Assembly (NCBI GenBank): GCA_012838315.1
Contig: DUPM01000159.1
Span: 1 to 52,299 of the forward strand
Reading direction: 5' to 3'
DNA from: Clostridiaceae bacterium
GTDB taxonomy: Bacteria; Bacillota; Clostridia; Saccharofermentanales; Saccharofermentanaceae
DNA: 52,299 nucleotides
Shown here one piece after another: positions 1-52,299 of this stretch. A model generated the notes under the pieces. The model was given only the letters and a program-made list of their open reading frames with translations. It had not been told where the DNA came from and did no database searches. The translations under genes and the position numbers were made by a program. Positions within the stretch are counted from its first letter, which is position 1; each line of letters starts with the position of its first letter.

Positions 1-670
1 CATCGGCACGAATCATGTGAAGAATATTCTGAGCCGTGTTATATTCCGGCTTCGGCGAATGAAGGAATAAGCTTTCCTTCTCGACATAATGCCTTCTTGC
101 CATGTATGCATGGGCTATCATGACGGGAAAACGAGCGATAAGCTCGATGCACTGCCTTAATACGTTCGTAATGTCCAAAGAATCGGGATCCGCATCATAT
201 GAGTAGAGTGCGAGAACAGATCGCGCGAGCTTATTCATAATATCTGGGCTGGGTGCCTTAAGAATCATATCCTCTGTAAAATTATCCGGAAGATCACGGC
301 AAGCAGATAAGAGCGCCTCGAATTCCGATTGTTGTTCAGCCGTTGGCAGTTCTCCAAACAAAAGTAAATACGCAGTCTCTTCAAAACCAAAACGCTTGTT
401 CTGATAGAATCCGGATACAATGTCCGAAATCTCAATGCCTTGATAAAAAAGTCTGCCTTCAACAGGAATTCTCTCAGCGTCATCAACGATATAGGACATG
501 ACTTCGCCGACCTCTGTTAATCCGACTAATACACCTGTTCCGTCAGAATTGCGAAGTCCTCGCTTAACATTGAAACGCTCATAAAAGGAAGAATCGATTT
601 TTGACTGAACACTGGCCTTTGTAGCCATTTCTTTTATAATTTTAGTCTTGTCTTGAGAAACATCTCTCAT
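1..670 (-). CDS. gltA: Citrate synthase, N-terminal part (gene runs off left edge)
   Basis: Condenses acetyl-CoA and oxaloacetate to citrate in the cytoplasm. My translation from the ATG at 670 gives 223 residues without a stop. It includes RGLRNSDGTGVLVGLTEVG and then EGRLFYQGIEISDIV, matching the citrate/2-methylcitrate synthase signature RLxYRGxxxxDLV. The catalytic His and Asp lie in the missing C-terminal half. A GGGAGGT ribosome site sits 6-7 bases before the ATG. The gene starts 36 bases after the aconitase stop, so the two are probably co-transcribed and feed the citrate-to-2-oxoglutarate branch that anaerobes use for glutamate. 2-Methylcitrate synthase cannot be excluded from this half, but the aconitase neighbour favours citrate. 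Confidence 0.9.
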   Translation of the reverse strand, partial: MRDVSQDKTKIIKEMATKASVQSKIDSSFYERFNVKRGLRNSDGTGVLVGLTEVGEVMSYIVDDAERIPVEGRLFYQGIEISDIVSGFYQNKRFGFEETAYLLLFGELPTAEQQSEFEALLSACRDLPDNFTEDMILKAPSPDIMNKLARSVLALYSYDADPDSLDITNVLRQCIELIARFPVMIAHAYMARRHYVEKESLFLHSPKPEYNTAQNILHMIRAD

Positions 671-706
671 AGGCTTACCTCCCGATTTAATCGTAAATAG
701 GCTAAC

Positions 707-2641
707 TCAGCCAATAGTCTTGGTGTAATTCAGAAGACCGCCAGCAACAAGAATTGCTGCTTGTCGCTCGGAAATTGGGCAATTTGTTCGGAAAGAATAA
801 CCTTGCGTCTTATTGACCACAATAACATCATTACCTTGAGTAGCAGACCGTATCTGTGCTTGTGCATTTTCAATGATAAACTCGTCAAGTAAAGATATTC
901 TATCATAGTCGGCTGTGTCTGCAAAAGTTAGTGGCAATATACCATTGTTAATGAGATTTGCCATATGTATTCGCGCAAAAGACTTCGTGATAACTGCCTT
1001 AACGCCTAACTGAAGCGGTGCAAGAGCCGCGTGCTCTCTGCTGGAGCCCTGTCCGTAATTCGCTCCTCCTATTATAAATCCGCCATTATTATCCTTCGCA
1101 CGCTTCGGGAACTCAGGGTCGGATGGTGTCAAACAGTAATCCGCCAAATAAGGCACATTGGATCGATATGGCAACAACTTCGCATTTGAAGGCATAATAT
1201 GATCAGTCGTAATATTATCTTCCAATACTACAAGCACTTTACCTGATACACTATCCGACAGCTTAGTATTAATCGGGAAAGGCTTAATATTGGGGCCTCT
1301 CACGACCTCGACATCCGAAGAATCATCAGGCGGAAGAATAACAAGATTGTCATTTATCATGAAAGAATCAGGCATCGTAATGACCGGTGGTTGACCACAC
1401 TTGATTGGATTAATGACTTTGCCTTCGATCGCGGCTAATGTCGCCACTTCCGGACTGACCAAGTAAACATTGGCCGAAGCGGTCCCGGAGCGAGCGTAAA
1501 AATTGCGGTTATTAGTGCGCAATGATACAGCATCCGTCCTGGGTGATTGACCCATACCAATACAAGGCCCGCAAGAACACTCAAGAATACGAGCGCCAGC
1601 TGCTATCATATCCGCTAAAGCACCGCAATTAGCAAGCATATTGAACACTTGCTTCGACCCGGGAGCGATAACCAGTGACACGTCGGTATGAACCGTCTTC
1701 CCCTTTAGTAATGCAGCTACCTTCAGCATATCCATTAAGGAAGAATTTGTACAGGAACCAATGCAGACTTGGTCAACTGTCAGCCCCTCAATCTCAGATA
1801 CTTTTACGACATTGTCCGGCATATGCGGCTTAGCCACCATCGGGCTTAATGTTGAGAGATCAATATCAATCACTTCGTCATATACGGCGTCTGAATCCGC
1901 TGCTAATGGAACGTAATCGGAAGCTCTACCTTGCGCTTCAAGAAATGCTAAAGTGACTTCATCCGAGGGGAAAATCGATGTCGTTGCACCGAGTTCCGCA
2001 CCCATGTTCGTAATCGTTGCGCGCTCCGGAACCGACAAATAAGCAATTCCGTCACCGGCATATTCTACAATTTTACCGACACCGCCTTTTACGGTCATAA
2101 CGCGAAGCACTTCCAAAATAATATCCTTAGCCGTTGCCCACGGTGCCAATTTGCCCTTAAGAATGACTTGTGTCATCTTTGGCATGCTCAAATAATAGGG
2201 GCCGCCACCCATTGCAACAGCAACATCCAAACCACCCGCTCCGATAGCCAACATGCCTATACCACCGCAGGTTGGCGTGTGACTGTCCGAACCGAGGAGT
2301 GTATCGCCGGGGACACCAAATCGCTCAATATGAACTTGATGGCAAACACCGTTTCCGGGTTTCGAAAAACGAATGCCATGCTTAGCGGCCACCGTCTGAA
2401 TGTATTTGTGATCATCTGCATTCTCAAAACCGGATTGCAACATATTATGATCAATATATGCGACAGAAAGCTTTGTTTTAACTTTCGGGATATCAATCGC
2501 TTCAAACTGAAGATACGCCATCGTACCCGTCGAATCCTGTGTAAGGGTCTGGTCAATACGAATCGATATTTCGGAACCGGCCTCCATCGAACCGGATATT
2601 AAATGCGCTTGTATGATTTTTTGAGAAATGGTCTGCCCCAT
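707..2641 (-). CDS. acnA: Aconitate hydratase (AcnA/mitochondrial-like clade)
   Basis: Isomerises citrate to isocitrate through a 4Fe-4S cluster. The 644-residue protein has the expected landmarks: SDSHTPTCGGIGM near 118-130, IGSCTNSS near 294-301 (cluster Cys297), CGPCIGMGQSP from 357 (Cys357, Cys360) and the C-terminal swivel-domain motif SREHAALAP. The length fits the short 640-residue clade rather than the 890-residue AcnA of Escherichia coli. The start is fixed by GGAGGG about 7 bases before the ATG. It is first in a two-gene unit with citrate synthase and has a good promoter at 2674-2703. 3-Isopropylmalate dehydratase is unlikely: that enzyme is split into separate large and small subunits, whereas this one is a single chain. 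Confidence 0.96.
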   Translation of the reverse strand: MGQTISQKIIQAHLISGSMEAGSEISIRIDQTLTQDSTGTMAYLQFEAIDIPKVKTKLSVAYIDHNMLQSGFENADDHKYIQTVAAKHGIRFSKPGNGVCHQVHIERFGVPGDTLLGSDSHTPTCGGIGMLAIGAGGLDVAVAMGGGPYYLSMPKMTQVILKGKLAPWATAKDIILEVLRVMTVKGGVGKIVEYAGDGIAYLSVPERATITNMGAELGATTSIFPSDEVTLAFLEAQGRASDYVPLAADSDAVYDEVIDIDLSTLSPMVAKPHMPDNVVKVSEIEGLTVDQVCIGSCTNSSLMDMLKVAALLKGKTVHTDVSLVIAPGSKQVFNMLANCGALADMIAAGARILECSCGPCIGMGQSPRTDAVSLRTNNRNFYARSGTASANVYLVSPEVATLAAIEGKVINPIKCGQPPVITMPDSFMINDNLVILPPDDSSDVEVVRGPNIKPFPINTKLSDSVSGKVLVVLEDNITTDHIMPSNAKLLPYRSNVPYLADYCLTPSDPEFPKRAKDNNGGFIIGGANYGQGSSREHAALAPLQLGVKAVITKSFARIHMANLINNGILPLTFADTADYDRISLLDEFIIENAQAQIRSATQGNDVIVVNKTQGYSFRTNCPISERQAAILVAGGLLNYTKTIG

Positions 2642-2673
2642 AATATCGCCCTCCTATATATAATCGATCATTA

Positions 2674-2703
2674 ATTATCCGTCACGACAAGCAAATTTGT
2701 CAA
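2674..2703 (-). promoter_or_regulatory. Sigma-A type promoter of acnA-gltA
   Basis: On the minus strand, TTGACA (2698-2703) and GATAAT (2674-2679) are separated by 18 bases, and the acnA ATG lies about 33 bases downstream of the -10. An imperfect inverted repeat, CTGAATCTA with TAGATTTTCAG (2719-2748), lies directly upstream and could be an operator. I see no convincing intrinsic terminator for trkH in 2704-2871, so read-through from trkH is possible. Confidence 0.75.
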
Positions 2704-2871
2704 GCGAATCAGACCTTGCTGAATCTACGGTTCCTTTTAGATTTTCAGTGTTTTTCAATAGGAGAAATTCAAATAAATATGTTCAACACTGTCTAAATCA
2801 AGTTGAATAATATATAGATTTCAAGAATATCTTCGAACTGAGGGTATCAAAATAGAAGTCATCTTAATCAT

Positions 2872-4278
2872 CTACCCGATATGAATTCGGCCTTCCGGAA
2901 ATACATTGGCGTAATCCTTCGGCTCTCTCAATGCGAGACTAACTGCAAACGTAATGGGTCCGATTCGCCCTATAAACATCACCGGGATAATCAGAATTTG
3001 ACTGATACTGGACAGACTGGGCGTATTGGCAGCGGATACTCCAACCGTTCCGAATGCGGATGCAGACTCAAACAAGAGATTTAAATAGCTCATTCGCCCT
3101 TGCTGCAACGCATCAACTTCCGCAAATGATAACAGAATGGAAAGGAATAAAACTAAGCCCATTGCCATAACCAAAATGGCTATCGCTCTTTGAACCGCCT
3201 CTCTGGCAATTTGGTGTTTTCGTATAACGATATTCGTCTCACCCTTAATTTCAGCGTACATAGAATATATAAGAAGCATGAAAGTCGAAACTTTAACGCC
3301 ACCGCCGGTCGAACCAGAGCCTGCACCGATAAACATCAACATAACGGAAATGACCTTGGATGCATCAATCAGCGTCGCCATACTGATGGAATTAAATCCT
3401 GCTGTTCGCATGGTAACAGATTGAAATAATGCGTTTGTCAGTCGATGCTCAACAGGCAATAACCCCATCGCGCCTTCTGCAGTATTCGAAAATTCAGCAA
3501 CAAGGAAAAATAACGTGCCTAAGACTAAGAGCATACCGGTTCCGAGCAATGTTATTCGACTATGTATGTGAATCTTTTTAGTCTTGATGGCATTAATGAT
3601 GTCTCTCCAAACTATAAACCCCAAACCACCAGAAACGACTAAAAACGATGTCATCATTAATACCACGGTATTGTCGGAAAAACCCGTCATGCTTGAATAC
3701 GGTCCGAGATACGTATCACCCATCAAATCAAACCCTGCGTTGCAAAATGAAGAAACCGCATGAAAAGCAGACTTAGCTAGGCCTTCACGCCAGCCGAACA
3801 ACGGCACAAACTGTGTCGCAAAAACAACTGTGCCCAAGAGTTCAAAAGACAGCGTCATGGCAATAATGGATTTGAGAAGCGATGGCAACTCCATAAACGT
3901 GAAGCTTCCGGAACTTTCTTGTGCCAATAATCTTGTTTTTAAACCTACACGACGTCGAACAATTGTAAGAAAGAATGTTGTTATTGTAACCAATCCCAAG
4001 CCGCCAATTTGAATTAATCCAATGATGACCGCTCGACCAAATGAAGAATAGGTCGACGCCGTGTCCGACAAAACCAAACCGGTCACACACGTTGCTGAAA
4101 CTGCCGTAAATAAAGCTTTTAGCATGCCGATAGACTTCGAATTTGCTGACGCAATCGGCAGAAGCAACATGAAAAAACCCATGAGAATAATCAGCAAAAA
4201 ACTCCCGACAATCATGCGTGCCGGCTTTGTAAGAAGCCATCGAAACAATTCCTTTGATCTGCTCTTACGAACCAACAT
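2872..4278 (-). CDS. trkH: TrkH/KtrB-family potassium uptake channel subunit
   Basis: Membrane pore of a Trk/Ktr potassium importer. The 468-residue protein is hydrophobic throughout and shows the four pore-loop filters of the family: CVTGL (64-68), CNAGFD (179-184), RTAGFN (291-296) and FGTVGVS (409-415). A glycine-rich GAGSGSTGGGVK stretch at 318-329 marks the gating-loop region. Its ATG follows the stop of the adjacent RCK gene with no gap (TAAATG), so they are translationally linked. The size and the two RCK partners fit a KtrAB-like system, with cytoplasmic rings controlling gating by nucleotide binding. It is last in a unit that begins at infC. Confidence 0.94.
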   Translation of the reverse strand: MLVRKSRSKELFRWLLTKPARMIVGSFLLIILMGFFMLLLPIASANSKSIGMLKALFTAVSATCVTGLVLSDTASTYSSFGRAVIIGLIQIGGLGLVTITTFFLTIVRRRVGLKTRLLAQESSGSFTFMELPSLLKSIIAMTLSFELLGTVVFATQFVPLFGWREGLAKSAFHAVSSFCNAGFDLMGDTYLGPYSSMTGFSDNTVVLMMTSFLVVSGGLGFIVWRDIINAIKTKKIHIHSRITLLGTGMLLVLGTLFFLVAEFSNTAEGAMGLLPVEHRLTNALFQSVTMRTAGFNSISMATLIDASKVISVMLMFIGAGSGSTGGGVKVSTFMLLIYSMYAEIKGETNIVIRKHQIAREAVQRAIAILVMAMGLVLFLSILLSFAEVDALQQGRMSYLNLLFESASAFGTVGVSAANTPSLSSISQILIIPVMFIGRIGPITFAVSLALREPKDYANVFPEGRIHIG

Positions 4279-4932
4279 TTATTCGCGCACCATCTCTTTC
4301 CATATCTGATCTATACTCTTAGCATCACAAACTAACGTCAGCATGTCGCCGGCATGCATCACTGTATCGCCCCTTGGCGTGATGATATCGCCATCACTAT
4401 TAATAACAACAACTTTCGACCCATTGATAAATCGATAATCCGAAAGTGTTTTACCGCAAGCCTTAGACCGGGAAGATAGTGCAAACTCGACCAACACATA
4501 GTCCGATCCATTAATTTTATGCACGATTCGAAGTCCTTGATAATCTATCTCCTGTTCAATCAACTCTGCCAGAATCTGTGTGCCTGAGTATGATTTATCG
4601 ACACCAAAGCGAGACATTACTTCCATATTTCTAGGATTATTCACTCGTGCGACTGCAACCGGCACACCGCAGAATTTTTTCGCAATCTGACAAGCAATCA
4701 AATTGGTCTCATCTTTTCCAGTCAACGCGACAATCATATCCGCACCTTTGCAAGCCGGTCCCAATACTGAAAGTATAGAGCCGTCTCCATAGATTACAGA
4801 CGCAGACAGTTGGTTAGCCATTTTATTGGCAGACTTCTCGTCCTGCTCAATAATTGTGACTTCATGCTCCTGAACAAATTCTCGAATGAGGTAATACGCC
4901 ACTTTACCTGCACCGACAATAACAATCTTCAT
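4279..4932 (-). CDS. trkA: TrkA-family RCK regulatory subunit (second copy)
   Basis: Cytoplasmic regulator of the adjacent potassium channel. The 217 residues comprise one Rossmann RCK-N domain with an N-terminal dinucleotide loop (GAGKVAYYLIREF), an acidic ribose-binding position at the end of strand 2 (IIEQD) and VYGDGS, followed by an RCK-C domain from about 135. This single-module architecture equals half of the Escherichia coli TrkA. It is 10 bases downstream of a second RCK gene and abuts trkH. The two RCK proteins differ clearly from each other, so a hetero-oligomeric ring or two alternative regulators are both possible. That last point is inference. Confidence 0.92.
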   Translation of the reverse strand: MKIVIVGAGKVAYYLIREFVQEHEVTIIEQDEKSANKMANQLSASVIYGDGSILSVLGPACKGADMIVALTGKDETNLIACQIAKKFCGVPVAVARVNNPRNMEVMSRFGVDKSYSGTQILAELIEQEIDYQGLRIVHKINGSDYVLVEFALSSRSKACGKTLSDYRFINGSKVVVINSDGDIITPRGDTVMHAGDMLTLVCDAKSIDQIWKEMVRE

Positions 4933-4942
4933 AAGACTCTCC

Positions 4943-5569
4943 TCACGAAATCTGTGTAGCCAATACTAGCCTATCGCCTTTTTCTATCTTCGTTGTCGGC
5001 AACGCCAACAGCAAATGATCATGACGAATAATACCGAAAACATGTCTTCCATCTGTATCTTCAATATCTCGAACACGGCTTCCGATTAAATCCGGGTCCA
5101 ACTCAATCATGCTGAACTTAACGTGGTGTCCAAGCACATTCTGATCACAAAAACCGACAACTTTCTCCGTACCTAAATCTTCAAGCTCTCTGATGATGGC
5201 ATCCACCGTCAAAATTGGCGATGATAATGTCACAAAACCCAATTCGTCAAAGAGGTTATAACTTTCTGTCTCAAAAACACGAGATATAACATGATTAACA
5301 CCAAAGAGCTCATGAGCAATTTGGGATGCCATAAGGTTCTGATTCTCAAATTCACTTACAGCACACACCGCATCGGCCATCTCCACTCCGGCTTCCTTAA
5401 GTACATCTATATCAATAATAACGCCATTGACACAGACCACATCAACACCGCGCTTTTTAGCGACATCTGACGCGTCTGGGTCAACTAATACGACATCATG
5501 ATCCAACTCCAACAAACGCCTGACCAATGCAAGCCCGGCTCTCGATGCCCCCAAGACGATTATTTGCAT
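4943..5569 (-). CDS. trkA: TrkA-family RCK regulatory subunit (first copy)
   Basis: Potassium-channel gating subunit of 208 residues. The N-terminal Rossmann fold shows GASRAGLALVRRLL with VLVDPD at the end of strand 2, the canonical place for nucleotide ribose binding. CVNGVIID and the VCAVSEFENQN segment follow the RCK-N pattern, and an RCK-C domain fills the last 75 residues. The ATG is preceded by a GGGGGG Shine-Dalgarno that overlaps the stop of the methyltransferase gene upstream. The pair of RCK genes followed by trkH is a recurrent clostridial arrangement. Confidence 0.92.
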   Translation of the reverse strand: MQIIVLGASRAGLALVRRLLELDHDVVLVDPDASDVAKKRGVDVVCVNGVIIDIDVLKEAGVEMADAVCAVSEFENQNLMASQIAHELFGVNHVISRVFETESYNLFDELGFVTLSSPILTVDAIIRELEDLGTEKVVGFCDQNVLGHHVKFSMIELDPDLIGSRVRDIEDTDGRHVFGIIRHDHLLLALPTTKIEKGDRLVLATQIS

Positions 5570-5579
5570 AAATACCCCC

Positions 5580-6401
5580 CTATTGATCCTCCGTACACAT
5601 AAGCGAATGCTCTTGCATTAGCACATAAGACAGAATCGCTGCTGCAGAAGCAACATTAAGCGACTCTGCATGTCCCGGCATCGGTATCTTTATAAGTGTA
5701 TCACAAGCATCACTGCATTCTTCTGAGAGACCATGTGCCTCGTTGCCCAGAAAAACAGCGACTTTGCATTTGAAAACGGCCTCTGACAAAGGGCGTCCGG
5801 ATAAATGCGTTGCCACTAATTGTACACCCGCTTGCTTTAATTGCAAGCACACTTCTTCACATGAACTCTCTTGGCGAATTCGAAGACGAAAACAAGCACC
5901 CATTGAAGATCGAAGGACCTTTTCGTTGTAGGGATCCGCACAACGACCGACGAGAATCAATTCGCAAAAATCGAACGCTTCCGCACTTCGCATGATATTC
6001 CCAAGGTTACCCGGATCCGATACATTCTCGCAAACAAAAATTCTCTGAAAACGTGTATCATCGGTATTAGTAATGTATTTAGGTGTCAAAAAAACCGCCG
6101 CGACGCCTTGTGGGCTAACAGTAGAGGCAATTTTAGAAAAAACAGGTTCTGTCACACACAGCAACTGCGTATTCTCAAAAACATGAAATCGCTTGAGCCA
6201 TGTGGCAACAAGCGATCTCTTTGAGTCTTGATACACGATAATAATCGGAGAGAATCCTGAAACCAGAGCATCTTCGCAGAGCCTGACGCCCTCAACAAAT
6301 ATGACGCCTTCTTTTATGGCTGTCTTTCGATTGTGCAAAGAACGTATGTACTTGATTTTCGGGTTATCTTTTCCGGAAATCAACTGCTCTGTATCCATCA
6401 T
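5580..6401 (-). CDS. TrmH/SpoU-family RNA 2'-O-ribose methyltransferase
   Basis: SAM-dependent RNA ribose methyltransferase of the knotted SPOUT class, 273 residues. An N-terminal substrate-binding domain (about 1-100, starting with SGKDNPKIKYIRSL) precedes a SpoU domain. The three SpoU motifs are visible: NVSDPGNLGNIMRSAEAF, then FLGNEAHGLSEE, then IPMPGHAESLNVASAAAI. The target (23S rRNA or tRNA) cannot be told from sequence. It starts 9 bases after the rplT stop, so it is part of the infC unit. Two consecutive ATG codons (6399-6401 and 6396-6398) are possible starts and differ by one residue. Confidence 0.92.
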   Translation of the reverse strand: MMDTEQLISGKDNPKIKYIRSLHNRKTAIKEGVIFVEGVRLCEDALVSGFSPIIIVYQDSKRSLVATWLKRFHVFENTQLLCVTEPVFSKIASTVSPQGVAAVFLTPKYITNTDDTRFQRIFVCENVSDPGNLGNIMRSAEAFDFCELILVGRCADPYNEKVLRSSMGACFRLRIRQESSCEEVCLQLKQAGVQLVATHLSGRPLSEAVFKCKVAVFLGNEAHGLSEECSDACDTLIKIPMPGHAESLNVASAAAILSYVLMQEHSLMCTEDQ

Positions 6402-6410
6402 TATCTTCTC

Positions 6411-6764
6411 TTATTTTGTAGCCTTAACTTGCTCACAGAGCGCTGCAAATCCTTTGGGATCTGTGATGGCAATGTCGGACAAAACTTTTCTGTCCAAGGC
6501 AATTTCAGCCTTTCTGAGTCCATCCATAAAACGGCTATAAGACATGCCATTCAAACGGGCAGCAGCATTGATTCTCTGAATCCAAAGGCGACGGAAATCT
6601 CTTTTCTTGTTTCTGCGGTCTCTGTAAGCATATACGCCGGACTTCAAAACCTGTTGGTTTGCGACCTTAAACAGCTTGCTCTTATGTCCGAAATAGCCCT
6701 TAGCCTGCTTCAATATTTTACGATGACGCGCTCTTGTGCGAACACCTCTTTTTACTCTTGTCAT
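6411..6764 (-). CDS. rplT: Ribosomal protein L20
   Basis: 50S assembly protein L20 of 117 residues, which is full length. It begins [16 protein letters not shown] and contains [15 protein letters not shown] and [14 protein letters not shown], the arginine-rich rRNA-binding helix. In Firmicutes L20 represses its own operon by binding the infC leader. The leader here, at 7563-7704, contains a plausible attenuator. The gene is third in infC-rpmI-rplT. Confidence 0.98.
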
Positions 6765-6821
6765 ATTCTACCTCCTGCATTAGACTGCATTCTTTCGTAA
6801 TTGACTTAATGATAATAATTC

Positions 6822-7019
6822 TTATTTGTACGGAATCATCTTCTTAATAATCTTTGCATTACAGGGCTTCGCAACAAGTGCGCCACGAAGATGTCTCATA
6901 CGCTTGGTCGGTCGCTTACTCAGAATATGTCTACGGAAGGCTTGGAAATAAAGAACCTTACCTGTTCCCGTGACTTTGAATCTTTTCTTAGACGAGCTGT
7001 GTGTTTTCTGCTTTGGCAT
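6822..7019 (-). CDS. rpmI: Ribosomal protein L35
   Basis: 50S protein L35, 65 residues, highly basic. It starts [21 protein letters not shown] and ends with [22 protein letters not shown], the usual family pattern. GGAGGA lies upstream of the ATG. It lies 21 bases after infC and 57 bases before rplT in the conserved order infC-rpmI-rplT. Confidence 0.98.
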
Positions 7020-7040
7020 CTGCCGATTCCTCCTTGTTGA

Positions 7041-7562
7041 TCAATTCTTTTTGGGTGAGAGAAACATAACCATGTTTCTTCCTTCGACTCTGGCCGGCTT
7101 ATCGATCTGTCCACACTCGGCACAAGCCTGTGCGAACTTTGCCATGACGGGGTATCCTTGTGATTGGTGAGCCATTTCGCGTCCGCGATATTTGATAATC
7201 ACTTTCACACGATCTCCGTCTTCTAAAAATCGGCACGCATTCTTCGTTTTGACATTCAAATCATGATCTTCGGTCGTCAATCTCATCCCGATTTCTTTAA
7301 CCTCAGTCACTTTTTGATTTTTACGGGCTTCCTTATCCCTCTTGGATTGTTCGAATAAAAACTTGCCGTAATCCATGATTTTACAAACTGGATTATCTGC
7401 ATTATTTGCAATCAAAACCAAATCCAATCCTTGATCCTCTGCTCGCTTGAGAGCCTCGGAGATCTGTACGACTCCAATCATTTCTCCATCCGACTCAATC
7501 AGTCGAACTTCCTTAAATCGAATAGCATCGTTGATAAATTGCCCGTTTGTTTGTCTTGCGAT
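7041..7562 (-). CDS. infC: Translation initiation factor IF-3, apparent AUC start
   Basis: IF-3 binds the 30S subunit and checks the start codon and initiator tRNA. The first in-frame ATG (7479-7481) would cut off the conserved N-terminal segment QFINDAIRFKEVRLIESDG, which I read in frame upstream of it. An in-frame TAG lies immediately upstream at 7578-7580. Between that stop and the conserved segment there is no ATG, GTG or TTG. ATC at 7560-7562 sits 9 bases after a strong AGGAGG (7572-7577) and gives a normal 173-residue protein. infC is known for rare AUU/AUC-type starts that IF-3 itself discriminates against, which gives autoregulation; this gene appears to follow that rule. Confidence 0.93.
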   Translation of the reverse strand: MARQTNGQFINDAIRFKEVRLIESDGEMIGVVQISEALKRAEDQGLDLVLIANNADNPVCKIMDYGKFLFEQSKRDKEARKNQKVTEVKEIGMRLTTEDHDLNVKTKNACRFLEDGDRVKVIIKYRGREMAHQSQGYPVMAKFAQACAECGQIDKPARVEGRNMVMFLSPKKN

Positions 7563-7704
7563 ATAAACGCACCTCCTCTAAAAACAAAAATGGAACGAAT
7601 TGTTATCCGCTCCAAAACAGACGCTCTCGCGTGTCTCTGTTATGAACCTCTTCGCATAGGCTTGAGGTGAGAAGCGGATGCCTCTTCTTGTTATGACGGG
7701 TTTC
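7563..7704 (-). promoter_or_regulatory. Candidate L20-type autoregulatory leader of infC-rpmI-rplT
   Basis: The roughly 140-base leader between the promoter and infC can form mutually exclusive structures. ATCCGCTTC near its 5' end (plus 7671-7679) can pair over 9 positions, one of them G-U, with GGAGCGGAT (plus 7605-7613). The GGAGCG part of that second element is also the 5' arm of a terminator hairpin. A local hairpin built on ACGC-GAGA-GCGT lies between them. This matches the logic of the Firmicutes L20 leader, in which protein binding favours termination. The assignment to L20 is by operon context, not from a covariance model. Confidence 0.65.
7581..7613 (-). terminator. Intrinsic terminator (attenuator) inside the infC leader
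   Basis: On the minus strand GGAGCG pairs with CGTTCC (one G-U pair), with a 10-base loop, followed by ATTTTTGTTTT. It ends just before the infC ribosome site, so premature termination would turn off infC, rpmI, rplT and the genes behind them. Its 5' arm is sequestered by the alternative long-range pairing described for the leader. Confidence 0.65.
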
Positions 7705-7733
7705 ATATTACACGTAAGGAGTAACTGTGTCAA
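7705..7733 (-). promoter_or_regulatory. Promoter of the infC operon
   Basis: TTGACA (7728-7733) and TAATAT (7705-7710) with an ideal 17-base spacer on the minus strand. It is placed about 145 bases upstream of the infC start, leaving room for the structured leader. Its -35 lies only about 12 bases from the putative -35 of the divergent aminotransferase promoter. Confidence 0.8.
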
Positions 7734-7744
7734 GCCTCATAGAC

Positions 7745-7775
7745 TTGTTTTTTTTCTAAGTGTACGTGCTATAAT
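7745..7775 (+). promoter_or_regulatory. Promoter of the aminotransferase gene
   Basis: A consensus TATAAT at 7770-7775 lies 34 bases before the ATG at 7810. The -35 is weak: TTGTTT at 7745-7750 with a 19-base spacer, within a T-rich run. It is back-to-back with the infC promoter. Confidence 0.5.
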
Positions 7776-7809
7776 AATGGAATTATTTCGTAAATCGGAG
7801 GGTAAAGTC

Positions 7810-8997
7810 ATGATTTCCAATCGCATGTCCGAAAAACTTAAAGCCGGTTCGCTGATTCGAAAGATGTTCGAAGAAGGCAATCGGTTAAAGAGCATATACG
7901 GTGAGGATAAAGTTTTCGACTTTTCTATTGGTAATCCCGATGTTGAACCGCCGTTTGAGGTCACTTCAGGTCTTAAGGACCTGATCAACAATCCCACACC
8001 CGGCATGCATGGATATATGAGTAATAGCGGATATCTTTCCACGAGACAAGCCGTCGCTAACAAGCTCACGCGATCAGGGCATACGGCATTTTCGGCAGAT
8101 TCTATATGCATGACCGTTGGCGCTGCCGGTGCAATGAACGCAACCTTGCGCGCCATACTCGACCCAGATGACGAAGTGATTCTATTAGCGCCATTTTTCA
8201 TGGAGTATCGCCAATACATCGATAATCATTTCGGCAAAGCCGTCATCGTTCCAACCGATGCCGGTACATTCTTGCCGAATATCGATCGCATTTCGGAAGC
8301 GATTACTCCGCGCACCAAAGCAATCATTATTAATTCTCCCAACAACCCCACTGGTGCAATGTATCCGGCAAGTACACTAGAAGCCATTAATACGCTTGTT
8401 GCATCTTATGAACATGTCATTCATATCATATCGGACGAACCTTATCGCGAGTTGGTTTTTGACGGACAAGAGGCGGTCTCAACCCAAGACTATATCGACA
8501 ACCTAATTATTTGTTACTCTTGGAGCAAATCTCTGTCATTGCCCGGCGAACGCATCGGTTATACGGCAGTCGGGCCGAGGCATCCTGATTTGGATGTATT
8601 GGTTCCCGCAATAACAATGGCAAACCGCATTCTCGGAAGCGTCAATGCACCGGCTTTATTCCAGAAAGTTATCGAAAAGGCTATGGATGCCAAAGTTGAT
8701 GTCGCCCTCTATGAAAACCGAAGAAATTTGCTCTACGATATTGTCACATCTTCGGGTTTTACTTGTCAAAAGCCGCAAGGTGCATTCTATCTATTTGTAA
8801 AGTCGCCGGATACTGATGACATGGTTTTCAGCCAAGTCTGTGCCCGACACAATTTATTGGTCGTTCCGGGTAGCGCGTTTTCAATGCCCGGCTACTTTCG
8901 ATTGGCCTTTTGTGTCTCCGAGAGTACCATTAAGGGGTCATCGGTCGCATTCAGGGCTGTTTCGGAGCATTATGGTCTCAATCCGGCTCAATCGTAG
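7810..8997 (+). CDS. PLP-dependent class I/II aminotransferase
   Basis: Fold-type I aminotransferase of 395 residues, probably acting on aspartate or another amino acid. Visible elements are the N-terminal SIGNPDVEPP, the SPNNPTGAMY loop, SDEPYRELVF (Asp contacting the pyridine nitrogen), the PLP lysine in YSWSKSLSLPGERIGY and a C-terminal FRLAF (Arg that binds the substrate carboxylate). I chose the ATG at 7810 because GGAGGG lies 8 bases upstream. The frame is open further 5' to 7678, but that part overlaps both promoters and carries no family similarity. It is a lone plus-strand gene, and its last 20 bases overlap the convergent thiN. Confidence 0.9.
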   Translation: MISNRMSEKLKAGSLIRKMFEEGNRLKSIYGEDKVFDFSIGNPDVEPPFEVTSGLKDLINNPTPGMHGYMSNSGYLSTRQAVANKLTRSGHTAFSADSICMTVGAAGAMNATLRAILDPDDEVILLAPFFMEYRQYIDNHFGKAVIVPTDAGTFLPNIDRISEAITPRTKAIIINSPNNPTGAMYPASTLEAINTLVASYEHVIHIISDEPYRELVFDGQEAVSTQDYIDNLIICYSWSKSLSLPGERIGYTAVGPRHPDLDVLVPAITMANRILGSVNAPALFQKVIEKAMDAKVDVALYENRRNLLYDIVTSSGFTCQKPQGAFYLFVKSPDTDDMVFSQVCARHNLLVVPGSAFSMPGYFRLAFCVSESTIKGSSVAFRAVSEHYGLNPAQS

Positions 8998-9652
8998 CAG
9001 TAATCGCCATGACACCGCTCATGAACTCGACCACGATCTCTTCTTCCGGGGATATCGCTTTGTTACTGACAGAGAATGATGACCCACAGGAGAGATCGTG
9101 TTTATTTAACGCATAATAAAGTCCGGATGTCGTTACACTTTGCACGATGCCGAAGAGCGGAATCATAGAAACAATTAAAGGATTACCCTCCAGCTCATGT
9201 TTGCGGAAAATTGCACGGTCAATATGGTATTGAGCGGGGCCGGAAATGATTTTCACCGTCGTTTTTCCATCGGTCATGAGAATATCGGCTCCTTTTTCGG
9301 CCATCCGTCCTGCAACGAGAAAATTCGATAGCACATGGTCAATTCGACCAGAGAGCGATAAGACAACCAGTATGGGCTCGATTGGATTCAGCATAGATAG
9401 AGCAATCTCTGAATCCGTCATGTCTTTTTCTGTCGGAAATTGTTGAATCTTTATGCCTAAAGTTTTTGCCCAATACAGAGTATCCGGCAGGATCGAATCC
9501 AAATCTCCGACAATAACGCTTGGAATCAACTGCATCGCCCGAGCATGATCTGCGCCATGGTCAGCACAAATGAACACATCGTCTTCAAAGAGCTGATCGA
9601 CAACGCCATCGTAATAAATATCCCTTCCGCCCAAAATCAGGACGTTGCGCAT
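8978..9652 (-). CDS. thiN: Thiamine diphosphokinase
   Basis: Transfers pyrophosphate from ATP to thiamine to make the cofactor TPP. The 224-residue protein shows the family motifs ADHGADHA, VGDLDSI, KDMTDSEIAL and SGRIDHVLSN, followed by a C-terminal beta domain. It overlaps rpe by 16 bases and is the last gene of the long block. In Firmicutes the order prkC-rsgA-rpe-thiN is conserved. Its 3' end overlaps the convergent aminotransferase by 20 bases, so any terminator must lie inside that gene. Confidence 0.94.
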   Translation of the reverse strand: MRNVLILGGRDIYYDGVVDQLFEDDVFICADHGADHARAMQLIPSVIVGDLDSILPDTLYWAKTLGIKIQQFPTEKDMTDSEIALSMLNPIEPILVVLSLSGRIDHVLSNFLVAGRMAEKGADILMTDGKTTVKIISGPAQYHIDRAIFRKHELEGNPLIVSMIPLFGIVQSVTTSGLYYALNKHDLSCGSSFSVSNKAISPEEEIVVEFMSGVMAITATIEPD

Positions 9653-10305
9653 GCCATTATCTCCCTTATGGCTTGAGCCGGATCTTCCGCACCAAATACG
9701 GCCGAACCAACCACCAGTAAATTGGCACCGGCTCGGACAACATCGGATGCATTACCCTTGTGGATGCCACCATCTACAGAAACGATTGCTGGATTATTGA
9801 TTCGAATTAGCTCTGTCCTTACGGCGCTGATTCGATCACAGGATTGCGGAATAAACGCTTGTCCTCCAAATCCCGGACGCACCGACATGACCAAAACCAA
9901 ATCAACTTCTGCAAGATACGGATAAACCGCTTCGATCGGTGTGTCTGGATGGATGGATATACCCGCCTTTTTCCCGGCGTTATGTATACGACGCAATGCA
10001 GAAAACGGATCGTCAAGTGTCTCCACATGAACCGTGATATAATCTGCACCTGCCAAAGCAAAAGAGTCAATAAAATCCATCGGATTGGAGATCATCAGAT
10101 GTACATCGAAAACCTGATCAGAAACTTTTCGCAAGGACTCGACCACGGGCACCCCAATAGTAATATTCGGCACATAGTGACCATCCATAACGTCTAAATG
10201 TAAGAAATCTGCAACCGGACGAATTCGACCGATTTCTGCGCCCAACGCGCTAAAGTCCGCGGCAAGAATCGATGGTGCTATGTTAACGCTCATTGTCTGA
10301 GACAT
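9637..10305 (-). CDS. rpe: Ribulose-phosphate 3-epimerase
   Basis: Interconverts ribulose-5-phosphate and xylulose-5-phosphate in the pentose phosphate pathway. The 222-residue TIM barrel has NIAPSILAADFSALG, HLDVMDGHYVPN, FDVHLMI, VMSVRPGFGGQ and SVDGGI, which carry the metal and catalytic residues. The frame is open upstream to 10503, but that part lies inside rsgA and has no family similarity. The ATG at 10305 has AGGGGAG 6-7 bases upstream and overlaps the end of rsgA by 23 bases. Confidence 0.96.
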   Translation of the reverse strand: MSQTMSVNIAPSILAADFSALGAEIGRIRPVADFLHLDVMDGHYVPNITIGVPVVESLRKVSDQVFDVHLMISNPMDFIDSFALAGADYITVHVETLDDPFSALRRIHNAGKKAGISIHPDTPIEAVYPYLAEVDLVLVMSVRPGFGGQAFIPQSCDRISAVRTELIRINNPAIVSVDGGIHKGNASDVVRAGANLLVVGSAVFGAEDPAQAIREIMACATS

Positions 10306-11230
10306 GTCTGTTCTCCCCTTTGTTGCGTTTAGTATAATCATTTTCGCGTGCAGTCTTAATAAATGAACGATATCTTTCCAACCGCCCCGGATCAATGCCA
10401 GACTTATCGACTGCACAGCCCTTCTCGCCGAGATGCAAGCAATCATCAAACTGACATTGCCCCAATATTTTATCATACTCGGGATAGCCTTGTCGGATAT
10501 CAAAAACCGAAATGTCCGCCTCTAATATATCCAAATTTGTAAATCCGGGAGAGTCAATCAAATACCCATCTGCAAATGGAAACAATTCGACATGCCGAGT
10601 CGTGTGTTTACCCTGATTGAGCCGATCGCTGATTTTTCCGACTTCTCGATCAGATAATCCGGTAAGGATATTGCACAATGTTGACTTGCCGACTCCGGAT
10701 TGCCCGGCAAAGCCAACGGTCCTGTGATGAAAGTAGTGCTTAAATAAGTCTATGTCAGGAATGCCGTCATTTGAGGTGCATATCACCTGATAGCCTGCTT
10801 GCGAGTATGTTTTTGCGATTGAACTTCCCGATTCAGGATTCAGATCCATCTTTGTAATCCAGATTACGGGCATGATATCGTTTTTATGACACAGTATGAG
10901 TAGTTTGTCGAGCAATTCCAGATATGGAGCCGGTTGCATGGTCGAGAAAGTCAAAAATAACAAATCAACATTCGCAATCGAAGGTCGAAGCATTAGATTC
11001 TTTCGAGACTGAATCTCAGAAATAGCATAAGGCACATCCGGATCTGTCGTTGGTTCAACAAAAACATAATCCCCCACAGTCGGTATTATTTTTTTCTTTC
11101 TGAAAATTCCTCTGGGTTTTGCTTTTACAGCCGTGCCATCATCGCGCCGAACGGTATAGAGACCACCAACCCCCTTAATAATAAGGCCGTTAAAAGGTTC
11201 AGTATTGTCGATAATCATATCGGTTGGCAT
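10283..11230 (-). CDS. rsgA: Ribosome small subunit-dependent GTPase RsgA
   Basis: Circularly permuted GTPase that checks late 30S maturation. In the 315-residue form starting at 11230, an OB-fold is followed by G4 (TKMD, about 126-129), then G1 (GQSGVGKS, 176-183), then G3 (DSPG, 226-229), the diagnostic permuted order. A C-terminal zinc site is formed by Cys259, Cys264, His266 and Cys272. I prefer the ATG at 11228-11230 because GAGGGGG precedes it at good spacing. An alternative start at 11287 would add 19 residues without a clear ribosome site. Confidence 0.95.
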   Translation of the reverse strand: MPTDMIIDNTEPFNGLIIKGVGGLYTVRRDDGTAVKAKPRGIFRKKKIIPTVGDYVFVEPTTDPDVPYAISEIQSRKNLMLRPSIANVDLLFLTFSTMQPAPYLELLDKLLILCHKNDIMPVIWITKMDLNPESGSSIAKTYSQAGYQVICTSNDGIPDIDLFKHYFHHRTVGFAGQSGVGKSTLCNILTGLSDREVGKISDRLNQGKHTTRHVELFPFADGYLIDSPGFTNLDILEADISVFDIRQGYPEYDKILGQCQFDDCLHLGEKGCAVDKSGIDPGRLERYRSFIKTARENDYTKRNKGENRHVSDNER

Positions 11231-11340
11231 TAAATAAGCCCCCTCAATGCAAAGCAATCGGTCTATATTGTCTCTGCACGTTGCCACAATTCTTTGTCAA
11301 TCGGCACACAAACAAAGATAAAACAGAATGGACTCCTGCG

Positions 11341-13656
11341 TTAATCATCTAGACTCGAATTTGTATCACTACTGCTATCGTGATTATCCGGACTATTCAC
11401 CGGCGCAAAAACAGCCTTAAGCGTCTCTGCACGATTGGGCATCAAATAAGCAAATTCTGACGTCGTGCTCACTGTATTATTTGTCGAATCTACCCACTTA
11501 ACAAACGCAAATCCCTCGGCAGGAAAAGCACGAACGTTAACTTGAACGCCTGCTGAATAGCTTCCCCCTCCCTCAACGCTTCCGCTTCCATCCACAACCA
11601 AGCTGAGTAAATGTGTCGGAGTCATTGTCGGCGTCGGGGTTGGGGTCAGGGTTGGAGTCGGGATTGGGGTCGGCAACGGCGCAAAAACGGCCTTGAGTGT
11701 CTCATCGTGGTTGGGCATTAAGTATGCAAACTCTGATGTCGTGCTCACAATAACATTGGTCGAATCTACCCAATACTTGAATTCGAATCCTTCAGCAGGA
11801 AATGCACGAACGGTGACTGCTAGTCCTTCTAGGTATATTCCCGAGCCTTCCACTGTTCCGCCGCCGTCCGTAAAAAGATTAAGCGCATACGGCGCCGGTG
11901 TCGGTGTCGGTGTCGGTGTGCCGCCTCGTTGAGCGTCTTCAACCGTGCCGACATAAAGTTTTATAGACGAGCGCCTGCTAACCAGTGTGCCAGCTACCGG
12001 ATCCGTTAATAGAACGTACTGCTCATTTTCATTCAAAAGCTTTGCTGCCTCTGTATATTCAATCTGGCCAATTAACAATGAATGTTCATCAATGATTTTC
12101 TCGGCAGTCGCCAAAGTCAAATTTTTCAACTCAGGAACCTCTACTGTTTCAGTCTCTTGGCTATATACCAAAATAACGAGCGATCCGGGTTCGACAGCCG
12201 TACCTGCGGCCGGCTCAGTACGTATCACTTTTCCTTGCGGATAATCGTCCGTCACTTCAGGTCGAGTGGTTACTATAAAACCTTTCGCCTTGAGCAAAGT
12301 CTCAGCCTGTTCAAGATCCATTTCGCGATATTCTTCAATTATCAACAGATCTTCGGGAACACTTACCTTCAATACAAGCTTCGTCAGTTTGCTCGTTTTT
12401 TTAATCTCAGTTCCCGCGGCCAAACTCTGCTCGAAAATAACATTTTCAGCATAACCCGAACGCTTTACATATTCGACTTCATATTGTTCAAAAGATTGTG
12501 CCTTAAACTCTTCTATAACCTCAGGAATCGTTCGGCCGACATAGTTTGAAACAACAAAAGTGGTGTTTTCCGGCATATCAATACTATCGGCTATCGTCTT
12601 CATGATTAATGCCGCAAGGCCAATTAACACACCAACTATAACCGTCACAAGAAGAACGACCAAAATCACATCTTTGACGCGAGACGCTCTTCGACGATCT
12701 ATCGATCGTTCGATATCCCTTATTTTCCCATAGCTCGGTTCCTGACGTATCGATGATACTGGGGCAGAAGCTTCCTGAACTCGCTTTTGACTCACTATAC
12801 CGTAAGCACCGGATGGATCGACCATCAAAGCATCAAGTTCAGCAACGAAATCTCGAACCGAGGCATATCTGTACTCCGGAGATTTCTGCATACTCTTCTG
12901 AATAATGGCGTCAAGTCCCGGTGGAATACCGGGAACAAATCCCGATGCAAGAGGCACCGGTTCTTGCAGATGCTTGACTGCGATTGCCACCGGAGTATCG
13001 CCATCAAACGGCAAACTTCCGGTCAACATCTCGAAAAGCATGACGCCCAACGAATATATATCCGAAGCGGGCCCGACCAATGCGCCTCTCGCCTGCTCCG
13101 GTGAAAAGTAATGCACGGAGCCGAGAGCGCCACCGGACGTCAATGTAATCGTATTGCTTGTAGCGGCTCTTGCGATACCAAAATCTGCAACCTTTGCGAT
13201 TCGCTCCTTGGATATCATAATGTTGTGAGGCTTGATATCACGGTGAACGATACCGTTTTGGTGCGCGTGATCGAGTGCCAATCCCACTTGGATTGCAATC
13301 GGAACTGCAATTCGCCAATCCAAGTGTCCGTTCTGATTGATTAAGTCCTTGACTGTCACACCTTCAACATATTCCTGTACCATGTATCGGAACCCGCCCT
13401 CTTGGCCGATGCCCAATACCTTTACTATGTTGGAGTGCGACAAAGAGGCGGCTGCTTTAGCTTCCGTGTCGAATCGTTTAATGAATTCTGTATCTGAGGA
13501 AAATTCAGGCTTAAGTATCTTAATCGCAACGCGGGATCCGGAAGACAAATCAGTCGCCAAATATACATTGGCCATGCCTCCGCTGCCGACGAGGCGCACA
13601 ATACGGTAACGTCCTCCGAGAACCATTCCCTCAGGACCATTGCTGTTTACGCTCAT
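11341..13656 (-). CDS. prkC: PASTA-domain Ser/Thr kinase with C-terminal InlB-type repeats
   Basis: Membrane kinase that senses wall fragments and phosphorylates division, wall and translation targets. Of 771 residues, the kinase domain is about 17-275, with VAIK Lys46, HRD Asp140, Asn145, DFG 158-160 and a Thr/Ser-rich activation loop at 166-180. A basic juxtamembrane segment (318-328), one transmembrane helix (about 329-351) and three PASTA domains (about 365-432, 435-498, 503-569) follow. After a Thr-Pro linker (580-588) come two near-identical 70-residue repeats (590-659 and 682-751), separated by a second Thr-Pro linker. These have the GGGTVEGSG ... GFEFKYWVD ... ETLKAVFA pattern of divergent InlB B-repeats, which I do not know from standard PrkC. 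It overlaps stp by ATGA. Confidence 0.95.
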   Translation of the reverse strand: MSVNSNGPEGMVLGGRYRIVRLVGSGGMANVYLATDLSSGSRVAIKILKPEFSSDTEFIKRFDTEAKAAASLSHSNIVKVLGIGQEGGFRYMVQEYVEGVTVKDLINQNGHLDWRIAVPIAIQVGLALDHAHQNGIVHRDIKPHNIMISKERIAKVADFGIARAATSNTITLTSGGALGSVHYFSPEQARGALVGPASDIYSLGVMLFEMLTGSLPFDGDTPVAIAVKHLQEPVPLASGFVPGIPPGLDAIIQKSMQKSPEYRYASVRDFVAELDALMVDPSGAYGIVSQKRVQEASAPVSSIRQEPSYGKIRDIERSIDRRRASRVKDVILVVLLVTVIVGVLIGLAALIMKTIADSIDMPENTTFVVSNYVGRTIPEVIEEFKAQSFEQYEVEYVKRSGYAENVIFEQSLAAGTEIKKTSKLTKLVLKVSVPEDLLIIEEYREMDLEQAETLLKAKGFIVTTRPEVTDDYPQGKVIRTEPAAGTAVEPGSLVILVYSQETETVEVPELKNLTLATAEKIIDEHSLLIGQIEYTEAAKLLNENEQYVLLTDPVAGTLVSRRSSIKLYVGTVEDAQRGGTPTPTPTPAPYALNLFTDGGGTVEGSGIYLEGLAVTVRAFPAEGFEFKYWVDSTNVIVSTTSEFAYLMPNHDETLKAVFAPLPTPIPTPTLTPTPTPTMTPTHLLSLVVDGSGSVEGGGSYSAGVQVNVRAFPAEGFAFVKWVDSTNNTVSTTSEFAYLMPNRAETLKAVFAPVNSPDNHDSSSDTNSSLDD
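11404..11889 (-). repeat. Two tandem 70-residue InlB-like repeats encoded at the prkC 3' end
   Basis: Copy A covers about 11680-11889 and copy B about 11404-11613. They share long identical protein stretches such as VRAFPAEGF, WVDSTN, VSTTSEFAYLMPN and ETLKAVFAP. The DNA is also clearly similar (both contain GTCGAATCTACCCA), which suggests a fairly recent internal duplication. Each is preceded by a Thr-Pro linker encoded by a G/T/C-rich low-complexity tract. Confidence 0.85.
11896..11920 (-). repeat. Short tandem hexamer tract (GGTGTC) in prkC
   Basis: About 3.7 copies of GGTGTC on the plus strand encode alternating Thr-Pro in the linker between the PASTA and InlB-like parts. The unit is 6 bases, so copy-number change would lengthen the linker without shifting frame. 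Related but less regular tracts lie at about 11620-11675 and at 35846-35895 in the NlpC/P60 gene. Confidence 0.7.
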
Positions 13657-14408
13657 ATTGTCTCCTTAGTTTCATCCGGCGTACAGTCCACCAGGATAAC
13701 AGTAATATTATCTCCGCCGCCGGCATCATTAGCTGCATCGACCAGTTGTTTTGCACATGCGCTCAAGTCTTTGTGCTTTCGAATGATTTTCCGGATGCCT
13801 GCTTCATCGACGTAACCGTAAAGGCCATCGGTGCACAAGAGAATCAAATCCCCTTCAGAAATGTCAAAGGAGTATGTATCCGGCTCCATATATTCGTTCA
13901 CACCCAAAGAGCGAACAAGCACGTGTCGCTTGGGATGATTCTGAGCTTCCTTCTCTGAAATAGACCCGCGGTCGACTAATTCCTGAACCAAAGTATGATC
14001 CACAGTCAAACGCTCTAATCCAGAGCCATGCATAAGATATACGCGACAATCACCGATGTGTGAAATGTATAATCTCCAGTCCTTTAAAACAGCCAAAGTG
14101 AGCGTCGTGCCCATGCCTCGGTATTCTTTGTTATCAAGAGACTGTAGGTAAACTCTGACATTCGCCTTTTCTATCGTTTCTCGTAAAACATCTTCAATCT
14201 GCGAAACGGACATATCATGCTCAAGTTCTCTCGGCAACGTCGAAAGTGCAAATTCAACAGCGGTTCGGCTCGCAATCTCACCGACGGCATGACCGCCCAT
14301 GCCATCCGCAACCACAAAAACAGTGCTGTCACCGACGCTGAGAATAGCATGAAAATCTTCGTTATTTTGACGAACTTTACCTTTGTCCGTCGCACTGGCA
14401 TATCTCAT
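13653..14408 (-). CDS. stp: PP2C-family Ser/Thr phosphatase, partner of PrkC
   Basis: Metal-dependent phosphatase that reverses PrkC phosphorylation. The 251 residues carry the PP2C metal-binding motifs: SATDKGKVRQNNED, VADGMGGHAVGE, IGDCRVYL, LLCTDGLYGYVD and GGGDNITVILV. The ATG at 14408 has GGAG upstream and overlaps the rlmN stop by ATGA. A longer reading to 14597 lies within rlmN and lacks family similarity. The stop also overlaps the prkC start by ATGA, so rlmN, stp and prkC are translationally coupled. Confidence 0.96.
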   Translation of the reverse strand: MRYASATDKGKVRQNNEDFHAILSVGDSTVFVVADGMGGHAVGEIASRTAVEFALSTLPRELEHDMSVSQIEDVLRETIEKANVRVYLQSLDNKEYRGMGTTLTLAVLKDWRLYISHIGDCRVYLMHGSGLERLTVDHTLVQELVDRGSISEKEAQNHPKRHVLVRSLGVNEYMEPDTYSFDISEGDLILLCTDGLYGYVDEAGIRKIIRKHKDLSACAKQLVDAANDAGGGDNITVILVDCTPDETKETI

Positions 14409-15442
14409 AATGTCTCCTGCATACCCCTGCGCAGTTGGCCGCAGGCTGCCATAATATCTGAACCCATCTCGCGTCTGAGAGTAACAGTCATCTTGTTTTT
14501 TTCTAACACAGACATAAATGACACAGCTCTTTCCTTTGAACTTTTCTTGTAAGCGCCACCGGGAAACTCGTTGGCGGCAATTAAGTTGATGTGACAATGG
14601 ATGCCGCGAAGCAACCTTGCCAGCTCTCGTGCCTGCTCGTCTGTGTCATTCACACCGGCCAATAAAGCGTATTCAAAGGTAATTCTTCTTCCTGTCTTTT
14701 CAACATATTGTCTACAGGCATCAATAAGCTCGTTGAGAGGATATCGATGTGCAATTGGCATCAATTGCCGACGCAATAAATCGTTGGATGCATGCAACGA
14801 AACCGCAAGATTTACCTGCATGCCGATACACATGAATTCTATCATCTGAGGAATCAGTCCGCAAGTTGATACCGTGATGTGCCTGGCGCCGATATTGGGG
14901 CCGCTCTCATCATTAATCATCCTAAAAAAACGTTTCAACTGCTCAAAATTATCAAACGGCTCACCGATACCCATAATCACTACGCGCGAGATACGCTCAT
15001 TTACAAGCGCTGACGGTAGCGTCACCTGTGCCAACAACTCTCCACAAGTAAGATCTCTCCCGAATCCGGCTTTGGCAGACGCACAAAAGCTGCAACCCAT
15101 TTTGCATCCGGCTTGAGAAGATATACACACTGAAAGACCTGTAGAATAAGGCATCAGAACCGTCTCAATACGATGGCCATCATGCAATTCAAACAGCCAC
15201 TTCTTCGTTCCGTCTTTCTCAGATGTCCATTCTTCAACAACTCTGAAACTATCAGTCACGAAATCTTCGCTCAACGCATCGCGGATATTTTTCGGAATAT
15301 TGGTCATCTGCTCGGGATTAATTGTCCCTTTATTTAACCATTCTAGTATCTGTTTGGCACGAAAAGAAGGATAGCGCCGATGATCGACCCACTCCTTCAG
15401 TCTTTCGAAATCGTTATCCATGATGAATATTTTACCGTTCAT
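14405..15442 (-). CDS. rlmN: Dual 23S rRNA/tRNA adenine-C2 methyltransferase RlmN
   Basis: Radical-SAM enzyme that methylates A2503 of 23S rRNA and A37 of some tRNAs. The 345-residue protein has the CxxxCxxC cluster site CKMGCSFC (Cys113, Cys117, Cys120) after SSQAG, the GIGEPFDN motif and the catalytic Cys near 334 in MAACGQLRRG, so it looks intact. Cfr-type resistance enzymes share the family, but the housekeeping position between rsmB and stp favours RlmN. Overlaps with both neighbours are 4 bases. Confidence 0.96.
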   Translation of the reverse strand: MNGKIFIMDNDFERLKEWVDHRRYPSFRAKQILEWLNKGTINPEQMTNIPKNIRDALSEDFVTDSFRVVEEWTSEKDGTKKWLFELHDGHRIETVLMPYSTGLSVCISSQAGCKMGCSFCASAKAGFGRDLTCGELLAQVTLPSALVNERISRVVIMGIGEPFDNFEQLKRFFRMINDESGPNIGARHITVSTCGLIPQMIEFMCIGMQVNLAVSLHASNDLLRRQLMPIAHRYPLNELIDACRQYVEKTGRRITFEYALLAGVNDTDEQARELARLLRGIHCHINLIAANEFPGGAYKKSSKERAVSFMSVLEKNKMTVTLRREMGSDIMAACGQLRRGMQETL

Positions 15443-16821
15443 AATTTGCGCCTCATTTTCGCAATAAAAAATCCGTCACATGAATCTAAATCGGGATAGA
15501 ATGTAATTCTGCCGCTCTTCATCTCTTCAAGGCGAGAATCCTGATGTCTAAGCAGTGCTTCCGGCATAGAGGCACCTATGTCCACAGCGCAGAACGCATC
15601 CCCCTTTTCACAAAGAAAATGCTCAACAATGTCTTGGTTTTCCATCGGATTTATCGTGCACGTGCAGTAGATAAGCGTACCGCCCGGTTTCACAAACTCG
15701 GATGCCTTGAATATCATCTCGCGCTGCATGGGAAGCAATGACATGATATTTTCATAAGTCGCGCGAATTCGAATGTCTGGCTTTTTGCCCAACAGGCCCA
15801 GTCCACTGCAAGGGACATCAATCAACACCACGTCAAATCGAGATTGCCATTCCGGATATGTCTCTTGGAGGGATAAAACATCAGAAGATAAGGTTGTGAC
15901 ATGCTCAATGCCCAACCGAGAAAGGTTATCGTCAATTAGCCTTGTCCGAGACGCATTGATATCCACGGCAATAATTGACGCCTGATCAGCGCATAATTCT
16001 GCCAAATATGTGGTCTTTCCACCCGGCGCAGCACACAAGTCAAGTATCTCTTGCATCGGTTTGGGTTCTGCAAGAACAGACGCCATCATCGGTGCTTCAT
16101 CCTGAACCATGAAATGGCCGTTTTTGTATGTATCGAGATCATGGATTGCTGTTTCTCCGAGAACAATTCTTATTGCATCAGGCGCAAAATATCCTTGTTC
16201 GGCTGTGACTTGCTCTTTCTGCAGGTTTTCGATTAAGTCAATTCGGTTCGTCTTGAGCACATTGGTTCTCACGGAAATCGGACGCTTCAATAAAAATGCA
16301 TCTGCAATCTCAGTAGCGCGCTTCTTGCCGAACCACTTGATAAAAAGCCCGCTGATTTCTTTGCTGAGCGCATACCGAATATGAAACGGACTATTGGCAT
16401 AATCTGAAAGAAGACTTTCACGTCGAGAAGAAATATTCCGTAACAGCGCATTAACGAGGCGGGCCGCACCGGGATTGAGTTCCTTCTTGGCTATCTCGAC
16501 CGAGGTATTCACGGCGGCAAATTCTGGAACTGCATGTGAAAATAATAATTGCCAAACGCCCATGCGAAGAATAACGCGGCACTCAGAGTCGATTTTTTTA
16601 TTTTTATCCGACAGACTGTCGTCAATAAAATGGTCCAGCGTGTAAGTGTACGTGAGAACACCATAGAAAATTGCACCGAGGAAAGACTTGTCCTGGCTCG
16701 GTAATTCCTTATGCTGTTCGAGATATGATGTAAGCGCCAAATTGGAATATGCGTCTCGAAAATATACATCGCACAAGAGCCGAAAGCATATTCGGCGAGC
16801 GTTTAGGGTATCAGTTGCCAT
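15439..16821 (-). CDS. rsmB: 16S rRNA cytosine-C5 methyltransferase RsmB
   Basis: Methylates C967 of 16S rRNA. The 460 residues comprise an N-terminal NusB-like RNA-binding domain (about 1-140) and a Rossmann methyltransferase domain. The latter has LDLCAAPGGKTTYLAEL (SAM site), DVPCSGLGLLG and YCTCTINPMENQD, containing the catalytic and releasing cysteines. It overlaps fmt by one base (TAATG) and rlmN by four. Confidence 0.96.
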   Translation of the reverse strand: MATDTLNARRICFRLLCDVYFRDAYSNLALTSYLEQHKELPSQDKSFLGAIFYGVLTYTYTLDHFIDDSLSDKNKKIDSECRVILRMGVWQLLFSHAVPEFAAVNTSVEIAKKELNPGAARLVNALLRNISSRRESLLSDYANSPFHIRYALSKEISGLFIKWFGKKRATEIADAFLLKRPISVRTNVLKTNRIDLIENLQKEQVTAEQGYFAPDAIRIVLGETAIHDLDTYKNGHFMVQDEAPMMASVLAEPKPMQEILDLCAAPGGKTTYLAELCADQASIIAVDINASRTRLIDDNLSRLGIEHVTTLSSDVLSLQETYPEWQSRFDVVLIDVPCSGLGLLGKKPDIRIRATYENIMSLLPMQREMIFKASEFVKPGGTLIYCTCTINPMENQDIVEHFLCEKGDAFCAVDIGASMPEALLRHQDSRLEEMKSGRITFYPDLDSCDGFFIAKMRRKL

Positions 16822-17789
16822 TATTCTTCACCAAATACTTCCGATACGGTATAATTATGCGCGCACTCTTCAGAAAACATTCGCCGGCAAGACTCCGGTT
16901 GGATGCAAGATAGGCACAGAACGCCCTGTCCGCAAGCCACTGCAAGTACATCTTTATGCGCACAAATGATGGTTCCGGGCTTTGGATCTGCAGCAGTGTC
17001 TCGATAATCACATAATATTTTACTTTGATCAGATTCAACATAAGAGCAATGAATCTTGAGTGTTCTGCCCTTATATGTCGTATATGCTGCCGGCCAGATG
17101 CTGAAAGCACGAATTTGGTTGTGTATCTCCATCGCAGAACGCGACCAATCAATCCGACCTTGTTCTTTAGTAATCATCGGCGCATATGTCGCTTCAGAAT
17201 GTTCTTGAGGCGTGGCTATAATCTTACCACTAAGATACCCCGGCAACGTTTTTATCAAAAGCTCCGTACCTAAAGTTGATAACTCATCCATAAGTATTGC
17301 CGCGTTCATATCAAGCGTTATGGGTGTTTCGGCAACTGAAATAATATCTCCGGTGTCTATGCCATCATCCATATGCATAATGGTAACTCCGGTCTTATCA
17401 TCGCCATTATAGATGGCCCATTGAACCGGTGCCGCGCCTCTATATTTCGGAAGTAGCGATCCGTGAACATTGAGGCAGCCCTTATTCGGGATGTTTAGGA
17501 TGTTCTTGGGAAGAATCTTACCATATGCGGCGGAAATGATTAGGTCCGGGCTTAATGATTCAATCAATTCTTCAGCATCCTGTCCACGAATAGAAGCCGG
17601 CTGATACACCGGAATGCCAAGCTCCTTGGCGGACTGCTTGACGGCAGGCTCAACAAGTTGAAGTTTACGACCAGCCGGCTTGTCTGGTTGCGCAAAACAA
17701 GCAACCACATTGTAGCCGGCTCGACCTAACCCTTCTAAAACTCGGGCAGCATAAGCAGGTGTTCCCATGAATATTACGCGTGTATTCAA
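16821..17789 (-). CDS. fmt: Methionyl-tRNA formyltransferase, TTG start
   Basis: Formylates initiator Met-tRNA with 10-formyl-THF. The 322-residue protein has FMGTPAYAARVLEGL, HGSLLPKYRGAAPVQWAI (catalytic His and the SLLP formyl-THF loop) and DDGIDTGDI. A C-terminal OB-like tRNA-binding domain follows. The start is TTG at 17787-17789, overlapping the def stop as TTGA. The next Met (17768) would remove the first strand of the Rossmann fold. Coupled def-fmt is a classic arrangement. Confidence 0.95.
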   Translation of the reverse strand: MNTRVIFMGTPAYAARVLEGLGRAGYNVVACFAQPDKPAGRKLQLVEPAVKQSAKELGIPVYQPASIRGQDAEELIESLSPDLIISAAYGKILPKNILNIPNKGCLNVHGSLLPKYRGAAPVQWAIYNGDDKTGVTIMHMDDGIDTGDIISVAETPITLDMNAAILMDELSTLGTELLIKTLPGYLSGKIIATPQEHSEATYAPMITKEQGRIDWSRSAMEIHNQIRAFSIWPAAYTTYKGRTLKIHCSYVESDQSKILCDYRDTAADPKPGTIICAHKDVLAVACGQGVLCLSCIQPESCRRMFSEECAHNYTVSEVFGEE

Positions 17790-18250
17790 GTTGTCTCTTC
17801 GACCTCCACTAATTTATCAACAAAGAGAACGCCATCTAAATGGTCATACTCGTGGCATATACAAATAGCCAACAACCCTTCTGCCTCAAGTTCAAAACTC
17901 TCGCCTTTGCGATTTTGTGCCTTGACTTTGAGCTTCTCCGGACGTTCGACCGTCCCCCCGCGCTCCGGAACAGACAAGCAACCCTCAGAGCTCAAAACGA
18001 TTCCCTCTGTGCTGATAATTTCCGGATTCACAAACTCTAGGAGTCCGTGATCATCACCGACATCTACGACAAAAACACGCCTCAAGATACCCACCTGAGG
18101 AGCCGCTAAACCGATGCCGCGATTTTCAAAGGTCATCGTCTCAACCATATCATCAATCAACTCAGAGAGGCGATCATCAAAAATCGTCACTTCTCTGGCT
18201 TTTTTTCTTAAAACATCATCACCGATGATACATATATTTCTCATAGCCAT
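17786..18250 (-). CDS. def: Peptide deformylase
   Basis: Removes the formyl group from nascent proteins. The 154-residue enzyme has all three family motifs: GIGLAAPQVG, EGCLSVPE (metal-binding Cys) and HEYDHLDGVLF (HExxH form, with Tyr in place of the common Ile/Leu). The ATG at 18250 has AAGAGGT upstream; a second Met two codons later is also possible. It is followed immediately by fmt. Confidence 0.96.
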   Translation of the reverse strand: MAMRNICIIGDDVLRKKAREVTIFDDRLSELIDDMVETMTFENRGIGLAAPQVGILRRVFVVDVGDDHGLLEFVNPEIISTEGIVLSSEGCLSVPERGGTVERPEKLKVKAQNRKGESFELEAEGLLAICICHEYDHLDGVLFVDKLVEVEETT

Positions 18251-18278
18251 ACAAATTACCTCTTTCTACGCATTCATT

Positions 18279-20615
18279 TTACCATATGGGGTCAATATCC
18301 ATCGCGATATTTAGACCTGTATCCGAATAATTCTCGGATAGTGCTCGAAAAATGCGCGCCAACGTGCTTTTGTTTTTGGCTTTGATGTTTAAGAAAAAAC
18401 GATAACGATCTCTCACACGATAAATCGGTGCCGGACCGGGTCCAAACACATCGACACTAATGTTATCTTGATGTGCCTCAACCAGTCTTTCAACAAATGC
18501 CTTGACTTCCTTTGCTTGCGAAAAACCTTGTTCTTCATTTTCAGAAGAAATGACCATCGTCCCCATCGCCAAAAACGGCGGATAGTGCATGCGCCTTCTA
18601 AATTCGATCTCATTTTTAAAAAATGCATCGTAATTCTGGGAAGCAGCACAAACGATCAAATCATCGTCTGGTTGGTAAGTCTGAATGTATACTCGTCCTG
18701 CAGCTTCACCGCGCCCGGCTCGCCCTGATGATTGTGTAATCAACTGAAACGCTCGTTCTCCGGCCTTAAAATCCGAAGCGCGAATCAGCATATCCGCACT
18801 GATAATGCCAACAACCGTGACATCAGGAAAATCATGCCCCTTCGCAATCATCTGGGTACCGATTAAGATGCTCGCCTCATGCTTGCGAAAAGCCTCAAGC
18901 AATGTGGCATGTGCGTCCTTTACCGCGGTAGTATCCTGATCCATCCTCAGGACTTTCTCTCCGGGAAAAGCCTTTGCGACCGCTTCCTCAAGTTGTTGCG
19001 TACCTAACCCCATTTTTGCTTGCATAGGACTCTGGCATTGCGGGCATAGTTCCGGAATCTTCATCGTGCGCATACAATAGTGGCATATGAGAACAGGTCT
19101 ACGACCTTTTGGCGAATGCACAGTCATTGAAACCGAACAATGTGGACACATAATGCTTTCTCCACAAGAGCGACACAGGATGAAGCTGGAATATCCTCGT
19201 TTATTCAAAAACAACATCACCTGTCGACCGTGTGATAATTCCTCACGCATCGCAGCCATCAATGCCTCAGAGATAACAGATCTATTCCCCCGCTTTAGCT
19301 CCTGACGCATATCCACGATAGTAACCTTCGGCAGATGTGCCTGATTCACGCGGTCCTTGAGACGCAAAAGCTTCGTAAAACCCATTTGGGCCGAATAGTA
19401 TGTCTCAACGGCCGGTGTCGCTGATCCCAAAACCAGTTTGGCACAAAGTAGTTTGGCTCGCATTCGGGCCACATCGCGTGCGTGATATCTAGGGTGCGTC
19501 TCGGATTTGTAAGATGTATCGTGCTCTTCATCAACAATAATCAACTGCAAATCTTTCATGGGTGCAAAAACAGCAGAGCGCGCTCCGATAACGATTCGCG
19601 TTTTGCCTTTTCGAATGCTGTCCCATTGTTCGAACCTTTGTTTGGGCGTCAATCGGCTATGAATCACTGCGGGAACTTCTTGAAAACGCGCCGACACCCA
19701 ACGAATCATTTGCGGAGTTAACGCAATTTCCGGAACCAAAAACAAGACGCTGCCGCCTCTTCTAAGAATTTCTGCAGCGCATTGCAAATAGACCTCAGTC
19801 TTGCCACTTCCGGTCACACCGTAGAGAAGAAATTCGGAATATTTATCATTTGCTTCCCGCAATTCATTGGATTCATCCCATATATCTTTGAGATTAACAT
19901 CACAATCGATTTGATCGACATCTATCCCGAGTATTTGCGCGATCGCTTCTGCTTGTTCCTCTGCGGGAACGTGAGCCGCCTCTTCGCCATCGATAGAATC
20001 CTTCTCGGATTCATTATTCTCTTCTTTTGGAGAATCATCTACCAATTGCGTTAAAACACTTTTATCACGGATAATCTCAATCAGTCCGCGGTCGCGAAGT
20101 GAGTGTATTGGTGATACGGAAACCGATAAAGCACTCATAATCTCGGATACCGGGGAACGCTTACACTCCAGAAGTAATTCTAAAACGCGAATCTGCGGCA
20201 GACTGGATAAATCTCCTTCATTTAAGACTTCAATTGCCTTCTGCTCATCTATCAACACTGCCGTATTTCTGGTTGGATTTTTCTTGTCCGAAACATAAGC
20301 GGGCACCATCAGTCGGATGACATCACCATATGTACATGCATATCGTGTGCGAACCGCCTCGAGTAATGTCACTTGATCCGGCGCAAGCACCGGAATCGGA
20401 TCCATAATATCTATAATTGACTTGAGATCGTCGCCAAAAACACTTTGCTCGGATAGATTAACAACAAGGGCAACCACACTGCGATTGGATCTACCGAAAG
20501 GCACATGAATATACTGTCCGACTTGAATCAACGACAGCATTTCGTCCGGGACTATATAATCAAATATTCGATCTATTGCAGGCACGGCTTCGCGCAAAAC
20601 GACCGATGCAATCAT
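18279..20615 (-). CDS. priA: Primosomal replication restart helicase PriA
   Basis: 3'-5' helicase that reloads the replisome at stalled forks. In the 778-residue form, an N-terminal DNA-binding domain begins MIASVVLREAVPAIDR. Walker A is GVTGSGKT (266-273), with IVDEEHD in motif II, and a zinc module has paired CxxC motifs (CRSCGESIMCPHC, CHYC, CPQC). IGTQMIAKGHDFPDV and QSSGRAGRGE are also present. An acidic stretch (about 191-260) separates the winged-helix region from Walker A and looks longer than usual. The frame is open to 20702 but that part overlaps the end of polC; the ATG at 20615 has AAGGGGGA upstream. Confidence 0.95.
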   Translation of the reverse strand: MIASVVLREAVPAIDRIFDYIVPDEMLSLIQVGQYIHVPFGRSNRSVVALVVNLSEQSVFGDDLKSIIDIMDPIPVLAPDQVTLLEAVRTRYACTYGDVIRLMVPAYVSDKKNPTRNTAVLIDEQKAIEVLNEGDLSSLPQIRVLELLLECKRSPVSEIMSALSVSVSPIHSLRDRGLIEIIRDKSVLTQLVDDSPKEENNESEKDSIDGEEAAHVPAEEQAEAIAQILGIDVDQIDCDVNLKDIWDESNELREANDKYSEFLLYGVTGSGKTEVYLQCAAEILRRGGSVLFLVPEIALTPQMIRWVSARFQEVPAVIHSRLTPKQRFEQWDSIRKGKTRIVIGARSAVFAPMKDLQLIIVDEEHDTSYKSETHPRYHARDVARMRAKLLCAKLVLGSATPAVETYYSAQMGFTKLLRLKDRVNQAHLPKVTIVDMRQELKRGNRSVISEALMAAMREELSHGRQVMLFLNKRGYSSFILCRSCGESIMCPHCSVSMTVHSPKGRRPVLICHYCMRTMKIPELCPQCQSPMQAKMGLGTQQLEEAVAKAFPGEKVLRMDQDTTAVKDAHATLLEAFRKHEASILIGTQMIAKGHDFPDVTVVGIISADMLIRASDFKAGERAFQLITQSSGRAGRGEAAGRVYIQTYQPDDDLIVCAASQNYDAFFKNEIEFRRRMHYPPFLAMGTMVISSENEEQGFSQAKEVKAFVERLVEAHQDNISVDVFGPGPAPIYRVRDRYRFFLNIKAKNKSTLARIFRALSENYSDTGLNIAMDIDPIW

Positions 20616-20643
20616 ATGGGGTTCCCCCTTAAGCAGTATTGTA

Positions 20644-23600
20644 TCAGAATAGCGAAAAGAGGTCGATTTGCTCAGACTCCGGCAAGTGATCAATAATGCC
20701 AAAGGTCGCGATCTTGTCTATAGTTGACGGCCCGATGCCGCTACGCTTAGACAAATCATCTCGCGTCTTAAACGGTTTTTCATCTCTCGCCCTTACAATC
20801 GACTCCGCCATAGCGGTACTGACAGACGGGATGGTATTGAGCGGTGGTAAAATCTTGCCGTGTTGAGTTTTAAGGAAACGATGCGAATGCGATTTTTCAA
20901 TGCTGATTGGGTCAAACGTAATACCGCGGCGATACATCTCCTCGACAAGCTCTAAGAGATAGTATTGCGCCTGCTCTTTTTGCTTGCGCTTTGAAAACCC
21001 GTCGTAGAGCTCTTTTCGCTGCTTGATGATATTATCCAGTGATGACAACATCATCTCACCGTCGAATTCATCAGCTCGAATAGAAAAGAACGCACAATAA
21101 TATTCTTCGGGATAATAGACCTTAAACCAAGCAATTCTCAGAGAGGAAATCGCATATGCCGCAGCGTGCGCTTTGGGGAACATGTACTTGATTTTTTTAC
21201 ATGACTCTATGTACCAATCCGGTACATTACTATCGCGCATCGCTTTTTCCTGTTCAGGAAGTAATCCTCTGCCCTTACGAACCCGCTCCATAATATCAAA
21301 TGCAGCTTTATTCTCGAGTCCGCAATTGATTAGGTAAGTCATGATGCTGTCACGACAACCGATGACATTTTTGAGCGTACACGTCTGATTTCGAATCAGT
21401 TCTTGTGCGTTACCTTTCCATACATCTGTACCATGTGACAAACCCATCAACTGCACCAATTCATAGAAAGTCGAAGGTTTGGTCTCGGATATCATATCTC
21501 GAGCCATAAATGTACCCATCTCGGAAAGTCCAAGCGTACCGGAATCCGCGTCTGAAGATCCGGGTGATATACCGAGGGACTCCGTCGACGTAAACAGCGC
21601 CATGACTTTGGGGTCCGGAATCGGAATTGTTCGCACATCAATACCGGTTAAATCACTTAACATCCGCAAGACGGTCGGATCATAGTGACCAAGAATATCA
21701 AGCTTCAAGATGGTGTCATGCATGGCCTTAAAGTCAAAATGTGTGGTAACCATATTGCCCTGGCTCTTGTTCGCAGGATACTGTATGGGCGTAAATTCAT
21801 AGACATCCATTTCTTTGGGAACAACCACAATACCACCGGGATGTTGTCCGGTAGTCCTTTTCACGCCAATTAAGCCCATTGATCGCCTGCGAAGCTCTGC
21901 ACGATTAACTGTCTGATTCATTTGTTCGGTGGCTTTAAGGACGGTGCCAATGGCGTTTTTCTCAGCATAACAACCGATTGTCCCCGCTCGAAAAGTATGA
22001 CTGGTTCCGAACAACTCTTCGACATATTTATGTGCTCTGGATTGATACTCACTTGAAAAATTCAAGTCAATATCAGGTTGCTTGTCGCCGAAAAAGCCCA
22101 GAAATGTCTCAAAAGGAATCTCTTGCCCTTCTCGAGTCATCTCGGCACCGCAATGTGGGCATGATTTTTCGGGCAAATCATATCCGGATCCGTATTCTCC
22201 GCTTAAATCAAATTCCGAAAAGCAACATTGATTGCACAAATAGTGCGGCGGTAAAGGATTGACTTCCGATATGCCGCAAAGTGTCGCGACCAAACTTGAG
22301 CCGACTGAACCACGAGATCCGACAATATAACCGTCTTCATTTGATTTTTTGACAAGCATATAAGCGATATAATACATAATCGCAAAACCGTTGCCGATGA
22401 TGGAATCAAGTTCTTTGTTGACACGTGCTTCCACGATTTCGGAAATTTTCCCATCGAATTCATACCATTCCTTTGCCTTATCCCATGTAATACGTCGGAT
22501 ATCATCTGCCGCACTAGTGATAATGGGCGGATACGTGCCGTTCGGGAAAGGAATAATATCTGAAGAAGTGCGCTTCGCTATCGCGCAGGGCTGTGTGATT
22601 ACCACTTCGCGCGCCTTTTCATCTCCGAGATACGAAAATTCGTTTAACATCTCGTCAGTCGTTCTAAAATAGAGGTCGCTTTGCTGCTGAGCATCCTTAT
22701 ACTGCATCTCCATAAGGATGTATTTGCGATACTCCCCCTCTTCTTTTTCGAGAAAGTGAGCATCCGTCGTAGCGCAAACAGGAATATGCAACGTATCACC
22801 CAGAGCCACTATGATGCGATTGAGCTCTCTTAACTCATCAATCGTATTGATTCCACTTTCCGGATCCCGTAAATAAAATTCGTTGTTACAAGCCGGTTGA
22901 ATTTCAAGATAATCGTAAAGATTGAGTTTTCTCAAAAAGGCCGGATCCCGCGATAAAAGCTGCACAGTTGTTTTTGAGTTTTTCGCGGAGTCCAGAAAAC
23001 ACTTGAGCACGTCCACGAACACTTCACCCGCCTCACAAGCGCTCCCGATAATTAATCCATCGCGATAGAATTCTAGTAGCGATTTGGGAATACGCGGTCG
23101 ATTCCCATAAAATCGAAGATGCGACTCTGACACCAAGCGATAAAGATGATATAACCCCAATTCATTCTCAACCAAAAAGATAATGTGATACGTGCGATGC
23201 TTTCTCATCTTCATTTCTGATTCCGGTACCTTTCCGACGCGATCATTAAGATCTTTGGCGGTATGGACACAAAAATGCTTAAGCAAAGCCGCAAAATACT
23301 GACCAACAGATCGAGCTTTTGTGTCAGTACTCGTCACCCCATCCTCTTCGACAAGAGACATCTGCAACGGGCGATAGTCAAAATCTAGACGCGGCAAATC
23401 TAACAATCGCTTGGCATCGGCCGCAGGCATGTTAAATTTGACTCGATACTCTTGATGCGCTTCTATATCAACATCGTAACCTTCTTCACGAAGTATTTTC
23501 AGAACATCAAAAACATCGTCGGCCACTAAGACATCATGCCCGATGTACGCTGATAGCTCACCTAATCGCTGACGAAGCATTTGACCAAACGCTAACGCGC

Positions 23601-24987
23601 TCTTGGAATTCTCCTCCGTATCACATGCGACAATCTCATGAGACAAAAAGGAACTTGTATCTATCTGGAAAGTTGACTCGGGCAAAAAGTCACCAAGCTC
23701 AGACAAAAGGTAACGATGTGCCGTAATTTTGATGGGTCGTAATCGACCGAAAACGTCAGCTTTTTCAATATCAATCGCAACAAAACGCTCGAGGAGTGGG
23801 TCAGACGGGTCCGCGTTATAAATGGCGCAATCACCGTCATCCAAGAGATAGCCTTCCATACCGTAAATCATTTGAAAATTCTCAGAACCGACCTTCTTTC
23901 GAATCTTTCGAACTGTTTCAGCCGCTTCCGGAAAGGCCTGAACTACACCATGATCCGTAATTGCACAGGCCGGATGGCCCATCTCAGCCGCGGTTTCAAG
24001 TAATTCCGAAATATTGATGACCGCATCTTTATCACTCATTTTGGTGTGAACATGTAGTTCGACACGTTTCTCTTCGGAAAGGTCTTTTCGTTTTGGTGGG
24101 GCATCAATTTGCATCACCCCTTCGATTGATGCCGATAAATCACGAGAATATTTCGAATCAAAATACACATTTGCCTGAACTCTCGCATAGGCACCCTTTT
24201 TAAATGTTGACGTCGCAATATCTGCGTCCTGCGGGTTTAAAAATGCGATGCAGGGAATGCTACCCGTATCGTCGGTTGCAAAGAACTGCGCACAGACCTT
24301 GTGCCCCGACCTCGTGAGCTTGAAATCATCAATTTCAAACTTGCCCTCGAATCGAACCGTTCCGGACATACTGTCCAAGGAACCTATTTTTACAAGTGGA
24401 ACGCTATCAGACATTCTACCCCAGAGAACAGCTTGATCTTTCTTTTTCGGAACGAATTTTGGCGTATTTTCTGTCTTCTGTAGGCTGGCTTTGTATTCCC
24501 ATGAGTCCTTGTCCTGAGTGGCGCTCGAATCGACGTCCTTTTTTCGTTTTTTGGCAGAAGGTCCGGTATTTTCTGATTCCGGATTACTTTTTGTTGAAGC
24601 TTCGAATTGTTTTTGCGCTGCCAGAATTGCCTGTGTTTCTTGTTTTAATCGTTCTTCGTAAGCAATGAGAACGCGCCTCCCAGAGGACTCATCCGACGGA
24701 GTCAGGCCATTGCTCGATTTTTCCAATGTTATATTTTGCAAGCGTTGATACGTAAATGGGCAGACTAAACGTACGCCGTCTACACGAAAGTGTTTTCGAA
24801 GAGCCGCTTCAACCGATTTAACTTGTAACTCGGATACATTTTGATCCATATCCAACAATACGATTTCAAGTCGGTTTGTATCGTCACTCAAACGAAGACG
24901 GTGCACCAACGCATTCAGCTCCGAAGCCGCACTAATTACTCGATCGTCATCAATAAACGACCGAACCAGCTCATCCAAAAAGACCAT
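20644..24987 (-). CDS. polC: DNA polymerase III alpha subunit, PolC type, with altered exonuclease domain
   Basis: Replicative polymerase of low-GC Gram-positives, 1447 residues. The order is an N-terminal domain, a charged linker (about 125-185), OB fold (about 190-295), PHP first half with ELHVHTKMSD (310-319) and ITDHG (343-347), an exonuclease insert (about 400-575), PHP second half (TTDAHF, 740-745), and the palm with PDIDLNF (971-977) and KLDILGH. The protein ends in a clamp-binding-like QIDLFSLF. The zinc pair CNQC...CPHC is present. The exonuclease insert is unusual: Exo I keeps DIE (406-408) but lacks the usual TTG, and the HxxxxD motif of Exo III has no His. It starts 7 bases after ispG. 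Confidence 0.96.
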   Translation of the reverse strand: MVFLDELVRSFIDDDRVISAASELNALVHRLRLSDDTNRLEIVLLDMDQNVSELQVKSVEAALRKHFRVDGVRLVCPFTYQRLQNITLEKSSNGLTPSDESSGRRVLIAYEERLKQETQAILAAQKQFEASTKSNPESENTGPSAKKRKKDVDSSATQDKDSWEYKASLQKTENTPKFVPKKKDQAVLWGRMSDSVPLVKIGSLDSMSGTVRFEGKFEIDDFKLTRSGHKVCAQFFATDDTGSIPCIAFLNPQDADIATSTFKKGAYARVQANVYFDSKYSRDLSASIEGVMQIDAPPKRKDLSEEKRVELHVHTKMSDKDAVINISELLETAAEMGHPACAITDHGVVQAFPEAAETVRKIRKKVGSENFQMIYGMEGYLLDDGDCAIYNADPSDPLLERFVAIDIEKADVFGRLRPIKITAHRYLLSELGDFLPESTFQIDTSSFLSHEIVACDTEENSKSALAFGQMLRQRLGELSAYIGHDVLVADDVFDVLKILREEGYDVDIEAHQEYRVKFNMPAADAKRLLDLPRLDFDYRPLQMSLVEEDGVTSTDTKARSVGQYFAALLKHFCVHTAKDLNDRVGKVPESEMKMRKHRTYHIIFLVENELGLYHLYRLVSESHLRFYGNRPRIPKSLLEFYRDGLIIGSACEAGEVFVDVLKCFLDSAKNSKTTVQLLSRDPAFLRKLNLYDYLEIQPACNNEFYLRDPESGINTIDELRELNRIIVALGDTLHIPVCATTDAHFLEKEEGEYRKYILMEMQYKDAQQQSDLYFRTTDEMLNEFSYLGDEKAREVVITQPCAIAKRTSSDIIPFPNGTYPPIITSAADDIRRITWDKAKEWYEFDGKISEIVEARVNKELDSIIGNGFAIMYYIAYMLVKKSNEDGYIVGSRGSVGSSLVATLCGISEVNPLPPHYLCNQCCFSEFDLSGEYGSGYDLPEKSCPHCGAEMTREGQEIPFETFLGFFGDKQPDIDLNFSSEYQSRAHKYVEELFGTSHTFRAGTIGCYAEKNAIGTVLKATEQMNQTVNRAELRRRSMGLIGVKRTTGQHPGGIVVVPKEMDVYEFTPIQYPANKSQGNMVTTHFDFKAMHDTILKLDILGHYDPTVLRMLSDLTGIDVRTIPIPDPKVMALFTSTESLGISPGSSDADSGTLGLSEMGTFMARDMISETKPSTFYELVQLMGLSHGTDVWKGNAQELIRNQTCTLKNVIGCRDSIMTYLINCGLENKAAFDIMERVRKGRGLLPEQEKAMRDSNVPDWYIESCKKIKYMFPKAHAAAYAISSLRIAWFKVYYPEEYYCAFFSIRADEFDGEMMLSSLDNIIKQRKELYDGFSKRKQKEQAQYYLLELVEEMYRRGITFDPISIEKSHSHRFLKTQHGKILPPLNTIPSVSTAMAESIVRARDEKPFKTRDDLSKRSGIGPSTIDKIATFGIIDHLPESEQIDLFSLF

Positions 24988-24994
24988 TTTTGTA

Positions 24995-26071
24995 TCATTT
25001 CCCCCTGTAAAGCGAATCTTTTCCGCAAATATGAATCTCCGTCATCAGCTCTTCAATCACGTTTTCCTTTGAGAGTTTTCGAACCGGTTTCCCTTTTTTA
25101 AATAAAAGAAATTCGCCATCACCGCCTGCGATACCAATATCTGCTTCTCTGGCTTCACCGGGGCCATTAACGGCACATCCCATGACTGCAACTTTTATGT
25201 TGTAAGGCAAACCTTTAATTCTGCTTTCTATCTCATTGGCAACTTCTATAAGAGGGACCGCAGTACGTCCACAAGTCGGACAAGAAATCAGTGTGATACC
25301 TCTTTGACGAAGGCCAAGAGACTTCAGTATAGAATATGCCGCATGAACTTCTTCCACCGGGTCACCGGTCAGCGAGACTCGTATCGTGTCGCCAATGCCC
25401 TCCGCTAATAATGTTCCGATGCCAACGGCCGAGCGAATCACGCCTTCCTTTACTGTGCCGGCCTCGGTCACGCCGAGATGCAATGGATAATCCACTTGTT
25501 GAGAAAGCAATCGATAGCTCTCAATCATTAGTTTTGGATCAGAGGACTTGATACTGACAATGATGTCTGAAAAGTCCTCTCTTTCCAACAATTGAATCGC
25601 ATTCATCGCACTATATACCATAGACTGAGCATTTACGCCACCGAAGCGATCCACCACCGCAGTGGCAATTGAGCCTGAGTTCACGCCAACACGAATCGGA
25701 ATACCTCTGTTTTTTGCGGCGGCAGCCACCTTTGCAACTGCCGATTCATCCTTCATATTACCGGGATTAATACGAATCTTCGCCGCACCATTTTCTATGG
25801 CAGCAAGAGCAAGACGATAGTCAAAATGAATATCTGCAACAACCGGAATTGGGGAAGCAATGACGATTGATTTGAGCGCGAGCGCCGCGTCCATATTCGG
25901 GACTGCGACACGCGTCAATTCACAGCCTGCTTCATGCAAAGCGCATATCTGCCTGAGCGTAGCCTCGACATCAAGCGTATTCGTGCAATTCATTGACTGA
26001 ACAACGACTGGCATGCCGTTGCCAATGCGAAGAGACCCCACTTTTATTTCTCTTGTCATTTTTCGATTCAT
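24995..26071 (-). CDS. ispG: 4-hydroxy-3-methylbut-2-en-1-yl diphosphate synthase
   Basis: 4Fe-4S enzyme of the MEP isoprenoid pathway that makes HMBPP for IspH. The 358 residues include a TIM barrel with VVVQSMNCTNT, VADIHFDYRLAL and RINPGN. The C-terminal cluster domain has SCPTCGRT and MGCAVNGPGEAREADIGIAGG. I use the ATG at 26071, with GAGGTGG just upstream. Reading further to a TTG at 26128 is possible but adds nothing family-like. It lies with rseP and dxr in the standard Firmicutes order. Confidence 0.95.
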   Translation of the reverse strand: MNRKMTREIKVGSLRIGNGMPVVVQSMNCTNTLDVEATLRQICALHEAGCELTRVAVPNMDAALALKSIVIASPIPVVADIHFDYRLALAAIENGAAKIRINPGNMKDESAVAKVAAAAKNRGIPIRVGVNSGSIATAVVDRFGGVNAQSMVYSAMNAIQLLEREDFSDIIVSIKSSDPKLMIESYRLLSQQVDYPLHLGVTEAGTVKEGVIRSAVGIGTLLAEGIGDTIRVSLTGDPVEEVHAAYSILKSLGLRQRGITLISCPTCGRTAVPLIEVANEIESRIKGLPYNIKVAVMGCAVNGPGEAREADIGIAGGDGEFLLFKKGKPVRKLSKENVIEELMTEIHICGKDSLYRGK

Positions 26072-26133
26072 ATCCACCTCATCTTCTACCATTTGATGCA
26101 ATTTTGTGATTAATGAGTCGTGCACCAAACACT

Positions 26134-27453
26134 TTAGCGTGTCATTCGTACGATGTCGGACAAAAGCGCAAAAAAGACCAACAAAATAATGATTCCGAAC
26201 CCAATGACATTAATGACCATTTCAGCCTTCTTACCAATCTTCTTCCCTCTTATCAATTCTACGAGCAGTAGTATAATCTCGTTGCCGTCCAGACCAGGAA
26301 TCGGAAGTAAATTAGTGATTGCTAAACCAATCGAAATGACACCAAGTAAAAGGAATAGAATTTCTGCTTTGAGGTTTGTCGACACATCAGGAGCGTCAAC
26401 TACATCCGATACCATCGTTGTAATACCAACCGGACCGGTAACAATGTTGTACGCTTCTATCTCGCCGGATATTGCCCCCTCGAAAGTGAGGCCAATAAGA
26501 CGTACCATTGAAAATGGAAATTTTACCGCGGTGAAGAATGCTTCCATGACGCCTTCACCTTCTTGGAAAATAATACCTCGAGGATTACTCTGTTTGACCA
26601 TCATTGGAACAATTGATGACTCGTATTCTACACCATCACGAATATATCGAACCGTCAGCGCCTGACCTTGAGACTGCATGATGACCCTTGTAATCGATTC
26701 GTCTAGTACGCTGACTCCGTTTACAGATAAAACCTCGTCGTTGACTTTAAGCACGGGATTTGAGTTGTTTTGAAGCGGGTCAACAGACTGTACCCTCCAT
26801 CCCTCGGCATCTTCATTAATTAACCGTGTAATGCCCAAAATATATATATCGTAGATATCGGGCGTCAATGTCGCTTCATAACTTTTGCCGTTGTCAACCG
26901 ATTTAAGTGTTAATGTTACTGGCTTATCATACGGAATGAGTGATAAAGCAGCGTCAAAATCATAAACAGTATAAACACCGGATCCATTTATCTTCGTGAC
27001 TCTATCGCCTTCTTGAACTGAAGTCATTGCAACCTGAGATCCCTGCAAGACAGTAGATTGCCTCGTGCTGAAAAAGCCGGTTGTGGAAAACAAAAGTGTC
27101 AGAATGATTATGCCGAGAATGATATTCATCGCAGGACCTGCTAATGCAACCACAATTCTTTTCCAACGCGGCTGATTTTTAAGCGAACTGGGGTCAGTAT
27201 CGTCTTTTTCCTGCTCCTCTTCATCAAAATCCGAAAAACGCACATACGCACCGAAAGGAATCAATCGTATGCTATAGTCAACATCCTTTCTTCGCCATGA
27301 AAAAAGCGCAGGCCCCACAAAAATAGAAAGTTCATACACCTTAATCCCAAAGGCGCGCGCAATCAAAAAATGACCGATTTCGTGGACTGCGGCAAGAACA
27401 CCCAGTCCAATCAAGGTAATTGCAATGCTGATGATTATACTTGCAGAAGGCAT
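26134..27453 (-). CDS. rseP: Site-2 intramembrane metalloprotease RseP
   Basis: Membrane protease that cleaves anti-sigma factors or signal-peptide remnants. In 439 residues I see HEIGHF at about 24-29 (HExxH in the first helix), an acidic cytoplasmic patch DEEEQEKDD, a PDZ-like region (VQEGDRVTKINGS), a second PDZ-like segment (VLKVNDEVLSVNGVSV) and the third-ligand motif LPIPGLDGNE with final helices. The usual PALDGGR becomes PGLDGNE, but the metal-binding Asp is kept. Two PDZ segments match the Escherichia coli RseP layout more than the single-PDZ short forms. Confidence 0.93.
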   Translation of the reverse strand: MPSASIIISIAITLIGLGVLAAVHEIGHFLIARAFGIKVYELSIFVGPALFSWRRKDVDYSIRLIPFGAYVRFSDFDEEEQEKDDTDPSSLKNQPRWKRIVVALAGPAMNIILGIIILTLLFSTTGFFSTRQSTVLQGSQVAMTSVQEGDRVTKINGSGVYTVYDFDAALSLIPYDKPVTLTLKSVDNGKSYEATLTPDIYDIYILGITRLINEDAEGWRVQSVDPLQNNSNPVLKVNDEVLSVNGVSVLDESITRVIMQSQGQALTVRYIRDGVEYESSIVPMMVKQSNPRGIIFQEGEGVMEAFFTAVKFPFSMVRLIGLTFEGAISGEIEAYNIVTGPVGITTMVSDVVDAPDVSTNLKAEILFLLLGVISIGLAITNLLPIPGLDGNEIILLLVELIRGKKIGKKAEMVINVIGFGIIILLVFFALLSDIVRMTR

Positions 27454-27496
27454 AAATATCTCTCTTTCACCGAACCGATCATTATTATTATAATGC

Positions 27497-28666
27497 TCAG
27501 TTTAAATTTTCACACACAAACTGTCTGGCCCACCGGTCCGCTTCAATGACGTCTTCAACAGAATGAACCGAAAAGACACCCAAACGCTCATGCTCAGTCA
27601 TGCATGAAGCAACCAACCGAGTAATACCCGGAAAACTTGTTTTTCCGCACATAAATGCATTCACAGCCTCTTCGTTGGCAGAATTCATAACAGCCGGCAA
27701 CGATCCTCCGACTTCAGAAGCGTGATAAGCCAATGGCAGCGCTATAAAAACATCCGGGTCAAATTTCTCAAAAGTCAATTGAGAAGCATAATCCGCAAAC
27801 GGATCAAACGGCGCTGAAAGCCTTGTTCCACGCTCCGGAAAATACAAGGCCACTTCAATAGGCATCATCATATCAGGCTTTCCCATTTGAGCTAAGACCG
27901 AACCGTCACGCAAACGAACCATGGAGTGGATAACACTCTGTCTATGGACCACAACATCAATACGACTCGCAGAAACATCGAAAAGCCAAGAAGCCTCGAT
28001 AACTTCTAATCCTTTATTCATCATGGTCGCAGAATCAACGGTAATCTTACCCCCCATATGCCAAGTCGGATGATTTAAAGCCTGTGCCACTGTCACTCGG
28101 TCAAGCGACGCCTTATCATACCCGAAAAACGGGCCACCGGAAGCCGTCAAAAGTATGCGATCTAGTGCCCCCTCCGCCTGGCCAAAAAGACACTGCCAAA
28201 TGGCCGAGTGTTCACTGTCAACCGGAAGCAATCGCACCCCCTTGCTCTTAGCAAGTGGCATAACAAAAGAACCGCCGGCCACCAAAGTCTCCTTATTGGC
28301 AAGCGCAACATCTTTTCCGCTTTCTATTGCAGCGACCACCGGAGCCAACCCACAAACACCAACCATCGCAGCGACAACGATGTCAGCATCAATTTGACCG
28401 GCGCAAGAAATATTTCCATCATCGCCGTATAAAATCTCTGTAGAGTATCCCTTAGAACGACAAAAACGCTCCACTTCCGCTGCCGCTTCAGGTGTCCCAA
28501 CGCTGACAACGCGAGGCTGAAACCTCTGAATTTGCGACTTCATCAGGTCAGTATTTGCTCTGCAAGTTAAAGCTTCAACGCAAAAATCGTCAGGACAACG
28601 GCTAACAATTTCGAGTGTCTGTGTGCCAATTGAGCCGGTCGAACCAAGTATCGAAAGTTTTTTCAT
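27497..28666 (-). CDS. dxr: 1-deoxy-D-xylulose 5-phosphate reductoisomerase
   Basis: First committed enzyme of the MEP pathway, using NADPH. The 389-residue protein shows the nucleotide motif GSTGSIGTQTLEI, the metal-binding PVDSEHSAIWQCL, TASGGPFF, and HPTWHMGGKITVDSATMMNKG with the substrate-loop residues. It lies 12 bases downstream of cdsA. Together with ispG, ispH and uppS in this window it supplies isoprenoid for the undecaprenyl lipid carrier. Confidence 0.97.
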   Translation of the reverse strand: MKKLSILGSTGSIGTQTLEIVSRCPDDFCVEALTCRANTDLMKSQIQRFQPRVVSVGTPEAAAEVERFCRSKGYSTEILYGDDGNISCAGQIDADIVVAAMVGVCGLAPVVAAIESGKDVALANKETLVAGGSFVMPLAKSKGVRLLPVDSEHSAIWQCLFGQAEGALDRILLTASGGPFFGYDKASLDRVTVAQALNHPTWHMGGKITVDSATMMNKGLEVIEASWLFDVSASRIDVVVHRQSVIHSMVRLRDGSVLAQMGKPDMMMPIEVALYFPERGTRLSAPFDPFADYASQLTFEKFDPDVFIALPLAYHASEVGGSLPAVMNSANEEAVNAFMCGKTSFPGITRLVASCMTEHERLGVFSVHSVEDVIEADRWARQFVCENLN

Positions 28667-28678
28667 AGCAAAACCCCT

Positions 28679-29530
28679 TTATGTCAAAATCAAAGCAAAG
28701 CCGAGAGCGATAGGCAATGTGAAAAAAGCACTGTCGAATCGGTCTATTACTCCGCCATGACCCGGCAACAAATTACCAAAATCCTTAATGCCAACCCATC
28801 GCTTTAAGGCTGAAGCAAACCAGTCGCCCAGTTGAGAAAAAACAGATAACAACAAACCTGCTGCTACAGAGGCTATAACGTAGGGCAATAGTTCAAGCTT
28901 CGTGTCTAAAGTCGGCAACAAAATCAGGACTGAATATAACGTGACAATTACAGCAGTAAAAACCGCACCTCCGATGCAACCCTCCCAAGTCTTCTTGGGA
29001 CTGATGTGCGGGACGATTTTGTGCTTTCCGAGAAGCACACCGACGAAATATGCAAAAACATCTGAAATCCATGGTGAGAAAAGACCCAAAATAAAGAAAT
29101 AGTATCCTCTGTGAACGGATAGAACCATGACCAACGCACACGCAATGGGAAATGCAAGATAAATAGATACAGCCGACGAGCCCGCTCCAAGCACCAATGC
29201 ATGGGGGTCCTCTCTAAATACGGGGATCAAAATTGTTATAGTTAGCGAGGACATTAGCAGCAGAATAGCGAAAAGTGCAAAAATGACATACGGTGACTCC
29301 ACAAAAAAGTGGAGCGCCAACGGTAATATCGCAGTAAATGATCCGATTAGTATGCCTGCACCTGAAAGTATAATATTCTTGGCCAAAAATGCTTTCTTAA
29401 TTTCAAATACAGAAAACCCTAAGACGAGGAGCATCAAGGCAACAATAAAATATGAAGAAAAATAACCCGGCACAACAAATGCCAAAATAATAATAGTAAA
29501 AATTATGCCGGTCAATACTCTTTGTTTCAT
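28679..29530 (-). CDS. cdsA: Phosphatidate cytidylyltransferase
   Basis: Integral membrane enzyme that makes CDP-diacylglycerol for phospholipid synthesis. The 283 residues form about eight hydrophobic helices. The C-terminal signature is present as SPKKTWEGCIGGAVFT, then SQLGDWFASALKRWVGIKDFGNLLPGHGGVIDRFDS, with the conserved acidic metal-binding residues in GDWFAS and DRFD. It sits between uppS and dxr, the normal Firmicutes order. Confidence 0.96.
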   Translation of the reverse strand: MKQRVLTGIIFTIIILAFVVPGYFSSYFIVALMLLVLGFSVFEIKKAFLAKNIILSGAGILIGSFTAILPLALHFFVESPYVIFALFAILLLMSSLTITILIPVFREDPHALVLGAGSSAVSIYLAFPIACALVMVLSVHRGYYFFILGLFSPWISDVFAYFVGVLLGKHKIVPHISPKKTWEGCIGGAVFTAVIVTLYSVLILLPTLDTKLELLPYVIASVAAGLLLSVFSQLGDWFASALKRWVGIKDFGNLLPGHGGVIDRFDSAFFTLPIALGFALILT

Positions 29531-29566
29531 CTCATACCCCTAAGTCTTGATATAAATTGAACGCCT

Positions 29567-30382
29567 TTACTCAGAATCATTCAATCCGCCAAAGCGTCGA
29601 TCTCTACGAGTGAAAGCCGTCAATGCGCCCCTCAACTCATCCATATCGAAGTCCGGCCAAAGCGTGTCCGAAAACCACATCTCGGCATAAGCCGCTTCCC
29701 AAATCAGAAAATTCGATAATCTCTGCTCTCCGCTCGGACGAATAATCAGGTCTGGATCCGGCACATCAGGAAGATATAGATGTTTTGATATCATTGATTC
29801 ATCAATATCTCCGGAGAAAACCTTTCTTTCCTCGACCAAGGATGCAATCTTTCGACAAGCATCCACAATTTCTTTCCTTCCACCATAATTCATCGCAATG
29901 ATCAAATCCATGCGCTTCCGATGCGAAGAACGTGCTTCTGCCTCCTTGCATACGTCTCTGATGCGCTGAGGTAATGAAGGAATATCACCGCTGAAGCGCA
30001 CCCTAATCCCTTCTTTTTCGAGTTCGGGATCATATCGATTAAAAAACTCAACGAAAAGATCCATTAATGCAGATACTTCGCTCTCGGGTCGGGACCAATT
30101 CTCAGTCGAAAAAGCGTACACGGTTAAATATCGTATCCCAAAATGTCCGCAATTCCGACATAACGCCTTAAGGTTCTCAGCTCCGGCACGATGCCCTGCA
30201 GATCGAGGCAAACGACGTTTTTTTGCCCACCTGCCATTACCATCCATAATTACAGCCAAGTGTACAGGTATTTTCAAAGAGTTCTCTTCGATAGCGGAAG
30301 AGGATTTCTCTTCTGAAATCTTTGATCGCTTGCTAAACAAACTTTTGAAAAATCCAATCTTATGATCAGAATCAGTATGCAT
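29567..30382 (-). CDS. uppS: Undecaprenyl diphosphate synthase (isoprenyl transferase)
   Basis: cis-Prenyltransferase that builds the C55 lipid carrier for wall precursors. The 271 residues include VIMDGNGRWAKKR (catalytic Asp47), SAGHRAG, VYAFSTENW and IRPSGEQRLSNFL. A basic and Ser/Glu-rich N-terminal extension of about 37 residues precedes the conserved core, and some clostridial homologues have similar tails. The ATG is only 19 bases downstream of the frr terminator, so its promoter must overlap the terminator or lie within frr. Confidence 0.96.
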   Translation of the reverse strand: MHTDSDHKIGFFKSLFSKRSKISEEKSSSAIEENSLKIPVHLAVIMDGNGRWAKKRRLPRSAGHRAGAENLKALCRNCGHFGIRYLTVYAFSTENWSRPESEVSALMDLFVEFFNRYDPELEKEGIRVRFSGDIPSLPQRIRDVCKEAEARSSHRKRMDLIIAMNYGGRKEIVDACRKIASLVEERKVFSGDIDESMISKHLYLPDVPDPDLIIRPSGEQRLSNFLIWEAAYAEMWFSDTLWPDFDMDELRGALTAFTRRDRRFGGLNDSE

Positions 30383-30401
30383 GCCACTCCCCTTGTCTTT
30401 C

Positions 30402-30430
30402 GAAAAAAAGGCGGGCTATCCTGCCCGCCC
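30402..30430 (-). terminator. Intrinsic terminator after frr
   Basis: On the minus strand GGCGGGC and GCCCGCC form a 7-bp GC-rich stem (extendable by one G-U pair) around a 6-base loop, followed directly by seven T residues. It lies 22 bases past the frr stop. Confidence 0.9.
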
Positions 30431-30452
30431 GAAAATCTTGGGCCAAGTACGA

Positions 30453-31019
30453 TTAGATCTCCATCAAATCCTTCTCTTTTGCTTCACAGGCCTTCTCGAC
30501 TTCTTTGATGTATTTGTCAGTCAGCTTCTGAATTTTATCTTCAAAATCTGCCAACTCATCATCAGTCAATTCTTTTTTCTTGTTGTGAGAACGGTATTTG
30601 TCAATGCCCTCACGACGAATATTGCGAACAGCAATCTTAGACTCCTCGCCGTAAGAATGAACTTGCTTAACTAAATCTTTCCTTCGCTCTTCTGAAAGTA
30701 TCGGGAATGCCAGTCGAATGGTCTTGCCGTCGTTTGACGGATTAATTCCAATATCAGACATTTGAATCGCTCTGTCAATTTCTTTGAGCATCGAAGAATC
30801 CCAAGGCGTAATCGTGATAACACGCGGTTCCGGAACTTGGACATTGGCAACCGCATTAATTTGAGATTTCACACCATAATATTCAACCGTAATACGATCC
30901 AATACATGTGGGTTTGCACGGCCCGCACGCAAAGCATTGAAATTCTCCTGCAAATTACTCATGGTCTTCTTCATTTTTTCTTCGTAATGGTCATAATTGT
31001 CTTTAGTAATCGTTATCAT
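30453..31019 (-). CDS. frr: Ribosome recycling factor
   Basis: Splits post-termination ribosomes together with EF-G. The 188-residue protein has the family pattern: LRAGRANPHVLDRITVEYYG, VPEPRVITITPWD, IQMSDIGINPSNDGKTIRLAFP, RRKDLVKQ and a long charged C-terminal helix. It is 34 bases downstream of pyrH, as in most bacteria, and is followed by a strong terminator. Confidence 0.98.
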   Translation of the reverse strand: MITITKDNYDHYEEKMKKTMSNLQENFNALRAGRANPHVLDRITVEYYGVKSQINAVANVQVPEPRVITITPWDSSMLKEIDRAIQMSDIGINPSNDGKTIRLAFPILSEERRKDLVKQVHSYGEESKIAVRNIRREGIDKYRSHNKKKELTDDELADFEDKIQKLTDKYIKEVEKACEAKEKDLMEI

Positions 31020-31053
31020 AAGTAACCTCCTCGTTGATATCGCAAGCTATTGA

Positions 31054-31761
31054 CTATTGTACCAGAGTCCCGATGTTTTCGCCTTTGACAATTCTCAAAA
31101 TATTTTCAGGGTCCTCCATTGAGAATACCACGATGGATGTCATATTATCTCGACAAAGCGCTGCCGCCGTCGCATCCATAACCTTTAGGTCAAGTTTCAA
31201 AACTTCATCGTGAGAAACACGATCAAAACGTTTGGCATCTGAGTAAACATTTGGATCTTTGTCATAGATGCCGTCAACCATCGTCGCCTTGCAAAAAATA
31301 TCGGCCTCTATTTCAGCCGCTCTCAGAGCCGCGCCGGTATCCGTTGAAAAGAAGGGGTTGCCGGTACCGCAAGCAAAAATTACAACACGTTTCTTTTCAA
31401 GATGTCGAACAGCTCTTTTTCGGATGTACGGTTCCGCCATCTGACGAATCTCCACTGCGGACAATACACGTGTGACGACGCCCTTTTGCTCAAGTGCATC
31501 GGACAAGGCAAGCGAATTCATCATCGTTGCCAGCATGCCCATGTGATCTGCAGTTACTCGATCCATAGACTCGCTGGTACGCCCTCGCCAAAAATTTCCA
31601 CCGCCGACAACGACAGCCACTTCAACGCCTAAATCAGCTACATTCTTGATCATTTGGCTGATATTTTTAAGAACAAAATCATCAATTCCGACTTTCTTCT
31701 TACCGGCGAGAGCCTCTCCGCTAATCTTCAGCAATATTCGTTTGTAAACTGGTGTATTCAT
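31054..31761 (-). CDS. pyrH: UMP kinase
   Basis: Amino-acid-kinase-fold enzyme phosphorylating UMP to UDP. The 235-residue form from the ATG at 31761 (GGAGGT upstream) begins [20 protein letters not shown] and contains [24 protein letters not shown] and [11 protein letters not shown]. The frame is open to 31827, but that part lies on the far side of the ribosome site and overlaps the tsf terminator. A -10-like TAGAAT or TATATA occurs in the short gap behind the terminator, but I see no good -35. Confidence 0.97.
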
Positions 31762-31813
31762 TTTGACCTCCACGCAGGCTTTAGCCCTTATATATTCTAA
31801 ACGTTTGTTGGCA

Positions 31814-31848
31814 TAAAAAAAAGCCATCGGTCAAAAAAACCGATAGCT
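31814..31848 (-). terminator. Intrinsic terminator after tsf
   Basis: A 10-bp stem (AGCTATCGGT with ACCGATGGCT, one T-G pair), a 7-base loop and a run of eight T residues on the minus strand. It ends the rpsB-tsf transcript about 60 bases past the tsf stop and just ahead of pyrH. Confidence 0.9.
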
Positions 31849-31909
31849 TTCTGTGATGGATGAATTTATCGTTGACGATACAAATCGATTTGCAATAAAT
31901 ACAACATCA

Positions 31910-32560
31910 TTATTTGATCTGCTTCATAACTTCATCCGCAAAGTTTTCTTCCTTCTTCGCAAGTCCCTCGCCCATTTCATAACGTGTAAATCTGCGAATT
32001 GAAACGTTCTCGCCAATGGTAGCAATCATCTCTTTCACGAGAATTTCTATTGTCTTGGAATCATCCTTAACAAACTCTTGCTCAAGTAAGCAATTATCCT
32101 TGTAGAACTTACCTAATGATCCCTCGACGATTTTGTCAACAATTTTCTCGGGCTTACCCTCATTAATAGCCTTATTGCGAATGATTTCTTTTTCTTTTTC
32201 AAGATCATCAGCTGGTACTTCTTCGCGAGAAATCCACTTCGGATTAGCGGCAGCAATCTGTAATCCCAGATCGTGAACGAAATTGCGGAAAGCTTCGTTC
32301 TTAGCAGCGAAATCCGTCTCGATATTTACTTCAAGTAAGACACCGATACGACCACCGGCATGAATGTAAGAATCAACAATGCCCTCTGCTGCAATACGAC
32401 CCGATTTCTTGGCCGCAGATGCGATACCCTTCTCACGAAGCCAAGCTACCGCCTTCTCCACATCTCCGTTGGTCTCTTGCAAGGCCTTCTTGCAATCCAT
32501 AATGCCCGAACCGGTCATCTCTCTTAATTCTTTAACTTGTGATGCAGTAATCTCAGCCAT
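31910..32560 (-). CDS. tsf: Elongation factor Ts
   Basis: Nucleotide exchange factor for EF-Tu. The 216-residue protein starts [19 protein letters not shown] and has [20 protein letters not shown] and [13 protein letters not shown], whose TDF loop contacts EF-Tu. It is of the short type with a reduced core domain, as in many Firmicutes. GGAGGAT precedes the ATG. It follows rpsB by 47 bases, the universal pairing. Confidence 0.98.
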
Positions 32561-32607
32561 AATATATCCTCCAATGAATTATTCGTGATTAAAACAATCT
32601 CCGCTTA

Positions 32608-33375
32608 TTAAGCTTCAGCGACTTCGGAAATCTCTTCGACGACAACAGCAACTTCTTCTGCTTCCTTTGCTTCCTTAGGCGCATCCATCTGTTCGCCTTG
32701 CTTCGCTTCAAGAACAGCATCCGCCATCTTGCCGGCAATCAACTTGACGGCACGAATCGCATCGTCATTACCCGGGATAATATAATCAACTTCTTCAGGA
32801 TCACAGTTAGTGTCCACAATTGCAACGACAGGGATACCAAGACGTCTTGCTTCAGCAACAGCCAAATGCTCTTTCTTGGTATCAACAATAAACATGACAG
32901 CAGGCAAACTTGTCATACCCTGGATGCCGCCAAGATTCTTCTCAAGTTTTTCTTTTTCAAGTCGAAGATTCGCGACTTCCTTCTTAGTTCTCATAGAAAA
33001 GGATCCATCCTCTTCCATCTTCTGAAGCATATTCAAACGTGCGATTCTCTTGCGAATCGTTGCAAAGTTTGTCAAAGTGCCACCCAACCAACGGTTGGCA
33101 ATGTAGTACATACCGCAACGCTGTGCCTCTTCAATAATTGAATCTGAAGCTTGCTTCTTGGTACCGACAAAAAGAACGTTGCCACCGTCCATAGCAACCT
33201 GACGGACAAACATATATGCTTCATCAGCCTTGCGAACGGTCTTTTGGAGATCGACAATGTGAATGCCGTTGCGCTCCGTGTAGATGTACTCTGCCATCTT
33301 CGGGTTCCAACGACGAGTCTGGTGTCCAAAGTGCACACCTGCTTCAAGTAATTGTTTCATAGAAATAACTGGCAT
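32608..33375 (-). CDS. rpsB: Ribosomal protein S2
   Basis: 30S protein S2, 255 residues. The N-terminal signature [17 protein letters not shown] is intact, followed by the coiled-coil ([14 protein letters not shown]) and [30 protein letters not shown]. The last 30 residues form an acidic Glu/Val/Ala tail. It has its own promoter at 33463-33491 and a long structured leader, and is followed by tsf. Confidence 0.98.
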
Positions 33376-33462
33376 AAACTTTCCTCCTGTTTAACTTCCA
33401 TGGGTGCACATGTTACCGAATGGCACAAAAGGGATGCCCCATGTGTTTTTTTTAGCCTTTCG
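33376..33462 (-). promoter_or_regulatory. Structured 5' leader of rpsB, candidate autoregulatory element
   Basis: In the transcript, CACATGGG (plus 33438-33445) can pair in two exclusive ways: CACATG with CATGTG (plus 33407-33412), or CATGGG with CCCATG (plus 33399-33404). An inner GGCA/TGCC hairpin (33422-33438) sits between. The ribosome site AGGAGG lies about 15 bases past the second 3' arm. Ribosomal-protein leaders often work by switching helices; binding of S2 here is inference. I do not recognise a named RNA family. Confidence 0.45.
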
Positions 33463-33491
33463 ATACTATCATGAGTGCCTGGAAATAGCAA
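33463..33491 (-). promoter_or_regulatory. Promoter of rpsB-tsf
   Basis: TTGCTA (33486-33491) and TAGTAT (33463-33468) on the minus strand with a 17-base spacer, about 90 bases upstream of the rpsB ATG. Confidence 0.6.
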
Positions 33492-33742
33492 GTGAGCTGA
33501 TGTATATTTCTCTGAATACGCAAATCAGCCTGTCATTAATAACAGCCTGCTTTATCTTATGTGCGAAGCATGTAATATGTCATGCTGTTTTAACCCTGAA
33601 CAAAAGCCATGGCAGTCGGTCCGATGTTTCCTTAAAAGGATATTGGCGTCAAACTGTATTCAACGACATCTCATATTTATATGGCATCGATTCAGCGGTA
33701 TAATATATTGACAACAAACAATTACAAAGGCGGTTTCTTAAC
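33492..33742 (+). promoter_or_regulatory. Upstream region and probable promoter of pepV
   Basis: The rest of the 367-base divergent intergenic region. A consensus TATAAT at 33699-33704 lies 38 bases before the pepV ATG, with only a poor -35 (TTTATA, 33676-33681). The ribosome site is weak (AAAGGCGG about 9 bases before the ATG). A direct repeat of CAGCCTG occurs near 33527-33549, and a small hairpin (AGCATG/CATGCT) near 33568-33587 is followed by GTTTT. I see no gene in it. Confidence 0.4.
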
Positions 33743-35083
33743 ATGCTATTATCCCAAGACAGGTCAATTCAATTCGAGCAAGATCTTACCGATCTCATCG
33801 CGGTCAAAAGTGTTAAGTCCGACTCAACAGAATCAGCGCCATATGGCATAGGCACATTGGAAGCACTTAATGTAATGTTTGATATTGCTGATCGATATGG
33901 CTTTACACATAAAAACCTGGATGGTCGTGTCGGATACATCGAATGGGGTCAGGGATTGAAATATATCGCAGTATTGTCGCATCTTGATATCGTGCCACCC
34001 GGACCATTGTCTGATTGGTCCACAGATCCATACGCACTAACGCTGCTCAACGGCTATTACTATGGACGTGGCATTGTTGATGACAAAGGTCCGGCATTGG
34101 CCGCGCTCTACGGGATGATTGATTTGAAGGAAAGCGGATACGAGCCTCCTTGTCGCATAAGGCTGATTCTCGGTCTTGACGAAGAGCACGGGTCAAGTTG
34201 CGTTAAGCATTATCTTGAGCATGAACCAGAACCTGAATACGGTTTTACACCAGACGCAGACTTCCCTGCCATTTTTGCTGAAAAAGGTATTCTTCAGATC
34301 GAAATTACCAGTAGAGGCAATCCCGAACTGCGAATACTAGGTGGTGATGCCGCCAATATGGTGCCGGCATCATGTGAAGTCTCAATTCCTTCACTCCGAT
34401 TCGCTAAAAAATATATCGGAAAATCTGCTCACGCATCGACTCCCGAAAAAGGGGATAACGCAATCATAAAGGCAATTTCAGACTTGCCGATAGCGCTAAA
34501 GACATCTCATCCATTTTTATCATTTATTGAAACAGAGTTTATTTCCAATGACCCTCGACACAGACTCTTTTCGACAGTGACATCAGATTTTTCTGGTGAC
34601 ATTTGTGTCAACATCGGCATGATAGAACTCGCCGATACATTCGGCAGACTGATTATTGATGTTCGATATCCTGTCACCGAAAACAGCGATAAAATTCTTT
34701 CATGTTTTAGGGCTGTTCTAGACGAGGCATCTACTTCAACATCAGTTATGAGTCATTTATTGCCGTTACACATTGGCAAACATTCAGCACAAATGACCGC
34801 TTTACTCAAGATATACGAATCCTATCTGGAACAATTTGAATGCGACGACCGTAACAATCCTTTATATCTAAAGTTCACTCAAGGACCGGTGCAACCCATA
34901 GCCATCGGTGGCGGAACTTATGCTCGAAGCATGCCCAACATCATACCTTTCGGACCCTATTTACCTTGGGAAAATGCTACATTACATCAGAAAGATGAGT
35001 GCTACAAGAAGTCGCACTTGCTTACATTAATCGACGTGTACCGTGACGCAATACGTTTACTGTCAGAACTCACGAATACTTAA
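33743..35083 (+). CDS. pepV: M20-family dipeptidase (PepV-like)
   Basis: Zinc-dependent dipeptidase, probably cytoplasmic and acting on peptides taken up from outside. The 446 residues show VLSHLDIVPPG (zinc His-x-Asp), GRGIVDDKGPALAALYGM (bridging Asp), LDEEHGSSCVKHY (catalytic Glu and zinc ligand), TPDADFPAIFAEKG, which is typical of PepV, and a C-terminal GGGTYARSMPNIIPFGP (zinc His replaced by context residues as in PepV). The lid domain lies in the middle. It is a single-gene plus-strand unit ending in a shared terminator. Confidence 0.9.
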   Translation: MLLSQDRSIQFEQDLTDLIAVKSVKSDSTESAPYGIGTLEALNVMFDIADRYGFTHKNLDGRVGYIEWGQGLKYIAVLSHLDIVPPGPLSDWSTDPYALTLLNGYYYGRGIVDDKGPALAALYGMIDLKESGYEPPCRIRLILGLDEEHGSSCVKHYLEHEPEPEYGFTPDADFPAIFAEKGILQIEITSRGNPELRILGGDAANMVPASCEVSIPSLRFAKKYIGKSAHASTPEKGDNAIIKAISDLPIALKTSHPFLSFIETEFISNDPRHRLFSTVTSDFSGDICVNIGMIELADTFGRLIIDVRYPVTENSDKILSCFRAVLDEASTSTSVMSHLLPLHIGKHSAQMTALLKIYESYLEQFECDDRNNPLYLKFTQGPVQPIAIGGGTYARSMPNIIPFGPYLPWENATLHQKDECYKKSHLLTLIDVYRDAIRLLSELTNT

Positions 35084-35104
35084 TTGTCCACTGCAACCTA
35101 AACA

Positions 35105-35155
35105 AAATGAAAGACCCCTGAGCTTATGGCGCAGGGGTCACAATTCTATTTTTCT
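35105..35155. terminator. Bidirectional terminator between pepV and the NlpC/P60 gene
   Basis: GACCCCTG (35113-35120) and CAGGGGTC (35132-35139) form a perfect 8-bp stem around an 11-base loop. T-rich stretches follow on both strands: ATTCTATTTTT on plus, and TTTCATTTTGTT on minus. It serves two convergent genes. Confidence 0.85.
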
Positions 35156-35165
35156 CCCAATATAA

Positions 35166-36497
35166 TCAGACGAATCGTCTAATAGTCGTCACAGCATTCA
35201 TCGAAAAATTAGTAAGCACAACTTTTTTGTTACTACTTGAAGCGTGAACTAACATGCCATCGCCGATATATAATCCGACGTGGTCAACCACGCCGTCACC
35301 GGAATAGTCATAACAAATGACGTCACCGGCAACCATACTATCTGACGATACGGGAGAGCCGAGTGCTGAAATTCTTGCAGACTGATGCGGGAGACTGTAG
35401 TTATAATAATTCGCATAAACGTAAGACACGTATCCGGAACAATCAAACCCGCTTACCGACATGCCGGTGTAAACATAAGGAACTCCGATAAAAGATTTGG
35501 CATACGTCGCAAGATCACTCGTTGAAGGATCTGCAGGAGTCACAGCAGGCGCCGCCGGTGCAGTAGTCGGTTGAGGAGAGACATCGTCTGAACCACCCGA
35601 ATCAGGAGCCGTTGTCGGTGTAACCTGCGGTGCCGAAACCGGCGCTTGCGATGAAACAAGACTCGCCAAAACATATGTATCCTTAACTGTACGGTACCAA
35701 CCATTGCTTGTCTTAGCCACCACCTCTATCGCGTCTCCGGATGACAGAGATTTAATCAATTGGTATTCTGTACCGGGCCCAGAACGAACATTGACAGTCC
35801 CGACCGCATAGTACTTACCTGAGTAAGCGGATTCGGTAACGGCTGGTTTAGGCGTCGGCGTGGGCGTCGGACTGGGGGTGGGTGTCGGCGTTGCAATAAA
35901 TTCTGAAGTGAGAAATGAACTAACGACGTAACCCTCAGACAAATCGTCCATTTGAATTCGCGACCAATCAGATCCAATCCCCACTTGATTGACATGATCC
36001 GAATATGAAAGAGTCGCGACCACTTCAGCATCTGCAGAGGGAAAATTGCGAACATTCACCTCACTTACGGATACGTACATGAGACTATTGTCGAGAACAA
36101 ATTCAGACAAAGCCAACAGCTCTTCAGGAATTCCACTTCCGGACACACTTCCGGTAATCAAAAATGTATTCTTCTCGACAAGACGATTCACAGATGAATC
36201 TGTCTCTGTCGATGCAATGAACGAAGAATTAAGATAAACGTCGTTATTCTCCGAACGCGAACTTAATTCATCCAAACTCAAATCAACGGCGGAAAACTTT
36301 GTCCTATCATTTACTGTAGGCACTGGCACCTGAAACACGACATCTCCACGGTGCCCGACACGAAATAACGGAACCAACGACATTACGACTGATGCAGTCA
36401 TAATGATAGCTGATATCCGCAAAAACAAAGCAATAGGAGACAAACGATTTGCTTTTATTGAATCACTTCTTTTGAAGTCCGATAGTTTCTTTTTCAA
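35166..36497 (-). CDS. Secreted or membrane-anchored NlpC/P60 hydrolase with two SH3 domains, TTG start
   Basis: Peptidoglycan endopeptidase of 443 residues. A basic N-terminus and hydrophobic helix (about 22-46) form a signal peptide or anchor. A first bacterial SH3 domain (about 140-197), a Thr-Pro linker (202-218), a second SH3 domain (about 228-280) and a Pro/Thr/Ala-rich linker (about 284-325) follow. The NlpC/P60 domain (about 328-443) has catalytic Cys353 in GFDCSGYV, His406 in VDHVGLY and the third polar residue His418 in LVHASS. TTG is the start, with GGAGG 6 bases upstream. The Thr-Pro linker resembles those of the PASTA kinase in this window. Confidence 0.93.
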   Translation of the reverse strand: MKKKLSDFKRSDSIKANRLSPIALFLRISAIIMTASVVMSLVPLFRVGHRGDVVFQVPVPTVNDRTKFSAVDLSLDELSSRSENNDVYLNSSFIASTETDSSVNRLVEKNTFLITGSVSGSGIPEELLALSEFVLDNSLMYVSVSEVNVRNFPSADAEVVATLSYSDHVNQVGIGSDWSRIQMDDLSEGYVVSSFLTSEFIATPTPTPSPTPTPTPKPAVTESAYSGKYYAVGTVNVRSGPGTEYQLIKSLSSGDAIEVVAKTSNGWYRTVKDTYVLASLVSSQAPVSAPQVTPTTAPDSGGSDDVSPQPTTAPAAPAVTPADPSTSDLATYAKSFIGVPYVYTGMSVSGFDCSGYVSYVYANYYNYSLPHQSARISALGSPVSSDSMVAGDVICYDYSGDGVVDHVGLYIGDGMLVHASSSNKKVVLTNFSMNAVTTIRRFV

Positions 36498-36811
36498 ATA
36501 AACCTCCAGTTAAGGCTTTTAATATATTGAATATTCTTTCTGTACTCAAAGCCTTACTTGACGTTTTTATTATAATACTAAAATGCCCGCATAAAAAGGC
36601 TTGCCTCAAATTTGTAACATTTCCAATTTACTCCGAGACAGATTATTCCTAACCAATCTTTTATTTCTCGCCAAATTAATAGCATAACGAAACGTTTAGC
36701 GCAATTTGTCACCACAAAATAATGATATTTATGAAATTATTTGTCAGACAATATTATTTTCAACGAATCTCATAAATTGCCTCATTTTGCCACATTTGCT
36801 TCAACTTTCAC
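36498..36811 (-). other. AT-rich intergenic region upstream of the NlpC/P60 gene
   Basis: About 310 bases with no gene I can support. On the minus strand a consensus TATAAT (36569-36574) has only TTTTTA as a -35 at 17 bases. A perfect 9-bp inverted repeat follows in the untranslated leader. The c-di-AMP riboswitch, often found before wall hydrolases, is not recognisable: none of its G-rich conserved blocks is present. The distal part (36600-36811) is plain AT-rich sequence. Confidence 0.5.
36511..36556 (-). repeat. 9-bp inverted repeat in the NlpC/P60 gene leader
   Basis: TAAGGCTTT (36511-36519) and AAAGCCTTA (36548-36556) are perfect inverted copies separated by 28 bases. The proximal arm ends just upstream of the GGAGG ribosome site, so a hairpin could affect translation, or the repeat could be an operator just downstream of the promoter. 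Confidence 0.6.
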
Positions 36812-36850
36812 ACAAAAAAACTATCCCAAAGATATTCTTCGGGATAGTTT
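36812..36850 (-). terminator. Intrinsic terminator after the ispH-rpsA gene
   Basis: AACTATCCC and GGGATAGTT form a perfect 9-bp stem on the minus strand with a 13-base loop, followed by seven T residues. It lies about 26 bases past the stop codon. Confidence 0.9.
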
Positions 36851-36875
36851 GAATGTCAAAGTATGTTTGTTTCTA

Positions 36876-39050
36876 CTATTTTTCAACAACTTCTTCAGTA
36901 GCTTCTGCAGGCATTTCGTCTGTTGATGCTTCTTCTGTTTGCGCATCTTCCAATGAGACCTCTTCTGTTGGTATCTCATCTGTTGAAACCACCGCATCAG
37001 AATCCGTCTCCATCGGAACTTCTACATTATCTTCAACAGAAGCAACTACCTGCTCCTCTTTTTCGGCCTTATCAAAGGCTTCGTCATCGGATTTCACAGG
37101 GTTAATCGCCTCAACATCCTTGATACTGATGCTGATTCGACGGGTCTCGTTGCTGACATCCAAGACGCGAGCAATAACTTCCATGCCTTCAGTCAAAACA
37201 TCTTCAGGCCTATTCAGACGAACATCCGATATTTGCGATACATGACAAAGTGCATCGACACCCGGCTCAAGTTCAACAAATGCACCAAACTGGAACATGC
37301 GAACAACTTTGCCATGAACGATGCTGCCGATCGGGAATCTCTCTTCAACATTGTGATACGGATCATCCTCAGAACGCTTATATCCCAAAGAAATACGCTT
37401 CTTCTCGGAATCGAAATCCTTAACGTATACAGAGATATTGTCGCCGACACTAACAATTTCGGATGGGTGACGAATTCGCTTCCATGACAATTCAGAAACG
37501 TGAACCAAACCATCCACACCACCAATATCAACAAATGCTCCAAAATCGGTCAGGCTTCTTACGACACCTTGATACTCAGCACCGACTTCTATCGCACTCC
37601 ACACTTCATCCGCCTTCTCCTTACGCTGACTGTTGAGCAACGCACGACGAGAACCCGAAACACGTAAGCGTCTCTTGTCGGGATCAAACTGTGTGACTAG
37701 GATTTCTATGGACTTTCCTTTGTATTGATCTAAATCATTAACCGTGGTCAAATCAAGCTGCGTTCTGTGAATGTAGATATCCACACCGCCAAGATTGGCG
37801 ATAACTCCATCCTTAACAACGTTTGTAATCTTTACAGTGACTGGAGTCGCATTCTCGAAAGCCTCTTCGACCTGGGCCTTATACTTGCCAAAATCGACAT
37901 GTGCCTTAGAGAGCAAAATCTCTTTCCCCATATCAGAATTACGTACACTTCGAACAAATACCTCAATCTCTGTATGAGCCTCAATCGCTACATCCAGATC
38001 AAAATCAGGGTCGTTAGCAAATTCATGGCGGGGAATACGTCCTTCCGATTTGTCATGAACGTCAACATATACAAACTCGTTGTCTGCAGATGTAATCGCC
38101 CCCCTCACCGTCGCATTCTTTCTGAGTTGTGGAATGTTGTCGATGTAATCACCAAAATTGATGTCGGTTTGTTCCTGATTGGCCGTAGCCTGGTCTTCAC
38201 TCATGGTTTGGATAACCTCCCTGATAATACAATCTGGCGTCGACGCACCTGCCGTAACTCCAACAACAATATTCGGAGTTGAGAATACCGGATTCTCAAG
38301 AACCTTTATGATGTCATGAACGCCTCCGACAAGAAACGTGTTCGCGCAACGACTATTACAGATATCGTAAAGCTTCATCGTGTTCGAGCTCTTCTCAGAT
38401 CCGATGATAATCATACAGTCTGAGGATGCCGCTAAATCAGATGCTTCACGCTGTCTGTTTTCAGTCGTACTACATATTGTATCAAAAAACTGCTCATTTG
38501 CAATTTTATTCTTGGCATTTTGTCGGATTTTTTTGTATTCCGACGAAGAAAATGTTGTCTGAGAGATTAAAATCGTGTTTTCGGGGTCCGTTTCAAGCAA
38601 ATCAAAGTCTTCTTGGCTTTCGACTACAGTTACGTAATCCTCTGCCTCCCCACGGATACCTTCCACCTCAGGGTGACCATTTTTTCCGGTGATAATGATT
38701 CTTTTCCCTTTCTGGGACTCCTGTTTGACAATTTTATGAATTTTTTTAACAAAAGGACAAGTGCAGTCAACAATTTTGCAATGATTTGCTTCAATCGCAT
38801 CTTTGATTTGTGGGGTAACACCGTGAGCTCGAATTATTACCGTGCTGCCTTGATCAATTTCATCAACGGAGTTGGCCAAATGCATGCCACTTTCTATGAG
38901 GTCATTCACAACAAATTCGTTGTGCGTTATTGCGCCTAACATATATACTTTCGTACCCGGTTCAGAATTTGAAAGGACCGCGTATGCGGTCTTAACCGCC
39001 TGGTCCACGCCAAAACAGAAACCAGCGTTCTTAGCCACTTTGATGATCAT
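36876..39050 (-). CDS. ispH: Fused HMBPP reductase (IspH) and ribosomal S1-like protein
   Basis: A 724-residue bifunctional protein. Residues 1-285 are IspH, the last MEP-pathway enzyme, with cluster cysteines at Cys12 (GFCFGV), Cys98 (in CTCPF) and Cys193 (DTICSTT), plus THNEFVV and GKNGHPEVEG. After a linker come four S1 OB-fold domains (about 312-383, 401-468, 488-557, 573-644), e.g. GVVRSLTDFGAFVDIGGVDGLVHVSELSW. A very acidic tail (650-724) rich in Glu, Asp, Thr and Ser ends the protein. The fusion is known from Clostridia and is not an assembly artefact: one frame reads across. It overlaps cmk by ATGA, matching the old cmk-rpsA linkage. Confidence 0.96.
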   Translation of the reverse strand: MIIKVAKNAGFCFGVDQAVKTAYAVLSNSEPGTKVYMLGAITHNEFVVNDLIESGMHLANSVDEIDQGSTVIIRAHGVTPQIKDAIEANHCKIVDCTCPFVKKIHKIVKQESQKGKRIIITGKNGHPEVEGIRGEAEDYVTVVESQEDFDLLETDPENTILISQTTFSSSEYKKIRQNAKNKIANEQFFDTICSTTENRQREASDLAASSDCMIIIGSEKSSNTMKLYDICNSRCANTFLVGGVHDIIKVLENPVFSTPNIVVGVTAGASTPDCIIREVIQTMSEDQATANQEQTDINFGDYIDNIPQLRKNATVRGAITSADNEFVYVDVHDKSEGRIPRHEFANDPDFDLDVAIEAHTEIEVFVRSVRNSDMGKEILLSKAHVDFGKYKAQVEEAFENATPVTVKITNVVKDGVIANLGGVDIYIHRTQLDLTTVNDLDQYKGKSIEILVTQFDPDKRRLRVSGSRRALLNSQRKEKADEVWSAIEVGAEYQGVVRSLTDFGAFVDIGGVDGLVHVSELSWKRIRHPSEIVSVGDNISVYVKDFDSEKKRISLGYKRSEDDPYHNVEERFPIGSIVHGKVVRMFQFGAFVELEPGVDALCHVSQISDVRLNRPEDVLTEGMEVIARVLDVSNETRRISISIKDVEAINPVKSDDEAFDKAEKEEQVVASVEDNVEVPMETDSDAVVSTDEIPTEEVSLEDAQTEEASTDEMPAEATEEVVEK

Positions 39051-39748
39051 GAATAATCCTCATCTTTTTTATTGGTAAAAATTGATTCTGGCAAATATCT
39101 TAACAGTGCGAGTAGGGTTTGTTGCGGTGTATTAGGTGTCGTATCAATTTCGATTGCATCGTGTGTTTTCTTCAAGGGTGCAAAGGCTCGACCCGAATCC
39201 TGTTCATCACGATACTTAAGATCGGCCAATACTTCTTCTATTGTCATATCATGGACGCCTTTGCTTTGCATCTCCTCGAGACGTCGCTTCGCGCGCTCGT
39301 TAATGTCCGCCGTTAGAAAAAATTTATAGTCCGCATCAGGCAAGACAAAACTTCCAATGTCTCTGCCATCAAGAACAACGTTTTTTGTTCCGGCAATCCT
39401 GCGCTGCAAATCTACCATCTTCTCGCGAACTATTTTGAAACAAGACACATCTGATGCGGCTTGAGAAACACCGGGTAAACGAATCTTATCTGTGACGTCG
39501 TTTTTGTTAAGAAAGACTTTCTGCGTACCGTTTTCAAATACAATTTCGATGTTAATGTTATCCATCAATTTTGAAATCGCCATTTCATCTTTTGTTGAAA
39601 TGTTGTTTTCGATGGCATAAAGTCCGCATGCACGATACATAGCACCGGTATCCAAGTACAATATTCCGAGTCTTTCAGCCACCGAGCGCGCTAAAGTGCT
39701 TTTACCTGACCCTGAAGGTCCGTCAATTGCGATTTGAAAATGCTGCAT
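39047..39748 (-). CDS. cmk: Cytidylate kinase
   Basis: Phosphorylates CMP and dCMP. The 233 residues start with the P-loop IDGPSGSGKSTLARSVAERL and LYLDTGAMYRACGLYA, followed by the lid-region DGRDIGSFVLPDADYKFFLTA and YRDEQDSGRAFAPL. The stop overlaps the ispH start by 4 bases. In many bacteria cmk precedes rpsA, and here it precedes the IspH-S1 fusion. Confidence 0.97.
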   Translation of the reverse strand: MQHFQIAIDGPSGSGKSTLARSVAERLGILYLDTGAMYRACGLYAIENNISTKDEMAISKLMDNINIEIVFENGTQKVFLNKNDVTDKIRLPGVSQAASDVSCFKIVREKMVDLQRRIAGTKNVVLDGRDIGSFVLPDADYKFFLTADINERAKRRLEEMQSKGVHDMTIEEVLADLKYRDEQDSGRAFAPLKKTHDAIEIDTTPNTPQQTLLALLRYLPESIFTNKKDEDYS

Positions 39749-39762
39749 AGCGTCCTCCTTCT

Positions 39763-40182
39763 CTATATGGCTCTATGCCCAATTCCGATTGCGATTTCGT
39801 TAAGATGTAATAGCCCTATCCCGAAATATAAGCACACACTAATGTGATTATTGTACCTTGCAATCCCAATCTTGCCTCCAACATTCAGCCCGATTGCTTT
39901 GGACGTAATTTGCGAAATCGCCTCGCGCGCAGCACCAGCAATCGCACCTTCTTCGCTGTGCGTACTTGTGATAACACCCTCACGTTGTGCAGCGACAATG
40001 CAACGTTCTATAATTTTGGAAACTGAGGATATAAATTCTCCGCCGAAATCTGCAGCTGCTGCTTTGATTTCCTCGGCTTGAAACGCCGCTTTGAGTTGTG
40101 CCTCTTCTTCACGGTTTATGGCAAGTGTCATTCGAATCGCCGCCGTTGAAGTGATTTTACTGTCGGGAACAATATCTTTCAT
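39763..40182 (-). CDS. HutP-family RNA-binding regulator homologue
   Basis: A 139-residue protein I assign to the HutP family. HutP is the histidine-responsive antiterminator of Bacillus subtilis, which binds UAG-rich RNA as a hexamer. The C-terminal third fits best (VSLYGTIG-like VCLYFGIG, and GIGHRAI aligned with GINHI). Compared with Bacillus HutP as I recall it, the C-terminal metal-binding His is kept (His136). The two helix histidines (His73, His77 there) align with Gly79 and Gly83 here. No histidine-utilisation genes are near; it lies 16 bases after a MurR-type regulator gene and 14 before cmk. Its ligand and target are therefore unknown. Confidence 0.75.
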   Translation of the reverse strand: MKDIVPDSKITSTAAIRMTLAINREEEAQLKAAFQAEEIKAAAADFGGEFISSVSKIIERCIVAAQREGVITSTHSEEGAIAGAAREAISQITSKAIGLNVGGKIGIARYNNHISVCLYFGIGLLHLNEIAIGIGHRAI

Positions 40183-40198
40183 CGTCTTGCCTCACTTT

Positions 40199-41125
40199 TT
40201 ATGTCGATGCCTCATCAATGGGTCTATCGTTCGTATCTTTGCTTTTATCATAAACCTTATACTCATCCCAAAGTCTTTCAAGCGCTTCAAACGTTTGCTC
40301 AATGTGTTCGCGACGATGCATTCCAACGGCGACAATCAGCGCATTAATCAAAGACAACGGCGCAATCAACGAATCTACAAATGAAGCCATATCCGACCTG
40401 GCAAACAACGCAACGTCAGCGTGTTGCGCCAATGGTGTGTCTGACTTGTCTGTGATTGCTATGACTGATGCACCGCGTTGACGCGCATACTGCATAGATT
40501 GAATCGTTCTCGTCGAATATCTAGGAAAACTGATTCCGATAAATACATCTCCCGGACCAATCGGCAAAACCTGTTCAAAGACTTCATTAGCACTACTGGT
40601 ATGAATATGCCTTACGTCATCAAAAAGCAATGTAAAATAGAAATGCATAAATGAAGACAGCGGAGACGAACTCCTGAGTCCCATCAAGTATATCTTTTTC
40701 GCATTGAGTATCATTTGAACGGCGTCACCAAAGGCCTTCTCATCGATATGCTCATAAGTGTGCTTGAGGTTCTCTATGTCCGTCTGTACGATTGAACGCA
40801 ACAACTGCGCGTCGTCACCGTATCGCTTGGATGCATTGAGTCTCTGAAGGTATGTCAGTTTAACCTTCAACTCTTCCTGAAGGCTCTTTTGAAAATGTGG
40901 ATACCCTTCAAAGCCGAGTTCCATCGAAAACCGAACGACTGTAGATTCACTGACTCCGGTATGATCGCCAATTTTAGCCGCCGTCATATAAGCCGCACGC
41001 TCATAATCCGATAAAATGAAGCGCGCGATAGATTTCTGCCCCTTACTCATTTTGGGCATTTCTTGCTCTATTTGTTCCACGATGCTTTTATAGTTTGTTT
41101 CTTGGTCATTTTTGACCTTGGACAT
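40199..41125 (-). CDS. MurR/RpiR-family transcriptional regulator
   Basis: 308 residues: an N-terminal helix-turn-helix domain (about 1-80; SKGQKSIARFIL, then KIGDHTGVSESTVVRFSMELGFEGYP) and a C-terminal SIS sugar-phosphate sensor domain (about 130-265; KKIYLMGLRSSSPL, GISFPRYSTRTI and VIAITDKSDTPLA). Members usually sense phosphosugars such as MurNAc-6-P. No sugar catabolic gene adjoins it; it leads the unit with the HutP homologue, cmk and ispH-rpsA. CGGAGG precedes the ATG. A possible operator lies at its promoter. Confidence 0.93.
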   Translation of the reverse strand: MSKVKNDQETNYKSIVEQIEQEMPKMSKGQKSIARFILSDYERAAYMTAAKIGDHTGVSESTVVRFSMELGFEGYPHFQKSLQEELKVKLTYLQRLNASKRYGDDAQLLRSIVQTDIENLKHTYEHIDEKAFGDAVQMILNAKKIYLMGLRSSSPLSSFMHFYFTLLFDDVRHIHTSSANEVFEQVLPIGPGDVFIGISFPRYSTRTIQSMQYARQRGASVIAITDKSDTPLAQHADVALFARSDMASFVDSLIAPLSLINALIVAVGMHRREHIEQTFEALERLWDEYKVYDKSKDTNDRPIDEAST

Positions 41126-41147
41126 ATCGTTTTTCCTCCGTAGTACG

Positions 41148-41191
41148 TCGTTGATAACGATTATACACTTTAACGCAATAAATGGTTACAA
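41148..41191 (-). promoter_or_regulatory. Probable promoter and palindromic operator of the MurR/RpiR gene
   Basis: TATAAT on the minus strand at 41160-41165, with a poor -35 (TTGTAA, 41186-41191, spacer 20). Next to the -10, TCGTT-GAT-AACGA (41148-41160) is a perfect 5-bp inverted repeat around a 3-base centre, at the expected start of transcription. Autoregulation by the encoded repressor is an inference. Confidence 0.45.
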
Positions 41192-41226
41192 AAAATGAAA
41201 GTCATCATCTGACGACTTTCATTTTG
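41189..41226 (-). terminator. Intrinsic terminator after the carboxyltransferase cluster
   Basis: On the minus strand AATGAAAGTC and GACTTTCATT form a perfect 10-bp stem with a 10-base loop and a T-rich tail (TTTTTTG counting the last stem bases). It lies about 20 bases past the stop at 41247. Confidence 0.85.
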
Positions 41227-41246
41227 AAATCAGAGGATAAGGAAAA

Positions 41247-42638
41247 TCAAACCGGCTGATAAGCCTCATCAATATCGCCCGCCACGTTATCAATGCCATG
41301 CAGACGCAATCTTCGCTCTTTAAAAAAGGCCTCAGCAACTTTTGGAAACATTGCCCAGGTAAGAATGTCTTCATCCTGTTCCATGTATTCTGCCATTTGC
41401 TCTCGTACTTTTTCCAGTTCCGGCTCGATTTGATCTGCCGGACGTCCTGTTACTTGCAACTCATCACCAAGAATCTTCGACAGTATTTCCTGCTTAATCG
41501 GCGAAGGCGTATGACCATACTCGCCTTTTACCAGCGCCTTCGACTCCTTCGGAACCATCTTGTAACGCTCATTGGCAATCACATTCATCACAGCCTGCGT
41601 CCCGACAATTTGAGATGACGGAGTGACCAGCGGCGGGAATCCGAAATCTTCGCGCACACGAGGTACTTCATTAAGAACTTCGAGTAAAAGCGACTCTTTT
41701 CCGGCCTGCTTCAATTGCGAAACAAGATTACTCAACATGCCTCCAGGAACTTGGTATTTGAGGGCATTGACGTCAACTCCTAAGACTTTAGGATTCAGAA
41801 GCCCGGACGCCAAGTATTTATCGCGAAGTGTTGTCGCATAAGAGGAGATGTCCGACAGCAAATCCAAATCCAATCCTGTGCCGTATTGCGTGCCTTGAAG
41901 CGCAGCTACCATCGGTTCTGTTGCCGGTTGAGATGTGCCCAGCGCCATGGGCGACAGAGCGCAATCAATGATGTCAACTCCGGCCTCGACAGCCTTCAAG
42001 TATGTCATCGAACCGGATCCTGAAGTATAGTGCGTATGTAACTCTATCGGCAACTTGGTTGCGCTCTTGATAGTAGATATTAATTCAAAAGCCTCGTAAG
42101 GGAGCAATAGACCGGACATATCCTTGATGCAGATGGAATCTGCTCCCATCTCTTCGAGCGACTTGGCTTGGCGCGCAAACAGCTCGTTGGAGTGGAACGG
42201 ACTAGTTGTATAAGCAATTGCTGCTTGCACATGTCCGCCGGCTTTCTTGCAAGCCGTGGTCGCTCTTTCAATATTGCGATAGTCATTGAGCGCGTCGAAA
42301 ATTCGAATATTGTCGATTCCGTTTGCAATTGATTTTTCCACAAAGTAGTCAACGACATCATCGGCATAATGCTTGTATCCGAGAAGGTTCTGTCCTCTTA
42401 ATAACATTTGAAGTTTAGTATTCGGACATGCCTTGCGAATTTTTCGAAGACGGTCCCAAGGATCTTCATTTAAAAATCGCACGCAGGCATCGAATGTCGC
42501 ACCCCCCCAACATTCAAGAGCGTTGTAGCCGACTTGATCGAGTTTTTCGAGCATCGGTTCCATTTCTTCATAACTCATTCGAGTTGCGATTAATGATTGA
42601 TGCGCATCCCGAAGAATAGTTTCGGTGATTTTTACCAT
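41247..42638 (-). CDS. Oxaloacetate decarboxylase alpha / transcarboxylase 5S-type subunit
   Basis: Transfers carboxyl between biotin and pyruvate/oxaloacetate. The 463-residue TIM-barrel protein has TETILRDAHQS (metal Asp11), ALECWGGATFD, the CIKDMSG lysine that is carbamylated in the family (Lys172) and ELHTHYTSGSG (His201 and His203, metal ligands). A conserved C-terminal PYC/OadA domain follows. It has no fused biotin domain; the biotin carrier is the separate gene 12 bases upstream. Candidates are the alpha subunit of a sodium-pumping oxaloacetate decarboxylase, pyruvate carboxylase subunit B, or the 5S subunit of methylmalonyl-CoA:pyruvate transcarboxylase. The neighbours favour a transcarboxylase-like complex. 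Confidence 0.92.
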   Translation of the reverse strand: MVKITETILRDAHQSLIATRMSYEEMEPMLEKLDQVGYNALECWGGATFDACVRFLNEDPWDRLRKIRKACPNTKLQMLLRGQNLLGYKHYADDVVDYFVEKSIANGIDNIRIFDALNDYRNIERATTACKKAGGHVQAAIAYTTSPFHSNELFARQAKSLEEMGADSICIKDMSGLLLPYEAFELISTIKSATKLPIELHTHYTSGSGSMTYLKAVEAGVDIIDCALSPMALGTSQPATEPMVAALQGTQYGTGLDLDLLSDISSYATTLRDKYLASGLLNPKVLGVDVNALKYQVPGGMLSNLVSQLKQAGKESLLLEVLNEVPRVREDFGFPPLVTPSSQIVGTQAVMNVIANERYKMVPKESKALVKGEYGHTPSPIKQEILSKILGDELQVTGRPADQIEPELEKVREQMAEYMEQDEDILTWAMFPKVAEAFFKERRLRLHGIDNVAGDIDEAYQPV

Positions 42639-42650
42639 GAGATCCTCCTA

Positions 42651-43070
42651 TTATACAAACGAAACCAACGGTGAACCGGCATTCACGGAAGCACCCGATG
42701 TAGCGTAAACACCTTCAATGACACCATCCACGTCAGCAACAATCTCATTTTCCATCTTCATAGCTTCAAGCACCATCAACACTTGACCCTTTTTTACAGT
42801 CTGCCCGGCAGAGACCGATACAGAAAGAATCGTTCCCGGCATCGGTGCCGGAAGGACACGGCCCTTAATAGCACTGGTAGAAACCGATTCCGCTTTGTCA
42901 GGCTCTGAAGGCGCTTGAGGCGCTGCGGGTCCTGGGCCTTTATCCGGTTTTGCTGTCTCTGCAGTGGTAGCTGAAGGTGCCGAAGGTGCGGCGTTCGGCA
43001 ATGTTCCGAGTTCCTCAACTTCGACTTCATATACTTTTCCATCTACTTTAATTTTGTAAAACTGACTCAT
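42651..43070 (-). CDS. Biotin carboxyl carrier protein (1.3S-type)
   Basis: A 139-residue carrier that moves carboxyl groups between the two flanking transferases. A short N-terminal segment (FYKIKVDGKVYEVEVEE) typical of decarboxylase and transcarboxylase carriers is followed by an Ala/Pro/Thr/Glu-rich linker (about 25-65). The C-terminal biotinyl domain has EAMKMEN (biotin-accepting Lys105), PMPGTI and VNAGSPLVSF. The size and layout match the 1.3S subunit of propionibacterial transcarboxylase and OadG/MmdC-type carriers. GGAGGT lies before the ATG. Confidence 0.95.
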   Translation of the reverse strand: MSQFYKIKVDGKVYEVEVEELGTLPNAAPSAPSATTAETAKPDKGPGPAAPQAPSEPDKAESVSTSAIKGRVLPAPMPGTILSVSVSAGQTVKKGQVLMVLEAMKMENEIVADVDGVIEGVYATSGASVNAGSPLVSFV

Positions 43071-43119
43071 CGTTTACCTCCGAAAATGTTCATAGGTGAT
43101 TCGTTCGTAACCTATTCGA

Positions 43120-44604
43120 TTATGTCTTCTCCGCAACCGGGTATTCCAATAATAAAACATCCATCGTACTGATGATTCTAGACCTGGATGACGACGGGAT
43201 AATAATCTCGTCGATGTGACCTTCAGAAGCTGCAGATTTCGCTGAAGCGACTTCTGAACGGAATTCCTCAACCAGTTCGCTTCGCGCACTAATTGGGTCT
43301 TCACTTTCTGCTATCCTTTTTCGCCAGAGAATATTTACCGCTGCATCCGGAGTCAGGACCGATATCTCTGCACTCGGCCACGCAAATACAAAATCCGAAC
43401 CGAGCATCTTACTGTTAAAACAAACATAAGCGGTTCCCACAGACGGGCCTATGATTAATGATAATCTCGGTACGCGACAGGCGCTCAGAGTACTGATAAA
43501 GGATGTTGTTCGATCGAGAATGTCTGACATTTCGGTATCCGGTCCGATATCAAAGCCATCTGCGCGACTAATAAAAATGATAGGCATACAGAAAGCATCG
43601 CATATGCGAATCAGTTTTTCGGCCTTATACATACCATCTCTTGAAATACGACTCTTCTCATTGCCAATCAGACCGACAGAGATGCCGTCCATGAATGCCA
43701 TTGCGGCAACAACATCTTTTCCGATGTGAGAATATAGCTCCGTGTAAATACCTTCATCGACAATTTCTTTGATAATTGATGATGCAAGCACTGTTCCGTC
43801 CGCAAGATTGGCAGCATATGTATTTAGTATTTCTGATGCTCGATTTGGCGCATCTGAAACTTGAGAAGATCTGGAAAATACTCTTTGCATTCCGGAGCGA
43901 ACCGGGATATACGATAAATATGACTTGGCCTTTTGTATACAAGAATCTTCATCCGGCAAAATAGCCGTCGCAACTCCGGTAGTCATGTGCATTTTCGCCG
44001 ACCCGACCGGCACATCATTGTTCGAATCCATCGGGTATAATACCGGGCTGTTGAGAAAAATATCACTGTCTTTTTCGTTCAAAATCAAAAAGTCAGATTG
44101 TGAAGCAGCAACCGCTAATCCGCCGGGGCAATGCCCTAGAATTATAGAAATTATAGGGATATGATGACGCGCTTTTGTCAGTGCCGAAATGATACCTGCT
44201 AAACCATCTAACGCCACAACTCCTTCTTCAATCCGAGCACCACCGGTGCTGAACATCATAACAAAAGGTGCTCCGAGTTTTTGAGCAGACTCAATCGTCC
44301 TAATGATCTTACCCGCATGAACGTAGCCAACAGATCCGCCGTAGACCGAAGCATCCTGTGATGCGGCAAAAACTAATCGCCCGTTTATGGTACCGTATCC
44401 GCAAATGACCCCGTCACCTTGTATCGGGTCACGCTCAAATAAATAATTACTACGCCGTGACTCGACTGCGCTGTTGAGTTCCGCAAAAGAATTCTTGTCA
44501 AATAGTTGGAGAATCCTTTGGCGTGCAATACTGTCTGTACGGTTCTCGGTCGCAATGGTCATTAATTCCTGAATTTGCTGTACTACTCGTTCCTTGGAAG
44601 TCAC
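43120..44604 (-). CDS. Acyl-CoA carboxyltransferase subunit (MmdA/PccB/12S-like), GTG start
   Basis: Crotonase-fold carboxyltransferase of 494 residues that moves CO2 between biotin and an acyl-CoA. The N half has FSTGGARIEEGVVALDG (121-137) and GHCPGG (157-162); the C half has GPSVGTAY (386-393) and FAWPSAEISVLTPDAAV. The C-terminal oxyanion-hole motif, usually GGAY, reads VGTAY, and the usual VPGF-type loop reads RADGF, so the protein is divergent and its acyl-CoA specificity is uncertain. The GTG start directly follows the scpB stop (TAAGTG) with AGAGGTG upstream. No biotin carboxylase gene is in the window. Confidence 0.88.
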   Translation of the reverse strand: MTSKERVVQQIQELMTIATENRTDSIARQRILQLFDKNSFAELNSAVESRRSNYLFERDPIQGDGVICGYGTINGRLVFAASQDASVYGGSVGYVHAGKIIRTIESAQKLGAPFVMMFSTGGARIEEGVVALDGLAGIISALTKARHHIPIISIILGHCPGGLAVAASQSDFLILNEKDSDIFLNSPVLYPMDSNNDVPVGSAKMHMTTGVATAILPDEDSCIQKAKSYLSYIPVRSGMQRVFSRSSQVSDAPNRASEILNTYAANLADGTVLASSIIKEIVDEGIYTELYSHIGKDVVAAMAFMDGISVGLIGNEKSRISRDGMYKAEKLIRICDAFCMPIIFISRADGFDIGPDTEMSDILDRTTSFISTLSACRVPRLSLIIGPSVGTAYVCFNSKMLGSDFVFAWPSAEISVLTPDAAVNILWRKRIAESEDPISARSELVEEFRSEVASAKSAASEGHIDEIIIPSSSRSRIISTMDVLLLEYPVAEKT

Positions 44605-45315
44605 TTAATCACCTCTTTCAAGCGATTGTTTGCTCTGTTCTGAAGATAAATCGGGGCCTTCTTGTTCAGTGTAATCTGGCGCAGCGATATTGTCGATGGA
44701 AATTTGTCGTTTGTAATGCGTTCCGGCCGCCTTCTCGAGTGAATCTTCCAAATCACGAATGGTCTGGTACATGAGAAGATCCAATGCCGGCAATTCCCTC
44801 GCCGATTCGATTCCGAATTCTAGCAAAAATTGTTGAGTTGTCTCGAAAAGCGTCGGACGTCCGGGCGCATCTAGGGAGCCACACTCACCGATCCATCCTC
44901 GCTCCAAAAGCCTTGATACGATGCTGTCGCTACTGACGCCACGAACGGCTTCTATTTGTGCTCGTGTTACCGGCTGATTGTAGGCAATTACTGCAAGCGT
45001 CTCATACGTGGCCTGAGACATCGGCGGACGACTTCTGGGTTGAAAATATCTCTCGAGAACAGACTTCATCTGTGGTTTGGTGCACATGATGTACTCGTCT
45101 TCCATTCTACGAATAGAAAGTCCTCCCCAAGGATTGTTCGTGTATTCCTTGGATAGCCGATCCATTGTCTGTCCGATAATATCTTTATCCACGCCGGTTA
45201 CTTCTTCCAATCTTGCAAGCGAAATCGGATCACCCGAAGCGAACAAGAGCGCCTCTATGGCTGCCGGAAGCTCCTGTACCGTAATTGAAAAGTCCTTATT
45301 CGGAATTAAGTCCAT
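44605..45315 (-). CDS. scpB: Segregation and condensation protein ScpB
   Basis: Winged-helix partner of the SMC-ScpA chromosome condensation complex. The 236 residues include IEALLFASGDPISLARLEEVTG, YETLAVIAYNQPVTRAQIEAVRGV and GRPTLFETTQQFLLEFG, all family signatures. A C-terminal charged tail extends beyond the usual 190 residues. It follows scpA by 26 bases and abuts the carboxyltransferase gene. Confidence 0.96.
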   Translation of the reverse strand: MDLIPNKDFSITVQELPAAIEALLFASGDPISLARLEEVTGVDKDIIGQTMDRLSKEYTNNPWGGLSIRRMEDEYIMCTKPQMKSVLERYFQPRSRPPMSQATYETLAVIAYNQPVTRAQIEAVRGVSSDSIVSRLLERGWIGECGSLDAPGRPTLFETTQQFLLEFGIESARELPALDLLMYQTIRDLEDSLEKAAGTHYKRQISIDNIAAPDYTEQEGPDLSSEQSKQSLERGD

Positions 45316-45341
45316 TGTATGTCGCTCCTTCTTTGATTCGA

Positions 45342-46163
45342 TTAATGAGGATCTAAAACGGAATCTTCCGGTGTCGAGGATTTTCTTTCTATTAAAATCA
45401 CATCAAAAGGCTTGTCCTGTGTTGCCGATATCTTATTACCACGCAACAATTCCAGCACGGCAAGAAAACCCACAACACGTTCTGTCTTATCCGCTTCGGA
45501 AGAAGGAAAAAGTTCATGAAAAAAGCATTTGCCGCGAGACATGATGCTCGCCCAGATCGTTTTCATCTTCTCTCGAACTGAAATTTTGTCACGTTTCAAT
45601 ATATGCGTGATCTTTGATGCCAAATCCGCAAATCGCACTTCATTTCGCAGTGCAACTTGCCTGACCGCTTCTGAAAACTGATTGGGGTCGAATTCTTGAG
45701 GAGGTGCTTCAACCTTGATATCAAGCATTCGAGGTGTCGACGGCAATCGGATATACGTATCAGAAAAATTCTCGAATCGTTTTCTCAAATCGGATGCCAT
45801 GACTTTGCAGCGACGATAATGAAGCAGTCGAATAACTAACTCTTCTCTGGGATCATTACCCTCGTCTGCGTTCGATTGTGCTATTTTCCCAGGCAAAAGC
45901 ATTCGGGACTTGATATGAATCAATGTGGCCGCCATAACCAAAAAATCAGAAGCGACCTCCATGTCGAGACGACTCATTTCGGACAAATAGGCCATATACT
46001 GATCTGTAATCTCGGTAATCGGGATATCGTAAATATCGATATCATTTTTTTCGATAAGATGAAACAGCAAATCTAACGGGCCTTGAAACTCACGGATTTT
46101 TAGTTCCGGTGCTCCATTTTTCCCGACTTTGATATCGCTTGAAAGCATCACATCCGAACGCAC
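45342..46163 (-). CDS. scpA: Segregation and condensation protein ScpA (kleisin)
   Basis: Kleisin subunit that bridges SMC heads. The 273-residue protein carries the ScpA signature FQGPLDLLFHLIEKNDIDIYDIPI, then ITDQYMAYL, ASDFLVMAATLIHIKSRMLLP, and a C-terminal winged helix ending FLAVLELLRGNKI. The first codon in use may be GTG at 46163 (one base after the trpS stop) or ATG at 46148; the difference is five residues outside the conserved part. Confidence 0.95.
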   Translation of the reverse strand: MRSDVMLSSDIKVGKNGAPELKIREFQGPLDLLFHLIEKNDIDIYDIPITEITDQYMAYLSEMSRLDMEVASDFLVMAATLIHIKSRMLLPGKIAQSNADEGNDPREELVIRLLHYRRCKVMASDLRKRFENFSDTYIRLPSTPRMLDIKVEAPPQEFDPNQFSEAVRQVALRNEVRFADLASKITHILKRDKISVREKMKTIWASIMSRGKCFFHELFPSSEADKTERVVGFLAVLELLRGNKISATQDKPFDVILIERKSSTPEDSVLDPH

Positions 46164-46164
46164 C

Positions 46165-47154
46165 TTATACCCCGATTCTAACTGCCTCGCGGACTTCTTG
46201 CATGGTCTTTTCTGCCTTTATTCTTGCTTTATCTGAACCGGCAACAATTATCTGTTTCAGATTGTCTTTATTCTCCAGCAAAGTATTTCTCTTTTCAAAA
46301 ACAGGTGTATGAAAATCTGCAATTTTATCCTGAAGGAGTCGCTTGCAGGCAACACATCCTATACTGCCGCCCTTACATGAGCTTTCTATCTCGGGAACCA
46401 TACTCTCATTGAACACTTTATGAAATGCAAATACCGTACAGACGTCCGGATGGCCGGGATCGTCTTTGCGAATGCGCGCCGGATCGGTAATCATGCTCAT
46501 GACCTTTTTCTTCACTTCTTCCGGTGTGTCCGCTAATGCGATGGTATTGTTGTAACTTTTACTCATCTTTCGGCCATCCGTGCCCGGCAAGACCTTCGAC
46601 TTCGTCAACAATGGCATCGGCTCGGGGAAAACTTCCTTGCCATAAATATAGTTAAAGCGACGAGCTATCTCTCGTGTGATTTCAAGATGCGGCAGCTGGT
46701 CTTCACCGACCGGAACAAAATCCGCCTTGTATATCAAAATATCAGCAGCCTGCAGCGCCGGGTAGCCAAGAAATCCATATGTCGCGATGTCTTTTTCTCC
46801 CATATTTGCCATGAGATCCTTATATGTCGGGCACCTCTCCAACCATGATAGCGGCGTGTTCATACCTAAAAGCAAGAAGAGTTCGGCATGCTCTAACACC
46901 GATGACTGCAAGAACAGCGTAGACTTATCGGGATCCAATCCGACGGCTAAAAAATCAGCCATGAGACTCAAAGTGTTTTCTTTTAATTTCTCGGTATCGG
47001 CATAACCCGTAGTTAGTGCATGCCAATCAGCGATGAAAAAGTGGCAATCATAATCTTCCTGCAAGCGGACCCAATTTTCGAGCGCACCAAAATAATTACC
47101 AAGGTGGATGTTTCCTGTCGGCCTGGTGCCGGAAAGAATAATTTTTTTGCTCAT
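46165..47154 (-). CDS. trpS: Tryptophanyl-tRNA synthetase
   Basis: Class I synthetase, 329 residues. The HIGH-like motif is HLGNYFGAL (17-25) and KMSKS is intact (near 195) in TDGRKMSKSYNN. GEDQLPHLEITREIARRFN and GMNTPLSWLERCPTYKDL are also characteristic. CGGAGGC precedes the ATG. The 40-base gap to the upstream M50 gene is too short for a T-box riboswitch, so it is probably transcribed from the ileS promoter. Confidence 0.97.
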   Translation of the reverse strand: MSKKIILSGTRPTGNIHLGNYFGALENWVRLQEDYDCHFFIADWHALTTGYADTEKLKENTLSLMADFLAVGLDPDKSTLFLQSSVLEHAELFLLLGMNTPLSWLERCPTYKDLMANMGEKDIATYGFLGYPALQAADILIYKADFVPVGEDQLPHLEITREIARRFNYIYGKEVFPEPMPLLTKSKVLPGTDGRKMSKSYNNTIALADTPEEVKKKVMSMITDPARIRKDDPGHPDVCTVFAFHKVFNESMVPEIESSCKGGSIGCVACKRLLQDKIADFHTPVFEKRNTLLENKDNLKQIIVAGSDKARIKAEKTMQEVREAVRIGV

Positions 47155-47194
47155 GATGCCTCCGTTGTAGTATGTTTCAAATATACAGTATCAA

Positions 47195-47938
47195 TTAAAA
47201 TATCAATTTGCTGATCAGATTGAACAAGAGATCAAGCGGCGCCGTAATAAGCCACTCAAAGGGCCGACGAACGGTGCTTACCAACCAGAACAATGGACTA
47301 AAGGGAAGAATAAAGCCCAACATAATCAGCCCGAAAAATGCCATCGAGAAATATCTCTCGTATTGGTAGAATTTTTGGCGATATTTGTAAGGTATAAGCG
47401 TCTCCAACACATGAAATCCATCAAGTGGTGGTATGGGCAATAAATTAAACGCCATGAGCAGCAGATTGAACTCAAAAAGGTACGAAAAAATAACGACCGC
47501 AGTAGTATATATTATCGGCGGATCAAAGAAAGAAAAATCCGGATAAAATCGAAGCGTTATAAGCGTGACTAAATTCAATATGAAGTACGATACCAATGCA
47601 GAAACAAAGTTGGCGGTCACGCCGGCGAGGCTCACGATGCGGATTGACGTTGACCGGTTTTTGAATTTCGTCAAACGAGCGTAATTGACTTGAACCGGCT
47701 TCGCCCAACCGAAACCGACGAGAAGCATCATCAATGTTCCGATTGGATCTAAATGCGCAATCGGATTCATCGTCAGACGACCTTGAAGTTTTGGCGTGTC
47801 ATCACCGAGTTTATACGCCGAAAATCCATGCATGAACTCATGTATTGATAGCGAATACGACAGAACAATGATCAATATCAAACCATGCAGGATCATCTCC
47901 TGAAACGACAGTCCTGAATTAAGAAGAATTCTAAGCAT
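47195..47938 (-). CDS. M50-family (site-2) membrane metalloprotease
   Basis: A 247-residue polytopic protein with the zinc motif HEFMHG (about 33-38) in an early helix, GRLTMNPIAHLDPIGTL, GWAKPVQVNYARL and the third-ligand motif NLLPIPPLDGFHVLE. This is the compact PDZ-less group. Genes of this group sit next to trpS and scpAB in many Clostridia, and their substrates are unknown. It starts 10 bases after ileS. Confidence 0.92.
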   Translation of the reverse strand: MLRILLNSGLSFQEMILHGLILIIVLSYSLSIHEFMHGFSAYKLGDDTPKLQGRLTMNPIAHLDPIGTLMMLLVGFGWAKPVQVNYARLTKFKNRSTSIRIVSLAGVTANFVSALVSYFILNLVTLITLRFYPDFSFFDPPIIYTTAVVIFSYLFEFNLLLMAFNLLPIPPLDGFHVLETLIPYKYRQKFYQYERYFSMAFFGLIMLGFILPFSPLFWLVSTVRRPFEWLITAPLDLLFNLISKLIF

Positions 47939-47948
47939 TATATCTCCT

Positions 47949-50900
47949 TTACACCTTGGTCAGGAACAAATGACAGCGTTCTCCGTTGATATCCCATTCT
48001 TTACCTTCTTCGGAAGCGTCCTTTGTTAGCTCAATCGCAAGTACATCTGATGCGATGGCGTCTTTGTTATTTGAAATGACTTGGGTCAGTTTCTCTGATG
48101 CGTCATAGAAAACTTTAATTCGGTCAGTCACCTCAAACCCGGATTCTTTTCTTTGTGTCTGAATCTTCGAGACCAATTCTCTGACGAATCCCTCTTCAAT
48201 CAAATCCTCCGTTAATTGGGTATCGAGTGCTACCGTATACTCCCGCTCAGACTGAGTCGAAAGACCTTCTGGCTGAACCGTCTCAGGGATAAAGTCTTCC
48301 GGATCCAGTTCAAAAGTCTCACCGTCTACAACAATTGAAACGTTCTGACCGGCTTCAATCGCCGCCATTGTCTCTTTTCCGGGCAATGCTGCGATAACAT
48401 CACGTGCTGCGTTCAACTTCGCGCCCAATTTCTTACCCAACGTTCTCAGCTGCGGCTTGAATCGATAGTCAATCAATGCAGAGGCATCCTTAACAAATTC
48501 AACCTCGCGAATATTCAGTTCTTCCATAATAATTGATAGGTACGCTTCTTCTAAAGACTCAGGCACAACGGCGTAGAGTTTTGAAAGCGGTTGACGATTC
48601 TTGATAGCCGCCGTGTTTCGGCAAGCTCGTCCGAGATATACGATCTGTTGAGCAACATCCATTTGCGCTTCAAGCTCAGGATCAATCATTGATGTATCAA
48701 CCATCGGATAATCACACATATGAATGGATTCATGCGCATTCTTGTCAACGGAGCAGACCAAATTCTGATAAATGGCTTCGGTCATATAAGGTACAAAGGG
48801 TGCCGCGAGCTTTGAAAATGAGACTAGAACATGATAAAGCACCAAATATGCGTTAATCTTGTCCTGCGTCATCTCACTGCCCCAGTACCGCTCTCTCGAG
48901 CGACGAACATACCAATTAGACAGTTCATCAACAAAGGTTTCCATCAAGCGAGCAGCGCCGGTAATATCATAACCGTACATACGGGTCTCGACCGCACCAA
49001 CCAAAGTGTTGAGTCTTGAAAGAATCCAGCGATCCATAACACCGAGTGTCGACGAATCAAGAGTATAGTGTGTCGGATTAAATTTATCGATGTTCGCATA
49101 CATGACATAGAATGCATAAGTATTCCAGAGGGTTCCGATAAATTTCCGCTGAACCTCAGAAACGCCGGCATCCGAAAAACGACTTGGCAACCAAGGTGCA
49201 TTTGCGCTACAGAAATACCACCTTGCGGCATCCGCGCCTTGCTTGTTGAGAATGTCCCATGGGTCGACAACATTGCCTTTGTGCTTACTCATCTTGATGC
49301 CATCTTTATCTTGAACGAGTCCCATGACAATGCAGTTTTCAAAAGGCGACTTGTCGAAGAGCTGCGTCCCGATAGCAAGCAAAGAGTAGAACCATCCTCG
49401 CGTTTGGTCCAATGCCTCAGAAATGAACTGCGCCGGATAATGACTTTCAAAAAATTCTTTGTTTTCAAATGGATAGTGGTATTGTGCAAAAGGCATTGCA
49501 CCGGAGTCAAACCAGCAGTCAATAACTTCTGACACGCGAGTCATTTTCTCGCCGCATTGATCGCAACGAATATGGACCGCATCAACATAAGGCTTATGAA
49601 GTTCAATATCTTCCGGACAATCGTCGGACATGCTCTTAAGTTCTTCGATAGAACCAATACAGTGCTTGTGACCGCAACCGCACTCCCAAACAGGAAGCGG
49701 CGTACCCCAATAACGTTCTCTGGAAATACCCCAGTCCACAACGTTTTCAAGAAAGTTGCCCATTCGCCCATCACGAATCGTCTCCGGGTGCCACGCGACC
49801 GAACGATTCGATGCAATCAGTGCATCACGCACCTTAGTCATCGCGATAAACCAAGAGGACCGTGCGTAATAAATCAACGGCGTATCACATCTCCAACAAA
49901 AAGGGTATTCATGCTCATAAAGGTGTTTCTTAATGAGCTTTCCTTCTTGGTTTAATCTCTTAATTAAGAGAGGATCCGCATCTTTAACAAACATGCCTGC
50001 AAATTCTTCAGATTCAGGAGGAAGCGTACCGTCTTCCAAGACCAATTGGACAAAAGGCAAATCATAATTTCTACCGACGCGAGCATCATCGTCACCGAAT
50101 GCCGGCGCGATATGAACAATGCCGGTACCGTCATTCATTGTGACATATGTATCTGAGGTGACTCGAAAAGCCGTTTTGCCGCTCTCTGACACAGCAGAAG
50201 CTGAAAACGGAAACAACGGCTCATAAGTCATTCCTACCAAATCGCTGCCCGCCACACGCTCCTCGACAACAAAATCCTCGAAAAGTAACGGAGCCAACAC
50301 GCCTGCCATATAATAACGAACAATCTTCTCAGTGCCATCAAGATCTTTATTGACTGCAATCCGAACGTACTCTTCATCCGGATGGACACAAAGACCAACA
50401 TTAGAGGGCAATGTCCAAGGCGTTGTCGTCCAAGACGCAAAATAAACATCTTCTTGCCCCTTGAGCTTGAACCGGATATATACAGAATTCTCGGTCACAT
50501 TACGGTAGCCTTGAGCCACCTCATGACTTGAAAGAGACGTGCCGCAGCGCGGACAATACGGGACTATTTTATGCCCTTTGTAGAGCATATCCTTATCCCA
50601 CATCGTCTTCAGTGCCCACCATTCGGACTCAATATAATTGTTCTCATACGTCACATAAGGGTGCTCCATATCTGCCCAAAAACCGACGCGATCAGACATC
50701 TGTTCCCATTCATCCTTATACTTCCAGACGGACTCTTTGCATTTTTTGATGAAGGGCTCAACACCATAGCTCTCAATTTCAGGCTTGCCATTGATGCCCA
50801 ACATTTTCTCAACTTCAAGTTCAACCGGCAGACCATGTGTATCCCATCCGGCCTTAAACTCAACGCGCTCGCCCTTCATCCCACGAAATCTCGGAATGAC

Positions 50901-51101
50901 ATCCTTTATGACACGCGTCTTAATGTGCCCAAAATGTGGCTTGCCATTAGCCGTCGGCGGACCATCGTACAACGTGAACGAAGGCGTTCCCTCTTTAGCT
51001 GCTCGGATTGAGCGATTTCGAATATCATTGGCCTTCCAAAAGGCTAGAATATCTTTTTCACGTTCTACAAAATTCATATCCGTCGAAACTTTTTCGTACA
51101 T
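47949..51101 (-). CDS. ileS: Isoleucyl-tRNA synthetase (long, IleS2-like)
   Basis: Class I synthetase with editing domain, 1050 residues. Landmarks are DGPPTANGKPHFGHI (HIGH region, 46-60), KAGWDTHGLPVELEVEK, the editing-domain TTPWTLPSN and KMSKHKGNVVDPWD near 605. An internal zinc-binding region (CGCGHKHC, then CDQCGEKM) and a C-terminal extension lie beyond the anticodon domain. Length and motifs suggest the eukaryote-like IleS2 type, often less sensitive to mupirocin; that is inference. It has its own promoter about 60 bases upstream and no T-box leader. Confidence 0.96.
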   Translation of the reverse strand: MYEKVSTDMNFVEREKDILAFWKANDIRNRSIRAAKEGTPSFTLYDGPPTANGKPHFGHIKTRVIKDVIPRFRGMKGERVEFKAGWDTHGLPVELEVEKMLGINGKPEIESYGVEPFIKKCKESVWKYKDEWEQMSDRVGFWADMEHPYVTYENNYIESEWWALKTMWDKDMLYKGHKIVPYCPRCGTSLSSHEVAQGYRNVTENSVYIRFKLKGQEDVYFASWTTTPWTLPSNVGLCVHPDEEYVRIAVNKDLDGTEKIVRYYMAGVLAPLLFEDFVVEERVAGSDLVGMTYEPLFPFSASAVSESGKTAFRVTSDTYVTMNDGTGIVHIAPAFGDDDARVGRNYDLPFVQLVLEDGTLPPESEEFAGMFVKDADPLLIKRLNQEGKLIKKHLYEHEYPFCWRCDTPLIYYARSSWFIAMTKVRDALIASNRSVAWHPETIRDGRMGNFLENVVDWGISRERYWGTPLPVWECGCGHKHCIGSIEELKSMSDDCPEDIELHKPYVDAVHIRCDQCGEKMTRVSEVIDCWFDSGAMPFAQYHYPFENKEFFESHYPAQFISEALDQTRGWFYSLLAIGTQLFDKSPFENCIVMGLVQDKDGIKMSKHKGNVVDPWDILNKQGADAARWYFCSANAPWLPSRFSDAGVSEVQRKFIGTLWNTYAFYVMYANIDKFNPTHYTLDSSTLGVMDRWILSRLNTLVGAVETRMYGYDITGAARLMETFVDELSNWYVRRSRERYWGSEMTQDKINAYLVLYHVLVSFSKLAAPFVPYMTEAIYQNLVCSVDKNAHESIHMCDYPMVDTSMIDPELEAQMDVAQQIVYLGRACRNTAAIKNRQPLSKLYAVVPESLEEAYLSIIMEELNIREVEFVKDASALIDYRFKPQLRTLGKKLGAKLNAARDVIAALPGKETMAAIEAGQNVSIVVDGETFELDPEDFIPETVQPEGLSTQSEREYTVALDTQLTEDLIEEGFVRELVSKIQTQRKESGFEVTDRIKVFYDASEKLTQVISNNKDAIASDVLAIELTKDASEEGKEWDINGERCHLFLTKV

Positions 51102-51157
51102 GCTATATCCTCACTTATTTAAAATCGCTCTACTATGTATACAAAATCCGAATTATA

Positions 51158-51187
51158 ATTATAGGGATTTGGTGCGTCCAATGTCAA
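51158..51187 (-). promoter_or_regulatory. Promoter of ileS and the genes behind it
   Basis: TTGACA (51182-51187) and TATAAT (51158-51163), spacer 18, on the minus strand; a second TATAAT follows directly. The ATG is about 57 bases downstream. The next terminator I see in this direction is at 41189-41226, so the unit may extend through the biotin carboxyltransferase cluster. Confidence 0.8.
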
Positions 51188-51268
51188 CTCAAACGCCTTT
51201 GTCTTCAAGCCTTAAAGATTTCTTCTCTTACTAAAAAGGGATCGGATGCAAGTATTGCGGTCTTCTGC

Positions 51269-51892
51269 TTATTGACGCGCCTCAAGAATGTATGCCGATT
51301 CAATGTCTGAGGTATGAATGGCGACCACGCCAGGATATTTTCCGGCTGCTTCTGCAAAGGGGTCCGGATAGCCGTTGCGATCTGAACCCATGTGAAACCG
51401 GATCATCGCGAACTCATCTTCCTTAAGTCGAATAAAACATTGTATCAGATAACACGATTTTTCACCGTGACCGATTGGTAATGTGTCATTGATCGCCCAC
51501 ACCTCCTTTTCGACCCAGTTCGCGACCGGTTTGCCGTATGGGCCCATCTTCGTGCCTTCCTTGACATTTTTTGTTTCTCGAACGTAAAAATTTACCTTGC
51601 ACAAATCGTGAAGCAATGCAGTAATTATGACTGTTTCTTCAGGCAAAGCCAGAAGTCCGGAAGATACTTTCCCTGCCAAAAGTCGGTAGACATTAAGACT
51701 GTGCTCAGCCAAACCGCCCTCACAAGCCAAGTGATATTTCGTCGAAGCCGGCGCGGTAAAAAAATCTGTCTTGGTCTCAATCCACTCTACCAGTCGCTCC
51801 ATGCCGGGCCGCGAGGTCTTTCGAAGTAAATCCAAAATGGTTTGCTTATTGCTATCAATTTTTTCTTGGGTCAACCCCTCAAACTCAATCAT
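51269..51892 (-). CDS. HD-domain hydrolase
   Basis: A 207-residue protein with a divergent HD phosphohydrolase core: GLAEHSLNVYRLL, TALLHDLCKVNFYV (the HD pair), LPIGHGEKSCYLI and IRFHMGSD, giving the spaced His/Asp metal ligands. Such small HD proteins are common in Firmicutes and their substrates are mostly unknown; nucleotides or cyclic dinucleotides are possible. The first 8 bases overlap the end of the pseudouridine synthase gene. The TCCTCC/GGAGGA ribosome site lies within that gene. Confidence 0.85.
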   Translation of the reverse strand: MIEFEGLTQEKIDSNKQTILDLLRKTSRPGMERLVEWIETKTDFFTAPASTKYHLACEGGLAEHSLNVYRLLAGKVSSGLLALPEETVIITALLHDLCKVNFYVRETKNVKEGTKMGPYGKPVANWVEKEVWAINDTLPIGHGEKSCYLIQCFIRLKEDEFAMIRFHMGSDRNGYPDPFAEAAGKYPGVVAIHTSDIESAYILEARQ

Positions 51893-52299
51893 AAAATCCT
51901 CCTTGTTTCACAATATCTTCATCCTCCGCAAATATTTGCCACGGCCATTGGTTGTTGAGCGGCAATACAAACGTCAAACGCTCTTTGCTCGTCGGATGAT
52001 TGAAAGTCATCTTGTAAGATTCAAGACAAATATCCCCTCGCCCGGGTTGATCTTCACCATACTTTCGATCTCCAATTATCGGGAAACCAGCCTCAGACAG
52101 TTGCAATCGAATTTGATGCGCTCGCCCTGTCTTCAAATGTACCTCAATTAAGGATATTGATTGTCGATACGCCACAAGTTGATAATCCAATTCAGCTTCT
52201 TTGCCATCTTTGTCCGTCAGATTATCGGTCAGTCTTGCGCGATTCAAAGAAGTATCCTTGACGATGGTGCCCTTGAGCGTTCCCTTTTCTGGTCTTATC
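51885..52299 (-). CDS. RluA-family pseudouridine synthase, C-terminal part (gene runs off right edge)
   Basis: RNA pseudouridine synthase. The frame stays open from the stop at 51885 to the window end (138 residues visible). The motif LIEVHLKTGRAHQIRLQLSE is the diagnostic RluA C-terminal motif, preceded by a strand-loop segment GKEAELDYQLV and followed by GDRKYGE and a C-terminal hydrophobic segment. The catalytic Asp (in GRLDxxTSG) and any S4 domain lie outside the window, so RluA, RluC or RluD type and target cannot be decided. Confidence 0.9.
   Translation of the reverse strand, partial: IRPEKGTLKGTIVKDTSLNRARLTDNLTDKDGKEAELDYQLVAYRQSISLIEVHLKTGRAHQIRLQLSEAGFPIIGDRKYGEDQPGRGDICLESYKMTFNHPTSKERLTFVLPLNNQWPWQIFAEDEDIVKQGGFYD

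Follow-up and report, generated by a model that had tools for sequence, protein, structure and literature searches.

Apparent repeated decay of the DEDDh exonuclease site of PolC, with a complete PHP metal site, in a clostridial order

The window analysed here, the whole of a 52,299-nucleotide stretch (contig DUPM01000159.1) from a draft genome of a Clostridiaceae bacterium (GCA_012838315.1; G000 below), carries a full-length, single-copy PolC gene of the clostridial PolC + DnaE1 type that is normal in all but one respect (Table 1). The protein scores 1349 bits over residues 85-1444 against NF001688 (cut-off 873) and 1228 bits against TIGR01405 (cut-off 1043), strongly matches the solved structures of Geobacillus kaustophilus and Staphylococcus aureus PolC, and has the domain order common to the PolCs of Bacilli such as Bacillus subtilis, S. 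aureus and G. kaustophilus: OB, PHP with the exonuclease inserted, polymerase and HhH. Both catalytic motifs of the polymerase align with those of all relatives, as an earlier note on this DNA had supposed in calling them intact. The surrounding gene order, rpsB-tsf-pyrH-frr-uppS-cdsA-dxr-rseP-ispG-polC-priA, is the usual, conserved operon setting of PolC. The genome, a draft of 163 contigs and 2.14 Mb that is 95.5% complete, encodes one PolC and one DnaE.

Table 1. Features of the PolC gene, in positions of the window
Feature	Position	Strand	Evidence
PolC open reading frame, 1447 aa, ATG start	20644..24987	(-)	NF001688 and TIGR01405
PHP domain, N-terminal part, residues 309-385; ligands H312, H314, D321, H346, E378	23833..24063	(-)	PF02811, 4.6e-24; ligand columns
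Putative vestigial DEDDh (DnaQ-like) exonuclease domain, residues 396-583	23239..23802	(-)	no RNase_T match; fold model; catalytic residues gone
Exo I remnant, D406-I-E408-K-A-D (DVETTG in intact relatives)	23755..23772	(-)	alignment with intact relatives
Remnant of Exo II (VLVADDVFDV, residues 486-495), with Val495 in place of the catalytic Asp	23503..23532	(-)	alignment
R500, conserved with the R-x-K-F-N motif	23488-23490	(-)	conservation in 42 eroded copies
R515-V-K517-F518-N519, non-catalytic motif kept after exonuclease loss	23431..23445	(-)	conservation in 42 eroded copies
Remnant of Exo III-epsilon (GVTSTD, residues 550-555), with Gly550 in place of the catalytic His	23323..23340	(-)	alignment
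PHP domain, C-terminal part, residues 597-745; ligands H601, C651, D742, H744	22753..23199	(-)	ligand order as in G. kaustophilus PolC
Polymerase catalytic motif PDIDLNF, residues 971-977	22057..22077	(-)	aligned with all relatives
Polymerase catalytic motif KLDILG, residues 1095-1100	21688..21705	(-)	aligned with all relatives

Textbooks assign proofreading in the Gram-positive replisome to the DEDDh domain of PolC. The earlier note had proposed that here this domain keeps its fold position, the DIE motif at 406-408, Asp494 and Asp555, and lacks the TTG after Exo I, the ELTG segment and the catalytic His. The three losses are all confirmed: KAD stands in place of TTG, the ELTG segment is absent, and where intact relatives have HRAxxD at Exo III, Gly550 occupies the His position. 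None of the seven histidines between residues 396 and 600 (424, 450, 484, 511, 571, 575 and 597) lies four to five residues before the final Asp, and a scan of residues 512-570 found no His at all. The retained features fared less evenly. The DIE motif is present and the fold is predicted (see below), but the Exo II sequence, GHNxFFD in intact relatives, reads ADDVFDV; as VIVGHNIFFDMGF of G000 pairs gap-free with VLVADDVFDVLKI of intact PolCs from the same family, the position of the Exo II Asp is that of Val495, and Asp494 sits one residue off, at the position of the preceding Phe, whereas the pairing of D555 with the Exo III Asp depends on the alignment. In the sister species (L002) the equivalents of D406 and D494 are both Ala. 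The DEDDh set (D-x-E, the Exo II Asp, and the Exo III-epsilon His and Asp) is thus incomplete at Val495 and Gly550. Pfam RNase_T, which matches intact relatives of the same family at 1e-33 to 1e-35, does not match the insert, and a profile built from 23 intact PolC exonuclease domains, which matches intact relatives at 1e-46 to 1e-67, has no match in the whole G000 genome. With two of five essential residues gone and others differing between sister species, inactivation of the exonuclease is strongly supported by the sequence, by its relatives and by the repeated occurrence described below.

The predicted structure suggests that the DEDDh fold is retained even though the active site is gone. 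A model of the exonuclease domain alone (residues 390-590; pLDDT 84) matches the corresponding region of S. aureus PolC (9qrn) with Z 16.1 and rmsd 4.4 over 158 aligned residues, and E. coli epsilon with Z 12.5 and rmsd 4.0 over 143. A model of PHP and exonuclease domains together gave a large rmsd against S. aureus PolC, which we think reflects a different placement of the two domains, and the match from the exonuclease domain alone is the cleaner one. Purifying selection on the eroded domain is relaxed but not abolished: between the two species of the G000 genus (g1), dN is 0.29 in the exonuclease region and 0.05 in the polymerase region, a ratio of 6 (dN alone was used in place of dN/dS, as synonymous sites in the exonuclease region are saturated), compared with ratios of 1.6-2.3 in three pairs with intact domains and 2.5 to 5.8 in other eroded pairs, so that the degree of relaxation varies. 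As dN remains below a mostly saturated synonymous change, the domain is still constrained, only less so.

What is conserved is not the active site. At the catalytic columns the 42 eroded copies compared vary at random, the commonest residue reaching only 21-31%, whereas R515, N519, N581 and G585 are nearly invariant and the group-weighted conservation is 1.00 for K517 and R500, 0.99 for F518 and 0.92 for R515. This pattern bears on the idea that a rearranged catalytic centre keeps the exonuclease active. D406, E408 and possibly D555 do remain in G000, and DEDD-type folds may tolerate some shifts; with no His near the site, and with a sister species that has neither D406 nor D494, we nevertheless regard such an activity as highly improbable. 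A clamp-binding motif of the kind found in APEX was sought within the vestigial domain and none was found; the two similar sequences in this PolC, QIDLF at the C-terminus (1440) and QYYLL (1341), both lie outside it.

The loss extends beyond this one genome. The PolC of L002 is 83% identical and shows it too, with other residues at the lost positions, so that sequencing error is not the cause, and the same state recurs in further genera. We surveyed 188 genomes of the order with a profile of intact PolC exonuclease domains. Genus g4 of the same family, family f3 and most of family f4 have the domain intact, as do g6 and part of g23 within family f2. An eroded domain occurs in g1, g2, g3 and g5 of the family to which G000 belongs, in g9, g12, g21 and part of g23 of f2, and in g11 of f4. 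In the sister genus g2, for which about 85 genomes are listed, all native PolCs that were aligned are eroded; a seemingly intact PolC in one g2 genome (G136) groups among Lachnospiraceae PolCs and is accompanied by that genome's own eroded copy, which points to contamination or acquisition. An artefact or pseudogene, whether from sequencing error, a chimera or a decaying gene, might be entertained for a draft in 163 contigs, yet it is scarcely credible: the frame is fully open and lies in a conserved operon, dN is far below dS, and the sister species shares this state with many independent genomes.

On a tree inferred from 72 PolCs with the exonuclease region excluded, at least 13 changes between active and inactive states are required. 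Within the order, roughly seven independent losses can be read if loss is irreversible. One falls inside the single genus g23, where two species (L155 and L156) have an intact domain (DVETTG...HNVLFD...HRAEAD) and two others (L189 and L190) have the catalytic residues replaced in a domain that is otherwise recognisable. In a sample of 393 genomes of the class, the low-scoring genomes outside the order mostly encode PolCs that have the insert deleted and are about 1150-1320 aa long, and eroded inserts appeared in family f36 (L221 and L226) and in one Lachnospiraceae genome (L141). The comparison of sequences thus indicates that decay of the PolC DEDDh site happened repeatedly within one clostridial order and on at least two occasions elsewhere in the class, with the PHP site remaining complete, and the loss is more general than first reported.

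PolCs with the insert deleted are already known from Clostridia and Negativicutes (Timinskas et al., 2014; PMC3919608). Like the PolC described here, they lack a working DEDDh exonuclease, are paired with DnaE1 and have a complete PHP site; however, they have only 16-57 aa between the PHP halves, whereas 222 residues separate E378 from H601 in G000, which places its PolC outside that class, with a folded domain of ~190 aa in which the catalytic residues are replaced. Retention of a fold after catalytic loss, presumably for structural reasons, recalls Pol alpha, Pol zeta, bacterial PolA1 and PolA2/APEX, but these belong to families A and B and have the domain placed elsewhere, and PolC has a second nuclease site. 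According to a 2026 survey, inactivation in Pol III alpha subunits does not affect the DnaQ domain; the eroded PolCs are exceptions to that statement. A literature search on Saccharofermentans and the Pol III exonuclease gave no result.

That second site is the PHP domain, for which the consensus of exonuclease ligands among C-family polymerases is HHDHEH[C/H]DH (PMC12926913, PMC3666897). Read from the sequence, all nine ligands of the G000 PolC conform to it, in the form HHDHEHCDH, the same trinuclear site as in the DnaE1 of Mycobacterium tuberculosis and Thermus, whose PHP exonuclease is proposed to proofread without DnaQ. Those enzymes are of the DnaE subfamily and have no inserted exonuclease, and the activity that is proven for them would only be expected of the G000 PolC. 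To our knowledge no clostridial PolC has a PHP domain shown to be active. The one PolC that we found with a tested PHP domain, that of G. kaustophilus, is inactive (PMC3666897) and has Asn at position 8 (PMC3666897, PMC5636811), where G000 has D742; in M. tuberculosis DnaE1 the exonuclease is abolished by D226N (PMC3666897, PMC5636811), a residue that we take, from the order of ligands, to be position 8. G000 therefore reverses the arrangement in the G. kaustophilus and Staphylococcus enzymes, which have Asn at this position together with a DEDDh exonuclease.

Among 184 aligned PolCs (43 with an eroded exonuclease, 35 without one and 106 with an intact one), the PHP site is complete in 43/43 eroded and 35/35 exonuclease-absent proteins (78/78) and in 103 of the 106 intact ones. 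All three broken PHP sites pair with an intact exonuclease, the clearest being L063 of genus g6, in which the site reads HKDRELLNH, and no PolC among the 184 has both sites broken. We do not claim mutual exclusion, since 0/78 against 3/106 is too few for an association, phylogeny confounds the comparison and a complete PHP site is the norm in Clostridia. The retention of the PHP site in PolCs that have lost the exonuclease is therefore no more than suggestive.

The earlier note had reasoned that, if the exonuclease is inactive, the replicase would be without intrinsic proofreading, which would imply either a high mutation rate or a proofreader encoded separately. That does not follow, as the complete PHP site with Asp742 is a second potential proofreading centre, and neither a separate proofreader nor a mutator state is needed to explain the loss, although either is conceivable. 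Nor did the search that the note had suggested for a separate DnaQ-like gene in G000 find one, whether with RNase_T, TIGR00573, DNA_pol_A_exo1 (the Pol I-type 3'-5' exonuclease) and the PolC exonuclease profile or with the two RNase_T proteins of the sister species as queries, although in a genome 95.5% complete a DnaQ could lie in a gap. A DnaQ-like exonuclease acting in trans with PolC would find some encouragement in the standalone genes of many relatives, including a 183-aa DnaQ in the sister species (L038). Yet such genes do not track the loss, being present in about 32/85 g2 genomes, where the exonuclease is lost, and in at least 13/23 g4 genomes, where it is intact, and with none detected in G000 we consider this arrangement improbable.

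Alternatively, proofreading by PolC may have been given up, with DnaE1 doing the bulk or final copying, PolC reduced to an accessory or lagging-strand enzyme of lower fidelity, and mismatch repair covering the rest. PolC was not seen in several families of Clostridia (f8, f64, f73 and others) or in genera g19 and g22 of f2, so it is dispensable in lineages with both polymerases, an idea that was raised previously (Timinskas et al., 2014; PMC3919608). G000 has MutS, and the PHP ligand set of its DnaE1, read from the sequence, is complete. On the other hand, purifying selection on the polymerase region of PolC is very strong (dN 0.049 and 92% identity in the g1 pair), and the PHP site is perfectly kept in every PolC without the exonuclease, which would be unexpected if the fidelity of PolC were irrelevant. 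We therefore see this as possible but rather unlikely.

The explanation that we favour, and believe to be probable if well short of certain, is that the inserted DEDDh domain has decayed to a folded, catalytically dead state while the PHP domain of PolC and/or DnaE1 proofreads. The trinuclear-metal PHP exonuclease of PolC, or that of DnaE1 acting in trans, would excise mismatched primer ends, and PHP proofreading would have made the DEDDh site redundant. The presence of a complete PHP site in 103/106 PolCs with an intact exonuclease is a counterpoint, in that retention is not statistically tied to the loss. The remnant itself may have been kept in a non-catalytic role, as a scaffold of the PHP entrance or a contact to DNA, as the invariant R500 and R-x-K-F-N patch suggest. 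Such a role is plausible by analogy with M. tuberculosis DnaE1, in which the way into the PHP site is lined by a loop (PMC5636811); the PolC exonuclease insert occupies the equivalent loop. It is tempting to go further and imagine that, once the DEDDh site had died, the insert became a guide for the PHP nuclease, with R500 and the R-x-K-F-N motif steering the frayed primer towards it. We hold this extension to be doubtful, but were it true, a bacterial replicase would have moved proofreading from one centre to another inside a single polypeptide, and would have done so in several parallel instances.

The eroded genomes catch the PolC exonuclease domain between intact and deleted, and do so repeatedly. 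L155/L156 and L189/L190, all of one genus, offer natural pairs for asking whether the PHP domain of PolC proofreads in vivo. The eroded genomes also bear on how the labour of copying is divided in bacteria with PolC and DnaE1, and on PolC as a drug target.

Eroded PolC exonuclease domains also occur outside the order Saccharofermentanales: at locus L141 (Lachnospiraceae bacterium UBA3689) the catalytic positions read DVAMR, and in two PolCs of family f36 (L221 and L226) the eroded inserts span just 150-161 aa. The PHP site, the second potential nuclease site of PolC, is complete in all three. The eroded domains of L051-L062 and L075-L080 (sister genus g2 and similar) contain an additional insert, acidic and some 70-120 aa long (GESDxxAxEFASHDIDKSLW is one example), that other PolCs do not have.

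The reverse state is seen at L063 (genus g6, family f2), where a PolC on a long branch retains an intact exonuclease while five PHP ligands are broken (HKDRELLNH); the PHP site of DnaE1 in the same genome is complete. A genome of genus g2, G136, encodes a second PolC (L196, contig C18) with an intact exonuclease and the PHP site HHDIEHCDH, which clusters with PolCs of Lachnospiraceae and could reflect either contamination or horizontal acquisition.

Elsewhere in the window, the isoleucyl-tRNA synthetase probably belongs to the type-2 lineage.

Further open reading frames in the window
Feature	Position	Strand	Model match
Isoleucyl-tRNA synthetase	47949-51101	-	976 bits with the MupA/MupB models (cut-off 1900, not reached), higher than with TIGR00392
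IspH (4-hydroxy-3-methylbut-2-enyl diphosphate reductase)-ribosomal protein S1 fusion, single ORF	36876-39050	-	NF000907, 665 bits

In the genomes searched, PolC was not found in genera g19 and g22 of family f2 or in families f8, f64, f73, f79, f82 and f86; DnaE1 is apparently the only replicative polymerase in these Clostridia, among them small genomes of f8 (0.8-1.2 Mb).
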